Assembly: GCA_030625645.1 (NCBI GenBank)
Contig: DAOUQH010000002.1
Coordinates: forward strand, 1-48,993
Origin: Flavobacteriia bacterium
Lineage (GTDB): Bacteria; Bacteroidota; Bacteroidia; Flavobacteriales; Flavobacteriaceae
Length of the DNA stretch: 48,993 nt
Direction: 5' to 3'
A model generated the notes under the pieces. That model had not been told where the DNA came from and made no database searches. It was given only the letters and a program-made list of their open reading frames with translations. Below, piece by piece: positions 1-48,993 of this stretch. Each line of letters starts with the position of its first letter. The first letter of the stretch is position 1. Both the position numbers and the translations under genes were made by a program.

Positions 1-326
1 AGCGGAATATCTAAAGCAATAGCCATTGATTTTGCAAACGAAGTACCAACCAGCAAAGATCCCATTAAGCCAGGGCCTTTTGTGAAGGCAATAGCACTTA
101 GATTTTTTTTATCAATTTTAGCATTTTTTAAAGCAGCTTGAACAACCGGAACAATGTTTTGTTGATGCGCTCTGGAAGCTAATTCGGGTACAACACCACC
201 ATATTCTGCATGTACTTCTTGATTTGCAATAATATTAGATAAAACTCTACCGTTTTGTAATACGGCAGCCCCTGTATCATCACAAGAAGATTCAATTGCT
301 AATATGTTTATAGATTTTTTTTGCAT
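1..326 (-). CDS. tsaD: TsaD, tRNA threonylcarbamoyladenosine transferase (N-terminal part)
   Basis: The reverse strand encodes an N-terminal fragment of about 108 residues beginning MQKKSINILAIESSCDDTG, the ASKHA-fold start typical of TsaD (Kae1/YgjD). The following segment carries the family's EYGGVVPELASRAH and TKGPGLMGSLLVG blocks. TsaD transfers the threonylcarbamoyl group to adenosine 37 of ANN-decoding tRNAs in the cytoplasm, working with TsaB and TsaE. The ATG at 326 is the first possible start and matches the family. The gene runs off the left edge of the window, so its metal-binding and C-terminal parts cannot be judged. It is divergent from tamB, an arrangement I recall from other flavobacteria. 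Confidence 0.95.
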   Translation of the reverse strand, partial: MQKKSINILAIESSCDDTGAAVLQNGRVLSNIIANQEVHAEYGGVVPELASRAHQQNIVPVVQAALKNAKIDKKNLSAIAFTKGPGLMGSLLVGTSFAKSMAIALDIP

Positions 327-368
327 TAGATAAAATATTGTTCACAAAAATTGTAATTTTAAGCCTTG

Positions 369-376
369 CAAATTTA
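369..376 (-). promoter_or_regulatory. Possible -7 box for tsaD
   Basis: On the minus strand this reads TAAATTTG, a full match to the Bacteroidota -7 consensus TAnnTTTG, about 43 bases upstream of the tsaD ATG. No TTG is found at the expected 18-21 base spacing, so only half of the promoter is supported. Confidence 0.3.
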
Positions 377-423
377 GGAATAAAATTATCAATAGATTTA
401 AAAAAATAAGCGTTCGTATTTTA

Positions 424-3400
424 TTGTTTTCAATACTCCTTTTAGTATTGACGAGTATGGTGTTTTCAATTTCTTCGGTGCAAACATTTATTGCAGATAA
501 AGTAACGACTTCTATAAATAAAGAATACCAAACAGATATAAAAATAGGTAAGGTTGATTTATCCTCATTTAAAGATATCATTTTAAATGATGTGATGATT
601 GAAGATCACCATTTAGACACTTTAATTTATGTAAGTTCAGCTTCTACTTCTATTTTAAATTTTAGAAATATTATTCAAAATAATTTTAAATTTGGTGATA
701 TTGAGCTGATTGATGGAATTTTTAAAATGAAAACTTATAAAGATGAGAAAAAAAATAATTTTTCTGTCTTTGTAAATAAGTTTAATAAAGATTCAACTAA
801 AGTTTCCAATGATTTTAAGATGACCAGTAATTTGGTAAAAATGGATAATATTGATTATTATCTATATGATGAAAATAAAAAAGAATCTTCTATAGTTTTT
901 TATAAAAATATTAGCGGTTTTCTTGATGATTTTAAAATGGAAGGTTCAAGTATTTGGGCAAAGATACACGACATTAGCTTGATAGAGAATAATGGTATTG
1001 GAATAGAGAATTTTACTTCAGATTTTAAATACTCAAAAACCGAAATGCAATTTTATAACACAATATTGCAAACTGAAAATTCAGTAATTAATGCAAATAT
1101 TGATTTGAAATATAATCTAGGGGATTTATCTAATTTTAATGAAAAAGTTGTTATTGATGCAGTTATATCTAAAGCAGATATAGCAATGTATGATTTACAT
1201 AAGTTTTATAATGAATTTGGAAAATATGATAAGATACATTTTACAACTCATTTTACCGGAACAGTTCAAGACTTTATCTTAAGTGATATTGATTTGGTTT
1301 CAGAGAGGAAATCTGTTCTTAAAGGTACAGTAGCATTAAAGGAAGTATTAAACAAAGAAGAGTTTTCTTTACAGGGAAAAATCGATAATTTAACTTCTAA
1401 TTACGATCATCTTCAAAATTTATTACCACAATTATTTGGTGATAAGTTAGCGGCTACTTTGCGAAAGTTTGGTAATTTTACTAGCTCTGGCACGGTTTAT
1501 TTAACATCCGAAATCGTTAAAACTAAACTCGATTCTAGATCTATTTTAGGTTCTTCAAAAATTGATTTAGAAATAACTAATTTAAGTAATATTGAAAATG
1601 CTGATTATAAAGGAGAGATAGAACTAATCAACTTTAAATTAGGAGAGTTTGTAAGAGATAGTTTGATTGGTGAACTTACAATGACTGCGCAAATTGCAGG
1701 TAGAGGTTTTACTTTAGATTCTATTAATACAAGTGTAAAAGGAAATGTTTCAAAGCATCAATACAAAGGATATACTTATTCAAATATTGATGTAAATGGA
1801 ATTTTTAAAAACAAACATTTTAATGGTACACTTTTAGTAGATGATCCAAATCTTAAAATGAATTTTTCTGGTTTGGCAGATCTTTCGCAAAGTATCAATG
1901 TTTTTGATTTTTATACTGATGTGGAATTTGCTAATTTTAATAAACTTAACCTTTATACAAAACAAGAAAAGGCAGTTTTAAAAGGTAAGATTAAGATTAA
2001 TCTTCAGGGAAATAAAGTAGATAATTTAATAGGTGAAATTTCTATCAATGATGCTTCTTATTCAAATGAAAATGATGATTATTATTTTAAGAGTTTTATG
2101 ATTACTGCAGAAAAAACAGATTCTATAAGGATTGTTACAATTAATTCAGATGAAATTGTTGATGGTAGTATCAAAGGAAAATTTGAATATAATCAAATAG
2201 AAAAGCTTGTTAAAAATGCTATTGGCGGAGTATTTATTAATTACCAAAAGGAAAAGGTAAATGCCAATCAATTTTTGAACTTTAATTTTACAATTAATAA
2301 TAAAATTGTTGAAGTTTTTTATCCAGAAGTAAAATTAGCCTCAGGAACATTTATCAAAGGAAAAATTGATTCTGATAAAGATCAATTAGAAATATTATTA
2401 AAATCACCCAATATTCAAGTTTATGATAATGAAGTAGAAAACATCAAATTACAAGTTGATAATCAAAATCCATTGTATAATACAATTCTCAGTATTGATA
2501 GTCTTAAAACAAATTACTATAAAGCTGCCGACTTAAACATGGTAAATGTAACATTAAATGACACTTTGTTTGTTAGAGCAGATTTTATTGGAGGACAATT
2601 ATTTGAAGAAAAATTTGATCTTAGTTTTTACCATACAATTAATGAAAATAATCAGCCTGTTTTTGGTATAAAGAAATCAGAGATTAAGTACAAAAATAAT
2701 GATTGGTTTATAAATGCAGGTAATAATAAACAAAATAAAATAGTTTTTGACGATAATTATTCAACTTTTGCTATTGATAATGTTAATATTGATTCAGGAA
2801 ATCAGCATATTAATATGGCGGGAGCCGTACATGGCGAGCAAAATAAAAATATTGAATTAGCATTAGAAAATGTTAACCTATATGATATAATGCCAATTAT
2901 TGATAGTGTTAAAGTTGATGGTAAGATTAATGGTACAATTCAATTAAAAAAGGTAAATAATAAAGTATTACCTTTTATTGATGCAAGCGTTAATTATTTT
3001 AGTATTAATGATTCATATTATGGAGATTTAATTATTAAAGCTTCTGGAGATGAGACGATTAAAAACTACAATTTTAATGTAGAGCTCGATAATAATGAAT
3101 TAAAGAGTTTTGTAACTTCAGGTAATATTGATTTTAATTCTGGTACTTCAATTATTGATGCCAGTTTAAGACTTGATAATTTCAATATCAGTGCTTTTAA
3201 CCCTATGGGTAAAGGAGTTTTGTCAAAAATTAGAGGTATTGCAAGCGGAGAAGTTAAAATAACTGGAAACTTTCGTAATCCAGATATTAATGGAGAGATT
3301 TTATTAAAAAAGGCTGGTATAGCAATACCTTATCTAAATGTTAATTATGATTTTGGTGATGACTCAAAGATTTTATTGCACAAACAAGTATTCGATTTTC

Positions 3401-4860
3401 AACCAATTACTATTACAGATACAGAGAAATTTACAAAAGGAGTTATCGCGGGTACTATTGAACATGAAAGTTTTAAGAAATGGTTTATAGATTTACATAT
3501 CGAAACCGATAATTTATTGGTGTTAAATACAGAAGATAAAGAAGATGCATATTATTATGGTACCGGATTAATTAAAAGTAAAACTACAATAAAAGGACCT
3601 ACAGATAATTTGGTGTTTGATATTCAAGGTACAACAAATCCGGGGACAGAATTTATAATTCCTTTAAGTTATGTTAGTACAGTTGGAGAATCTAAGTTGA
3701 TTCATTTTATAGATCCTAATGAACTTAAAGTTGAGGAAGAGCAAACCAATGATATGGTATTTAAAGAATTAAAAGGATTAACACTTAATTTTAATTTGAA
3801 TGTAACGAAAGATGCAATTGCCGAAGTTGTTATTGATAAGCTTACTGGTAGTGTATTAAATGGAAGAGGTGATGGAAATCTTCGCTTAAATATTGATACA
3901 AATGGTAAATTTGAAATATTTGGAGAATTTGTAGTTTATAAAGGAGAGTATCAGTTTAAAAATATAATAAATAAGGATTTTGCTGTGCAAAAAGGAGGTA
4001 CTATTATTTGGGATGGTAATCCATTTGATGCAAGATTAGATATTGAAGCTGTAAATCATACTAAAGCAAACCCTGCAGTATTGTTAGATGAGATATCAAA
4101 TTCAAGAAAAATAGATGTTGATTTAATAGCAAAAATTACAGGATCTTTGTCTGATGCAAAATTTGATTTTGATATTGAAATTCCAAATTCAAGCACTTTA
4201 GTTAGTTCTGAACTAGATTTTAAACTTAGCAATGAGGATGATAAGCTCACACAATTTTTCTCAGTATTAGCAACCGGTTCTTTTAGGAATCAAAACACTT
4301 CAGATCTTGGAACTGCTGCTATAGCAGGTACAGTTGCAGAAAAAGCAACGAGTGTTTTATCAGGTATTTTACAAAATAATAGTGATTATTTTCAGGTAGG
4401 AGTAACCTATGATGTTGGACAACAAAACTCTGTTAGAGATGTCAATACATATGATCAATTGGGTATTTTGGTTTCTGGAAGAATTGGAAATAAACTTGTT
4501 GTAAGTGGTAAAGTTGGAGTTCCGGTTGGATCAAATACAACTTCTAGTGTTGTTGGAGAGGTGGAGTTAGTTTATCCTCTAAATGAGCAAGAAACGTTAT
4601 TGGCTAGGGCATATAATCGTCAAAATGAAATCCAATTTGATATTGTTGATAGTGAAGGTTATACCCAAGGTGCTGGTATATCCTATACTTTTGATTTTGA
4701 AAATACCCAAGAGTTTATGGAGAAAATTGGGGTAAAACAGACCGAAGAAGAAAAAAATCTCACAAAAGTTCAAAAAGATAGTATTAAGAAAGTAAAAAAA
4801 CTTGATAAAGAATTAGCAAAAAAAGAGAAGAAAGAGGAGAAAGAGAAATTAAAAAATTGA
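424..4860 (+). CDS. tamB: TamB-family translocation/assembly module protein (DUF490)
   Basis: This is a protein of about 1478 residues with an N-terminal membrane anchor followed by a very long series of beta-strand repeats. The C-terminal third, from about residue 1150, looks like the DUF490/TamB domain: VVYKGEYQF, a GGTIIWDGNPFDARLDIEA block and a final barrel-like stretch. It ends in a Lys/Glu-rich tail. TamB-like proteins bridge inner and outer membranes and are tied to outer-membrane protein assembly or phospholipid transport. The start is uncertain. No ATG or GTG precedes the hydrophobic anchor in this frame after the stop at 331. TTG at 424 falls inside the anchor, while upstream codons encode the basic residues (KKISVR) expected before it, so a rarer ATT or ATA start at 385-418 is possible. 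Confidence 0.88.
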   Translation: MFSILLLVLTSMVFSISSVQTFIADKVTTSINKEYQTDIKIGKVDLSSFKDIILNDVMIEDHHLDTLIYVSSASTSILNFRNIIQNNFKFGDIELIDGIFKMKTYKDEKKNNFSVFVNKFNKDSTKVSNDFKMTSNLVKMDNIDYYLYDENKKESSIVFYKNISGFLDDFKMEGSSIWAKIHDISLIENNGIGIENFTSDFKYSKTEMQFYNTILQTENSVINANIDLKYNLGDLSNFNEKVVIDAVISKADIAMYDLHKFYNEFGKYDKIHFTTHFTGTVQDFILSDIDLVSERKSVLKGTVALKEVLNKEEFSLQGKIDNLTSNYDHLQNLLPQLFGDKLAATLRKFGNFTSSGTVYLTSEIVKTKLDSRSILGSSKIDLEITNLSNIENADYKGEIELINFKLGEFVRDSLIGELTMTAQIAGRGFTLDSINTSVKGNVSKHQYKGYTYSNIDVNGIFKNKHFNGTLLVDDPNLKMNFSGLADLSQSINVFDFYTDVEFANFNKLNLYTKQEKAVLKGKIKINLQGNKVDNLIGEISINDASYSNENDDYYFKSFMITAEKTDSIRIVTINSDEIVDGSIKGKFEYNQIEKLVKNAIGGVFINYQKEKVNANQFLNFNFTINNKIVEVFYPEVKLASGTFIKGKIDSDKDQLEILLKSPNIQVYDNEVENIKLQVDNQNPLYNTILSIDSLKTNYYKAADLNMVNVTLNDTLFVRADFIGGQLFEEKFDLSFYHTINENNQPVFGIKKSEIKYKNNDWFINAGNNKQNKIVFDDNYSTFAIDNVNIDSGNQHINMAGAVHGEQNKNIELALENVNLYDIMPIIDSVKVDGKINGTIQLKKVNNKVLPFIDASVNYFSINDSYYGDLIIKASGDETIKNYNFNVELDNNELKSFVTSGNIDFNSGTSIIDASLRLDNFNISAFNPMGKGVLSKIRGIASGEVKITGNFRNPDINGEILLKKAGIAIPYLNVNYDFGDDSKILLHKQVFDFQPITITDTEKFTKGVIAGTIEHESFKKWFIDLHIETDNLLVLNTEDKEDAYYYGTGLIKSKTTIKGPTDNLVFDIQGTTNPGTEFIIPLSYVSTVGESKLIHFIDPNELKVEEEQTNDMVFKELKGLTLNFNLNVTKDAIAEVVIDKLTGSVLNGRGDGNLRLNIDTNGKFEIFGEFVVYKGEYQFKNIINKDFAVQKGGTIIWDGNPFDARLDIEAVNHTKANPAVLLDEISNSRKIDVDLIAKITGSLSDAKFDFDIEIPNSSTLVSSELDFKLSNEDDKLTQFFSVLATGSFRNQNTSDLGTAAIAGTVAEKATSVLSGILQNNSDYFQVGVTYDVGQQNSVRDVNTYDQLGILVSGRIGNKLVVSGKVGVPVGSNTTSSVVGEVELVYPLNEQETLLARAYNRQNEIQFDIVDSEGYTQGAGISYTFDFENTQEFMEKIGVKQTEEEKNLTKVQKDSIKKVKKLDKELAKKEKKEEKEKLKN

Positions 4861-5076
4861 TTGTAATCTAGTGCAAGGGGGAGATAAACAGAAGTTTATA
4901 TAAATAGATAAAGTACAATAATTTTCAAAACAAATTGTCTATCAATAAGTTTTAGGTTTTTATAGTAAAATTATTTAATTCCCTAAAAGATTCTTATTAT
5001 TGTATTAAATATAATTATAGATTATTCACGAAAAATAATACATATTTGATGCGTGAAAAAACTTAAAAACAGAAAA

Positions 5077-6333
5077 ATGAAGAAATCATCAACTTTTTTC
5101 CCATTATTAATCGTGGGAGCATTATTTTTTATTTTAGGATTTGTAACATGGTTAAATGGATTGTTGATTCCCTATTTAAAAACAGCATGTGAATTAACTA
5201 ATTTTCAGGCACTATTTGTTGCTTTTGCTTTCTATATTTCTTTTACACTAATGGCATTACCATCTTCATGGATCTTAAAAACAATTGGATTTAAAAACGG
5301 AATGAGTTTGGGCTTATTTATTATGGGTCTAGGGGCTCTTGTTTTTATACCTGCAGCTAACACTCGTGACTATAATTATTTTCTTTTAGGTTTATTTATT
5401 TTAGGTACCGGTATTGCTTTATTGCAAACAGCGGTAAATCCGTATGTTACAATTTTAGGTCCAATAGAATCAGCTGCAAAGCGTATTAGTATGATGGGTA
5501 TTGCAAACAAGGTTGCAGGGGTAATAGCACCTTTAGCTTTGGCATATTTTATTATTAGAGAAGGAGACGATGCTATGATTAAATCTTTAGAAACAGTTGA
5601 TGCTGCAACTAAAAATTCTCTTTTAGATGAAATGGCGCATAGAGTTATAGTACCTTATGTTATTATGGCAGGGGTATTATTTTTATTAGCTTTAGCAATT
5701 AGATTTATAAACCTGCCAGATATTAATACAGAAGATGAAAGTGAGAATAGTGATATATTAGAAACTGAAGAAAAAACAAGTATTTTCCAATTTCCATATT
5801 TAATATTGGGTGTATTAACCTTATTCTTTTATGTTGGAGTTGAAGTGATTGCTGGTGATACCATAATTAGATATGGTGAGTCAATGGGGATAGAATTGTC
5901 AAAAGCAAAAGTATTTACATCCTATACACTTGCTGCAATGTTAGTTGGATATGTTATAGGTATTATTTTGATACCTAAATATTTATCACAAAAAAAAGCT
6001 TTACAAATTTCAGCAATTTTAGGTGTAATATTTTCTTTAGGTGCAATTTTTACAACAGGTTTTACTTCGGTATTTTTTATAGCAATTTTAGGATTAGCCA
6101 ATGCCTTAGTTTGGCCGGCGGTTTGGCCTTTAGCAATTCATGGTTTAGGAAAATTTATAAATACAGGGTCAGCATTATTAATTATGGCAATTTCGGGTGG
6201 TGCAATTTTACCATTAATATGGGGTTGGATATCTGATTTATCATCTCCAAGAGAAGCATATTGGGTTATGATACCAGCTTATCTATTTATTTACTTTTTT
6301 GCAGTAAAAGGGCATAAAATTAAATCTTGGTAG
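5077..6333 (+). CDS. Sugar MFS transporter, FucP/GluP (fucose/glucose/galactose:H+ symporter) family
   Basis: A 418-residue membrane protein with about twelve hydrophobic segments. It has the FucP/GluP-type opening (LGFVTWLNGLLIPYLK) and the NPYVTILGPIESAAKRIS block that marks this MFS subfamily. Members bring hexoses across the inner membrane with protons. I start at ATG 5077, giving MKKSSTFFPLLIVG. A GTG at 5053 in the same frame would add eight residues with no family support. A regulator of the DeoR/GlpR family follows 74 bases downstream, and a MurNAc-type uptake and breakdown operon lies beyond it. The sugar carried is therefore probably a hexose or amino sugar, but the sequence alone does not say which. 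Confidence 0.88.
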   Translation: MKKSSTFFPLLIVGALFFILGFVTWLNGLLIPYLKTACELTNFQALFVAFAFYISFTLMALPSSWILKTIGFKNGMSLGLFIMGLGALVFIPAANTRDYNYFLLGLFILGTGIALLQTAVNPYVTILGPIESAAKRISMMGIANKVAGVIAPLALAYFIIREGDDAMIKSLETVDAATKNSLLDEMAHRVIVPYVIMAGVLFLLALAIRFINLPDINTEDESENSDILETEEKTSIFQFPYLILGVLTLFFYVGVEVIAGDTIIRYGESMGIELSKAKVFTSYTLAAMLVGYVIGIILIPKYLSQKKALQISAILGVIFSLGAIFTTGFTSVFFIAILGLANALVWPAVWPLAIHGLGKFINTGSALLIMAISGGAILPLIWGWISDLSSPREAYWVMIPAYLFIYFFAVKGHKIKSW

Positions 6334-6360
6334 ATAAAACGTCAGAAAAACTGCAATAAC

Positions 6361-6392
6361 TTGCATGCTTTTTTATTTTTTCATTATATTTG
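6361..6392 (+). promoter_or_regulatory. Promoter of the DeoR-family regulator gene
   Basis: TTG at 6361-6363 is followed after 21 bases by TATATTTG at 6385-6392. This fits the Bacteroidota primary sigma-factor pattern (-33 TTG/TTTG, -7 TAnnTTTG). Transcription would begin around 6397-6400, only about ten bases before the ATG at 6408. The in-frame TTG at 6390 lies inside the -7 box, which rules it out as a start codon. Confidence 0.6.
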
Positions 6393-6407
6393 ATAAAAAA
6401 TAAAAAG

Positions 6408-7157
6408 ATGCTTAAAGAAGAACGTCAAAACTATATATTAGATAAGGTTAGAGAGTTGAATAAAGTTAAGTCAAATGAACTAGCTTTAGAATTAAAAGTT
6501 TCTGAGGATACAATTCGAAGAGATTTGAATCAACTTTCACATAACGGACTAATCTTAAAAGTTCATGGTGGTGCATTATCAACACACCAAAAACTATATC
6601 ACTATAATGAAAGCTCAGTTTTTAATAGAGAGAATAAAATAAAACTAGCAAAAAAAGCAATTCCAATGTTTAGTGATGGTCAAGTAATAATAATGAGTGG
6701 TGGTACTACAAATCTAGAATTATCTCGTATTATTCCAAAAGACCTTAAACTAACTATTTATACATATAGTTTAACTATTGCCATGCAACTTTCAGAACAC
6801 CCTAATGTTGAAGTAATTTTAATTGGTGGTAAAATGCATAAAAAAGCATTGGTAACTGTAGGTGTTAATGTTGTTAAAGTTCTTTCAAAGATTAAAGCTG
6901 ACCTCTGTTTCTTAGGAACTAGTGGTATTAATATTGAAGAAGGAATTACAGAAGTAGGTTACGAAGTTTCTTTTATTAAGCGGGTAATGATTGCTTCATC
7001 AGATAATGTAGTTGCTCTAGTAACCTCTGATAAATTAAATACTACACAGAGATATCCTGTTTGTGATATTGTAGAAATTCATAAAATGATTACAGATTTG
7101 GATAAGGGTGATGATTTACTTAGTCCATATATCAAAAAAGGTGTTGAAGTTTTATAA
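6408..7157 (+). CDS. DeoR/GlpR-family transcriptional regulator
   Basis: A 249-residue cytoplasmic regulator. Residues 1-60 form a winged HTH with the DeoR signature (SNELALELKVSEDTIRRDLN, then HGGAL). The rest is the DeoRC sugar-phosphate sensor domain, with SGGTTNLELSRII and FLGTSGINIEEGITE. Family members usually repress sugar-uptake and catabolic genes and are released by a phosphorylated sugar. It sits between a FucP-type sugar permease and the symporter-murQ operon, so control of one or both is likely. MurNAc-6-phosphate or GlcNAc-6-phosphate would be a reasonable effector, but that is inference. The start at ATG 6408 is supported by the promoter just upstream. Confidence 0.92.
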   Translation: MLKEERQNYILDKVRELNKVKSNELALELKVSEDTIRRDLNQLSHNGLILKVHGGALSTHQKLYHYNESSVFNRENKIKLAKKAIPMFSDGQVIIMSGGTTNLELSRIIPKDLKLTIYTYSLTIAMQLSEHPNVEVILIGGKMHKKALVTVGVNVVKVLSKIKADLCFLGTSGINIEEGITEVGYEVSFIKRVMIASSDNVVALVTSDKLNTTQRYPVCDIVEIHKMITDLDKGDDLLSPYIKKGVEVL

Positions 7158-7276
7158 ATTTATTATTTTTATTCTGATATGTGCATGTTTTAATCTAAAA
7201 ATTATTGAAAACGCCTATTTATATAAAGTTTAATTTTTTTCTAATTAGTTGAAATATTGTATTTTACTATAAATTT

Positions 7277-7310
7277 AAAGATATCTAAAAATTAGATATC
7301 TTTTTTTATG
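7277..7310 (+). terminator. Hairpin plus T-run downstream of the DeoR gene
   Basis: AAAGATATCTAA (7277-7288) and TTAGATATCTTT (7292-7303) form a perfect 12-bp stem with a 3-base loop, followed by an uninterrupted T-run to 7307. This is a Rho-independent-type terminator, about 120 bases after the regulator's stop codon. Confidence 0.7.
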
Positions 7311-7325
7311 CGTTTATTTATATTT

Positions 7326-7345
7326 TAATGCATTATTATGCATTA
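7326..7345. promoter_or_regulatory. Candidate operator: paired ATGCAT site upstream of the symporter-murQ operon
   Basis: ATGCAT at 7328-7333 and again at 7338-7343 are separated by four bases. The arms extend to TAATGCAT and ATGCATTA. The site is therefore both an inverted repeat and a direct repeat (ATGCATTATT twice) with a 10-base, one-helical-turn period. It lies about 225 bases upstream of the symporter gene. The same layout recurs twice upstream of the SusC gene (43503 and 43902). Its function as an operator is inferred. Confidence 0.4.
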
Positions 7346-7470
7346 TTTAATAAAATATTTATATATTAGCAGTGTAAAACTAGATTAAATAAATTTTGGT
7401 TTAGTTAAATATGTAAATACGCCTTTAAGGCTTACAATATAGTTTGTTTCATTTATTTTTATTTGAGTAG

Positions 7471-7514
7471 GTATAGTGTAGGGGAGAAGCTTGAGAAACT
7501 TCTCCCTACTATAC
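7471..7514 (+). terminator. Strong imperfect hairpin in the leader of the symporter gene
   Basis: GTATAGTGTAGGGGAGAAG on the left pairs with CTTCTCCCTACTATAC on the right, with small bulges and a short loop around CTTGAGAAA. It is G/C-rich against a very A/T-rich background and ends 53 bases before the symporter start codon, followed by a pyrimidine-rich stretch rather than a pure T-run. No gene ends just before it, so it may be an attenuator or mRNA-stability element rather than an ordinary terminator. Confidence 0.45.
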
Positions 7515-7567
7515 TTCTTTCTGAATGGGTGTTTTAGCATTTTATAGTATCTGAAAAATTATTAAGA

Positions 7568-9022
7568 TTGAGTACAACATTAATATTTTCAATAATTGCA
7601 ATTTATTTTGCCATTATTTTAGTTATTTCTTATTTCACTTCACGTAACAGAAGTGATGAATCTTTTTTTACCGGAGATAAAGAATCGCCATGGTTCTTAG
7701 TTGCTTTTGGTATGGTTGGAGCTGCTCTTTCAGGCGTAACTTTCGTTTCTGTGCCAGGGATGGTAGGTAATAATAATTTTTATTTCTTTCAGTTTATTTT
7801 AGGTAATGTAGCAGGTTATTTATTTATAACCTACGTGCTGATTCCTCTTTATTATAGATTAAAATTAGTTTCAATTTATGGTTATCTAAATGAAAGATTC
7901 GGAAACATAACCTTTAAAACTGGGTCATTTTATTTTTTATTATCTCAATCATTTGGAGCAGCATTAAGGCTTCTATTAGCAGCAAAAATACTACAATTTG
8001 CATTTTTTGACAGATTGAATATTCCCTTTTATTTAACCGTAATAATCATAATTATTATGATTTGGCTATATACAAATAAAACGGGAATAAAAACAATTGT
8101 CTATACGGATACTATGCAGACATTTTTCTTAATTTCTGCTGCAGTAATTACTATTATTATGATAACTTCTGCATTGAATTTGAGTTTTACAGAAGCATTA
8201 ACTGAAGTTTCAAATCATAAATATTTTAAAGTTTTTGACTGGGATAGTCATTCAGGAAGTAATTTTTTCAAACAATTTATTTCAGGTTTTTTAATTGCAA
8301 TTGCGATGATGGGATTGGATCAGAATATGATGCAAAAATCTCTTACTATTAAGAAAATGGGAGATGCTCAAAAAAATACACTTACTTTTAGTTTAATTCT
8401 TGCAGTAACCCAATTTTTATTTCTAGGTTTAGGTATTTTATTATATATATATGCTGAAAAACATAATATTTCATTACCAATTAGTGAGGATGGAAAGCTT
8501 TTAGATACCGATACTTTATTCCCAAATTTGGCAATTAATTACCTAGGGTTGATTACAGGTATTAGTTTTCTGTTAGGTATTATAGCAGCATCATTTTCGA
8601 GTATTGACTCAGCATTAACTGCATTAACAACATCCTTTACCTATGATTTTTTAAATATTGAATCAAAAACTAGTAAGGAGAAGCTTAGACTTAAAAATAT
8701 AGTAATGTTTGCTTTTTCGGTAATCATTTTTGTGATTATTATGGCTTTTTCCGGAACAAGAGGAGATGTAATTTCAACCATTTTTTATGTGGCAGGATTT
8801 ACTTATGGACCTCTTTTAGGATTATTCCTTTTCGGAATGTTTACAAAGATTAAAATAAAAGATAATTTGGTTCTGATAGTTGCTGTTTTAGCACCTATTT
8901 TAACTTATCTGTTGAATATATTTTTTAAGAATTCATTTAATTTTGATTTTGGATTTTTAAATATAGCAGTCAATGCCGGTTTAACAGCATTAGGCTTATT
9001 TTTGATTAAAGAAGATAATTAG
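7568..9022 (+). CDS. Sodium:solute symporter (SSS family), probable N-acetylmuramic acid or related sugar importer
   Basis: A 484-residue inner-membrane protein with about thirteen hydrophobic segments and SSS-type motifs: FFTGDKESPW near residue 35, then GAALSGVTFVSVPGMV. SSS carriers import sugars, amino acids or other solutes with Na+. The next gene, murQ, starts six bases after its stop, so the two form an operon. By that context the substrate is probably MurNAc or a close derivative. I recall a comparable non-PTS transporter (MurT) beside murQ in Tannerella forsythia. The start is TTG at 7568. No ATG or GTG lies between it and the in-frame stop at 7535, and the product then begins MSTTLIFSII. 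Confidence 0.85.
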   Translation: MSTTLIFSIIAIYFAIILVISYFTSRNRSDESFFTGDKESPWFLVAFGMVGAALSGVTFVSVPGMVGNNNFYFFQFILGNVAGYLFITYVLIPLYYRLKLVSIYGYLNERFGNITFKTGSFYFLLSQSFGAALRLLLAAKILQFAFFDRLNIPFYLTVIIIIIMIWLYTNKTGIKTIVYTDTMQTFFLISAAVITIIMITSALNLSFTEALTEVSNHKYFKVFDWDSHSGSNFFKQFISGFLIAIAMMGLDQNMMQKSLTIKKMGDAQKNTLTFSLILAVTQFLFLGLGILLYIYAEKHNISLPISEDGKLLDTDTLFPNLAINYLGLITGISFLLGIIAASFSSIDSALTALTTSFTYDFLNIESKTSKEKLRLKNIVMFAFSVIIFVIIMAFSGTRGDVISTIFYVAGFTYGPLLGLFLFGMFTKIKIKDNLVLIVAVLAPILTYLLNIFFKNSFNFDFGFLNIAVNAGLTALGLFLIKEDN

Positions 9023-9028
9023 TTTATT

Positions 9029-9847
9029 ATGATATCAAGTCCATTAACAGAGCAGTCATCTGCATACGATGATTTAGATAAAATGAGCATTAACGAGTTG
9101 CTCATCAATATTAATAATGAAGATAAAACTGTACCTTATGCAGTTGAAAGATCTATACCTCAGATCGAACCTCTAGTTACAAAAATTGTTGAGAATTTTG
9201 AAAAAGGAGGTAGGTTATTTTATATTGGTGCTGGTACAAGCGGTAGGTTAGGAGTCCTTGATGCGTCAGAATGTCCGCCAACTTATGGAGTACCTGATGA
9301 TTGGGTTATTGGTTTAATTGCTGGTGGAGATAGTGCTTTTAGAAAGGCAGTTGAGAATGCCGAAGATGATGGCGAGCAAGCTTGGAAAGATCTACAAGCA
9401 TTTAAAATTAATAAAAATGATGTTTTAATTGGAATTGCGGCATCTGGAGGAACTCCTTATGTAATAGGAGGTTTGAAAGAAGCAAATAAAAATGGTTTGG
9501 TAACAGGGTGTATTACCTGTAATTATAATACTAAGGTTGCAGCCGAAGCTCAATACCCAATAGAAGCCGTTGTTGGCTCTGAATTTGTTACTGGAAGTAC
9601 TCGTATGAAATCTGGAACTGCTCAAAAACTGGTTCTTAATATGATCTCAACTTCATTGATGATTAAACTAGGTAGAGTAGTTGGAAATAAAATGGTAGAC
9701 ATGCAGCTTACTAATAAAAAGCTAGTTATTAGAGGAACCAATATGATAGCAAATGAGGTAGGAATTGACGAAGTTTTAGCCAAAGACTTTCTTTTAAAAT
9801 ATGGAAGTGTTAGAAAGGCTGTTGAAGCTTATAGAAAAGAACATTAA
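9029..9847 (+). CDS. murQ: N-acetylmuramic acid 6-phosphate etherase
   Basis: This 272-residue SIS-domain enzyme cleaves the D-lactyl ether of MurNAc-6-phosphate, giving GlcNAc-6-phosphate and D-lactate in the cytoplasm during cell-wall recycling or salvage. It begins with the family's TEQSSAYDDLDKMS segment. It has the SIS phosphosugar loop YIGAGTSGRLGVLDASECPP (residues 65-84), whose Glu81 lies where a catalytic Glu is expected. A second acidic site follows in AVENAEDD (Glu112). It also has GSEFVTGSTRMKSGTAQK. Length is normal. The operon with the upstream symporter supplies import, but no MurNAc kinase, PTS component or anhydro-MurNAc kinase is visible, so the phosphorylating enzyme must be encoded elsewhere. 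Confidence 0.96.
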   Translation: MISSPLTEQSSAYDDLDKMSINELLININNEDKTVPYAVERSIPQIEPLVTKIVENFEKGGRLFYIGAGTSGRLGVLDASECPPTYGVPDDWVIGLIAGGDSAFRKAVENAEDDGEQAWKDLQAFKINKNDVLIGIAASGGTPYVIGGLKEANKNGLVTGCITCNYNTKVAAEAQYPIEAVVGSEFVTGSTRMKSGTAQKLVLNMISTSLMIKLGRVVGNKMVDMQLTNKKLVIRGTNMIANEVGIDEVLAKDFLLKYGSVRKAVEAYRKEH

Positions 9848-9868
9848 AAAATATAATTTGTATAGTTG

Positions 9869-9900
9869 AACCACATCTGTTTAGATGTGGTTTTTTTTTT
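9869..9900 (+). terminator. Rho-independent terminator of the symporter-murQ operon
   Basis: AACCACATCT (9869-9878), a 4-base loop and AGATGTGGTT (9883-9892) form a perfect 10-bp stem followed by T's through 9900. The convergent peptidase E gene ends at the T-run, its stop codon occupying 9899-9901. Confidence 0.85.
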
Positions 9901-10606
9901 ACCACATTTTATAATTTAGTTCACCTGATTTTATCTCAATAGCTTCTTTGCTTTTACAAAATAATTTTGCGGTTAAACTACCTTTAAGTATTATTGTTTC
10001 ATCATTAACTTCTAGCCAGCTACCTTCTCTTAACCCCAAAACGGGCAGTTCATTATAAGTATGAAATTCTTTGATTCTTGTTTCTCTAGTTTCACCTTTA
10101 TGTTTAGAATTTAAGTCTGGATCTAAATAATGTGCATTTATATTAAAAGGTATCAATCCTAAAGTTTTAAAGCTTGGTGGATGAATAATAGGCATATCAT
10201 TGGTTGTCTGCATGGTTTTGCATGTAATATTACTTCCTGCGCTTGTTCCAAAATAAAGAGTACCATTTTCAACAGTATTTTTAATAATATCCATTAAATC
10301 ATATTTGTATAATGTAGTAACCAATTCAAAAGTATTACCACCACCTGTAAAAATTGCTCTTGCATTTTCAATTGCTTTTTTTGGATCTTTAAATTGGTGG
10401 ATGCCTTTTATAGAAATATTGATTTTAGAAAACACGCCTGCTGCTAAAGAAGTGTATTCATCATAGGTTATTCCACTTGGCCTGGCATAAGGGATAAATA
10501 AGACCTCATTTATATCTTTAAAAAATTCCTGTAAAGTGGATAAGATATATTCTAAGTATTCACTTCCGTAAATTGTTGAAGTGCTGGCAATAATCATTTT
10601 TTTCAT
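9899..10606 (-). CDS. pepE: Peptidase E (Asp-specific dipeptidase, family S51)
   Basis: A 235-residue cytoplasmic serine peptidase that hydrolyses dipeptides with an N-terminal aspartate. The nucleophile motif FGTSAGSN holds Ser122. Asp137 (TNDMPI) and His159 (NAHYLDP) occupy the other triad positions. The spacing matches the Salmonella enzyme's Ser120/Asp135/His157 with a constant offset of two. Length fits the family. It is convergent with murQ and shares its terminator region. A role in peptide salvage is likely, and a link with murein salvage is only suggestive. The ATG at 10606 is preceded by an AGG-containing ribosome-binding sequence and a promoter. Confidence 0.93.
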   Translation of the reverse strand: MKKMIIASTSTIYGSEYLEYILSTLQEFFKDINEVLFIPYARPSGITYDEYTSLAAGVFSKINISIKGIHQFKDPKKAIENARAIFTGGGNTFELVTTLYKYDLMDIIKNTVENGTLYFGTSAGSNITCKTMQTTNDMPIIHPPSFKTLGLIPFNINAHYLDPDLNSKHKGETRETRIKEFHTYNELPVLGLREGSWLEVNDETIILKGSLTAKLFCKSKEAIEIKSGELNYKMW

Positions 10607-10620
10607 CCTAGTATTTTTGT

Positions 10621-10650
10621 TAAAGATAGTGAATATCAGTATTTAACAAA
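10621..10650 (-). promoter_or_regulatory. Promoter of pepE
   Basis: On the minus strand TTTG (10647-10650) is followed after 18 bases by TATCTTTA (10621-10628), one base from the Bacteroidota -7 consensus. Transcription would start near 10612-10615, very close to the ATG at 10606. Confidence 0.45.
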
Positions 10651-10704
10651 AATTTATTAAAACCTTAATTAAAATTATGATAACAGAATTGTTTCTTTGT
10701 TTTA

Positions 10705-11526
10705 ATGAATCGGCTAAACCTTTTACTTATTTTATTTTTTACTGTACAATTATATGCGCAAGAATCAAATACATACATTCAAGGCAAAGTATTATCAGGT
10801 TCAACTCCTATTGAAAACATACATATTATTAATAGATCAACCAATAAAGGAACTATATCTAACAAAAAAGGTAATTTTAAAATATATGTAAGGGTTAATG
10901 ATACAATTACTTTTTCAGGAGTTCAATTTTATACAAAGACAATGATAATCTCTAAAATAGAGATACATCAAAAATTTTTAAATATACTTTTGTATGATAA
11001 AATTAACGAATTAGAAGAAGTAAACTTAGAATACAAGGATTTATCAGGTAATTTACTAGTAGATTCAAAAAAGGTTATGGATTCTATTTCTAAGATACAA
11101 TCAGGTGCTCTTAATTTTGCTATAATGGATTTTAGTCTTACTTCAATATCTGTAGCTAAGCAATTGGATGAAGATAGGTTGCCAGATTCTACAGACCCTA
11201 TGATGCCGTTAGGAGGAGATATTTTAGGTTTATTATCTTTTGTTTTAAAACCGGCTATAAAAGAAGTTTCAAAAATTGGAAAGAAGAAAAGACAACAAAA
11301 AGCAGAAGAGAAAAGATATCAAAATGCTTTAGAATTACTTCCAGAAAAAATTAGAAAAGATCTTGGGGATAATTTTTTTGAACAAACACTAAAAATATCG
11401 ACTGATCAAATTGATGATTTTATCTTATACTGTGTTAAAAATGGAGCGGGAGAATTATTTTTAAAAAATAAAAAAATGGAAATGATTGATGTATTTTTAA
11501 CAGAAAGTAAAATTTATAATAAGTAG
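10705..11526 (+). CDS. Secreted protein with carboxypeptidase-like regulatory domain
   Basis: A 273-residue protein of unknown role. It opens with a signal peptide (MNRLNLLLILFFTVQLYAQ). Residues 25-105 form a CarboxypepD_reg-like beta-sandwich (IQGKVLSGSTPIENIHIINR, then SNKKGNFKIYV, ending in ELEEVNLEYKDL), the module seen at the N-terminus of many Bacteroidota surface proteins. The C-terminal half is helical and highly charged (KIGKKKRQQKAEEKRYQ) and has no barrel, so this is not a truncated TonB receptor. The protein is probably periplasmic or surface-associated. It lies 29 bases before lpxK on the same strand, but lpxK appears to have its own promoter-like sequence, so co-transcription is uncertain. 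Confidence 0.8.
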   Translation: MNRLNLLLILFFTVQLYAQESNTYIQGKVLSGSTPIENIHIINRSTNKGTISNKKGNFKIYVRVNDTITFSGVQFYTKTMIISKIEIHQKFLNILLYDKINELEEVNLEYKDLSGNLLVDSKKVMDSISKIQSGALNFAIMDFSLTSISVAKQLDEDRLPDSTDPMMPLGGDILGLLSFVLKPAIKEVSKIGKKKRQQKAEEKRYQNALELLPEKIRKDLGDNFFEQTLKISTDQIDDFILYCVKNGAGELFLKNKKMEMIDVFLTESKIYNK

Positions 11527-11555
11527 TTTCTTGTCTTTTTTGTACTTTCGCTCTA

Positions 11556-12599
11556 ATGAATAAGCTCCGAAAAATACTTTATCCTTTATCCTTACTTTAT
11601 GGTGAAGTTACCAAAATCAGAAATAAAGCCTACGACAATGAGGTTTTAACTTCTGTATCTTATGATTTTCCGGTAATTGCTGTAGGAAATCTAAGTGTTG
11701 GTGGAACGGGAAAAACACCTCAAATAGAATATTTAATCCGATTATTACAAAAAGACTATCAAATTGCTGTCTTAAGTAGAGGTTATAAAAGAAAGACAAA
11801 AAATTTTCAAATTGCAGATAAAAATTCTACTGCAGAAACGATTGGTGACGAACCATTACAATATTATAGAAAATTTGAAGATATTGTAGTAGCGGTAGAT
11901 GCAGATAGGGTTCATGGAATTGCCGAATTACAAAAATTAGATTCTGTACCTGATATTATTTTATTAGATGATGCTTTTCAGCATAGAAAAGTAAAAGCTG
12001 GGTTTTATATACTGTTAACACCATATAATCATTTATATGTAGATGATTCGGTTTTACCTACAGGAGATTTACGAGAAAAAAAAGATGGTGCAAAAAGAGC
12101 TCAAATTATTGTTGTTAGTAAATCGCCAAGTAATCTAACTAATGATAATCAGTTTAATACGGCAAAAAAGTTAAATCCTGAATTAAATCAAACAGTATTT
12201 TTCTCAACTATCGATTATGCAGATAAGATTATTTCTAAATCTGATAAAAAAAGTATAAAAGATTTAAGTGATTACAAGGTTCTATTGATTACGGGTATTG
12301 CAAAGACAAAACCTTTAACCGATTTTTTAAAAGGAAAAAATATTCATTTTAAACATATGAATTATCCAGATCATCATGATTTTTCAACTAAAGATTTAAA
12401 AAATATTTCTACAGAATTTGAAGGATTAGATTCGGATAAAAAGATTGTCCTTACAACTGAAAAAGATTATGTAAGAAATTTTGAAAACTTCAGGAATAAA
12501 GTTTATTATTTGCCAATAAAGACTAAGTTTATTGCTAACGAAAGAGATTTTAATCAATTAATTAAAGATTATGTACAAAAAAGTATTAGAAACAGTTAA
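11556..12599 (+). CDS. lpxK: Tetraacyldisaccharide 4'-kinase
   Basis: A 347-residue inner-membrane-associated kinase that phosphorylates the 4' position of the lipid A disaccharide precursor, yielding lipid IVA. The unusual family P-loop is visible at residues 44-54 (GNLSVGGTGKT), followed by SRGYKR, the DDAFQHRK motif near residue 145, and LPTGDLRE. Length is normal for Bacteroidota. TACTTTCG at 11543-11550 resembles a -7 box immediately upstream of the ATG. The 3' end overlaps the start of punA by 29 bases. Confidence 0.95.
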   Translation: MNKLRKILYPLSLLYGEVTKIRNKAYDNEVLTSVSYDFPVIAVGNLSVGGTGKTPQIEYLIRLLQKDYQIAVLSRGYKRKTKNFQIADKNSTAETIGDEPLQYYRKFEDIVVAVDADRVHGIAELQKLDSVPDIILLDDAFQHRKVKAGFYILLTPYNHLYVDDSVLPTGDLREKKDGAKRAQIIVVSKSPSNLTNDNQFNTAKKLNPELNQTVFFSTIDYADKIISKSDKKSIKDLSDYKVLLITGIAKTKPLTDFLKGKNIHFKHMNYPDHHDFSTKDLKNISTEFEGLDSDKKIVLTTEKDYVRNFENFRNKVYYLPIKTKFIANERDFNQLIKDYVQKSIRNS

Positions 12600-13383
12600 A
12601 TTTTTAGAAGAAAAAGGTATAAACAATCTAGATTATGGAATTGTTTTAGGTACAGGGTTAGGGAGTTTGGTTAGTATAATTGATGTAGAATTGAAAATAC
12701 CTTACAGCGAAATACCAAATTTTCCTGTTTCTACAGTTGAAGGACATTCAGGTACTTTGATTTTCGGGAAATTAAGTGGTAAAAATGTACTTGCCATGCA
12801 GGGAAGATTTCATTATTATGAAGGATGGACATTGCAACAAGCTACATTTCCCATTCGAGTAATGAAGTTTCTAGGAATTGAAAGAATAATTGTTTCCAAT
12901 GCTTCTGGAGGAGTGAATTCGAATTTTAAAGTTGGTGAAATAATGTTAATCAATGATCATATTAATATGATGCCAGAGCATCCTCTAAGAGGTGAAAATG
13001 ATAAAAGATTTGGTCAACGATTCGTTGACATGCATGAGCCTTACAATCTAAAAATGTTAGAAACGATGCAAAATGTAGCGGATAATAATAATATTAAAGT
13101 CCATCAAGGAGTTTATTTAGCTCTTCAAGGGCCAACATTTGAAACTCCTGCAGAGTACAGAATGGTTAGAAATATGGGAGCTGATACTGTGGGAATGAGT
13201 ACTGTGCCAGAAGTTATTGTCGCAAAACATATGAACATGGATTGTTTGGGGATTTCAGTAATTACAGATTTAGGTCTAGAAGGTAAAGTTGAAGAAGTAT
13301 CTCATGAGGCTGTACAAGAAGCTGCGAAAACTGCCGAAAAGGATGTATGTAAATTAGTTGAAGAATTTGTTCTTAAAAATTGA
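12571..13383 (+). CDS. punA: Purine nucleoside phosphorylase (trimeric, PNP I)
   Basis: A 270-residue cytosolic enzyme that splits purine nucleosides with phosphate into base and ribose-1-phosphate. Visible signatures are IVLGTGLGSLV (phosphate loop), VEGHSGTLIFG, MQGRFHYYEG, SNASGGVN and ALQGPTFETPAEYRM. These belong to the trimeric high-molecular-weight family seen in animals and many bacteria. The ATG at 12571 lies inside the end of lpxK in another frame. The product MYKKVLETVKFLEEKG has a normal N-terminus, so the overlap is probably real and implies translational coupling with lpxK. Confidence 0.94.
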   Translation: MYKKVLETVKFLEEKGINNLDYGIVLGTGLGSLVSIIDVELKIPYSEIPNFPVSTVEGHSGTLIFGKLSGKNVLAMQGRFHYYEGWTLQQATFPIRVMKFLGIERIIVSNASGGVNSNFKVGEIMLINDHINMMPEHPLRGENDKRFGQRFVDMHEPYNLKMLETMQNVADNNNIKVHQGVYLALQGPTFETPAEYRMVRNMGADTVGMSTVPEVIVAKHMNMDCLGISVITDLGLEGKVEEVSHEAVQEAAKTAEKDVCKLVEEFVLKN

Positions 13384-13403
13384 TTTTAAATATAATACAA
13401 AAA

Positions 13404-13429
13404 AAACATCCGCCAAAAAGCGGATGTTT
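13404..13429 (+). terminator. Terminator-like hairpin after punA
   Basis: AAACATCCGC (13404-13413) and GCGGATGTTT (13420-13429) form a 10-bp G/C-containing stem with a CAAAAA loop. It lies 20 bases after the punA stop. The downstream T-run is short, so termination strength is uncertain. Confidence 0.65.
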
Positions 13430-13573
13430 AACTTACTAACTCAAAATTAATTATAATGAAAACAAAATTTAATGGGGAATTTTGTAATTCAAATTAATAA
13501 CATCAATTCTCGTGCCAAAATTAGTTATATTTATTAAAGATATGTTAAATGAATTATTTTATTTTTAGGATCA

Positions 13574-16351
13574 TTATCCATTTACAATTTTGTCTTTTAA
13601 ATATTTGGCAGTAAAAGATTGTTTGTTTTTGATTATTTCTTCTGGAGTTCCTTGTGCAATCAGATTTCCACCATTATTTCCGCCTTCCAATCCTAGATCA
13701 ATTATAAAATCGGCACATTTTATTAAATCTAAATTGTGTTCAATTACAATAATACTATGTCCTTTATTGATTAATGCTTTAAAAGATTGTAATAATTTGT
13801 TGATATCATGAAAATGTAAACCTGTAGTTGGTTCATCAAAAATAAATAAAGTTTTATCATTTTTTCTACCTTTTATTAAGAAAGAAGCAAGTTTAATTCT
13901 TTGTGCTTCACCTCCCGAAAGGGTAGAAGATGCTTGTCCTAGATTGACATACCCCAAGCCTACTTCCTGTAATGGTAATAATTTATTAGATATTTTGAAC
14001 TGCCCGTATTCTTCGAAAAAAGAAATGGCTTCATCTACTGTAATCTCTAATATATCATTTATTGATTTACCTTCAAATTTAACTTCTAATATCTCTTTTT
14101 TAAATCTTTTCCCCTTGCAAGTTTCACATTGTAAATGTACATCTGCCATAAATTGCATTTCAATGGTTACTTCGCCTTCTCCTTTACAAGTTTCGCATCT
14201 GCCACCATCTACATTAAATGAAAAATGTTTGGCTTTATAAGCTCTTATTTTTGATAATTTTTGTTCGGTAAAAAGCTTTCTAATATCATCGTAAACTTTA
14301 ATGTATGTAACTGGGTTTGAGCGACTAGATCTGCCAATAGGATTTTGATTAACAAATTCAATTTGTTTTATTGAATCAAATTTCCCTTTGATTTCTGTGA
14401 ATTCTCCAGCCTTTTCACCATAATTAAAGAGCTTTTTTTGTATTGCTGGATATAGAATATCTTTGATTAATGTGCTCTTGCCACTACCAGAAACTCCGGT
14501 GACAACCGTTAAGGTTTCTAGAGGAAATTTTACATCAATATTTTTTAAGTTATGCTCACGTGCTCCAATAATTTCGATATAATTTTTTGAGATTCTTCGA
14601 TTTTTTGGAATTTCAATTCGCAATTGGTTATTTAGATATTTTGCAGTAAGAGAATCTGATTTTAAGATAGCACTATAATCCCCTTCAGCAACTAATTCTC
14701 CTCCAAAAGTTCCAGCTTCTGGTCCAATATCAATAATATGATCGGCTGCTTTTATAATATCTTCATCGTGCTCAACAACGATTACGGTATTACCTAAATC
14801 TCTCAAGTTTCTCAAAACTTTTATTAACCTTTCTGTGTCTCTAGAATGTAAGCCAATACTTGGTTCATCTAAAATGTACATAGATCCTACAAGGCTGCTT
14901 CCTAGAGAAGTAGCTAGGTTTATACGCTGACTTTCTCCACCAGAAAGTGAATTAGAATTACGGTTAAGACTTAAATATTCTAAACCAACGTTACACAGAA
15001 ATTGTAATCGATTGATGATTTCAATTAGTAATCTTTTTGCAATGTTTTGATCGTGTTCATCTAATTTTAATTGTTTGAAGAAATCTAAAACCTCATTTAT
15101 AGGTAAATTTACTAGATCAGTAATAGTTGTATTGTCAATTTTCACATAGTTACTTTCTTTTCGTAATCTATCTCCATGACAAGTTGTACATTTTGTTTTG
15201 CCTCTGTATCGAGAAAGCATAACTCGATACTGAATTTTATAGCTTTTTTCTTCAATACGTTTGAAAAATTTATGCAATCCTCTAAAAAACTCATTTCCCT
15301 CCCATAATAGTTTTATTTGTTTGTCGTTCAACTCATAAAAGGGTTTGTGAATAGGAAAGTTAAACTTGTAGGCATTTAAAACTAGCTCTTCTTTATATTT
15401 TTTAAATGAATCACTTTTCCACGGAATAATTGCATCATCGTAAATGGAAAGAGAAGTGTTTGGAATAACAAGATCCTCATTAATACCAATAACATTTCCA
15501 TATCCTTCGCAGTCTGGACAAGCTCCATAAGGATTGTTAAAACTAAATAAATGTGTATTTGGAGTTAAGAAAGTTATACCATCTAAATCAAACTTATTAC
15601 TGAATTCTCTTGTAGATTTTTCTTTAATATTTTCAATAATACAGGTTCCTTTGCCTTCAAAAAAAGCTGTTTGAATAGAGTCCGCTAGTCGATTGTAAAA
15701 ATCTTCTTCATCTTTTACTACTATTCTATCGATTACTAAAAATAGATCTTTTTTGATTTTTAGATCAAAATCCTCAATACGAATAACTTTATTATTTACC
15801 TTAATTCTGGCAAAACCTTGTTGAATTAAAACATCTATCTTTTTATTTAATTCTTTTCCTTTTTCTATAATTATAGGAGATAGAAGCAATAATTTTTCAC
15901 GTTCTTCAAAAGATTTTACATAATTGATAACATCACTAACAGTATCTTTCTTTACTTGATTACCAGATATAGGTGAGTAGGTTTTACCAATCCTTGCATA
16001 TAAGATCTTTAAATAGTCATAAATTTCGGTTGAGGTACCTACAGTTGATCTTGGGTTGGTGCTATTTACTTTTTGTTCAATGGCAATTGCAGGGGAAATT
16101 CCTTTAATATAAGTTACTTTTGGTTTGTTCAACTTACCTAAAAATTGACGTGCATAAGCTGATAAACTTTCAATATATCTTCGCTGTCCTTCTGCATAAA
16201 GAGTATCAAAAGCAAGACTAGATTTACCTGATCCAGACAGCCCGGTAATGACAATAAGCTTATTTCTTGGTATTTTTACATCAATTTTTTTAAGGTTGTG
16301 TACAGCAGCACCTTTAATGATAATATTTTCTTTAAAGTTATTGTTTTTCAA
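13574..16351 (-). CDS. uvrA: UvrABC excinuclease subunit A
   Basis: A 925-residue damage-recognition ATPase of nucleotide excision repair. It has two ABC modules. The first starts at [20 protein letters not shown] and carries [14 protein letters not shown] and LDEPSIGLH. The second has [28 protein letters not shown] and FDEPTTGLH. Zinc modules are intact: CPDC and CTTC in the first half, and CETC with a second CETC flanking the DNA-binding segment in the second. The start is TTG at 16351 ([15 protein letters not shown]). I found no ATG in the stretch before the conserved domain. It is convergent with punA and divergent from the sigma factor gene. Confidence 0.96.
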
Positions 16352-16383
16352 TGTGTTAGAAGGTTTTTTACTTAGACATTTTA

Positions 16384-16391
16384 CAAATATA
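16384..16391 (-). promoter_or_regulatory. Probable -7 box of uvrA
   Basis: The minus strand reads TATATTTG, an exact TAnnTTTG match, about 33 bases upstream of the TTG start at 16351. No clear -33 TTG stands at the right distance. Confidence 0.4.
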
Positions 16392-16456
16392 CTAAGTTAA
16401 TTTTGTTAATAAAAAATAAAAAATGTTAATAAAAACAAAATAAATTGCAAAAAAAC

Positions 16457-16488
16457 TTGTTTATATGGTTAATATGTTTTTATATTTG
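16457..16488 (+). promoter_or_regulatory. Promoter of the ECF sigma factor gene
   Basis: TTG at 16457-16459, then 21 bases, then TATATTTG at 16481-16488. Spacing and -7 box are identical to the promoter of the DeoR gene at 6361. The start of transcription would be near 16494-16497, giving an untranslated leader of about 135 bases. Confidence 0.6.
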
Positions 16489-16498
16489 TTCCGAGGCT

Positions 16499-16537
16499 AT
16501 GAAAAAGTTACTAGTCTCCCCTGTAAATATTAATTAA
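16499..16537 (+). other. Possible 12-codon leader ORF upstream of the sigma factor
   Basis: ATG at 16499, preceded by GAGG, opens a 12-codon frame (MKKLLVSPVNIN) ending in TAA at 16535-16537. It would lie within a few bases of the predicted transcript start. A leader peptide or leaderless mini-gene is possible, and chance is equally likely on this evidence. Confidence 0.2.
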
Positions 16538-16629
16538 AAAAAATTGCTTATAGTATAGTTCTACTTTTCATACACAATAACATACAAACGAGGTTTATTA
16601 TTTAAACTTCAAACAAAAAAAGGGGAATT

Positions 16630-17217
16630 ATGCATACACAAAAATTAGATGACAGCGTGCTTGTCAGCAACTACATTGATGGAAACGAAAGAGCATTAGA
16701 AATTTTAATCCTTCGTCACAAACAAAGAATTTTCAGTTTTATTTATTCAAAAGTACAAGATAGAGATGTTACAGAAGATATCTTTCAAGATACTTTTATT
16801 AAAATTATCAATACCTTAAAAATGGGTAAATATAACGAAGAAGGTAAATTTTTACCATGGACGATGAGAATCGCTCACAATTTAGTTATCGATTTCTTTA
16901 GAAAAGGTAACAGAATGCCTACATTTAAAAATACAGATGAGTTTGATATTTTCTCTGTACTTGGTGACCCAAGTTTAAATGCTGAAAGAAGTCTTATAAA
17001 AGATCAAATTCATTCGGATGTAAGAAAGCTGGTTGAAAAATTACCAGAAGATCAAAAAGAAGTTTTAACAATGCGTATCTTTAGGGATATGAGTTTTAAA
17101 GAAATTTCAGAGCAAACAGATGTTAGTATCAATACTGCCTTAGGAAGAATGCGATATGCATTAATTAATCTAAGAAAAATGATAGATAACAATAATATTA
17201 TCTTAACAAACTATTAA
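16630..17217 (+). CDS. ECF-type RNA polymerase sigma factor (sigma-70 family)
   Basis: A 195-residue sigma factor with region 2 at about residues 25-95 (LILRHKQRIFSFIY, DIFQDTFIKI, PWTMRIAHNLVIDFFRK) and region 4 at about 130-185 (LPEDQKEVLTMRIFRDMSFKEI, a helix-turn-helix ending NTALGRMRYALINLR). It directs RNA polymerase to a specific promoter set. The ATG at 16630 follows AGGGGAAT, a better ribosome-binding sequence than most genes here have. No anti-sigma gene adjoins it. The only same-strand neighbour is a 46-residue protein 85 bases downstream. The long 5' leader suggests post-transcriptional control. Its target genes cannot be deduced from the window. Confidence 0.93.
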   Translation: MHTQKLDDSVLVSNYIDGNERALEILILRHKQRIFSFIYSKVQDRDVTEDIFQDTFIKIINTLKMGKYNEEGKFLPWTMRIAHNLVIDFFRKGNRMPTFKNTDEFDIFSVLGDPSLNAERSLIKDQIHSDVRKLVEKLPEDQKEVLTMRIFRDMSFKEISEQTDVSINTALGRMRYALINLRKMIDNNNIILTNY

Positions 17218-17230
17218 AAAAGTAATTTTT

Positions 17231-17260
17231 TTTGATGTTTGCACAATATAACTAAGTTTT
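17231..17260 (+). promoter_or_regulatory. Possible promoter of the 46-residue protein gene
   Basis: TTTG (17231-17234), 18 bases, then TAAGTTTT (17253-17260) followed by G. This is one base from the -7 consensus. It would give a leader of about 35 bases to the ATG at 17303. Confidence 0.35.
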
Positions 17261-17302
17261 GCTCGTTTATATATTAAATAACCCTGTAAATTATAAAAAA
17301 AT

Positions 17303-17443
17303 ATGGCAAAACTTTACACTAAAAAGATTTTTAAGGAAAACTTAGAACCAAAAATGGAGACAGTTTCCTTCCTACTTAACTACTCTAAATCAATTAAAGT
17401 AGTTAAATCAAAAAAAGACAGCTTAATGTTTCATTTGAATTAA
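17303..17443 (+). CDS. Small conserved-looking protein of 46 residues
   Basis: ATG at 17303 opens a 46-codon frame (MAKLYTKKIFKENLEP...) ending in TAA at 17441-17443. The product is basic and soluble, with no signal peptide or membrane segment. Its middle (METVSFLLNYSKSIKVVK) could be a helix followed by a strand. Support for it being real: it ends just before a strong terminator, has a promoter-like sequence upstream, and uses codons like its neighbours. I have a vague recollection of similar small proteins beside this sigma factor in flavobacteria but cannot confirm it. Its function is unknown. A role connected with the sigma factor is only a guess from position. Confidence 0.7.
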   Translation: MAKLYTKKIFKENLEPKMETVSFLLNYSKSIKVVKSKKDSLMFHLN

Positions 17444-17450
17444 TCGTTGA

Positions 17451-17485
17451 AAAAGCCCTCAGAGAAATTTGAGGACTTTTTTTTT
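17451..17485 (+). terminator. Rho-independent terminator after the 46-residue protein gene
   Basis: AAAAGCCCTCA (17451-17461) pairs with TGAGGACTTTT (17470-17480) with one C-A mismatch and an 8-base loop, followed by T's through about 17485. It begins eight bases after the stop codon. Confidence 0.8.
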
Positions 17486-17733
17486 ATACTTTTTTCTTTC
17501 CTAAAATAAAAATATATATTTTTTTGAATAACATTTGCTTAGAAAAGAGATTGTCTTTTCATTATTTATAAGGATTTGTTGTATCCCCATTTTTAAGACA
17601 ATGATAAAGTAGATTTATTTCTGATAATTAGATATTATTTGATATCTAAAAGAAGATTTTATTTATGGTTAGACGAAGAAATTTCATTGTTTAATACCTT
17701 ATTATTAATAAGAAACTAAAGATATATTGAAAA
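17486..17733. other. Gene-free stretch between the terminators of the small protein gene and the T9SS cargo gene
   Basis: No coding frame of note on either strand. The only structure seen is an inverted repeat at 17627-17648 (TTAGATAT, six bases, ATATCTAA), without a T-run. Otherwise it is low-complexity A/T sequence. Confidence 0.5.
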
Positions 17734-17769
17734 TTAAAATAGCCACTCTTTTAAGAGTGGCTATTTTAA
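17734..17769 (-). terminator. Terminator of the GEVED/T9SS cargo gene
   Basis: TTAAAATAGCCACTCTT (17734-17750) and AAGAGTGGCTATTTTAA (17753-17769) form a perfect 17-bp stem across a minimal loop, with a T-rich tail on the minus strand. It sits 25 bases past the end of the minus-strand gene. The symmetry would allow it to act in both directions. Confidence 0.8.
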
Positions 17770-17794
17770 TTCTACTAGTATAAGCTATTCTTTA

Positions 17795-18583
17795 TTATTG
17801 TTTTATAACTTTTAAAGTTTGTCTTCTCTCTCCTTTTCTAACATCAACAAAGTACAAACCAGTTTTCCATGCTCTAGTATCAATTTCTAGATTTCTACCG
17901 ATTGGATTTTCATTTTTATAAATCACTGAACCAAGCACAGTATAAACACTAACAGAAGAAATATCTTCACCAAAAGAGATTTTCAAGTCATTAGCAATAG
18001 GGTTAGGGTATGCTACTAGATTTGCTATTGTTTCTGTTCCAACAGCAGCAGTACCATTATTAGTTATTTTTATAGTATAATCTTCGATTTCACCTTGAGT
18101 AATATCATCACAAGCCGAGTTAATAGCACTAGAACTTGTTGCAACTCTGAAAATATAATCACCTGTTGCCACATCAGTAGGTATAGTAAAATTTTGATAT
18201 GCATAGGCATCACCTTCTTTGCTTACCATTTCTTCGTTAGCTCCATCAAATTTTCCATCTTTATTAAAATCAATCCACACTTTCCACCAACTTGGGTTTA
18301 TTGAATTATCAATACCGTATTTACCTCTAAGCATATTGCTGTAAGAGTTACCAGAAATGGCATTAAAAGATGTTGATTTAAAATCACCATAACCGGCATC
18401 TTGCTGCCAGTCTTCTGTAACGTTTAATAATAATTGTACTCTTGCATCCCAGGGACCTTCAGTAATTTTAACATATCTAACATAATAATCAGCAGTGCTA
18501 GTTGCATTTGACGTACATTGTGCATTTATATTAGTAAAGCTTGTCATAAAAGCTATAATCATTGTGAAGTAAAATAGTTTCAT
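17795..18583 (-). CDS. Secreted protein with GEVED domain and type IX secretion sorting tail
   Basis: A 262-residue exported protein. The signal peptide ends at NINAQ (about residue 22). The central region carries the Bacteroidota GEVED-type beta-sandwich: WWKVWIDFNKDGKFDG, a calcium-binding-like aspartate loop, and later QGEIEDYTIKI. The last 75 residues (LVAYPNPIANDLKISF, SVYTVLGSVIYKNE, GLYFVDVRKGERRQTLKVIKQ) are a Por_Secre_tail type A signal. That tail directs export through the T9SS, with cleavage and attachment at the cell surface. No catalytic domain is visible, so a binding or structural role is likely. It stands alone between two terminators or gaps. Confidence 0.9.
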   Translation of the reverse strand: MKLFYFTMIIAFMTSFTNINAQCTSNATSTADYYVRYVKITEGPWDARVQLLLNVTEDWQQDAGYGDFKSTSFNAISGNSYSNMLRGKYGIDNSINPSWWKVWIDFNKDGKFDGANEEMVSKEGDAYAYQNFTIPTDVATGDYIFRVATSSSAINSACDDITQGEIEDYTIKITNNGTAAVGTETIANLVAYPNPIANDLKISFGEDISSVSVYTVLGSVIYKNENPIGRNLEIDTRAWKTGLYFVDVRKGERRQTLKVIKQ

Positions 18584-18630
18584 AGTTGTATTTTTAAGTT
18601 ATTAAAGCTAGTATTAAGAATAAAAATTCT

Positions 18631-18655
18631 ACATAAACAAATGTACATAACAAAT
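18631..18655 (-). promoter_or_regulatory. -7 box and tandem repeat upstream of the T9SS cargo gene
   Basis: The minus strand reads TACATTTG at 18638-18645, an exact -7 match about 55 bases upstream of the ATG. The box lies within a near-perfect tandem repeat. On the plus strand ACATAAACAAAT (18631-18642) is followed by ACATAACAAAT (18645-18655). No -33 TTG stands at the standard distance, so an activator site is conceivable. Confidence 0.35.
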
Positions 18656-18726
18656 GGTGAAATTTTGAATAAATATTAGTTATTTCACTAATTTATTATA
18701 TAGATAATAATATATCATAAATGAGA

Positions 18727-19365
18727 TTATCTTTTTATTACACTTTTCCTACCAATAGTACTTGTAATAATATCCTTTTCAATTTTCCATCCTCTGGCAG
18801 GAGAATATTCTCTACCATAATAGATAATTTGCAAGTGTAAAATATTCCATAGATTTTTTGGAAATAATCTTTTGGCGTCTTTTTCGGTTTGAATTACATT
18901 TTTACCATTACTTAGATTCCATCTATACATTAATCTGTGAATATGAGTATCTACAGGAAATGCCGGTACATGAAATGCTTGGCTCATAACAACCGATGCT
19001 GTTTTATGTCCAACGCCTGGTAATTCTTCTAAATCTTCAAAATTTTGAGGAACTTCTCCTTTGTGTTTATTAATTAGAATATGAGATAATTCAGAAATAG
19101 CTCTAGATTTTTTTGGTGATAGCCCTACTGGTCTAATGATTTTTCTTATTTCTTCAGTAGTAATTTTTGTCATTGCAAAAGGATTGTCTGCCCTATCAAA
19201 TAGTAATGGAGTAACGGTATTAACTCTAGCGTCAGTACTTTGTGCTGAAAGTAATACTGCAATTAATAATGTATAAGGGTCATAATGTTTTAAAGGTATA
19301 GGTGGTGATGGGTACAATTCATTTAAAGTGTCTATTACGAAATCAACTTTTTCTTTTTTATTCAT
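18727..19365 (-). CDS. nth: Endonuclease III-family DNA glycosylase lacking the Fe-S cluster
   Basis: A 212-residue base-excision repair glycosylase/AP lyase for oxidised pyrimidines. The helix-hairpin-helix is clear (LEELPGVGHKTASVV). Lys121 and Asp139 (PVDTHIHR) take the positions of E. coli Lys120 and Asp138, so both chemistries should be intact. The C-terminal loop that normally holds four cysteines of a [4Fe-4S] cluster reads YYGREYSPARGWKIEKDIIT, and the whole protein contains no cysteine. The ATG at 19365 is the natural start. It is followed on the same strand by nothing closely linked, and cysH lies 71 bases upstream. Confidence 0.93.
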   Translation of the reverse strand: MNKKEKVDFVIDTLNELYPSPPIPLKHYDPYTLLIAVLLSAQSTDARVNTVTPLLFDRADNPFAMTKITTEEIRKIIRPVGLSPKKSRAISELSHILINKHKGEVPQNFEDLEELPGVGHKTASVVMSQAFHVPAFPVDTHIHRLMYRWNLSNGKNVIQTEKDAKRLFPKNLWNILHLQIIYYGREYSPARGWKIEKDIITSTIGRKSVIKR

Positions 19366-19436
19366 TTTTTATTATAAAATATAGATTTAGGATAGAATTA
19401 TTTTTTGGTAAATAAAAGGTGTTAAAAGTATAAATT

Positions 19437-20090
19437 CTATTTACTAACCAAATCTGTATGTAAACCACATTCGGTTTTATTAAGTCCAAACCAACGCCCA
19501 CTTCTATCATTTGATAAGTCCATTTTACGAGTACAAGGTTCGCAACCAATGCTTAAATAGCCTTTTTCTTCTAGGGGATGTTTTGGTAAATTGTATTTTA
19601 TAGCATAGTCATAAATCATTTTATTATTCCAATCTAAAACGGGATGAAATCGTTTGCAACTAAAAGCACCATCTTGTTCTATTTTCATGTTTTTTCTATT
19701 GGCATTTTGATCGGCTCTAATCCCATTTATCCAAACATCATATTCTGCCAGAATAGTTTCCATGGGCTGTGTTTTATTAATTGCACAACATCTATCAGGA
19801 TCAGAAGTAAATAATAAATTTCCATTACTATCTCTTTGATGAATTTTAGGTACAGAAGAAGTAACATTAACTAAGTTTAATCCAAATAGATCAATAATTT
19901 CATCTCTAAATTCTAAAGTTTCAGGAAATAAATAACCTGTATTTATAAACATAACTGGAATAGATTTATCAATCTTACTTAAAATATGTAGTAGCGGAAT
20001 ACTATGTGTTTGAAATGAGGATGTTACAAATAATTTCAAACCTTCTTTTTGGTAATTATCAATGTGTTTTTTGATATTTTCAATAGTCAT
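19437..20090 (-). CDS. cysH: Phosphoadenylyl/adenylyl-sulfate reductase, Fe-S (APS-type) form
   Basis: A 217-residue assimilatory reductase converting activated sulfate to sulfite with thioredoxin or glutaredoxin. The Fe-S-binding pairs of the APS-type enzyme are present: Cys101-Cys102 (DPDRCCAINK) and Cys183/Cys186 (GCEPCTRK). The C-terminal catalytic ECGLH motif carries Cys208. The N-terminal nucleotide loop (VTSSFQTHSIPLLH) and the GIRADQNANR block are recognisable. APS rather than PAPS is therefore the likely substrate. No other sulfate-assimilation genes (cysD, cysN, cysI) are in the window, so it stands apart from the usual cluster. Confidence 0.93.
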   Translation of the reverse strand: MTIENIKKHIDNYQKEGLKLFVTSSFQTHSIPLLHILSKIDKSIPVMFINTGYLFPETLEFRDEIIDLFGLNLVNVTSSVPKIHQRDSNGNLLFTSDPDRCCAINKTQPMETILAEYDVWINGIRADQNANRKNMKIEQDGAFSCKRFHPVLDWNNKMIYDYAIKYNLPKHPLEEKGYLSIGCEPCTRKMDLSNDRSGRWFGLNKTECGLHTDLVSK

Positions 20091-20160
20091 GTTTACCTAT
20101 TTAAAAGTGCTGTAAAAATAATGTTTACAAATTTTAAAAGCAATGTTTTTGAATAATTCT

Positions 20161-20168
20161 TAATTTTG
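20161..20168 (+). promoter_or_regulatory. Possible -7 box of rdgB
   Basis: TAATTTTG is an exact TAnnTTTG match 17 bases before the ATG at 20185. The only upstream TTTG (20148-20151) is too close, so this is half a promoter. Confidence 0.3.
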
Positions 20169-20184
20169 TATAAAATGTAAAATT

Positions 20185-20760
20185 ATGAAGCTTGTATTTG
20201 CAACCAATAATAATAATAAAGTTAAAGAGATTAAAGGATTATTACCAAAAGATATTGAAATACTTACTTTAACAGATATACACTGTACTGAAGAAATTGA
20301 AGAAACCGAAGATACAATTGAAGGTAATGCAAAATTAAAAGCAGATTATATTACCAAAAATTATGGTTATGATTGTTTTGCTGATGATACAGGCTTAGAA
20401 GTTGATATATTAAATGGAGCTCCTGGAGTTTATTCGGCTAGATATGCCGGAGAAAATGTTACTTATGAAGATAATGTTCAAAAAATGTTATATGAAATGA
20501 ATAGAAAAATTGATAGAAAAGCTCAGTTTAGAACAGTAATTGCTCTTAATTTAGAAGGAAAACAATACTTATTTGAAGGGATTTGTAAAGGAAATATTTT
20601 AAAACAGAAAAAAGGAAATTTAGGATTTGGTTATGATCCTATTTTTCAACCAGATGGATTTGATAAATCTTTTGCTGAAATGAATTTAAAAGAAAAAGGA
20701 GATATTTCGCATAGAGGCTTAGCAGTAAAAAAACTGGTTAAATTTTTAAAACATAAGTAA
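20185..20760 (+). CDS. rdgB: XTP/dITP diphosphatase (HAM1 family)
   Basis: A 191-residue housecleaning pyrophosphatase that hydrolyses non-canonical purine triphosphates (dITP, XTP) to monophosphates and so keeps them out of DNA and RNA. It starts with the family motif LVFATNNNNKVKEI, has the acidic catalytic segment FADDTGLEVDILNGAPGVYSARYAG, then GFGYDPIFQPDG, and ends with the SHRGLAVKKL signature. Length is typical. It is divergent from cysH and convergent with the cytochrome gene. Confidence 0.95.
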   Translation: MKLVFATNNNNKVKEIKGLLPKDIEILTLTDIHCTEEIEETEDTIEGNAKLKADYITKNYGYDCFADDTGLEVDILNGAPGVYSARYAGENVTYEDNVQKMLYEMNRKIDRKAQFRTVIALNLEGKQYLFEGICKGNILKQKKGNLGFGYDPIFQPDGFDKSFAEMNLKEKGDISHRGLAVKKLVKFLKHK

Positions 20761-20786
20761 TAAAAAATACGATAAATAACAATAAT

Positions 20787-21335
20787 CTATTTTCCACCAA
20801 TCATTTTGGAAACAATACCTTTTTCACTTCCAATCTCAGCGAGTATAAGTCCTGTAAAATGTAAAATTAAAAATGGAATTAAGTAATACAAAGTCATTTT
20901 GTGAATATTTTCAGCTACATCGTGTAGAAAATCAGGACCGAACCTGATTAATAAGCCTGTAATTAAAGTGAAACCTAAAAAGATATAAAAAACCCTATAT
21001 ACCCAAAGTTGAAATTTTTCAGTAGTATTTTTTGGACTATATAAATTCTTTTTAGTTGAATTATATATAAGTCTTAAAACATAAACTCCTGCAGCAATAT
21101 ATCCAACTATTAAATGCCAGTCAAACATTGGGCTTCTAATTTGTTTAGCAATTTTTATTGCTTGGTCTTTTGTAATTTCAATATCTATACTAAATAAACC
21201 ATCCATTAAAATTCCTGCCATATGATTTTTTTCCATCCAGTTTAAACGTAAAAAAACAGTTAAAAGAATGAATAGAATAGTAAAGGCAAGTGCCCAGTGT
21301 AAAAGTCTGTCAATTAATGTGTAAGAGTTTCTCAT
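20787..21335 (-). CDS. Cytochrome b561-type membrane protein
   Basis: A 182-residue inner-membrane protein with four hydrophobic helices. Histidines suited to axial haem ligation lie at positions 13 (RLLHW), 74 (FDWHLIVGY), 145 and 159, resembling the bacterial cytochrome b561 / hydrogenase b-subunit fold. A non-membrane insert of about 35 residues (MEKNHMAGILMDG...) separates helices 1 and 2. It probably passes electrons between the quinone pool and an unidentified partner. No hydrogenase or dehydrogenase gene is nearby. A good promoter lies just upstream. Confidence 0.85.
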   Translation of the reverse strand: MRNSYTLIDRLLHWALAFTILFILLTVFLRLNWMEKNHMAGILMDGLFSIDIEITKDQAIKIAKQIRSPMFDWHLIVGYIAAGVYVLRLIYNSTKKNLYSPKNTTEKFQLWVYRVFYIFLGFTLITGLLIRFGPDFLHDVAENIHKMTLYYLIPFLILHFTGLILAEIGSEKGIVSKMIGGK

Positions 21336-21352
21336 AAGTCAATCGGTTTACA

Positions 21353-21383
21353 CAAATGTATAAATAAATAGTTAAATTAACAA
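21353..21383 (-). promoter_or_regulatory. Promoter of the cytochrome b gene
   Basis: On the minus strand TTG (21381-21383) is followed after 20 bases by TACATTTG (21353-21360), an exact -7 match. Transcription would begin about ten bases before the ATG at 21335. Confidence 0.55.
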
Positions 21384-21406
21384 GAATAATTCAAATTGTA
21401 AAAGTT

Positions 21407-24025
21407 TTAAAATAAAGTAGTTTGTCCATCACTATTTTCATCTTCACCATTTATTATTTCTTCATCAACTACTTCTACTTCATTAACTTCTGGTTCTTCA
21501 TAATGTAGAGGTTCAAGGAAGTTAATAACCTTAATTTTGTCATTAGTGAATTGATTACCAAGTGCTTTTATACCTTTTATTGTAATGAATTCCTCAAAAT
21601 TTAGGGTTTGATTTTCTAAACTTCTTTTAGAAAATAGTACTTCTGCCATTGGCCTAAAATCAGTACTAACAATTTGTAATTTTGAATTTTCGTGATCAGT
21701 AATGAAATCTTCCTCCTTATCTGGGTGCTCTATCATAAATCTTTTTACATAATATCGCTCTCTTTCTCCATCAAAGTAAACTATAGAAATTGGTTTGTTT
21801 GGATTCCATTTTTCAAGAACAATCATATCATTATCAAAATGAGATGTTAAGTTTGGTATGATAGTTTTAGCAATACCTTTTTGTGTAATAATTAATAATC
21901 TATCATCAGCAGTAAATTCACCAAGTAAATCTCCTCTTTCATCTACATTTAATCTTTGTACAGTATCGTCAAACCAAATTTTGCGTGGTTTTAAAGTAGA
22001 AATACCTTTTTCTTTAAGTTCAATTTTTCTAACAGTAAATTTTGTAACCGTATTTCCTCTACTTGCACGGCCTTTTATGGCAAGATTTGCAAAATCTACA
22101 TCCCATTTTAATTTTTTGATACTACTAGCTGCACGTAAATTTATAGTCACAATTTCGGCTTCACCATTTGGATTGGCGGTAAAATATTGTACCCTTGAGT
22201 CCTTATTGCCATTTGTGATATCATATTCTTTATCTCGAGTAATACTAGTAACTCTAAATCGTTTCATGTAGGTTGGACCACCTTTTCCATCACGATATAT
22301 CATGTTGTAGATGGTTCGTTTGTCTTTCTTTTTGAATACAGCAACATGAATAATATCTTTTCCAACGAAAATTTTACTATCTACTTTGGTAATAATCATT
22401 TCACCATCTTTTCTAAACACGATAATGTCATCAATATCAGCACAATCACTTACAAATTCTTCTTTTTTAAGTGATGTTCCAATAAAACCTTCTATTCTAT
22501 TTACGTATAGTTTTGCATTGCGAATTACTACCTTAGTAGCAATAATATCTTCAAAGATTCTAATCTCAGTTTTTCTTTCCTTTCCTTTACCATATTTCTT
22601 TTTAAGATTGATAAAATAATCAATAGCAAAGTTTATCAGATTAGCTAAATGTTGTTTTACTTCTGCAATTTTTCCTTCTAAAGTTTCAATATGTAGTTTA
22701 GCTTTATCAATATCAAATTTTGAGATTTTTTTAATTTTAATCTCGGTTAACCGAATAATATCTTCTTCAGTAACGGCTCTTTTTAGATGCTTGGTATGTG
22801 GTTTTAACCCTTTTTCAATTGCTTTGATTACCCCTTTCCATGTTTCAACTTCTTCGATGTCACGATATATTCTTTTTTCGATAAATATCCTCTCTAAAGA
22901 GGCAAAATGCCATTGATCTTCTAATTCTTTCAGTTGAATTTCTAGTTCAGCTTTTAATAAAGCAACTGTATGATCTGTTGAATATCTTAAAGCATCGGAT
23001 ACACCAATAAAAATAGGTTTATTGTCTTGAATGATACAACACAAAGGTGAGATAGACATCTCACAATTTGTGAAAGCATAAAGTGCATCAATAGTTTTAT
23101 CAGGTGAAATACCTTTTGGTAAGTGTACTAATATTTCTACATTTTTGGCAGTATTATCTTCAATGCGCCTGATTTTAATCTTATTTTTATCATTTGCTTT
23201 TATAATTGAATCAATTAATGAAGTGGTTGTTGTACCGAAAGGTATTTCGGTAATAACCAAAGTATTTTTATCTTGTTGCGTAATTTGTGCTCTTACTCTT
23301 ACTTTTCCGCCTTTTTTCCCATCATTATAATTGGTAATATCAACAATTCCACCGGTTAAAAAATCGGGAAAAACCTTAAAGCTTTTACCTTTTAATATTT
23401 TAATGGAAGCATCGATTAATTCATTAAAATTATGTGGTAATATCTTTGTTGATAATCCAACTGCAATTCCTTCTCCACCTTGAGCAAGAAGTAAAGGAAA
23501 TTTTACAGGAAGATCAACGGGCTCTTTTCTTCTACCATCGTAAGACTGTTGCCATTCCGTAGTTTTTGGATTAAAAACAACTTCTAATGCAAATTTTGAT
23601 AAGCGAGCTTCAATATATCTTGAGGCTGCAGCACGATCTCCGGTTAAAATATTTCCCCAGTTACCCTGCATATCTATCAATAATTCTTTTTGACCTAATT
23701 GTACCATTGCATCGGCAATACTTGCATCGCCATGTGGATGATATTGCATGGTATGTCCAACAAGATTTGCAACTTTATTGTACCGTCCGTCATCGAGATC
23801 TTTCATAGATTGCATAATACGACGTTGAACAGGTTTAAAACCATCATCAATTGCAGGAACTGCACGTTCTAGAATTACATACGAGGCATAATCTAGAAAC
23901 CAATCTTTAAACATTCCGGATACTTTAGTTATGGAATCGTTAGATACCTCTTCAGTAGTATTTGTTTCAAATTGATTTTGGATATCTTCCTTATTATGTT
24001 CTTCGTTGTTCATGCTTTCTTCCAT
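21407..24025 (-). CDS. parC: DNA topoisomerase IV subunit A
   Basis: An 872-residue type IIA topoisomerase A subunit, which unlinks replicated chromosomes together with ParE. The breakage-reunion core begins near residue 36 (GMFKDWFLDYASYVILERAVP). The HPHGDASIADAMVQ helix follows, with the active-site tyrosine at position 137 (AAASRYIEARLS). A C-terminal domain of about 350 residues is of ParC/GyrA type but lacks an obvious GyrA box, favouring topoisomerase IV. An acidic N-terminal extension of 35 residues precedes the core. It follows parE with a gap of 22 bases, which supports the assignment and an operon. Confidence 0.93.
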   Translation of the reverse strand: MEESMNNEEHNKEDIQNQFETNTTEEVSNDSITKVSGMFKDWFLDYASYVILERAVPAIDDGFKPVQRRIMQSMKDLDDGRYNKVANLVGHTMQYHPHGDASIADAMVQLGQKELLIDMQGNWGNILTGDRAAASRYIEARLSKFALEVVFNPKTTEWQQSYDGRRKEPVDLPVKFPLLLAQGGEGIAVGLSTKILPHNFNELIDASIKILKGKSFKVFPDFLTGGIVDITNYNDGKKGGKVRVRAQITQQDKNTLVITEIPFGTTTTSLIDSIIKANDKNKIKIRRIEDNTAKNVEILVHLPKGISPDKTIDALYAFTNCEMSISPLCCIIQDNKPIFIGVSDALRYSTDHTVALLKAELEIQLKELEDQWHFASLERIFIEKRIYRDIEEVETWKGVIKAIEKGLKPHTKHLKRAVTEEDIIRLTEIKIKKISKFDIDKAKLHIETLEGKIAEVKQHLANLINFAIDYFINLKKKYGKGKERKTEIRIFEDIIATKVVIRNAKLYVNRIEGFIGTSLKKEEFVSDCADIDDIIVFRKDGEMIITKVDSKIFVGKDIIHVAVFKKKDKRTIYNMIYRDGKGGPTYMKRFRVTSITRDKEYDITNGNKDSRVQYFTANPNGEAEIVTINLRAASSIKKLKWDVDFANLAIKGRASRGNTVTKFTVRKIELKEKGISTLKPRKIWFDDTVQRLNVDERGDLLGEFTADDRLLIITQKGIAKTIIPNLTSHFDNDMIVLEKWNPNKPISIVYFDGERERYYVKRFMIEHPDKEEDFITDHENSKLQIVSTDFRPMAEVLFSKRSLENQTLNFEEFITIKGIKALGNQFTNDKIKVINFLEPLHYEEPEVNEVEVVDEEIINGEDENSDGQTTLF

Positions 24026-24047
24026 ATTCTAAATTGCAATAAACTAA

Positions 24048-25946
24048 TTATTTAGTAGTTAAAAGATTATTTTCTTTCATAATTTCTTGTTCATCTTCTT
24101 CAATAAAATCTGTTTCTACTTTTAGATTACTGATGATAAATTTTTGTCTATCTGGTGTATTTTTCCCCATATAAAATGATAATAATTGTTCTATAGATGT
24201 TTCTTTTCCAATCATCACAGGGTCCAAACGAATATCATCACCAATAAAATGAATAAATTCATCAGGTGAAATTTCACCCAAACCTTTAAATCTTGTAATT
24301 TCAGGTTTGCCTCTTAATTTTTTAATAGCTTTTTGTTTTTCAATATTACTATAGCAATAATGCGTATCTTTTTTATCGCGTACTCTAAATAAAGGTGTTT
24401 CTAAAATATATAAGTGACCTTCTTTAATTACTTCGGGAAAGAATTGTAAAAAGAAAGTAATTAAAAGTAAGCGAATATGCATACCATCCACATCGGCATC
24501 AGTAGCGATTACTATATTATTATATCGTAAATTTTCTATTCCGTCTTCAATATTTAATGCAGCTTGTAATAAATTGAATTCTTCATTTTCATAAACAATT
24601 TTTTTGCTTAATCCGTATGAGTTTAAAGGTTTACCTTTTAAACTAAATACAGCTTGGGTATTTACATTTCTAGATTTTGTTATTGAACCACTTGCTGAAT
24701 CACCCTCAGTTATAAATAAAGTACTGTCAAGACGATTGTCTTTTTTCATATCATTTAAATGAACACGACAATCTCTTAATTTTTTATTGTGTAAACTTGC
24801 TTTTTTTGCTCTTTCTCTTGCTAATTTTCTGATGCCAGATAATTCTTTTCTTTCCTTTTCTGCCTGCTGAATTTTTTGTTGAATAGCTTCGGAAGTCGTA
24901 GGATTTTTATGTAGATAATTATCGAGTTTTTGTTTTACAAAATCATTGATAAAAGTCCTTACAGTTGGTAAACCTCCACCCATTTCAGTTGAACCTAATT
25001 TGGTTTTTGTTTGACTTTCAAAAATAGGCTCCATTACTTTAATGCTAATTGCCGTAACTATTGACTTTCTAACATCAGATGCATCAAAATTCTTTCCAAA
25101 GAAATCGCGAATGGTTTTAACAATTGCTTCGCGAAAAGCATTTTGGTGCGTTCCTCCTTGTGTAGTGTGTTGTCCGTTTACAAACGAATGAAATTCTTCA
25201 CTATATTGCGATTTGCTGTATGTTAAAGCAACTTCAATATCATCATCTAATAAATGTACTATTGGAAAAAGTTTGGACTCTTCGTTGATGTTTTCATCTA
25301 ACAAATCTCTTAAGCCATTTTCTGAAAAATATTTTTCTCCGTTAAAAATAATCGTTAAACCTTTGTTTAAATAAACATAGTTTTTAATCATTTTTATGAT
25401 GTACTCATTTCTATATTTATAATGTGGAAAAATAGTTAAATCGGGTGTAAAAGAAACTTTTGTACCTTTTCTTAAACTCGATTTTTGTTGAGGCTCATCA
25501 TTGGTAAGATTTCCATGTTCAAATTCGGCAATTTTTGATTTATCATCTCTTATAGATTGCACCTTAAAATAACTAGAAAGTGCATTTACTGCTTTGGTAC
25601 CAACTCCATTTAATCCTACCGATTTTTTAAAAGCTTTAGAATCATATTTACCACCAGTATTCATTTTTGAAACTACATCTACTACTTTTCCTAAAGGAAT
25701 TCCTCTACCATAATCACGTATAGAAACGGTATCGTTCTTCACAGAGATTTCTATCGTCTTTCCAGAACCCATCACAAATTCATCAATAGAATTATCGATA
25801 ACTTCTTTTATTAAGATATAAATCCCATCATCTGGAGAAGATCCATCACCAAGTTTCCCAATATACATTCCGGGGCGCATCCTTATATGTTCTTTCCAAT
25901 CGAGTGAACGTATGTTATCTTCGGTATAAGCAGTTTCTTTTGCCAT
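24048..25946 (-). CDS. parE: DNA topoisomerase IV subunit B
   Basis: A 632-residue ATPase subunit. The GHKL ATP-binding domain shows [24 protein letters not shown] and [15 protein letters not shown]. The TOPRIM domain shows [17 protein letters not shown] and the [12 protein letters not shown] metal-binding motif. The length is that of ParE/GyrB enzymes without insertions. It is the first gene of a two-gene operon with parC. The ATG at 25946 gives [17 protein letters not shown], a normal family start. Confidence 0.94.
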
Positions 25947-26072
25947 TAATTTTATTAGATTAAGTGCCGTCGCTAAAGTAATAATTCAAACTAAAAAATA
26001 AAAAGGTTAATGATTTTTTTATTAACACTTATTTTAAAAAACAATTTTATTACTTTTACATAAATATATAAA

Positions 26073-26834
26073 ATGATGATTAAAAAACAAATACCAAATC
26101 TTTTTACTTTATTAAATCTATTTTCGGGTATAATTGCAATAATTATGGCCATGTCAGATAATTTAGTAGTGGCTGCTTTTTTTGTAATGTTAGGAATATT
26201 TTTTGACTTTTTTGATGGATTCTTTGCTAGAGTTTTTAAAGTTGAAGGAGAATTTGGAAAACAACTCGATTCATTGGCCGATGTGGTTACATCTGGGGTT
26301 GCGCCAGGTTTGATAATGTTTCAATTATTATTTTTTTCTACCCAACAACAATGGTTTATGCAATTGAGTAGTGAAGTTGGCGATTGGCATAATTTTAATG
26401 AAACTAATTTATTTTTTTTACCATTAGCAGGTTTAATTATTCCATTGGCATCGGCATATAGATTAGCTAATTTTAATATTGATGAGCGTCAAACAAGTTC
26501 GTTTATTGGTTTACCAACACCAGCTTTTGCATTATTTGTTATTTCTTTACCTCTCATTTTAAATTATGGTTCTTGGTCATTTGTTATAAATTTGATTCAC
26601 AACCCATATTTTCTTCTTGTCGTTACTTTATTAGGAAGTTACCTTTTAAATGCTGAGTTGCCATTATTTTCATTAAAATTTAAAAATTACAGTTTTAATG
26701 AAAATAGGTTAAAGTATATTTTTATTATTATTTCAATTATTTTAATTGCAATATTTAAAGTTGTATCTATACCAATTATCATAATTGTATATGTTTTATT
26801 GTCAATTTTTAATAATTTCAATAATTCTAAATAA
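26073..26834 (+). CDS. pssA: CDP-diacylglycerol-serine O-phosphatidyltransferase
   Basis: A 253-residue inner-membrane enzyme making phosphatidylserine, the precursor of phosphatidylethanolamine. The CDP-alcohol phosphotransferase motif is complete at residues 45-70: Asp45, Asp48-Gly49, Ala52-Arg53, Gly62, Asp66 and Asp70, followed by VVTSGVAPGL. About eight hydrophobic segments follow the family pattern. The ATG pair at 26073/26076 leaves the start ambiguous by one residue. It is divergent from parE. The 288 bases after it hold no gene. Confidence 0.93.
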   Translation: MMIKKQIPNLFTLLNLFSGIIAIIMAMSDNLVVAAFFVMLGIFFDFFDGFFARVFKVEGEFGKQLDSLADVVTSGVAPGLIMFQLLFFSTQQQWFMQLSSEVGDWHNFNETNLFFLPLAGLIIPLASAYRLANFNIDERQTSSFIGLPTPAFALFVISLPLILNYGSWSFVINLIHNPYFLLVVTLLGSYLLNAELPLFSLKFKNYSFNENRLKYIFIIISIILIAIFKVVSIPIIIIVYVLLSIFNNFNNSK

Positions 26835-27023
26835 AAAACAGCACTTCAATTAAAATTTTAGATTTTAAAAATATTTCTGTAGAGTTTACTATTTGTTAAG
26901 CTTCATATACATAGCATATTATGGTTTTTTCATAATTAGATGACTTAGAAAAATGATTTATATTTTCTGATTGTTTTATTTTATTAATAGGATTGTAAAA
27001 AAGTGTATAAGCAGTACAATTTT

Positions 27024-27055
27024 TTTGATAAAATACAGTTATTATAATATATTTT
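27024..27055 (+). promoter_or_regulatory. Promoter of the T9SS adhesin operon
   Basis: TTTG (27024-27027), 20 bases, then TATATTTT (27048-27055), differing from TAnnTTTG only at the last base. Transcription would start near 27061, giving a leader of about 60 bases that opens with a TCCCCCTGA stretch. Confidence 0.5.
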
Positions 27056-27122
27056 AGATCTCCCCCTGACATTTATTTTTAATATTAATACAACTTATTA
27101 AGAGAGTTTATTTTCAATTGCT

Positions 27123-30100
27123 ATGAAAAAAAATAAATTTATAAAACTGTTAGGTATTTTTTTATTTATAACTATTTTTAATAGTTATGGTCAAACATCA
27201 ACCGAATTTGTTAAAAGATATGAAACTTCAGGTATCAATGGAGAGTTAACAATTATAGGAAATTCAATTTTAGGGGATAGCCCAGATACTCCATATAATG
27301 GTACTACTCAAAATAATTATATCGATATGGTTTTTATCGATATTGATGGCGATACAAATACTTTTAATTCGAGTAGTGCAAATTTCACAACAAATTCATG
27401 TAATAGAGTTGTTTATGCAGGTTTGTATTGGGGAGCAGTTTCAGCTCCAGCAAGTTTAGAACCTAATAAAATTAAATTTAAAATACCAGGCGGATCTTAT
27501 CAGGATCTTACTGCTGATGAAACAATTGATTTTATCTTCTATAAAGATGTTACTACTATTCTAAATGTAAATTCTAATGTTTCGGGTGACTATTTTGTTG
27601 CAAATATTAGTTCTTCCGAAGGGAGAAATTCTGCATCAGGATGGTCTTTAGTTATCGTTTATGAAGATGCCACTGCATCGAGAAAATATATTTCCACATT
27701 CGATGGTTTTTCGGCTGTGAGAGATGCGCCATATAATCAAGTAGATTTTAATTATTCGGGTTTTGTTACACCACCTTCTGGAGCTGTTGAAGGTAGAGTA
27801 GGAGTTGCTGCATTAGAAGGAGATCTTGGTTGGTTTGGTGATCAACTTCTCTTTAAGGCAGATGGTAAGTCAAATTTCACTGCATTATACGATGCAGAAA
27901 ATAATGTTGATAATTTCTTTAATAGTAAAATTACAAAAGATGGTGTTCAGGTTTCTAATAGAAATTTGAATAGTACAAATACTTTAGGATGGGATCAAAA
28001 ATTATTAAATCTTACAGATCTAAATGTAGGAAACACTTTAATTGGAAATGGAGAAACAGGCGCAACGGTAAGAGTTACTAATAATGTTGGTGGCGATTGG
28101 ATCTATACTTTTTTAAACACTTTTTCGATCAATATAATTGAACCAAATTTGCAAGTTCTTACAAAAGTAGAAGATACTTCTGGCAATGAAATTACACATC
28201 AATCTCCAGTTTCTTTAGGAGCTACAGTTTGGTATGATATTCAATTTCAAAATATTGGAACAGATAATGCGCAAAATACTTATATTGAAAACAACTTACC
28301 AATTAATGTAACTTTAGATGAGAGCACAATTTCTTTACCTACTGGAGTTAGCTATACTTATAGTCCGGTTACTCGTCAGTTACGATTTGATATCGATGAT
28401 TCTTTAGTGTTAAAAAAATCTTTATCTCAAGTTTATCATATTCGTTATCAAGTAACAGCCTCTGATAATTGTTTTGATTATACAGATGCTTGTACTAATT
28501 TACTTGAAAATAATATTGCTTCTTACTATGACGGAGAAACTTCAGGTCAGAATATTTCTGGTCAGCCTGGATTGAACGGAATTAATGGTTGCGGACTTGG
28601 AAGTGAGGGTTCTATGGATTTATTTGTAAATACCAGCTCTTGCTCTTTTGATAGTGAATTGTATTTATGTAATGATACGCTAACTTTTGAAGGAGATGAT
28701 GGTTATGATACTTATATCTGGACAGATTCAAATGGAAATGTTATAGGTAACTCTAAAGAAGTTACAGTTAATGGTCCTGGAGTTTATACCGCAACACAAA
28801 GAAGAACTGGATGTACAGAGACAATAAGAATCGTTACTGTTTTTGGATTGGATGTTACGGTTACACCATCTGATAATTTATGTAAAGATAGTGCAGATGG
28901 TAATGTGCAAATTACCATAAATGAAGCTTCAAATTCTTATACTTACGAGTTGTACCAATCGGGTAGTTTATTAGATTCTAAAAATGGAACTTCCTCGGCA
29001 ACACATACTTTTACAGGATTAGATATTGGAAATTACGAAGTAAAATCTATCAAAGAAGATGGTTGTTTTGTTATTACACCTTTTAGTGTTGTAGAACCAA
29101 CTTTATTGCAGGCATCTGCTACAAAACTAAATAATGTAACTACTTGTAATGGTTCTGTTTTAAATGGAAAAATACAGGTTGCCGGTAGTGGTGGAACACC
29201 ACCTTATACTTATAGTGTTGATGATGGTGCAAATTATCAATCTGAAGATATTTTTTCAGTAGCAACTGAAAAAACATATAATTTAACAGTAAAAGACGCA
29301 AATGGTTGTACCACAATTGCTAGTGTTGCAGTTGGTTATGATGAGGAGATTGTATATGAAATTTTAAAAGAAGATATAATCTGTGTTGGAGATACTGATG
29401 GGAAAATTTCTATCAATATGACTAATAATCAAGGCTACACCATAACTTATAGTATTGACGGAGGAACAACTTACCAAAGTAACCCAGAATTTAAAAATCT
29501 TGAAAAAGGAATTTACGAAATAATAGTAAAAAAAGAAAAAGGATCAAACGTTTGTGAAACACCAAATTCAATTACAATTGATCAGTTAGTGTATCTAAAT
29601 TTAGAGGCTAAAACTGATTTCTCATGTGATAGTGCCAGTAATGTGGTGATAGCAAACGTTGATCCTATTTATGATGGATTGGTAACATTTACTCTAGATG
29701 GAAGTATAAATCAATCTTCTGGAATTTTTGAAAATGTTGGCGAAGGGCAACATACAGTTACAGTTAGACATAACGAATATGGCTGTTCTGATGAACCTGT
29801 AATTGTTAATATTGAAGAATATACACCTATTACTATTACCTTAGAAAATTCACATATCAATGAATATACTGTGATTGCAACTGGTGGTGAGCCAGGTTAT
29901 GAGTATAGTATGAATGATCCTAATAATTTTAGTGTAGAGAATGTCTTTAAAATTACAAGAAGTGGCGATTATACATTTTATGTTAAAGATGCAAAGGGTT
30001 GTATTGAAGAGAAAACGGTTACTTTAGAGTTTTTAGATATTGAAATACCTGATTTCTTTACTCCAAACGGTGATTCATATAATGATAGTTGGTATCCATA

Positions 30101-30305
30101 TAATATTGAAATATATCCAAAAATTAGTGTTAAAATATTCGATAGATATCAGCGATTACTCGCCAGTTATAAAGGAATTGGATATTCATGGGACGGAACT
30201 TATAAGGGAAACCCTTTGCCAAGTGGAGATTATTGGTACATCATTAAGTTAAATGACGTTTCAGATACAAGAGAGTTTCAAGGAAATTTCACTCTAATTA
30301 GATAA
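27123..30305 (+). CDS. Large secreted surface protein with type B T9SS sorting (gliding motility-associated) domain
   Basis: A 1060-residue exported protein. The signal peptide ends at FNSYGQ. Residues 25-340 form an N-terminal domain of unknown type containing WGAV and GWSLVIVYED. A DUF11-like beta-sandwich follows (EPNLQVLTKVEDTSG...VWYDIQFQNIGTDNA). After it come several SprB-type Ig-like repeats with paired cysteines (GNYEVKSIKEDGCFV, TVKDANGCTTIA, KDAKGCIEEKTV). Residues 973-1060 are the gliding-motility C-terminal domain (FFTPNGDSYNDSWYPYN ... YWYIIKLND), a type B T9SS signal that leaves the protein at the cell surface. Its partner PorP/SprF-family protein begins seven bases downstream. 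Adhesion or gliding is the likely role. Confidence 0.9.
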   Translation: MKKNKFIKLLGIFLFITIFNSYGQTSTEFVKRYETSGINGELTIIGNSILGDSPDTPYNGTTQNNYIDMVFIDIDGDTNTFNSSSANFTTNSCNRVVYAGLYWGAVSAPASLEPNKIKFKIPGGSYQDLTADETIDFIFYKDVTTILNVNSNVSGDYFVANISSSEGRNSASGWSLVIVYEDATASRKYISTFDGFSAVRDAPYNQVDFNYSGFVTPPSGAVEGRVGVAALEGDLGWFGDQLLFKADGKSNFTALYDAENNVDNFFNSKITKDGVQVSNRNLNSTNTLGWDQKLLNLTDLNVGNTLIGNGETGATVRVTNNVGGDWIYTFLNTFSINIIEPNLQVLTKVEDTSGNEITHQSPVSLGATVWYDIQFQNIGTDNAQNTYIENNLPINVTLDESTISLPTGVSYTYSPVTRQLRFDIDDSLVLKKSLSQVYHIRYQVTASDNCFDYTDACTNLLENNIASYYDGETSGQNISGQPGLNGINGCGLGSEGSMDLFVNTSSCSFDSELYLCNDTLTFEGDDGYDTYIWTDSNGNVIGNSKEVTVNGPGVYTATQRRTGCTETIRIVTVFGLDVTVTPSDNLCKDSADGNVQITINEASNSYTYELYQSGSLLDSKNGTSSATHTFTGLDIGNYEVKSIKEDGCFVITPFSVVEPTLLQASATKLNNVTTCNGSVLNGKIQVAGSGGTPPYTYSVDDGANYQSEDIFSVATEKTYNLTVKDANGCTTIASVAVGYDEEIVYEILKEDIICVGDTDGKISINMTNNQGYTITYSIDGGTTYQSNPEFKNLEKGIYEIIVKKEKGSNVCETPNSITIDQLVYLNLEAKTDFSCDSASNVVIANVDPIYDGLVTFTLDGSINQSSGIFENVGEGQHTVTVRHNEYGCSDEPVIVNIEEYTPITITLENSHINEYTVIATGGEPGYEYSMNDPNNFSVENVFKITRSGDYTFYVKDAKGCIEEKTVTLEFLDIEIPDFFTPNGDSYNDSWYPYNIEIYPKISVKIFDRYQRLLASYKGIGYSWDGTYKGNPLPSGDYWYIIKLNDVSDTREFQGNFTLIR

Positions 30306-30312
30306 TATTGCT

Positions 30313-31272
30313 ATGAAAAAGTTTATATCCATTATATTTTTAGTATTTGCTTTTACTGTAAATGCACAGGAGTTTAAAATGTCACCTTATACTCAGTATT
30401 TGGCTGATAATCCTTTTACAATTTCACCAGCTTACGCAGGAATTGATTCAGATATCCACAGATTAAGATTGTCTGGAGTTTTTCAATGGGTTGGATTGGA
30501 TAACGCACCAAGAACGTATAATTTATCTTATGATACTCGTGTTTGGGATAGATCGGGTGTAGGAGGTATTTTATATATCGATAAAAACGGAAATACTTCA
30601 CAAACTGGAGGTCAAATTAGTTTTGCGCATCACCTAACAATTAATGATAGTAATAACCAATATATTTCATTTGGTATTTCTTATAAGTTTATTCAATTTA
30701 AAATTGATACTTCTCATTTTGAAATTTTTGGAAGCGATCCAGGATCAGCAAATGATCCTAATATCGGAGCAGATATTTCCTCATTTAATTCGAATTTTGA
30801 AGTAGCATTTTTATACAAATTTGAAAAATTTTATTTTAGTTTAAATGCTTCTAATATTTTAAATAAAAGTATAAAGGTATTTGATGATACTGAGCCTGTT
30901 AAAATTAGGAATTATTATGTTTATACGGGTTATGTTTTTGATGTGAATGATGGAGCTTTTGAAATTGAACCATCACTATATTTTAAATATTATGAAAGTG
31001 ATGGTAGATCTATAAGTGATATCAATGTTAAAGCAAGAAAATATATTGATGATGGTTATATGTGGGCTGGTTTAAATACTAGATTTATTAATGATCAAAG
31101 TTTCGAACCATTATCAATTTCACCAATGTTTGGGTTAAAAAAACAAAATTTTTACGTAGCATACGGTTTTCAATACAATATAAATGAAGCAATTGAGTTA
31201 AATAATGTAGGAACTCATCTTTTAACCTTAGGTTATGATTTTGATCATTCTAGAGGGGGAGTAAGATGGTAA
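30313..31272 (+). CDS. PorP/SprF-family type IX secretion outer-membrane protein
   Basis: A 319-residue protein with a signal peptide (ending VNAQ) and the opening characteristic of the family (FKMSPYTQYLADNPFTISPAYAGI). The rest is alternating strands suited to an outer-membrane beta-barrel, ending in an aromatic-rich YDFDHSRGGVRW. SprF-like proteins are needed for export or anchoring of the large type B cargo encoded directly upstream, as with SprB in Flavobacterium johnsoniae. The seven-base gap to the cargo gene makes a dedicated cargo-partner pair very likely. Confidence 0.92.
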   Translation: MKKFISIIFLVFAFTVNAQEFKMSPYTQYLADNPFTISPAYAGIDSDIHRLRLSGVFQWVGLDNAPRTYNLSYDTRVWDRSGVGGILYIDKNGNTSQTGGQISFAHHLTINDSNNQYISFGISYKFIQFKIDTSHFEIFGSDPGSANDPNIGADISSFNSNFEVAFLYKFEKFYFSLNASNILNKSIKVFDDTEPVKIRNYYVYTGYVFDVNDGAFEIEPSLYFKYYESDGRSISDINVKARKYIDDGYMWAGLNTRFINDQSFEPLSISPMFGLKKQNFYVAYGFQYNINEAIELNNVGTHLLTLGYDFDHSRGGVRW

Positions 31273-31282
31273 AAAAATTATT

Positions 31283-31360
31283 ATGGGATCAATAGAAAAA
31301 ATTAAGGTTGTTTTATTTGTTTTACTTACCGTTATATTAAGTTTGTCAACTTTTGGTTAG
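31283..31360 (+). pseudogene. Orphan signal-peptide frame ending in a nonsense codon
   Basis: ATG at 31283, ten bases after the PorP/SprF stop, opens a 25-codon frame: MGSIEKIKVVLFVLLTVILS followed by LSTFG. This is a full signal peptide that stops at TAG (31358-31360) exactly where a Gln after the cleavage site would be usual. The frame stays open after the TAG and runs into the next small gene. A CAG-to-TAG change or a deletion would explain it. Alternatively it could be a real 25-residue membrane peptide. Confidence 0.4.
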
Positions 31361-31390
31361 GAAGTGAATAAAAATATTAGTCAAAATTAT

Positions 31391-31702
31391 ATGAAAAAAG
31401 GATATTTAATTATTATAGTAGTTGGGTTCATTTTATTTAGTGCACAATCAACATTTGCACAAGTAGAGAAGAGTAATGATATAGTTTATAAAACAACTGT
31501 TACAAAAACTCCTCAAAAAGTAAAAGAAACCTTAAAAGAGTATTCAAATTATAAAGTTTCTAATGAAGTTACTTTTACGAATAGTAGCGAAGGATCCATT
31601 TATAAGGTGAAAATTCATAAAGGAGTTTTTTCTCATTATGTATTAATAGATGAAAAAGGAAAAGTAAAAGGAATTGAAACCGGTGAACACAAAGAAAAGT
31701 AA
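31391..31702 (+). CDS. Small secreted protein of unknown function
   Basis: A 103-residue protein starting at ATG 31391 (MKKGYLIIIVVGFILFSAQS), with a signal peptide ending at FAQ (about residue 24). A GTG at 31364 in the same frame would add nine residues ahead of the signal peptide and is less likely. The mature part of about 80 residues is basic, with strands such as NEVTFTNSSEGSIYKVKIHK and a final VLIDEKGKVKGIETG. That ending recalls PepSY-like small periplasmic proteins, a weak resemblance. It is the last gene of the run that starts with the T9SS cargo gene, convergent with lptB, only three bases from its end. Confidence 0.65.
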   Translation: MKKGYLIIIVVGFILFSAQSTFAQVEKSNDIVYKTTVTKTPQKVKETLKEYSNYKVSNEVTFTNSSEGSIYKVKIHKGVFSHYVLIDEKGKVKGIETGEHKEK

Positions 31703-31705
31703 ATT

Positions 31706-32452
31706 TTAGATATTTAATTTAGCCTTTCTCTCCTGTAATTTGAAGTTTTCTCCTAGATAAACTTTTCTTACCATTTCATCATCAGCAAGTTCACGAGGTG
31801 TTCCTTCTTTTAAAATTCCACCTTCAAACATTAGGTAAGTTTTATCGGTAATAGCTAAGGTAGCCTGTACATCATGATCGGTAATTAAAATGCCAATATT
31901 TCTATCTTTTAAGTGGGCTACAATGCTTTGAATGTCTTCAACGGCAATCGGATCAACTCCAGCAAAAGGTTCATCTAATAATATGAATTTTGGATCAGAA
32001 GCCAAGGCACGAGCAATTTCTGTTCGTCTCCTTTCTCCACCTGATAATAGATCTCCTCTGTTTTTTCTAACATGTTGTAAACCAAACTCATCTAATAGAT
32101 CTTCGAGTTTCTTTTTTTGTTCGGTTTTACTTAGATCTGTAAATTCCAAGATAGACATAATATTATCTTCTACAGATAATTTTCTAAAAACAGAAGCTTC
32201 TTGAGCTAAATATCCAACACCTTTTTGAGCTCTTTCATACATTGAATTCTCTGTAATATTGTCATCATTTAAAAATATTTTTCCTTCATTTGGTTCTATC
32301 ATACCAACAATCATATAAAATGAAGTAGTCTTTCCAGCACCATTTGGTCCTAAAAGTCCAATAATCTCACCTTGCTCAACTTGTAATGAAATACCTTTAA
32401 CAACTTTTCGGCTGCCGTAAATTTTCATAATATTTTCTGCTCGTAAAATCAT
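31706..32452 (-). CDS. lptB: LPS export ABC transporter ATP-binding protein
   Basis: A 248-residue cytoplasmic ATPase that powers the LptFG transporter moving lipopolysaccharide from the inner membrane to the outer membrane. Walker A is GPNGAGKTTSF, the signature LSGGERRRTEIARAL is the LptB form, and Walker B is ILLDEPFAGVDPIAVEDIQ with the switch His in ITDHDVQATL. Length is normal. It is the last of a same-strand set kdsD-tatC-lptB. KdsD makes a precursor of Kdo in LPS, so two of the three serve the outer membrane's LPS. Confidence 0.96.
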   Translation of the reverse strand: MILRAENIMKIYGSRKVVKGISLQVEQGEIIGLLGPNGAGKTTSFYMIVGMIEPNEGKIFLNDDNITENSMYERAQKGVGYLAQEASVFRKLSVEDNIMSILEFTDLSKTEQKKKLEDLLDEFGLQHVRKNRGDLLSGGERRRTEIARALASDPKFILLDEPFAGVDPIAVEDIQSIVAHLKDRNIGILITDHDVQATLAITDKTYLMFEGGILKEGTPRELADDEMVRKVYLGENFKLQERKAKLNI

Positions 32453-32506
32453 AGACTAATAGGTTTTGTTTATATAACGATTGTAAAGATACTATAACAT
32501 CTGAAT

Positions 32507-33382
32507 TTAATCTTGTATAGGTTTTCTAGTTCTTTTTACTGGTTTATTATTTTTTTTCATTTCTTTCTCTTTTTCCTCTTTTTCTTTCTTTTCTTTTTTG
32601 AGGACATATTTAGAAATCTTAATACTCAATTCATATAAAATCATCATTGGTATAGCTACGATTACCTGACTAATAATGTCTGGTGGAGTGATAATTGCTG
32701 CTAGGATTAAAACCAAAACCAAAGCATATTTTCTGTATTCTTTTAAAAATTCAGGTGTTACTAAGCCCATTTTTGTAAGAAAATAAATTACAATTGGTAA
32801 TTCAAAAATAAAACCCGAAGAAAGACAGGAAGCTTTAAGCAAACCAGTATAAGAGCTTAAATCTATATTATTATTTACTTCGGCAGCAACGCGATAGCTT
32901 CCAAGAAAGTTTATTGATAAAGGTGTTATGATATAATAACCAAATAAAATTCCGATAAAGAATAACATTGAAGAAATAAAAATGAATAAACGAGTATTTT
33001 TTTTCTCTTTATCATATAACCCGGGTGAGATAAACTTCCATATTTCCCAAATAATGAATGGAAAAGCCAAAATAAACCCAACTGCGATAGATGTCCAGAT
33101 ATGTGCTGAAAATTGACCAGCCATTGTTCTACTCTGTACAATAAATGGGATTTCATCAATGCATAATCCGTTTGTTCCTAAACTTTGAGATATGGAGCAT
33201 AAAAAACGATATGTAAAAAATGATGGATCTTTAGGTGCAAGAATTATTTGGTTAAAAATAAAGTCCTTAAAGAAAAAAGCTATAATTCCGAAAAAGAAAA
33301 TAGCCATGCTTGATCGAACAAGTGTCCATCGTAAAATTTCTAGATGGTTCAAAAAAGACATGTCATTTTGTTTATTGCTCAT
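32507..33382 (-). CDS. tatC: Sec-independent protein translocase subunit TatC
   Basis: A 291-residue inner-membrane protein with six hydrophobic helices. Family motifs are SFLNHLEILRWTLVRS at the N-terminus and the FELPIVIYFLTKMGLV block. TatC recognises twin-arginine signal peptides and forms the translocation site with TatA/B. I start at ATG 33382 (MSNKQNDMSFLNHLE). An in-frame TTG at 33403 adds seven residues without support. An unusual feature is the C-terminal tail of about 35 residues, extremely rich in Lys and Glu (KKEKKEKEEKEKEMKKNNK). The tatA gene is not in the window. Confidence 0.95.
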   Translation of the reverse strand: MSNKQNDMSFLNHLEILRWTLVRSSMAIFFFGIIAFFFKDFIFNQIILAPKDPSFFTYRFLCSISQSLGTNGLCIDEIPFIVQSRTMAGQFSAHIWTSIAVGFILAFPFIIWEIWKFISPGLYDKEKKNTRLFIFISSMLFFIGILFGYYIITPLSINFLGSYRVAAEVNNNIDLSSYTGLLKASCLSSGFIFELPIVIYFLTKMGLVTPEFLKEYRKYALVLVLILAAIITPPDIISQVIVAIPMMILYELSIKISKYVLKKEKKEKEEKEKEMKKNNKPVKRTRKPIQD

Positions 33383-33489
33383 TTGCAAAATTTTAGATTC
33401 CAAAAGTAGTTAAATCAAAGTAAAAAATTTAGGGTAAAGATTAAAAATACAATTTTAATTCCAGTAAGATTAAAACTAGTCTTTAAGGG

Positions 33490-34455
33490 CTAAAAAATCC
33501 CTTCTTTTAATAAGTCGTGAAAGTGTAATACACCTACATATTTATTATTGTGATCTACTAAAATTTGAGTGATATTATTATTTTGCATAACTTCTAGTGC
33601 ATTAATAGCCATTTCGTTACTATCAATTCTTTTTGGGTTTTCACTCATAATATCCTTAGCTTCTAAATTACTGAAATCTAAATTATTCTCTAGCATTCGT
33701 CTTATGTCACCATCCGTAATAATTCCAATAATTTTATCATTATCAACAACAGCAGTAGTACCTAATCTTTTTTTAGAAATCTCAATAATCACATCTTTTA
33801 TTGGGGTATTTAGATTAACCTCAGGTTTTTCATTGTTTACAACAAGATCACTTACTCTCAAATATAATTTTTTACCCAAAGCTCCACCTGGATGGTATTT
33901 TGCAAAATCTGTACTTGTAAAATCTCTTTGTTCTAAAAGGCAAACAGCTAGAGCGTCACCCATAACTAGTTGTGTAGTGGTGCTGCTTGTTGGTGCTAAA
34001 TTATTAGGGCAAGCTTCTTTTTCTACATAAGAGTTTAAAACAAAATCTGCATTTTTACCCAAAAATGATTCTGGATTACCTGTAATAGCAGCAATTTTAT
34101 TCCCTGATTTTTTAATTAATGGAACCAGAACTTTTATCTCGGGAGTATTACCACTTTTTGATAAGCATATTACTACATCATCTTTTTGAATATTACCTAG
34201 GTCACCGTGAATTGCATCAGCAGCATGCATGAAGATTGCAGGTGTCCCGGTAGAATTTAATGTAGCAACAATCTTTGTTGCGATATTTGCACTTTTGCCA
34301 ATTCCGGTCACAATTACTCTTCCATTAGATGATAAAATTGTTTGTATAGCTTTTTCAAAATCCTTATCTAAAAAATCAATAAGTTTTTCTACAGCGTTAG
34401 CTTCAATTAAAATAGTTTCTTTGGCAGTATCTAGAATGTTTTTATTGTTTTTCAA
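33490..34455 (-). CDS. kdsD: Arabinose-5-phosphate isomerase, KpsF/GutQ family
   Basis: A 321-residue cytoplasmic isomerase converting ribulose-5-phosphate to arabinose-5-phosphate, the first step toward Kdo. An SIS domain occupies about residues 30-190 (VIVTGIGKSANIATKIVATLNSTG, HGDLG, CLSKSGNTPEI). Two CBS domains follow at about 205-321 (VVDNDKIIGIITDGDIRRML and ILVDHNNKYVGVLHFHDLL). The start is TTG at 34455, since no ATG precedes the SIS domain. It is divergent from recQ and followed by tatC and lptB, an order I recall from flavobacteria. Confidence 0.93.
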   Translation of the reverse strand: MKNNKNILDTAKETILIEANAVEKLIDFLDKDFEKAIQTILSSNGRVIVTGIGKSANIATKIVATLNSTGTPAIFMHAADAIHGDLGNIQKDDVVICLSKSGNTPEIKVLVPLIKKSGNKIAAITGNPESFLGKNADFVLNSYVEKEACPNNLAPTSSTTTQLVMGDALAVCLLEQRDFTSTDFAKYHPGGALGKKLYLRVSDLVVNNEKPEVNLNTPIKDVIIEISKKRLGTTAVVDNDKIIGIITDGDIRRMLENNLDFSNLEAKDIMSENPKRIDSNEMAINALEVMQNNNITQILVDHNNKYVGVLHFHDLLKEGIF

Positions 34456-34587
34456 GATGTAATTTTTATTATTCGAATTATTATATTATTTTTATATGTT
34501 GTGATATGCTGTGTAATATTTATTACAGGTGTGTGTTCAAATTGGTATTGTTTTTGCAAAATTATTGAATTTTAGTTAAAAAGGATT

Positions 34588-36792
34588 ATGAATATGACAA
34601 AAGTTGATTTAAATCTCGAAGAAGGCCTACATAAATATTTTGGTTTTGATAAGTTTAAAGGACTACAGAAACAGGCTATAAAGAGTATTATAAATGGTAA
34701 TAATACATTTGTAGTGATGCCTACTGGTGGTGGTAAATCATTGATTTATCAACTTCCGGCTTTGATGCTTGACGGAATAGCAATTGTTGTTTCACCTTTA
34801 ATAGCTTTGATGAAGAATCAAGTTGATGCCTTACGTGGTATTTCAACAGAACATGGTATTGCTCATGTTTTAAATTCATCATTAAATAAAACTGAGATTG
34901 CTCAAGTTAAAAGTGATATTACTAGTGGAATTACTAAATTACTTTATGTTGCACCAGAATCTTTAACGAAAGAAGAATATATTGAGTTTTTAAAAAAACA
35001 AAAAATTTCATTTGTAGCAATTGATGAAGCTCATTGTATTTCTGAATGGGGACATGATTTTAGACCTGAATATAGAAATCTAAAAAATATAATTAACCAA
35101 ATAGGTGATTTATCTATAATTGGATTAACAGCAACGGCAACTGAAAAAGTTCAAGAGGATATTTTAAAAAATTTAAGAATTTCGGATGCCAATACTTTTA
35201 AAGCATCATTTAATAGAGCAAATTTATTTTATGAAGTAAGACCGAAAACAAATGACGTTCAGAAAGATATTATAAAGTTTACACGAAATTATGAGGGTAA
35301 ATCTGGAATCATATACTGCTTAAGTCGGAAAAAAGTTGAAGAAATAGCACAGGTTTTACAGGTTAATGGCATGAAGGCTGTACCTTATCATGCAGGGTTA
35401 GATGCCAAAACCAGAGCCAGACATCAAGATATGTTCTTAATGGAGGATATTGATATTGTGGTTGCAACAATTGCTTTTGGGATGGGAATAGATAAACCAG
35501 ATGTAAGATTTGTAATTCACCATGATATTCCAAAAAGTTTAGAGAGCTACTATCAAGAAACTGGAAGAGCAGGTAGAGATGATGGTGAAGGATATTGTCT
35601 TGCATATTACTCCTACAAGGATATTGAAAAATTAGAAAAATTTTTATCGAGTAAACCTATTGCTGAACAAGAAATTGGTAATGCTTTGTTACAAGAAGTT
35701 GTAGCCTATGCCGAAACCTCTATGTCTCGTCGAAAATTTTTATTGCATTATTTTGGAGAAGAGTTTGATGAAGTAAATGGAAATGGTGCAGATATGGATG
35801 ATAATGTTAGAAATCCAAAAAAGAAGAAAGAAGCAAAAGATGATGTAAAAAAATTACTAGAAGTTGTTAAAAAAACTAAAGAAGAGTATAAATCAAAAGA
35901 GGTAATAAATACATTAATTGGAAGAGAAAATGCTTTGTTAATTTCACATAAAATACCACAACAAGAATTTTTTGGAATTGGTAAAGAGAAAGAGGATAAG
36001 CATTGGATGGCATTGATACGGCAAGTTTTAGTAGCAGGGTATTTGAGCAAGGAAATTGAACAATATGGAGTTTTAAAACTTACTGAAGAAGGTGATAATT
36101 TCATTAAAAATTCGGTATCATTTATGATGACCGAAGATCATTTTTATGATACTGATGATGATAAATCTATTATTACTAATGCCAAAAAAAGTGGAGGGGT
36201 TACAGATGAAAATTTGATGAAAATGCTAAAAGATCTTCAAAAGTCAATAGCAAAGAAAAAAGGTGTACCACCTTACGCAGTTTTTCAAGAACCATCTTTA
36301 GAAGATATGACATTAAAATATCCTATTACAATTCAAGAATTAGCCAATGTTCATGGAGTAGGTGAGGGTAAAGCAAAAAAATATGGTAAAGATTTTATTG
36401 AGTTAATTGCAAAATATGTAGAAGATAATGATATTACTCGCCCAGATGATCTTATCGTTAAAAGTACAGGTGTAAACTCTGCTCTAAAACTATATATAAT
36501 TCAAAATACTGATAAAAAAATTCCATTAATGGATATTGCTCGTTCTAAGGGGATTGATATGGATGAGCTTATTAAAATAATGGAACGAATAGTTTACTCA
36601 GGCACAAAAATTAATATTAATTATTGTATTGATGAAACATTAGACGAAGATCAACAAGAAGAAATATATGATTACTTTATGGAATCTGATAATGATAAAA
36701 TTCAAGATGTAATGGATGAATTTGATGGAGATTATGATGATAATGAGTTAAGAATGATGCGACTTAAATTTATTAGTGAAGTAGCAAATTAG
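34588..36792 (+). CDS. recQ: RecQ-family ATP-dependent DNA helicase without zinc-binding cysteines
   Basis: A 734-residue 3'-5' helicase acting in recombination and replication-fork repair. Walker A is MPTGGGKS (residues 44-51), and DEAH is at 146-149 in AIDEAHCISEWGHDFRPEY. Motif VI is YQETGRAGRDD. A winged-helix RQC domain and an HRDC domain (about 540-620) follow. A long acidic C-terminal region (ETLDEDQQEEIYDYF...DEFDGDYDDNE) makes it longer than E. coli RecQ. The segment where RecQ enzymes carry four zinc-ligating cysteines reads SMSRRKFLLHYFGEEFDEV and then NGNGADMDDN, with no cysteine at all. Confidence 0.94.
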   Translation: MNMTKVDLNLEEGLHKYFGFDKFKGLQKQAIKSIINGNNTFVVMPTGGGKSLIYQLPALMLDGIAIVVSPLIALMKNQVDALRGISTEHGIAHVLNSSLNKTEIAQVKSDITSGITKLLYVAPESLTKEEYIEFLKKQKISFVAIDEAHCISEWGHDFRPEYRNLKNIINQIGDLSIIGLTATATEKVQEDILKNLRISDANTFKASFNRANLFYEVRPKTNDVQKDIIKFTRNYEGKSGIIYCLSRKKVEEIAQVLQVNGMKAVPYHAGLDAKTRARHQDMFLMEDIDIVVATIAFGMGIDKPDVRFVIHHDIPKSLESYYQETGRAGRDDGEGYCLAYYSYKDIEKLEKFLSSKPIAEQEIGNALLQEVVAYAETSMSRRKFLLHYFGEEFDEVNGNGADMDDNVRNPKKKKEAKDDVKKLLEVVKKTKEEYKSKEVINTLIGRENALLISHKIPQQEFFGIGKEKEDKHWMALIRQVLVAGYLSKEIEQYGVLKLTEEGDNFIKNSVSFMMTEDHFYDTDDDKSIITNAKKSGGVTDENLMKMLKDLQKSIAKKKGVPPYAVFQEPSLEDMTLKYPITIQELANVHGVGEGKAKKYGKDFIELIAKYVEDNDITRPDDLIVKSTGVNSALKLYIIQNTDKKIPLMDIARSKGIDMDELIKIMERIVYSGTKININYCIDETLDEDQQEEIYDYFMESDNDKIQDVMDEFDGDYDDNELRMMRLKFISEVAN

Positions 36793-36794
36793 CA

Positions 36795-37475
36795 TTAAAC
36801 TAAAAGTGTGGCAAAAGCCAAGCCAAATCCGATTATAATTGAGGTAAATTTCTTTAAATTAAATTGATGATTTTCTGAACTTTCAAATAATATTGCTGTA
36901 GAAATATGTAAAAATACACCAATTATTATTGCGTTTATCTGTGTTTGATATTGATAAATATTTGAAAAATTCTTCGCAAAATAACTTCCCATCGGACTCA
37001 TCAAAGCAAATAAAATAATGATACTATAAATACCAAAACTTGTTAATTTTGAGTTTCTTAAAAATATTACTAATATAATTGTCACAGGAATTTTATGAAC
37101 AATTATTGCCCAAAGCAGATTCAAATCATTCTCTAAACCTAGAGGCATTCCTTCTAAAAAAGCATGTAGGTTTAATCCTAACAAAAGTAGCCATGGAAAA
37201 TGATTATCATCTCCATGAATGTGAACATGTCCGTGTTCGGCACCTTTTGATAAATATTCTAAAATAATTTGAAGAATAATTCCAATTAAAATAAAAACGC
37301 CAATATTTTTTTGTTGAGTTTCAAATACATCCGGAATTAAGTGCAATACAGTTATCGATAATAAATATGCTCCACTAAATGATAATAATAATTGTAAGGC
37401 TTTTGTTTTAGGACTTATAAAATAAGCAAACAAAAAACCAAAGAAAACTGCGAGTATAAGAGCAAAATAAATCAT
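36795..37475 (-). CDS. ZIP-family metal transporter
   Basis: A 226-residue inner-membrane protein with about eight hydrophobic helices. The loop between helices 3 and 4 is His-rich (GAEHGHVHIHGDDNHF), and helices 4 and 5 carry the metal-binding signatures LNLHAFLEGMPLG and IIVHKIPVTI. These point to uptake of zinc or a similar divalent ion. Its ATG overlaps the stop of the upstream methyltransferase gene by four bases (ATGA), which implies translational coupling. It is convergent with recQ, with two bases between their ends. Confidence 0.9.
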   Translation of the reverse strand: MIYFALILAVFFGFLFAYFISPKTKALQLLLSFSGAYLLSITVLHLIPDVFETQQKNIGVFILIGIILQIILEYLSKGAEHGHVHIHGDDNHFPWLLLLGLNLHAFLEGMPLGLENDLNLLWAIIVHKIPVTIILVIFLRNSKLTSFGIYSIIILFALMSPMGSYFAKNFSNIYQYQTQINAIIIGVFLHISTAILFESSENHQFNLKKFTSIIIGFGLAFATLLV

Positions 37476-38200
37476 TCAAAAATTAGTATTAGTCGGTCAG
37501 ATTCTTTTTCATCAAATGGGTTTAAATTATAATCGCCAAAAGAATTTTTTATAGTAAGTCCTGCTTTATCAGCCATTTCACTAAAATGATTAAATGTTAA
37601 AAATTGTACTTTTTCCTCAAACTGATAGGTTTTCCCTTCAAAAGTAAAGTTAATCTCTTTTGTGATAAAATTATTCTCCACCTTTCTTTTAATATTGAAT
37701 CTAATATCATTTTTATCAATTATTTCCTTAGCAATTAAGTTATTTTTTACTTTTTTAACATTTAAAAAATCAAGAACAATAAGTCCATTATTGTCTAATA
37801 TTTTTTTGAAATTTTGCAGTACTTTGATGTTAGTTTCATCATCTTCAAAATATCCAAAACTAGTAAATAGATTAAATATAACATTAAACTTATTTTGTAG
37901 CTTCTCCCTCATATCATGAACCTGAAATGAAAGCAAATCATTTTCGTAAATTTTGGCAGATTTAATACTATTTGTAGATAAATCTGCACCAACAACGTTA
38001 TAGCCCAACTTATTTAAGTAAATAGAATGACGGCCTTTACCACAAGGTAAATCTAAAATTTTATCCGTATTTTTTAGTTGTAGAAAATTTACCAAATTGT
38101 CAATAAATAATTCAGCTTCTTGCTCATTTCTATGGTCGTATAGTTTATGATAAAAAGGGGTATCAAACCATTTTTCAAACCATGTATCAGTATTATTCAT
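37472..38200 (-). CDS. Class I SAM-dependent methyltransferase
   Basis: A 242-residue soluble protein with a Rossmann-type methyltransferase core. Motif I is ILDLPCGKGRHSIYLNKLGY, followed by VVGADLSTNSI (acidic ribose-binding residue), VHDMRE and FNLFTSFGYF. The N-terminus WFEKWFDTPFYHKLYDHRNE is characteristic of a small-molecule/unknown-substrate subgroup common in bacteria. Its substrate cannot be told from the sequence. I start at ATG 38200 (MNNTDTWFEKWF). An in-frame TTG at 38242 would add fourteen residues. It is coupled to the downstream ZIP gene by a 4-base overlap. Confidence 0.9.
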   Translation of the reverse strand: MNNTDTWFEKWFDTPFYHKLYDHRNEQEAELFIDNLVNFLQLKNTDKILDLPCGKGRHSIYLNKLGYNVVGADLSTNSIKSAKIYENDLLSFQVHDMREKLQNKFNVIFNLFTSFGYFEDDETNIKVLQNFKKILDNNGLIVLDFLNVKKVKNNLIAKEIIDKNDIRFNIKRKVENNFITKEINFTFEGKTYQFEEKVQFLTFNHFSEMADKAGLTIKNSFGDYNLNPFDEKESDRLILIFE

Positions 38201-38254
38201 GAATTTTTGGATATAAAAAGTGCAAAATAAAGAATATTTCAAACTAATTAGCAG

Positions 38255-38262
38255 TATTTTTG
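38255..38262 (+). promoter_or_regulatory. -7 box immediately upstream of the THUMP methyltransferase gene
   Basis: TATTTTTG is an exact TAnnTTTG match ending only four bases before the ATG at 38267. If used, the transcript would begin at or within a few bases of the start codon, so translation would be leaderless or nearly so. Confidence 0.35.
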
Positions 38263-38266
38263 TCTT

Positions 38267-39424
38267 ATGAATGAAAATTTTAAAATGGTTGCCAAAACTT
38301 TATTTGGTTTTGAAGAAATATTAGCAAGGGAATTACGTAACCTTGGTGCAATAAAAGTAAAAGAAGGTAACAGATTTGTGTCTTTTGAAGGAGATACAGG
38401 CTTTATGTATAAGGCTAATTTGGCTTTACGGACTGCAATTAGGATTTTAAAGCCCATACGTAAATTTAAAGTTTTTAATGAAGATGATTTGTATAAAAAA
38501 TTAAAGCAAGTAAGTTGGGATAATTATCTGCAAAATAATGATACGTTTGCTATTAATGCAACAGTTCATTCAACAATATTCACACACTCCCATTATGTAG
38601 CTTTAAAAACCAAAGATGCTATTGCTGATTTTTTTAGAGAAAATTTTGGAAAACGACCTGATGTAGATGTCAAACACCCAGATCTTTTAATTAATATTCA
38701 TATACAAGATACTTTATGCACGGTTTCTTTAGATAGCTCTGGAGATTCTTTGCATAAACGAGGTTATAGAACAGCTACCAATATTGCTCCTATTAATGAA
38801 GTATTTGCAGCGGGTTTAATAATGATGACAGGTTATGACGGAACCCAGCATTTTCTTGATCCAATGTGTGGAAGTGGCACGATGCTTATTGAAGCTGCAA
38901 TGATTGCACATAATATTCCTCCAAATATTAATAGAAGAGAATTTGGCTTTGAGAGATGGAAAGATTTTGATGAAGAATTATATAAAAGAATTCATGATTC
39001 AGTAATGAAAAAAGTAAGAAATTCTACGCATAAAATTATAGGTTATGATAAAGCACCTTCGGCGATTAGAAAAGCAACTGATAATATTAAAAATGCATCA
39101 TTAGATGAATTTATTACTGTTGAAAAACAAGATTTTTTCGATTCAGAAAAACCTGTAGATGACAAGATCTTAATATGTTTTAATCCGCCTTATGGAGAAA
39201 GATTAATTATAGATGTGCCTATATTTTATAAAGAGATTGGTAATACTTTAAAACAAAGTTACCCCGATACTGATGCATGGTTTATTACTTCTGATTTTAC
39301 CAATGGTTTAAAAAGTGTTGGTCTTAGAACTTCTAGAAAAATTAAAGTATATAATGGTAAACTGGAATGTAGATTTGTGAAATACGAAATGTATAAAGGA
39401 AGTAAAAAAGCAAGTAAACAGTAA
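38267..39424 (+). CDS. THUMP-domain 23S rRNA guanine-N2 methyltransferase (RlmL N-terminal-type)
   Basis: A 385-residue RNA methyltransferase. Residues 1-60 form the ferredoxin-like start (FKMVAKTLFGFEEILARELRNLGA). A THUMP RNA-binding domain follows to about 165, and a Rossmann methyltransferase domain carries FLDPMCGSGTMLIEAAMIAHN and the base-flipping motif FNPPYGERL. The architecture is that of the RlmL N-terminal half, which makes m2G in 23S rRNA. The C-terminal RlmK-like half of the E. coli fusion is absent, which is normal for Bacteroidota. The exact target base is inferred from the family. Confidence 0.92.
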   Translation: MNENFKMVAKTLFGFEEILARELRNLGAIKVKEGNRFVSFEGDTGFMYKANLALRTAIRILKPIRKFKVFNEDDLYKKLKQVSWDNYLQNNDTFAINATVHSTIFTHSHYVALKTKDAIADFFRENFGKRPDVDVKHPDLLINIHIQDTLCTVSLDSSGDSLHKRGYRTATNIAPINEVFAAGLIMMTGYDGTQHFLDPMCGSGTMLIEAAMIAHNIPPNINRREFGFERWKDFDEELYKRIHDSVMKKVRNSTHKIIGYDKAPSAIRKATDNIKNASLDEFITVEKQDFFDSEKPVDDKILICFNPPYGERLIIDVPIFYKEIGNTLKQSYPDTDAWFITSDFTNGLKSVGLRTSRKIKVYNGKLECRFVKYEMYKGSKKASKQ

Positions 39425-39495
39425 TTTTTTTTGAGGAATATTTACCTGTGAATCATATTGTTATTAAGAGTAATCTTATGTAGAAATTTTTTAAA

Positions 39496-39930
39496 ATGAT
39501 TGAAATCAGAAAGATATCACCCCAAGATACTTATGAAATAAGGAAGGTAGAACTACGCAGAAATATAGATCTCAGTTCTAAATTTACAGGAGATTTTGAA
39601 AATAGCACGATACATTTAGGGCTTTTTACGGATGATAAATTAGTAAGTATTTTAAGTTTGGTAAAAGTAAATAATAATGAATTTACCGGATCTCAATATC
39701 AGTTACGAGGAATGGCTACATTAAGTAATTATCAAGGTAAAGGATTTGGTAAAGATTTAGTATCCAAGACAGTAGAGATCCTAAAAGGTAATAATATTGA
39801 TATTGTTTGGTGTAATGCAAGAGTTATAGCTCTTGACTTTTATATAAAACAAGGCTTTAATATTATTGGTAAAGAGTTTGATATACCGCAAATTGGAGGT
39901 CATTATGTAATGTTTAAGTACTTAAAATAA
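39496..39930 (+). CDS. GNAT-family N-acetyltransferase
   Basis: A 144-residue acetyl-CoA-dependent transferase fold. Motif A, which binds the pyrophosphate of CoA, is clear (LRGMATLSNYQGKGFGKDLV), followed by the VWCNARVIALDFYIKQGFNIIGKEF segment usual in GNAT motif B. The substrate is unknown. It stands 71 bases from genes on each side in the same direction. Confidence 0.9.
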   Translation: MIEIRKISPQDTYEIRKVELRRNIDLSSKFTGDFENSTIHLGLFTDDKLVSILSLVKVNNNEFTGSQYQLRGMATLSNYQGKGFGKDLVSKTVEILKGNNIDIVWCNARVIALDFYIKQGFNIIGKEFDIPQIGGHYVMFKYLK

Positions 39931-39971
39931 AAGTTTAAAGGTAAAAGTATAGAGTCTAAATAGTTTATTTC

Positions 39972-39979
39972 TATTTTTG
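39972..39979 (+). promoter_or_regulatory. Probable -7 box of the large outer-membrane protein gene
   Basis: TATTTTTG is an exact -7 match 22 bases before the ATG at 40002. No TTG is seen at the standard -33 distance. Confidence 0.35.
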
Positions 39980-40001
39980 TTTCGCTTATTGAAAAAAGTT
40001 T

Positions 40002-43000
40002 ATGAAAAAGAGCTTACTTTTTGCTTTCCTTTTTTCGTGTTTTTTAACACAAGCGCAAACTATTCCTACAAATTTAAAATCTAAAATATTCACCCAAATT
40101 ACAGATACTTTACAGATTGATTCTGTGAGTATTAATCCAAATTACTTTAAAGTTTTTGATAAGCAAGGAAATCAAATAAAACAAAATGATTATCAAGTTG
40201 ATTTTGTTAAATCACAGTTGATCTTAAATAATAATTTGAAAGAATATATTACTTTCTTAAAAGTAGAATATCAATCTTATCCTGATTTTTTTACAAAAAA
40301 ATATTTTGCTCTTAACAAAAGCCTAATTGTACCAAAAACAACAGATTTAACCAAACTTTATTCTTCAAAAGCTTACAGTAAAAATAAAAATGAGAAACTT
40401 TTTGACGGACTTTATAGTAGCGGTAGCCTTTCTAGAGGGATGACTTTTGGAAACAATCAAGATGCCGTTGTAAATTCTAATTTCAATTTGCAAATTGAAG
40501 GAGATTTGGGAAATAATGTTGGGATTAGAGCTTCTATAACCGATAATAATATTCCATTACAAGAAGGAGGATACACACAAAGACTTGATGAATTTGATAG
40601 AGTTTTTATAGAGTTATTTGGTGAAAATTGGAATATAAAAGCAGGTGATATTGATCTACAAAATAGAGATAGCTACTTTATGAAATTTAATAAAAAAAAT
40701 GCTGGAGTTTTTGTTGATGTTAATTTGAAAAACAGTTTTGGTGAAACAAATATTTTTGCTTCTGGGGCATTAGTAAGAGGTAAATTTACTAGTTATAGTT
40801 TTGTTGGCGTTGAAGGTAGTCAAGGACCATATAAAATTTTGGGTGAGAATAATGAACAATATTTTTTAATTGTTTCGGGAAGTGAAATAGTTTATGCGAA
40901 TGGAGTTCCTTTAAAAAGAGGTGAAAATTTTGATTATATCTTAAACTATAATACAGGCGAAATAATATTTACTTCTTTGTATCCGGTAAATTCTAATTTA
41001 CGGTTTACTATTGATTTTCAGGTAGCAGAAAATGATTATACTCGATTTATCACTTATGATGGTGTGAAAATTAGTTCTGATAAATTAAAAATAGGAGTAA
41101 AGTATTATAATGAAACTGATGCGAAAAGTAAGACGATACAGCAAGATCTAACCGATGAGCAAAAGCAAATTTTAGCTAATGCAGGGGATGATAAAAGTAA
41201 AATGGTTTCTGTTTCTGCTATTCCTGAAACGTATTCTGATAATAAAATACTTTATAAAAAGACAATTAAGAACGGTAGTGAATATTTTGAATATTCTAAT
41301 AATTCTGAAGATGAATTGTACGAAGTACGTTTTAGTTATGTCGGTGCAAATAATGGAAGTTATAATATTCAAACAACTCTTGCATCTGGAAGAGTTTATG
41401 AATTTATTCCATTAGTAAATGGTATAAAACAAGGAGAATATGCACCTGTTATTTTACTTGTAGCGCCTCAAAGAAAACAAATTGCAGATATTGATGTAAG
41501 TTATCAGCCTACCGATAAAAGCGTTATTAAAGGAGAATTGGCATTTAGTAATAATGATCAAAATTTATTTTCAAGTATCGATGATGACAATAATAATGGT
41601 TTTGCAGGGAAAATAAATTGGGAACAAATTTATTTTGATAATAGATGGAAATTAAAAAGTACAGTAGATTATGAGCATATTTCAAATAATTTTCAAACCA
41701 TAGAAAGATATAGAAATGTAGAATTTGGAAGAGACTGGAATATTGATTATTTAAAGGGAAATCTTACCAATTTACAGCAACAATTTTTTAATGGAGGTGT
41801 TGATTTAAGATATGATAGTATTGGAGATATAAAATATTTATATCAAAACTTGAAATTTGGTGATGATTTTGTAGGAAATAGGCACGTTTTATTATCTGAT
41901 TTGTTTTTTAATAAAACACAAATTAATTTGGTTGCTAGTTTAATGAATAGTGATTCCGAAATTGAAAATAGTGTGTTTTATAGGTGGTATTCAATAGTAA
42001 AACACAATTTTAATAGGAGCTGGATAGGAGCTAAGGTAAATTATGAAAATAATAAGCAAATTGACAATTTAACCCAAGACATTGATGTTTTAAGTCATAA
42101 AATAGCCGAATTTGAAAGCTTTTTTGGTGTAGGTGATTCAACAGAAGTTTTTACTGAAATAGGTTATAATTTTCAAGAAGTTGATAGCGTTAGATCAGGT
42201 TTTTTGACCAAGGTTAACAATGCGAATACTTTTTATATTCATTCGAAATTAATTCAAAATAAAAGTACAAATCTAAGCCTTTATGGAAATTATAGAATAG
42301 TTAATAATATTTATAGTGAGGATGAAAAGAGTTTAAATGCTAGAGTTCAATACCGACAAAACTTATGGGATAATCTGGTAAATTTCACAACAGTTTATGA
42401 AACAAATTCCGGAACATTGCCTCAACAAGAATTTATTTATGTTGAGGTTGAGCCAGGGAAAGGTTTTTACACATGGATTGATTTTAATAATAATGAAACT
42501 CAGGAGATAGATGAATTTGTAGTTGCAAAATTTCAAGATGAAGCTACCTTTGTAAGGGTTTTATTACCTAGTATTAAGTATGTGAAGACTAATCAAAATA
42601 AATTGAGTCTCTCTTTAAATATAAATACGAGTAAGTGGCAAAATAGTGACGGATTTAAAAAAATTATATCTCATTTTAGCGAACGTGTGTTTTATTTAAT
42701 TAATGCAAACGAGAAACGAAATAATAGCTCTTTAAATTTTAACCCTTTTGATGTTGATGAAAACAATCTTCTTGCCCTAGACTTACAATTTAAAAATAGT
42801 TTATTTTTTAACAGAGGCCTGCAAAAGTATAGTACAGGATATATTTTTTATAATACTCGAAAGAAATCTCTTTTTTCATTTAGTGATCAGGAAAATCATT
42901 TAAAAAGTCATCAAATACAATTTAATCATAAAATTGGTCATTTTTGGTTGTTTAATTTTGATGGAAAGATAAACAGAAATACAAGTAATTCAGATACTTA

Positions 43001-43421
43001 TATAAACAGAAATTATATATTAAAAAGTTATGATTTTCAACCAAAGATGTCATTTATTCAGAATAAAAATATGAAGATAGAAGCTTTGTATTCTTATAAG
43101 AATAAAGAGAATAAGATTGCTGATTTTGAAACTTTAAAAATGCATATTTTAGGTGTAAATTTTCAATTTAACAATAAGCGAAAACTATCTTTAAATGCAA
43201 ATATAAATTGGATAAATAATACTTTTGAAGGAAACCAAAATACACCTGTAGCTTATCAAATGCTAGAAGGATTACAACCAGGCAATAATGCTACATGGTT
43301 ATTAACTTTACAAAAAAGATTAACTTCATATCTAGATTTAAATCTAAATTATTTTGGAAGAAGATCTGAAAACTCAGATATTATCCATACAGGTTCCGTT
43401 CAATTAAGAGCGAATTTTTAA
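40002..43421 (+). CDS. Large outer-membrane beta-barrel-like protein of unknown function
   Basis: A 1139-residue exported protein with signal peptide MKKSLLFAFLFSCFLTQAQ. I do not recognise a named family. Residues 20-120 form a beta-rich head. Residues 150-230 contain NLQIEGDLGNNVGIRASITDNNIP and an EFDRVFIELFGENWNIKAGDIDLQ block. Residues 300-350 (LKRGENFDYILNYNTGEIIFT) resemble an Ig-like insert. The remaining 700 residues alternate hydrophobic and polar with many aromatics and end in SVQLRANF, a terminal Phe typical of outer-membrane barrels. I recall similar uncharacterised proteins across Bacteroidota. There is no TonB box or plug, so it is not a SusC-type receptor. It is probably transcribed alone. 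Confidence 0.8.
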   Translation: MKKSLLFAFLFSCFLTQAQTIPTNLKSKIFTQITDTLQIDSVSINPNYFKVFDKQGNQIKQNDYQVDFVKSQLILNNNLKEYITFLKVEYQSYPDFFTKKYFALNKSLIVPKTTDLTKLYSSKAYSKNKNEKLFDGLYSSGSLSRGMTFGNNQDAVVNSNFNLQIEGDLGNNVGIRASITDNNIPLQEGGYTQRLDEFDRVFIELFGENWNIKAGDIDLQNRDSYFMKFNKKNAGVFVDVNLKNSFGETNIFASGALVRGKFTSYSFVGVEGSQGPYKILGENNEQYFLIVSGSEIVYANGVPLKRGENFDYILNYNTGEIIFTSLYPVNSNLRFTIDFQVAENDYTRFITYDGVKISSDKLKIGVKYYNETDAKSKTIQQDLTDEQKQILANAGDDKSKMVSVSAIPETYSDNKILYKKTIKNGSEYFEYSNNSEDELYEVRFSYVGANNGSYNIQTTLASGRVYEFIPLVNGIKQGEYAPVILLVAPQRKQIADIDVSYQPTDKSVIKGELAFSNNDQNLFSSIDDDNNNGFAGKINWEQIYFDNRWKLKSTVDYEHISNNFQTIERYRNVEFGRDWNIDYLKGNLTNLQQQFFNGGVDLRYDSIGDIKYLYQNLKFGDDFVGNRHVLLSDLFFNKTQINLVASLMNSDSEIENSVFYRWYSIVKHNFNRSWIGAKVNYENNKQIDNLTQDIDVLSHKIAEFESFFGVGDSTEVFTEIGYNFQEVDSVRSGFLTKVNNANTFYIHSKLIQNKSTNLSLYGNYRIVNNIYSEDEKSLNARVQYRQNLWDNLVNFTTVYETNSGTLPQQEFIYVEVEPGKGFYTWIDFNNNETQEIDEFVVAKFQDEATFVRVLLPSIKYVKTNQNKLSLSLNINTSKWQNSDGFKKIISHFSERVFYLINANEKRNNSSLNFNPFDVDENNLLALDLQFKNSLFFNRGLQKYSTGYIFYNTRKKSLFSFSDQENHLKSHQIQFNHKIGHFWLFNFDGKINRNTSNSDTYINRNYILKSYDFQPKMSFIQNKNMKIEALYSYKNKENKIADFETLKMHILGVNFQFNNKRKLSLNANINWINNTFEGNQNTPVAYQMLEGLQPGNNATWLLTLQKRLTSYLDLNLNYFGRRSENSDIIHTGSVQLRANF

Positions 43422-43502
43422 AAATACTACCCAAGAGTAAAATTCAGTACTCTCTAATTATTAAAATACCATTTACATTTTTGTTATTATTATATTTATA
43501 AC

Positions 43503-43518
43503 ATGCATAAAAATGCAA
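43503..43518. promoter_or_regulatory. Candidate operator, distal paired ATGCAT/ATGCAA site
   Basis: ATGCAT (43503-43508), AAAA, ATGCAA (43513-43518). The spacing is the same as at the sites at 7328 and 43902, with one base changed in the second half. It lies 475 bases upstream of susC and 81 bases after the end of the large outer-membrane protein gene. Confidence 0.3.
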
Positions 43519-43898
43519 ATTAGACTTAGTTTATTTAGGTTTAATACAAGGATTTATCGAAATCGTTATAGTAATCCTAAAAAACTGATTTATTGATAGT
43601 TGTATACTCATGAATTTTATATAATTGACTTATTGAATATGAAATTTAGTATAAAATTCCTCTTATGATTGAAATATTAAATATGTTTTTTCACTTGAAA
43701 AAATCGAAATAGAACTATGCAAATGTTAAAAAATGCTTAAATAAGCCAATACTTGTTTAATATTGGTAGTGTATATTGTAGAAATTGATGGTATTTTGTA
43801 AATTTTATTTAATAATTGCAGCTTATTGCAATTTATAAAACCATGAAACACAGCGAGTTAAATACATCATTAAGGTTATAAAAATTAAATAACATAAT

Positions 43899-43920
43899 AA
43901 CATGCATTAATATGCATGTT
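43899..43920. promoter_or_regulatory. Candidate operator, proximal paired ATGCAT site
   Basis: AACATGCAT (43899-43907) and ATGCATGTT (43912-43920) are perfect 9-base inverted arms around a TAAT spacer, 73 bases upstream of the SusC ATG. It is the best-formed member of the three paired sites and sits where a repressor or activator would contact the promoter. There is no T-run, so it is not a terminator. Confidence 0.45.
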
Positions 43921-43992
43921 TTCTTAAATTTTCCTTAAATTAGTCCCAATATTAACTTAATATTAATTTCAATAAATTTAAATTTAACAATT

Positions 43993-46900
43993 ATGAGAAA
44001 AAAGTTTATGTTCTCAATTCTTATCGCACTATTTACAGTTGTAAATTCATTTGCACAACAAGTTTCTGTAAGTGGTTCGGTTAGGGATGGTATGAACGAA
44101 GGCTTGCCTGGTGTAAGTATCCAACTTAAGGGAGATACTCAAGGTGCGGCTACCGATTTTGACGGAAATTTTGAAATTTCTGCATCTCAAGGAGATGTTT
44201 TAGTGTTTTCTTTTGTTGGTTTTGCAAGTGAGGTACGAACAGTTGTCGGACCAACAACAACAATGCATGTAACAATGACAGAAAGTGCTGAAAGTTTAGA
44301 CGAAGTTGTAGTAACAGCTTTAGGTGTAAAAAGAGAAGCGAAAGCTTTGGGTTATTCTTTAACAGAAGTTAAAGGTGATGATTTAACTCAGGTAAAAACT
44401 ACAAATGCAATGAATGCCTTACAAGGTAGAGTTGCTGGTGTAAATGTTTCTACAAATAGTTCTGGAGCTTCTGGTTCTACAAGGGTAATTATTCGTGGAG
44501 CAAGTTCGCTTACTGGTGACAACCAACCTTTATATGTAGTAGATGGAATTCCTATTCTTAATACTACAAAGGGATCTGCTTCTACAACACAATCAACTTT
44601 TGATGGTGGTGATGATTTAGGTTCTATTAATCCAGATGATATTGAGTCTGTTTCTGTATTGAAAGGTAGTTCAGCTGCTGCACTTTACGGATCTCTTGCA
44701 TCAAATGGTGTTATTATGATTACAACAAAATCAGGTAAAGGTAAACAAGGCTTTGGAGTTGAGTTTTCAAGTTCTTTAACTTTTGATAAAGTTAATTCTG
44801 ATTTATATAGCTATCAAACATCTTATGGTCAAGGACTTTCAGGTTTAAGACCTGGCTATAGATATGATTCAGATGGAAACATTATTGATATTGAAGCTGA
44901 AGAAGGATTTGATGCTTCTGTAGAGCATGCTAAAGATAGAGGTTTAGACTCTTGGGGGCCAAAATTTGATGGTGTTCCAACAATTCAATGGGATGGTGTT
45001 AAAAGACCGTATTCATATAGTGGAGATAATGTTGATAGATTTTATGATACTGGTAGTACAGCTGTAAATACAATATCTTTTACAAAAGGTGATGAAGATT
45101 ACAACTATCGTTTCTCTTTTTCTAATCTAGATAATGATGATGTATTTCCAAATTCTTCATTAAACCGTAATACAATTTCATTTAATTCTATGGCAAAAAT
45201 TAATCCTAGATTAACATCTACGATTAATGCCAAATATATTATTGAAAAAGTACATAATCGTGTAGGTATTGGAGATGGACCTGGTAATGCAAATCACATT
45301 GCTCAAATGTTACCAAGTAACTTAGACATTAGAGATATGAAACCTGGTATTAATGATGATGGTACCGAGCTAAAATTTATTTCTAGCCAATGGTTTACAA
45401 ATCCATATTGGGTAGTTAATAAGTTTAATAATGATGATAAAAAGAATAGATTAATTGCTTCTACAACTTTACGTTATGACTTTACAGATTGGTTATATGC
45501 TTCAGGTAGAGCAGGTATTGATACTTATGATTTATCAAGACAAAATGTAACACCTGCAGGAACTGATTATTATCCTGGTGGATCTGTAGTTAATTCAAAA
45601 ACAACATCTTCTTTATTTGATGCGGATGTTATGATTGGAATTGATAAAGATATTACTGAACATTTTTCTACAAATTCTTTTATTGGAGCAAATACAAGAA
45701 CTACTTCTTATGAAGCAATGGGGCTTACAGGTAAAAACTTTATTATAGATGACATGGAAAGTGTTATGACAACTGTAAGTAAAACACCTAGTTATGCAGT
45801 TGGTAAAACAGAAACTAATTCAATTTATGGTTCATTTGAATTTGGTTTTAATGAGTTTGCTTATTTAACTTTTACAGGAAGACAAGAATGGTACTCTACC
45901 TTATCTTTCCCTGGTAAAACTACGCCAAATGAAGATTTTTATTGGTCGGTTAGTGGTTCAGTTCTATTAAATGAATTATTTGATGTAGAGTCAGTTAATT
46001 TCTTGAAATTAAGAGCTAGTTATGCACAAGTTGCAGGTGGTGCAAGAAGCCCTTATGGTTTAAACCTGAATTATGTACTTTATCCAGATTCTCATTTAGG
46101 AAATATTTACGCTTCTATAAATGGAAACACTATTCCTAATCCAAATTTAGTTCCTTTCCAAAAAGATGAATTTGAGGTTGGTTTGAATGGTAGATTTTTC
46201 CAAAACCGTTTATATATAGATGCTGCATATTATAACAATACAACAACTAACGATATTGTTGCTGTTGGAGCAGCGTCTTCTTCAGGATATACGCAAGCAT
46301 TGTTGAATATTGGTGAATTAGCTAATCAAGGTGTTGAATTCTTAATAGGAGGATATCCAATTAGAAATGATGATTTCTCATGGGAAACTTCATTTAATAT
46401 AGGTTATAATGATAGTGAGATTATTCATACAGATGATAATGATAGTGAAATAAACCTAACAGGAGGTATTGGTCGTGCATATCTTAATACGATTTCACAT
46501 ATAGTAGGTGAGCATTATGGTGTTATTAAAGGTACTTCATACGAACGTGATGGAAATGGTAATATTGTTTATGAAAATGTTCCAACTGCATCAAATCCAG
46601 ATGCAATTCCTAGACCAGTTCAAGGAGAAAGAAAAATTCTTGGTCAGGGTGTGGCACCGTTAACAGCAGGGTGGTCAAATTCATTTAGATATAAAAATAT
46701 GTCTTTAAATTTCTTGATCGATGGTAAATTTGGTGGACAAGTTTATTCTGAAACTTCAATACAGTCATATTATAAAGGTCGTCATGAATCTACCTTAGAA
46801 GGTAGAGAAAATGGTTTAAATGTAAGCGGTGTTGATGTTGATGGAAATGCTTTTGAAACTACAATTTCACCAAAGAATCTTCCAGTTTATTATAGAACTA

Positions 46901-47187
46901 TTTCTGGTGAGAATATTGGTATAGCTGAAGAATTTGTATATGATACAGATTTTATTAAATTTAGAGAAATAAGTATTTCATGGGGATTACCTCAAAAATT
47001 CCTAAGTGGAAATTTTGTTGAAGACCTAAGATTATCTTTAATAGGTAGAAACTTATTTTATATAATGAAAGATGTTGATTCAATTGATCCTGAAGCTTCA
47101 CTTAGTAACAGAAATGCCCAAGGTATTGAAATGTTTGGTGTTCCTGCAACAAGAAGTTTAGGTTTCTCTGTAAATGTTAAATTTTAA
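43993..47187 (+). CDS. SusC/RagA-family TonB-linked outer-membrane transporter
   Basis: A 1064-residue outer-membrane importer. The signal peptide ends at NSFAQ. A carboxypeptidase-regulatory-like domain covers about residues 23-105 (VSGSVRDGMNEGLPGVSIQLKG... TDFDGNFEIS). After it come the TonB-box-like region (ESLDEVVVTALGVKREAKALGY), the plug (GRVAGVNVSTNSSGASGSTRVIIRG, PLYVVDGIPI) and a 22-stranded-type barrel ending in LGFSVNVKF. It forms a lid-gated transporter with the SusD-like lipoprotein encoded 14 bases downstream. No glycoside hydrolase or peptidase gene is adjacent within the window, so the ligand is unknown. Confidence 0.95.
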   Translation: MRKKFMFSILIALFTVVNSFAQQVSVSGSVRDGMNEGLPGVSIQLKGDTQGAATDFDGNFEISASQGDVLVFSFVGFASEVRTVVGPTTTMHVTMTESAESLDEVVVTALGVKREAKALGYSLTEVKGDDLTQVKTTNAMNALQGRVAGVNVSTNSSGASGSTRVIIRGASSLTGDNQPLYVVDGIPILNTTKGSASTTQSTFDGGDDLGSINPDDIESVSVLKGSSAAALYGSLASNGVIMITTKSGKGKQGFGVEFSSSLTFDKVNSDLYSYQTSYGQGLSGLRPGYRYDSDGNIIDIEAEEGFDASVEHAKDRGLDSWGPKFDGVPTIQWDGVKRPYSYSGDNVDRFYDTGSTAVNTISFTKGDEDYNYRFSFSNLDNDDVFPNSSLNRNTISFNSMAKINPRLTSTINAKYIIEKVHNRVGIGDGPGNANHIAQMLPSNLDIRDMKPGINDDGTELKFISSQWFTNPYWVVNKFNNDDKKNRLIASTTLRYDFTDWLYASGRAGIDTYDLSRQNVTPAGTDYYPGGSVVNSKTTSSLFDADVMIGIDKDITEHFSTNSFIGANTRTTSYEAMGLTGKNFIIDDMESVMTTVSKTPSYAVGKTETNSIYGSFEFGFNEFAYLTFTGRQEWYSTLSFPGKTTPNEDFYWSVSGSVLLNELFDVESVNFLKLRASYAQVAGGARSPYGLNLNYVLYPDSHLGNIYASINGNTIPNPNLVPFQKDEFEVGLNGRFFQNRLYIDAAYYNNTTTNDIVAVGAASSSGYTQALLNIGELANQGVEFLIGGYPIRNDDFSWETSFNIGYNDSEIIHTDDNDSEINLTGGIGRAYLNTISHIVGEHYGVIKGTSYERDGNGNIVYENVPTASNPDAIPRPVQGERKILGQGVAPLTAGWSNSFRYKNMSLNFLIDGKFGGQVYSETSIQSYYKGRHESTLEGRENGLNVSGVDVDGNAFETTISPKNLPVYYRTISGENIGIAEEFVYDTDFIKFREISISWGLPQKFLSGNFVEDLRLSLIGRNLFYIMKDVDSIDPEASLSNRNAQGIEMFGVPATRSLGFSVNVKF

Positions 47188-47200
47188 AAATTAGAAGAAA

Positions 47201-48721
47201 ATGAAAAAATTAATTTATATACTAGCAATAGTATTTGCATTTGGAGCTTGCGACGAAGGTTTTGAAGAACTAAATGTAGATCCGGTGAACCCATCGGTAT
47301 CACCAGCTAAAAATCAATTGACTTATGTTCAATTATATACTGCTGGTAATGGATATGTTGCAAACTTGTTTTGGAATATTATTCATGCGCAAGCAAACAT
47401 GCAGCAAACACATATAACCAGTTATAGTGGAGCTTTTGCTTATAAACCAGGTCATACTTATAGATTATATGACGAGCAGTTTAAAACAGTTATTAAAAAT
47501 ATTGTTGATTTAGAAAATAACTTATCTAAAGCTACTTCTGCTACAGCAGCCGAAGATTTAGCAATAGCAAAAGTTTGGAGAGTTTTAGCATTTAGTAGAT
47601 TAACTGATGCTTATGGTGATATTCCTTATAGTGAAGCTGGTAAAGCTTTTATTGAAGGAATTAGATTTCCTAAATTTGATAAACAAGAAGATATCTATGC
47701 AGATATGTTACAAACTTTAGATGAAGCAGCAACTGTTTTAAATAATGGAAATGCTAGTTCTTTTGGTGGTGGTGATATTGTTTATAAAGGAGACGTAACA
47801 AAGTGGGCAAAATTTGCTAACTCATTAATGCTTCGTTTGGCAATGAGAATGACAAAAGTAGATGAAGCTAAAGCTAAAGAATGGGCTACAAAGGCAATTA
47901 ACGGTGGTGTAATGGAATCAAATAGTGATATAGCTTATATTGTTTTTGATCAATCTGCTGATAATAGAGGGCCGAGTGTTAACCCTACAACAAAAGGATT
48001 TAGTTCAAGAGTTGTTAATCAAATAAAAATTTCTAAAACTTTTATGGATTTTTTACAATCTCATAATGATCCTAGAATTGGTGTTTTATGTTCTTTACCT
48101 GATGGTAATACAGATGTTGCGGTTCAATCTGGTCAAGAGATTGATGATTACACAAAAGGCGATGCAAACTCAAAACCAAATATTCATATTTTTGGTTCTA
48201 GAACATATACAGACATGAATGGTCAAGTAGTTCCTGGATCTGCGTCTGAAATCTATGATGCACCTTATTTTTTCCAAACTTATGCAGAGGTTGAGTTGAT
48301 GATGGCTGAAGCTGCGTTTAGATGGGGAATAGGTGGAGATGCAAAAGATCATTACGAAGCTGGTGTTGCAGCTGCAATGGATTATTTATCTCTTTATGGT
48401 CATGGTTATGGTGTTTCTTCATCTCAAATTAGCGATTATATTGCCGAAAATCCTTATAATGCTGATGAAGCATTAAAAATGATCAATGAGCAATATTGGG
48501 TTGCTACTTTTCTGAATGGTTTAGAAACTTTATCAAACTGGAAAAGATCAGGTTACCCTGAATTAGTTCCTTTAGTAGTTGCTTCGCAATTAACTAATGG
48601 TGAAATTCCAAGAAGATTTGTACTACCTGGTAGTGAAGCAGTACAAAATCCAGATAATTATAATGCTGCTTATCCTTCAGGAACTGATGTGATAACTGGT
48701 AGAATGTGGTGGGATAAATAA
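47201..48721 (+). CDS. SusD/RagB-family outer-membrane lipoprotein (SusD-like 2 type)
   Basis: A 506-residue surface lipoprotein that acts as the ligand-binding lid on the SusC partner. The lipobox is FAFGAC with Cys17 as the lipidated residue, followed by DEGFEELNVDP, the usual SusD N-terminal phrase. The TPR-like helices (AKVWRVLAFSRLTDAYGDIPYSEA; KWAKFANSLMLRLAMRM) and a final GRMWWDK fit the SusD-like 2 subgroup better than the starch-type SusD. The short gap to susC and the strong terminator after it define a two-gene operon. The substrate is unknown. Confidence 0.94.
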   Translation: MKKLIYILAIVFAFGACDEGFEELNVDPVNPSVSPAKNQLTYVQLYTAGNGYVANLFWNIIHAQANMQQTHITSYSGAFAYKPGHTYRLYDEQFKTVIKNIVDLENNLSKATSATAAEDLAIAKVWRVLAFSRLTDAYGDIPYSEAGKAFIEGIRFPKFDKQEDIYADMLQTLDEAATVLNNGNASSFGGGDIVYKGDVTKWAKFANSLMLRLAMRMTKVDEAKAKEWATKAINGGVMESNSDIAYIVFDQSADNRGPSVNPTTKGFSSRVVNQIKISKTFMDFLQSHNDPRIGVLCSLPDGNTDVAVQSGQEIDDYTKGDANSKPNIHIFGSRTYTDMNGQVVPGSASEIYDAPYFFQTYAEVELMMAEAAFRWGIGGDAKDHYEAGVAAAMDYLSLYGHGYGVSSSQISDYIAENPYNADEALKMINEQYWVATFLNGLETLSNWKRSGYPELVPLVVASQLTNGEIPRRFVLPGSEAVQNPDNYNAAYPSGTDVITGRMWWDK

Positions 48722-48742
48722 TACTATTCCCATTAAAATATT

Positions 48743-48777
48743 AAAACCGTTTCAAGTTAATTTGAAACGGTTTTTTT
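48743..48777 (+). terminator. Rho-independent terminator of the SusC/SusD operon
   Basis: AAAACCGTTTCAA (48743-48755) and TTGAAACGGTTTT (48762-48774) form a perfect 13-bp stem with a 6-base loop, followed by T's through 48777. It starts 22 bases after the susD stop. Confidence 0.9.
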
Positions 48778-48849
48778 ATGTGTAATATTGGTTAAGGTAA
48801 TGAGTGGAACTGTATTTTTGTCTAGATATATATTTTATAACTCTCGATT

Positions 48850-48993
48850 TTACTTTTCAATTTCATAAAAAATAACATGATTTGGAGCTAAACCAGCCAC
48901 TTTTTCTGATAATAATACACCATTTGATGCGTAAATATTTACTTTTCCTGAGCTGGTTGGATCTGAACCTACAAGAACATAAATATCATTATT
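48850..48993 (-). CDS. C-terminal fragment of a minus-strand protein, possibly a YncE/DUF5074-like beta-propeller
   Basis: Reading inward from the right edge, the minus strand stays open for 47 codons (NNDIYVLVGSDPTSSGKVNI, then YASNGVLLSEKVAGLAPNHV and IFYEIEK) before TAA at 48850-48852. Only the C-terminus lies in the window. The phrase order, a repeat of type GKVNIYASNGVLLSEKVAGLAPN closing the protein, resembles the last blade of secreted YncE/DUF5074-type propellers found near SusCD loci. This is a weak resemblance from 47 residues. The gene is convergent with susD and not part of its operon. Confidence 0.55.
   Translation of the reverse strand, partial: NNDIYVLVGSDPTSSGKVNIYASNGVLLSEKVAGLAPNHVIFYEIEK

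Follow-up and report, generated by a model that had tools for sequence, protein, structure and literature searches.

Gene content of the window

The window analysed here, a stretch of 48,993 nucleotides, is an entire contig (C16) of a Flavobacteriia bacterium genome assembly (1.96 Mb, 141 contigs, 69% complete) and represents 2.5% of the available genome. On its plus strand, a NagP/GluP-like MFS sugar permease (5053..6333) lies directly 5' of the gene for a DeoR-family regulator (6408..7157, plus strand). The permease scores above the cut-off of TIGR01272 but under that of NF046060 (458 bits against 625); it fits an amino-sugar theme and is a candidate member of the regulon described below. 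The regulator contains HTH_DeoR and DeoRC domains (PF08220, 59.4 bits; PF00455, 134.5 bits; both above cut-off), which it shares with the DeoR-family sugar repressors AgaR, GlpR and SrlR, but it falls under the cut-offs of all the NCBIfam models listed, theirs included. DeoR-family sugar repressors act by phosphosugar-responsive repression. Further along the plus strand, an SSF sodium:solute symporter (7568..9022; PF00474) is followed after a 6-bp gap by murQ, encoding MurNAc-6-P etherase (9029..9847, plus strand; TIGR00274, 318.9 bits against a curated cut-off of 302). SSF transporter and murQ share one operon, and a MurT-like role in MurNAc transport is predicted for the symporter. In relatives, symporter orthologues are 63-68% identical and lie near murQ, and DeoR orthologues are found near susCD/murQ. 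A strong RNA hairpin precedes the symporter (7471..7514, plus strand; -24.5 kcal/mol against a shuffled mean of -11.9).

Towards the other end of the window lie genes for a SusC/RagA TonB-dependent transporter (43993..47187; TIGR04056, 586.6 bits) and a SusD-like lipoprotein (47201..48721; PF12771, 273.7 bits), both on the plus strand, which together form the susC-susD pair that marks a PUL. The SusD is 57-64% identical in 12 relatives. The ORF that precedes susC (40002-43421, 1139 aa) has no sequence match in Pfam, NCBIfam or the PDB. No glycoside hydrolase family was detected among the 19 window proteins scanned with Pfam; genes 3' of susD are out of view because the contig stops 272 bp beyond it, and in the loci of relatives degradative enzymes adjoin SusCD.

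A paired motif upstream of the import genes

The initial annotation had reported paired ATGCAT motifs at 7328-7343 (ATGCATTATTATGCAT), 43503-43518 (ATGCATAAAAATGCAA) and 43902-43917 (ATGCATTAATATGCAT), all intergenic and upstream of import genes. These positions were confirmed, and all three sites lie outside the listed ORFs and 5' of import genes, the first before the symporter-murQ operon and the other two before susC. The 43902 dyad is 76 bp from susC and sits in a perfect inverted repeat with 9-bp arms (43899-43920). The 43503 dyad is distal, with ~475 bp between it and susC and ~80 bp between it and the ORF before; of the five intergenic dyads described here it is the least promoter-like. 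The further claim that no other pair exists at this spacing holds for the strict motif, since ATGCAT-N4-ATGCAW occurs at three places in the window and nowhere else in the genome as assembled (1.96 Mb, 141 contigs, 69% complete). It had, however, missed looser dyads in intergenic DNA at 6352-6365 (TGCAATAACTTGCA) and 43817-43830 (TGCAGCTTATTGCA), and one in coding DNA at 10209. The first of these ends 42 bp 5' of the deoR ATG (6408) and is a probable autoregulatory site; the second lies before susC.

With both strands counted, five strict matches were found against 0.07 expected per window in 100 shuffles, none of which reached five. The confinement of all three strict sites to 2.5% of the genome has a p-value of ~2e-5, which assumes more independence than is there, as two of the three share one intergenic region. 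The looser core, YGCA-N6-TGCR, occurs at 32 places in the genome, compared to 5 for the reversed control. Six are in the window (p ~1e-4 for six of 32 in 2.5% of the genome), at 6352, 7329, 43504, 43817 and 43903 in intergenic DNA and at 10209 in a coding region, and for five of the six to fall within the 4.2 kb of the window that is intergenic the p-value is ~3e-5.

In six genomes of the genus, the strict motif occurs at five places outside the window's own genome, all within ORFs. The strict ATGCAT pair is thus uninformative on congeners, while the looser core is informative. In congener G146, whose DeoR is 82% identical, the spacers have diverged, yet the dyads at the 6352 and 7329 positions are kept. 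No dyad was found in the 522 bp before the SusC of this congener (locus L112, 60% identical, separate contig). Conservation of the sites in orthologous intergenic regions, whose lack would have counted against the initial annotation, applies to the deoR and symporter sites and, as described below, to most susC genes accompanied by a close DeoR, but not to the susC of the congener. At L112, the SusD is split into two ORFs next to SusC, and a NagB-like gene follows. In another close relative, L134 (SusD 91-92% identical), an imperfect dyad aligns with 43903 and a perfect one lies further upstream of susC; the best DeoR match in its genome is 30% identical, and no close DeoR was found there.

The core of the putative operator in relatives

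Without seeding the search, we scanned all 3-mer dyads with spacers of 0-20 across the upstream regions of 21 susC genes whose loci encode a DeoR at least 50% identical to that of the window. GCA-N6-TGC ranked first of 20,050 dyads, being present in 20 of the 21 regions (expected 0.85) and in 0 of 55 control susC regions. The second-ranked dyad was GCA-N17-TGC (18/21, control 2/55). A position weight matrix (PWM) from 38 sites of relatives ranked 43903, 43504, 7329, 6352 and 43817, in this order, as the five best matches in the window, all of them intergenic. A score of 19.8 bits, that of 7329, was reached 0.017 times on average across 60 simulated sequences. The unseeded scan is the stronger of the two tests, since the PWM was built with a seed pattern that came from the finding itself.

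Distinct dyads in 27 loci of relatives are concentrated outside genes, with 24 in 47 kb of intergenic DNA compared to 15 in 471 kb of coding DNA. In a list of 28 intergenic dyads that keeps duplicates and includes two congener stretches, 27 lie at most 700 bp upstream of a DeoR, NagX or SusC homologue, the exception being at a contig end. The TGCA cores and their spacing recur across relatives and the flanks vary; the core common to them is YGCA-N6-TGCR, and not the strict ATGCAT pair. The relatives are not independent of one another, and so the p-values overstate the case. Alignment by eye revealed three half-sites in many of the relatives' susC operators, outer AAACAYGCA and TGCRTGTTT and an inner TGCA, and the 43902 site of the window looks like the outer half-sites pulled together to 10-bp spacing. 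A -7-like TAnnTTT(G/T) box, a Bacteroidota promoter element, follows the dyad at a distance of 10-45 nt in 19 of 40 cases, compared to a mean of 7.8 and a maximum of 15 in shuffles. Of the four own-genome sites included, only that of deoR has this geometry. A DeoR dimer bound at such a dyad would sit close to the -33 region, a position that suits repression.

Association of the dyad with DeoR

Where the DeoR is at least 50% identical, a dyad lies 5' of susC in 18 of 20 loci; it is absent before susC in three loci whose DeoR falls below 50%, and was found before none of 45 susC genes in a control SusCD clade. Neither DeoR nor MurQ was found in the 47 loci of that clade, among the best 80 of 137 loci overall. 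We also drew 30 loci by DeoR similarity alone (44 genomes had a match) and excluded the own genome and the congener. A dyad is located at most 350 bp upstream of the DeoR gene in 13 of these 28 loci, comprising 5 of 9 at 49-80% identity (expected 0.12) and 8 of 19 below 49% (expected 0.55). As these genes were chosen by DeoR alone, this links the motif to the DeoR subfamily and not to the importer. Dyads are also found beside SusC homologues of only 26-38% identity. This is in line with the proposal of the initial annotation that one regulator, perhaps this DeoR protein, controls both loci, and conservation and synteny point the same way.

Two loci (L040 and L041, from genomes G014 and G125) contain two DeoR copies ~10 kb apart. 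One copy is near the murein SusCD, and the other adjoins another SusC (26% identical), likewise with a dyad. The DeoR subfamily may have duplicated together with its own importer pairs. In a further locus (L038, G024), a run of ~15 G at ~10906-10920 apparently breaks the frame of a NagX-like gene beside DeoR; this is either a phase-variable tract or a sequencing artefact.

Synteny of SusCD with murein genes

A DeoR homologue was matched in 44 of 149 genomes of the family. In 5 of the 14 non-congener DeoR loci that were read first, a SusC orthologue (~60%) adjoins DeoR or is one gene off, followed by SusD, symporter and MurQ as far as the stretches reach. A SusD search of 397 genomes returned 12 besides that of the window at 56% identity or more, and in 10 of these 12 genomes the orthologous SusC/SusD has a deoR/symporter/murQ neighbourhood; L093 and L094 lack the MurQ/symporter neighbourhood within the stretch read. 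All of deoR, susCD, symporter and murQ occupy one locus in named strains, examples being found in Yeosuana, Gelidibacter, Polaribacter, Formosa and Wocania.

We compared the neighbours, counted at 40% identity or more, of 80 named SusCD loci (the best 80 of 137), 33 with a SusD of at least 54% identity and 47 below. Among these, MurQ is near SusCD in 23/33 clade loci versus 0/47, DeoR in 22/33 versus 0/47, NamZ in 21/33 versus 0/47 (with up to three per locus), GH3 in 22/33 versus 0/47 and SSF in 23/33 versus 1/47, whereas a NagB-like gene does not discriminate (5/33 versus 9/47). The locus in relatives also includes NamZ exo-N-acetylmuramidases (PF07075), a GH3 akin to beta-N-acetylhexosaminidase, a GH18 with a type IX secretion tail, NagX, DUF6259, a YdiJ-like FAD/Fe-S dehydrogenase and a NagB-like protein, where the family names are annotation labels, several with scores under NCBIfam cut-offs, and the activities are predictions. 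Ten of the 33 clade loci (again among the best 80 of 137) are without MurQ, 10 without DeoR and 8 without both; some of these are on short contigs, but not L135 and L142 (21 kb).

In trees, the SusC and SusD of the window share a long branch with L134, outside the main murein-linked clade of 20-22 loci, and the window's SusD sits beside pairs for which no murein genes are in view. Orthology accordingly gives moderate grounds for transferring the substrate, and the shared operator bears much of the weight. Judged from these comparisons, the window carries a locus of this kind divided between two operons that lie 36 kb from each other and retain the operator. In about a dozen relatives, a hairpin likewise separates susD from the gene that follows. 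The hairpin at 7471-7514 might act in attenuation or be left over from an ancestral susCD-symporter-murQ operon; the likeness would fit an ancestral single operon that was later split, with the qualification that the hairpin sequences differ and the trees are no proof.

Possible extent of the proposed regulon

With an A/T spacer, the core (YGCA-W6-TGCR) occurs at seven places in the genome, namely the three of the window, one before a dehydrogenase gene and three inside genes. The four intergenic places all lie before genes whose orthologues belong to the murein locus of relatives. The genome-wide scan for unrelated matches, proposed with the initial annotation, thus returned none for the strict motif and none among the intergenic places of the A/T-spacer core. 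The dehydrogenase dyad (PWM 18.7) is ~50 bp before a gene for a FAD/Fe-S protein that is 68% identical to the dehydrogenase of the relatives' loci. A narrower pattern, YGCAT-W4-TTGCR, proved too strict and matched only this site.

Outside the window, YGCA-N6-TGCR is found at 26 places, 20 in genes and 6 not. The six include sites at genes for an epimerase of the L-Ala-D/L-Glu/DgcA group (the dyad lies across the start codon, PWM 16.9), diaminopimelate decarboxylase LysA (PWM 11.6) and an SH3-NlpC/P60 protein, an endopeptidase (PWM 11.2), as well as an IS200-like gene, identified by reading the protein without a family search (PWM 6.2), and a place without a gene in the stretch (PWM 4.5). From the coding rate, we estimate that ~2-3 intergenic places are expected by chance, which makes the peptide-side genes suggestive only. 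The epimerase, SH3-NlpC/P60 and decarboxylase dyads are located at L229:6399 (G000:C89:11398), L227:1495 (C131:4994) and L223:1511 (C91:5210), respectively.

In six relatives, the A/T-spacer pattern has little genome-wide excess (50 places versus 35 for the reversed control), and in two of the six the control is equal or nearly equal to it. We read 47 of the 50 places in context, the other three being within loci already read. Fourteen of the 47 are intergenic; eight of these adjoin a DeoR or SusC homologue, and six adjoin other or no genes. No epimerase, NlpC/P60 or LysA homologue was found beside these 14 places. The A/T-spacer pattern cannot match the spacers of the peptide-side sites, so this neither supports nor excludes those three sites of the own genome. 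The single NamZ gene of the genome lies on a 15.9 kb contig that carries no dyad. A BcrAD_BadFG protein on contig C34 matches PDB entry 8ow9, 'Putative novel MurNAc kinase' (7.9e-47), and chains named 'N-acetylglucosamine kinase' (6e-40 and 1.1e-39). A genome-wide murein-scavenging regulon, in which DeoR and TGCA-N6-TGCA operators would cover SusCD, the MurNAc-to-GlcNAc-6-P pathway, D-lactate oxidation and the peptide-side genes, is a tentative and somewhat doubtful extension. If it were true, the walls of other bacteria would be food, glycan and peptide alike.

A model for control of murein-sugar uptake

Site rarity, conservation, linkage to the DeoR type, synteny and protein families were computed. 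From them we infer the binding, the sign of regulation and the effector, and the substrates of SusCD, kinase and dehydrogenase. The dyads are very probably operators of the DeoR protein at 6408-7157, which would recognise two TGCA half-sites spaced by one helical turn (YGCA-N6-TGCR). From sites at or near promoters, it would repress its own gene, the symporter-murQ operon and the susC-susD operon 36 kb off, and a phosphorylated amino sugar (MurNAc-6-P or GlcNAc-6-P) would release it. SusCD would carry MurNAc-containing fragments across the outer membrane, and the SSF symporter would move MurNAc through the inner membrane. Phosphorylation of MurNAc would fall to a BadF-type kinase encoded elsewhere, MurQ would convert MurNAc-6-P to GlcNAc-6-P and D-lactate, and the FAD/Fe-S dehydrogenase with the same operator would oxidise the D-lactate. 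That SusCD carries murein fragments seems rather likely; it is a good candidate importer of wall fragments because the paired motif ties it to wall-sugar genes 36 kb away. The initial annotation had put SusCD forward as a candidate importer of peptidoglycan-derived ligands, and synteny with murQ and NamZ, together with the shared operator, argues for it. The reading as a whole, in which a DeoR-type repressor governs murein-sugar catabolism including SusCD, is likely.

Two alternatives concern what is regulated and by what. The sites could be DeoR operators of a general amino-sugar regulon of the GlcNAc/chitin type, with SusCD importing GlcNAc-oligosaccharides other than murein and MurQ recycling the cell's own wall. 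The NagP-like permease just 5' of deoR, the NagX and NagB-like genes in the relatives' loci and the ability of GH3 and GH18 to act on GlcNAc linkages would all suit this, as would the NagB-like gene that adjoins SusCD in L138 and in congener L112, a gene which is also near control SusCDs (9/47 versus 5/33). We nevertheless consider it rather unlikely, given the NamZ and MurQ genes in 21 and 23 of the 33 clade loci (best 80 of 137 loci) and a D-lactate-type dehydrogenase that would suit MurNAc but not GlcNAc. That another regulator with the same targets owns the sites, with DeoR a bystander, is improbable, as 13 of the 28 loci selected by DeoR similarity have a dyad upstream of the DeoR-subfamily gene, and dyads also lie beside SusC homologues of as little as 26-38% identity. 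Binding of DeoR to the operator is nonetheless a prediction from sequence, dyads occur in L134's genome without a close DeoR and in L138 with no DeoR within its 13.9 kb stretch, and susC is without a dyad in 2 of 20 loci with a close DeoR.

The motif itself could also be explained without a repressor. AT-rich spacers might yield fortuitous, functionless ATGCAT pairs, and YGCA-N6-TGCR indeed occurs 32 times in the genome, with coding dyads of similar score existing elsewhere (PWM 18.3 in L122). The rarity of the strict motif, the PWM ranking, the unseeded scan, the congener footprints and the intergenic and window enrichment make chance very improbable. RNA hairpins or terminators instead of operators are the most remote of the explanations. 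The repeat at 43899-43920 does form a 9-bp stem (its stretch folds at -10.3 kcal/mol, z -4.46) and has a terminator-like score on the minus strand, but 7320-7380 (z -1.03) and 43490-43540 (z -0.90) fold no better than shuffles, Rfam has no match in the window, and what recurs in relatives is the TGCA cores and their spacing while the flanks vary. With just one of three stretches folding beyond shuffles and no Rfam match, we rejected the hairpin/terminator reading.

Comparison with known systems

The walls of dead bacteria make up a sizeable pool of organic matter in water and sediment. In the searchable literature we found no tested outer-membrane uptake step for it in Bacteroidota, and the largely open-access papers searched yielded neither an operator nor a DeoR regulon for a locus of this type. 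With a specific SusCD clade, a named regulator and a candidate operator of 14 bp, wall uptake becomes testable, as the operator predicts which genes respond and named strains with the whole locus exist. The window resembles canonical Sus-like PULs in its SusC-SusD pair, and the relatives' pairs adjoin glycoside hydrolases. It differs in its regulator, a cytoplasmic DeoR, whereas the usual PUL regulators of Bacteroidota are HTCS, SusR or ECF sigma factors.

In Tannerella forsythia, MurT is a MurNAc transporter of the sodium-symporter superfamily encoded in an operon with murK and murQ, according to the parts of PMC5790795 consulted. The symporter-murQ operon of the window resembles it, and the present genome contains a homologue of solved MurNAc/GlcNAc kinases. 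The kinase gene is, however, within the operon in T. forsythia (PMC5790795) and outside it here. The AmpG operon of T. forsythia is described, in the text available to us, as being under GppX, a hybrid two-component regulator and not a DeoR (PMC5388701). A term search of the accessible text of these two papers found no SusC protein.

The initial annotation knew of no described SusCD for such a substrate, which is nearly right, the exception being one paper (PMC10199937, 2023; consulted in part) that describes, without a functional test, a murein-type PUL that contains deoR, susCD and murQ and belongs to a Urechidicola symbiont of Idas mussels. In the sections consulted, that PUL likewise comprises susCD, deoR, a sodium co-transporter, murQ and nagB, and also includes GH3, GH18, GH171, an amidase and an L-Ala-D/L-Glu epimerase, all in one PUL (PMC10199937); those sections give no operator, regulon or experiment on the PUL. 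It is a single locus, compared to the two operons of the window. In our set, L212 comes from a Urechidicola sp. MAG whose DeoR is only 42% identical and whose susC has no dyad; this MAG is perhaps the same genome as that of the Idas-mussel symbiont.
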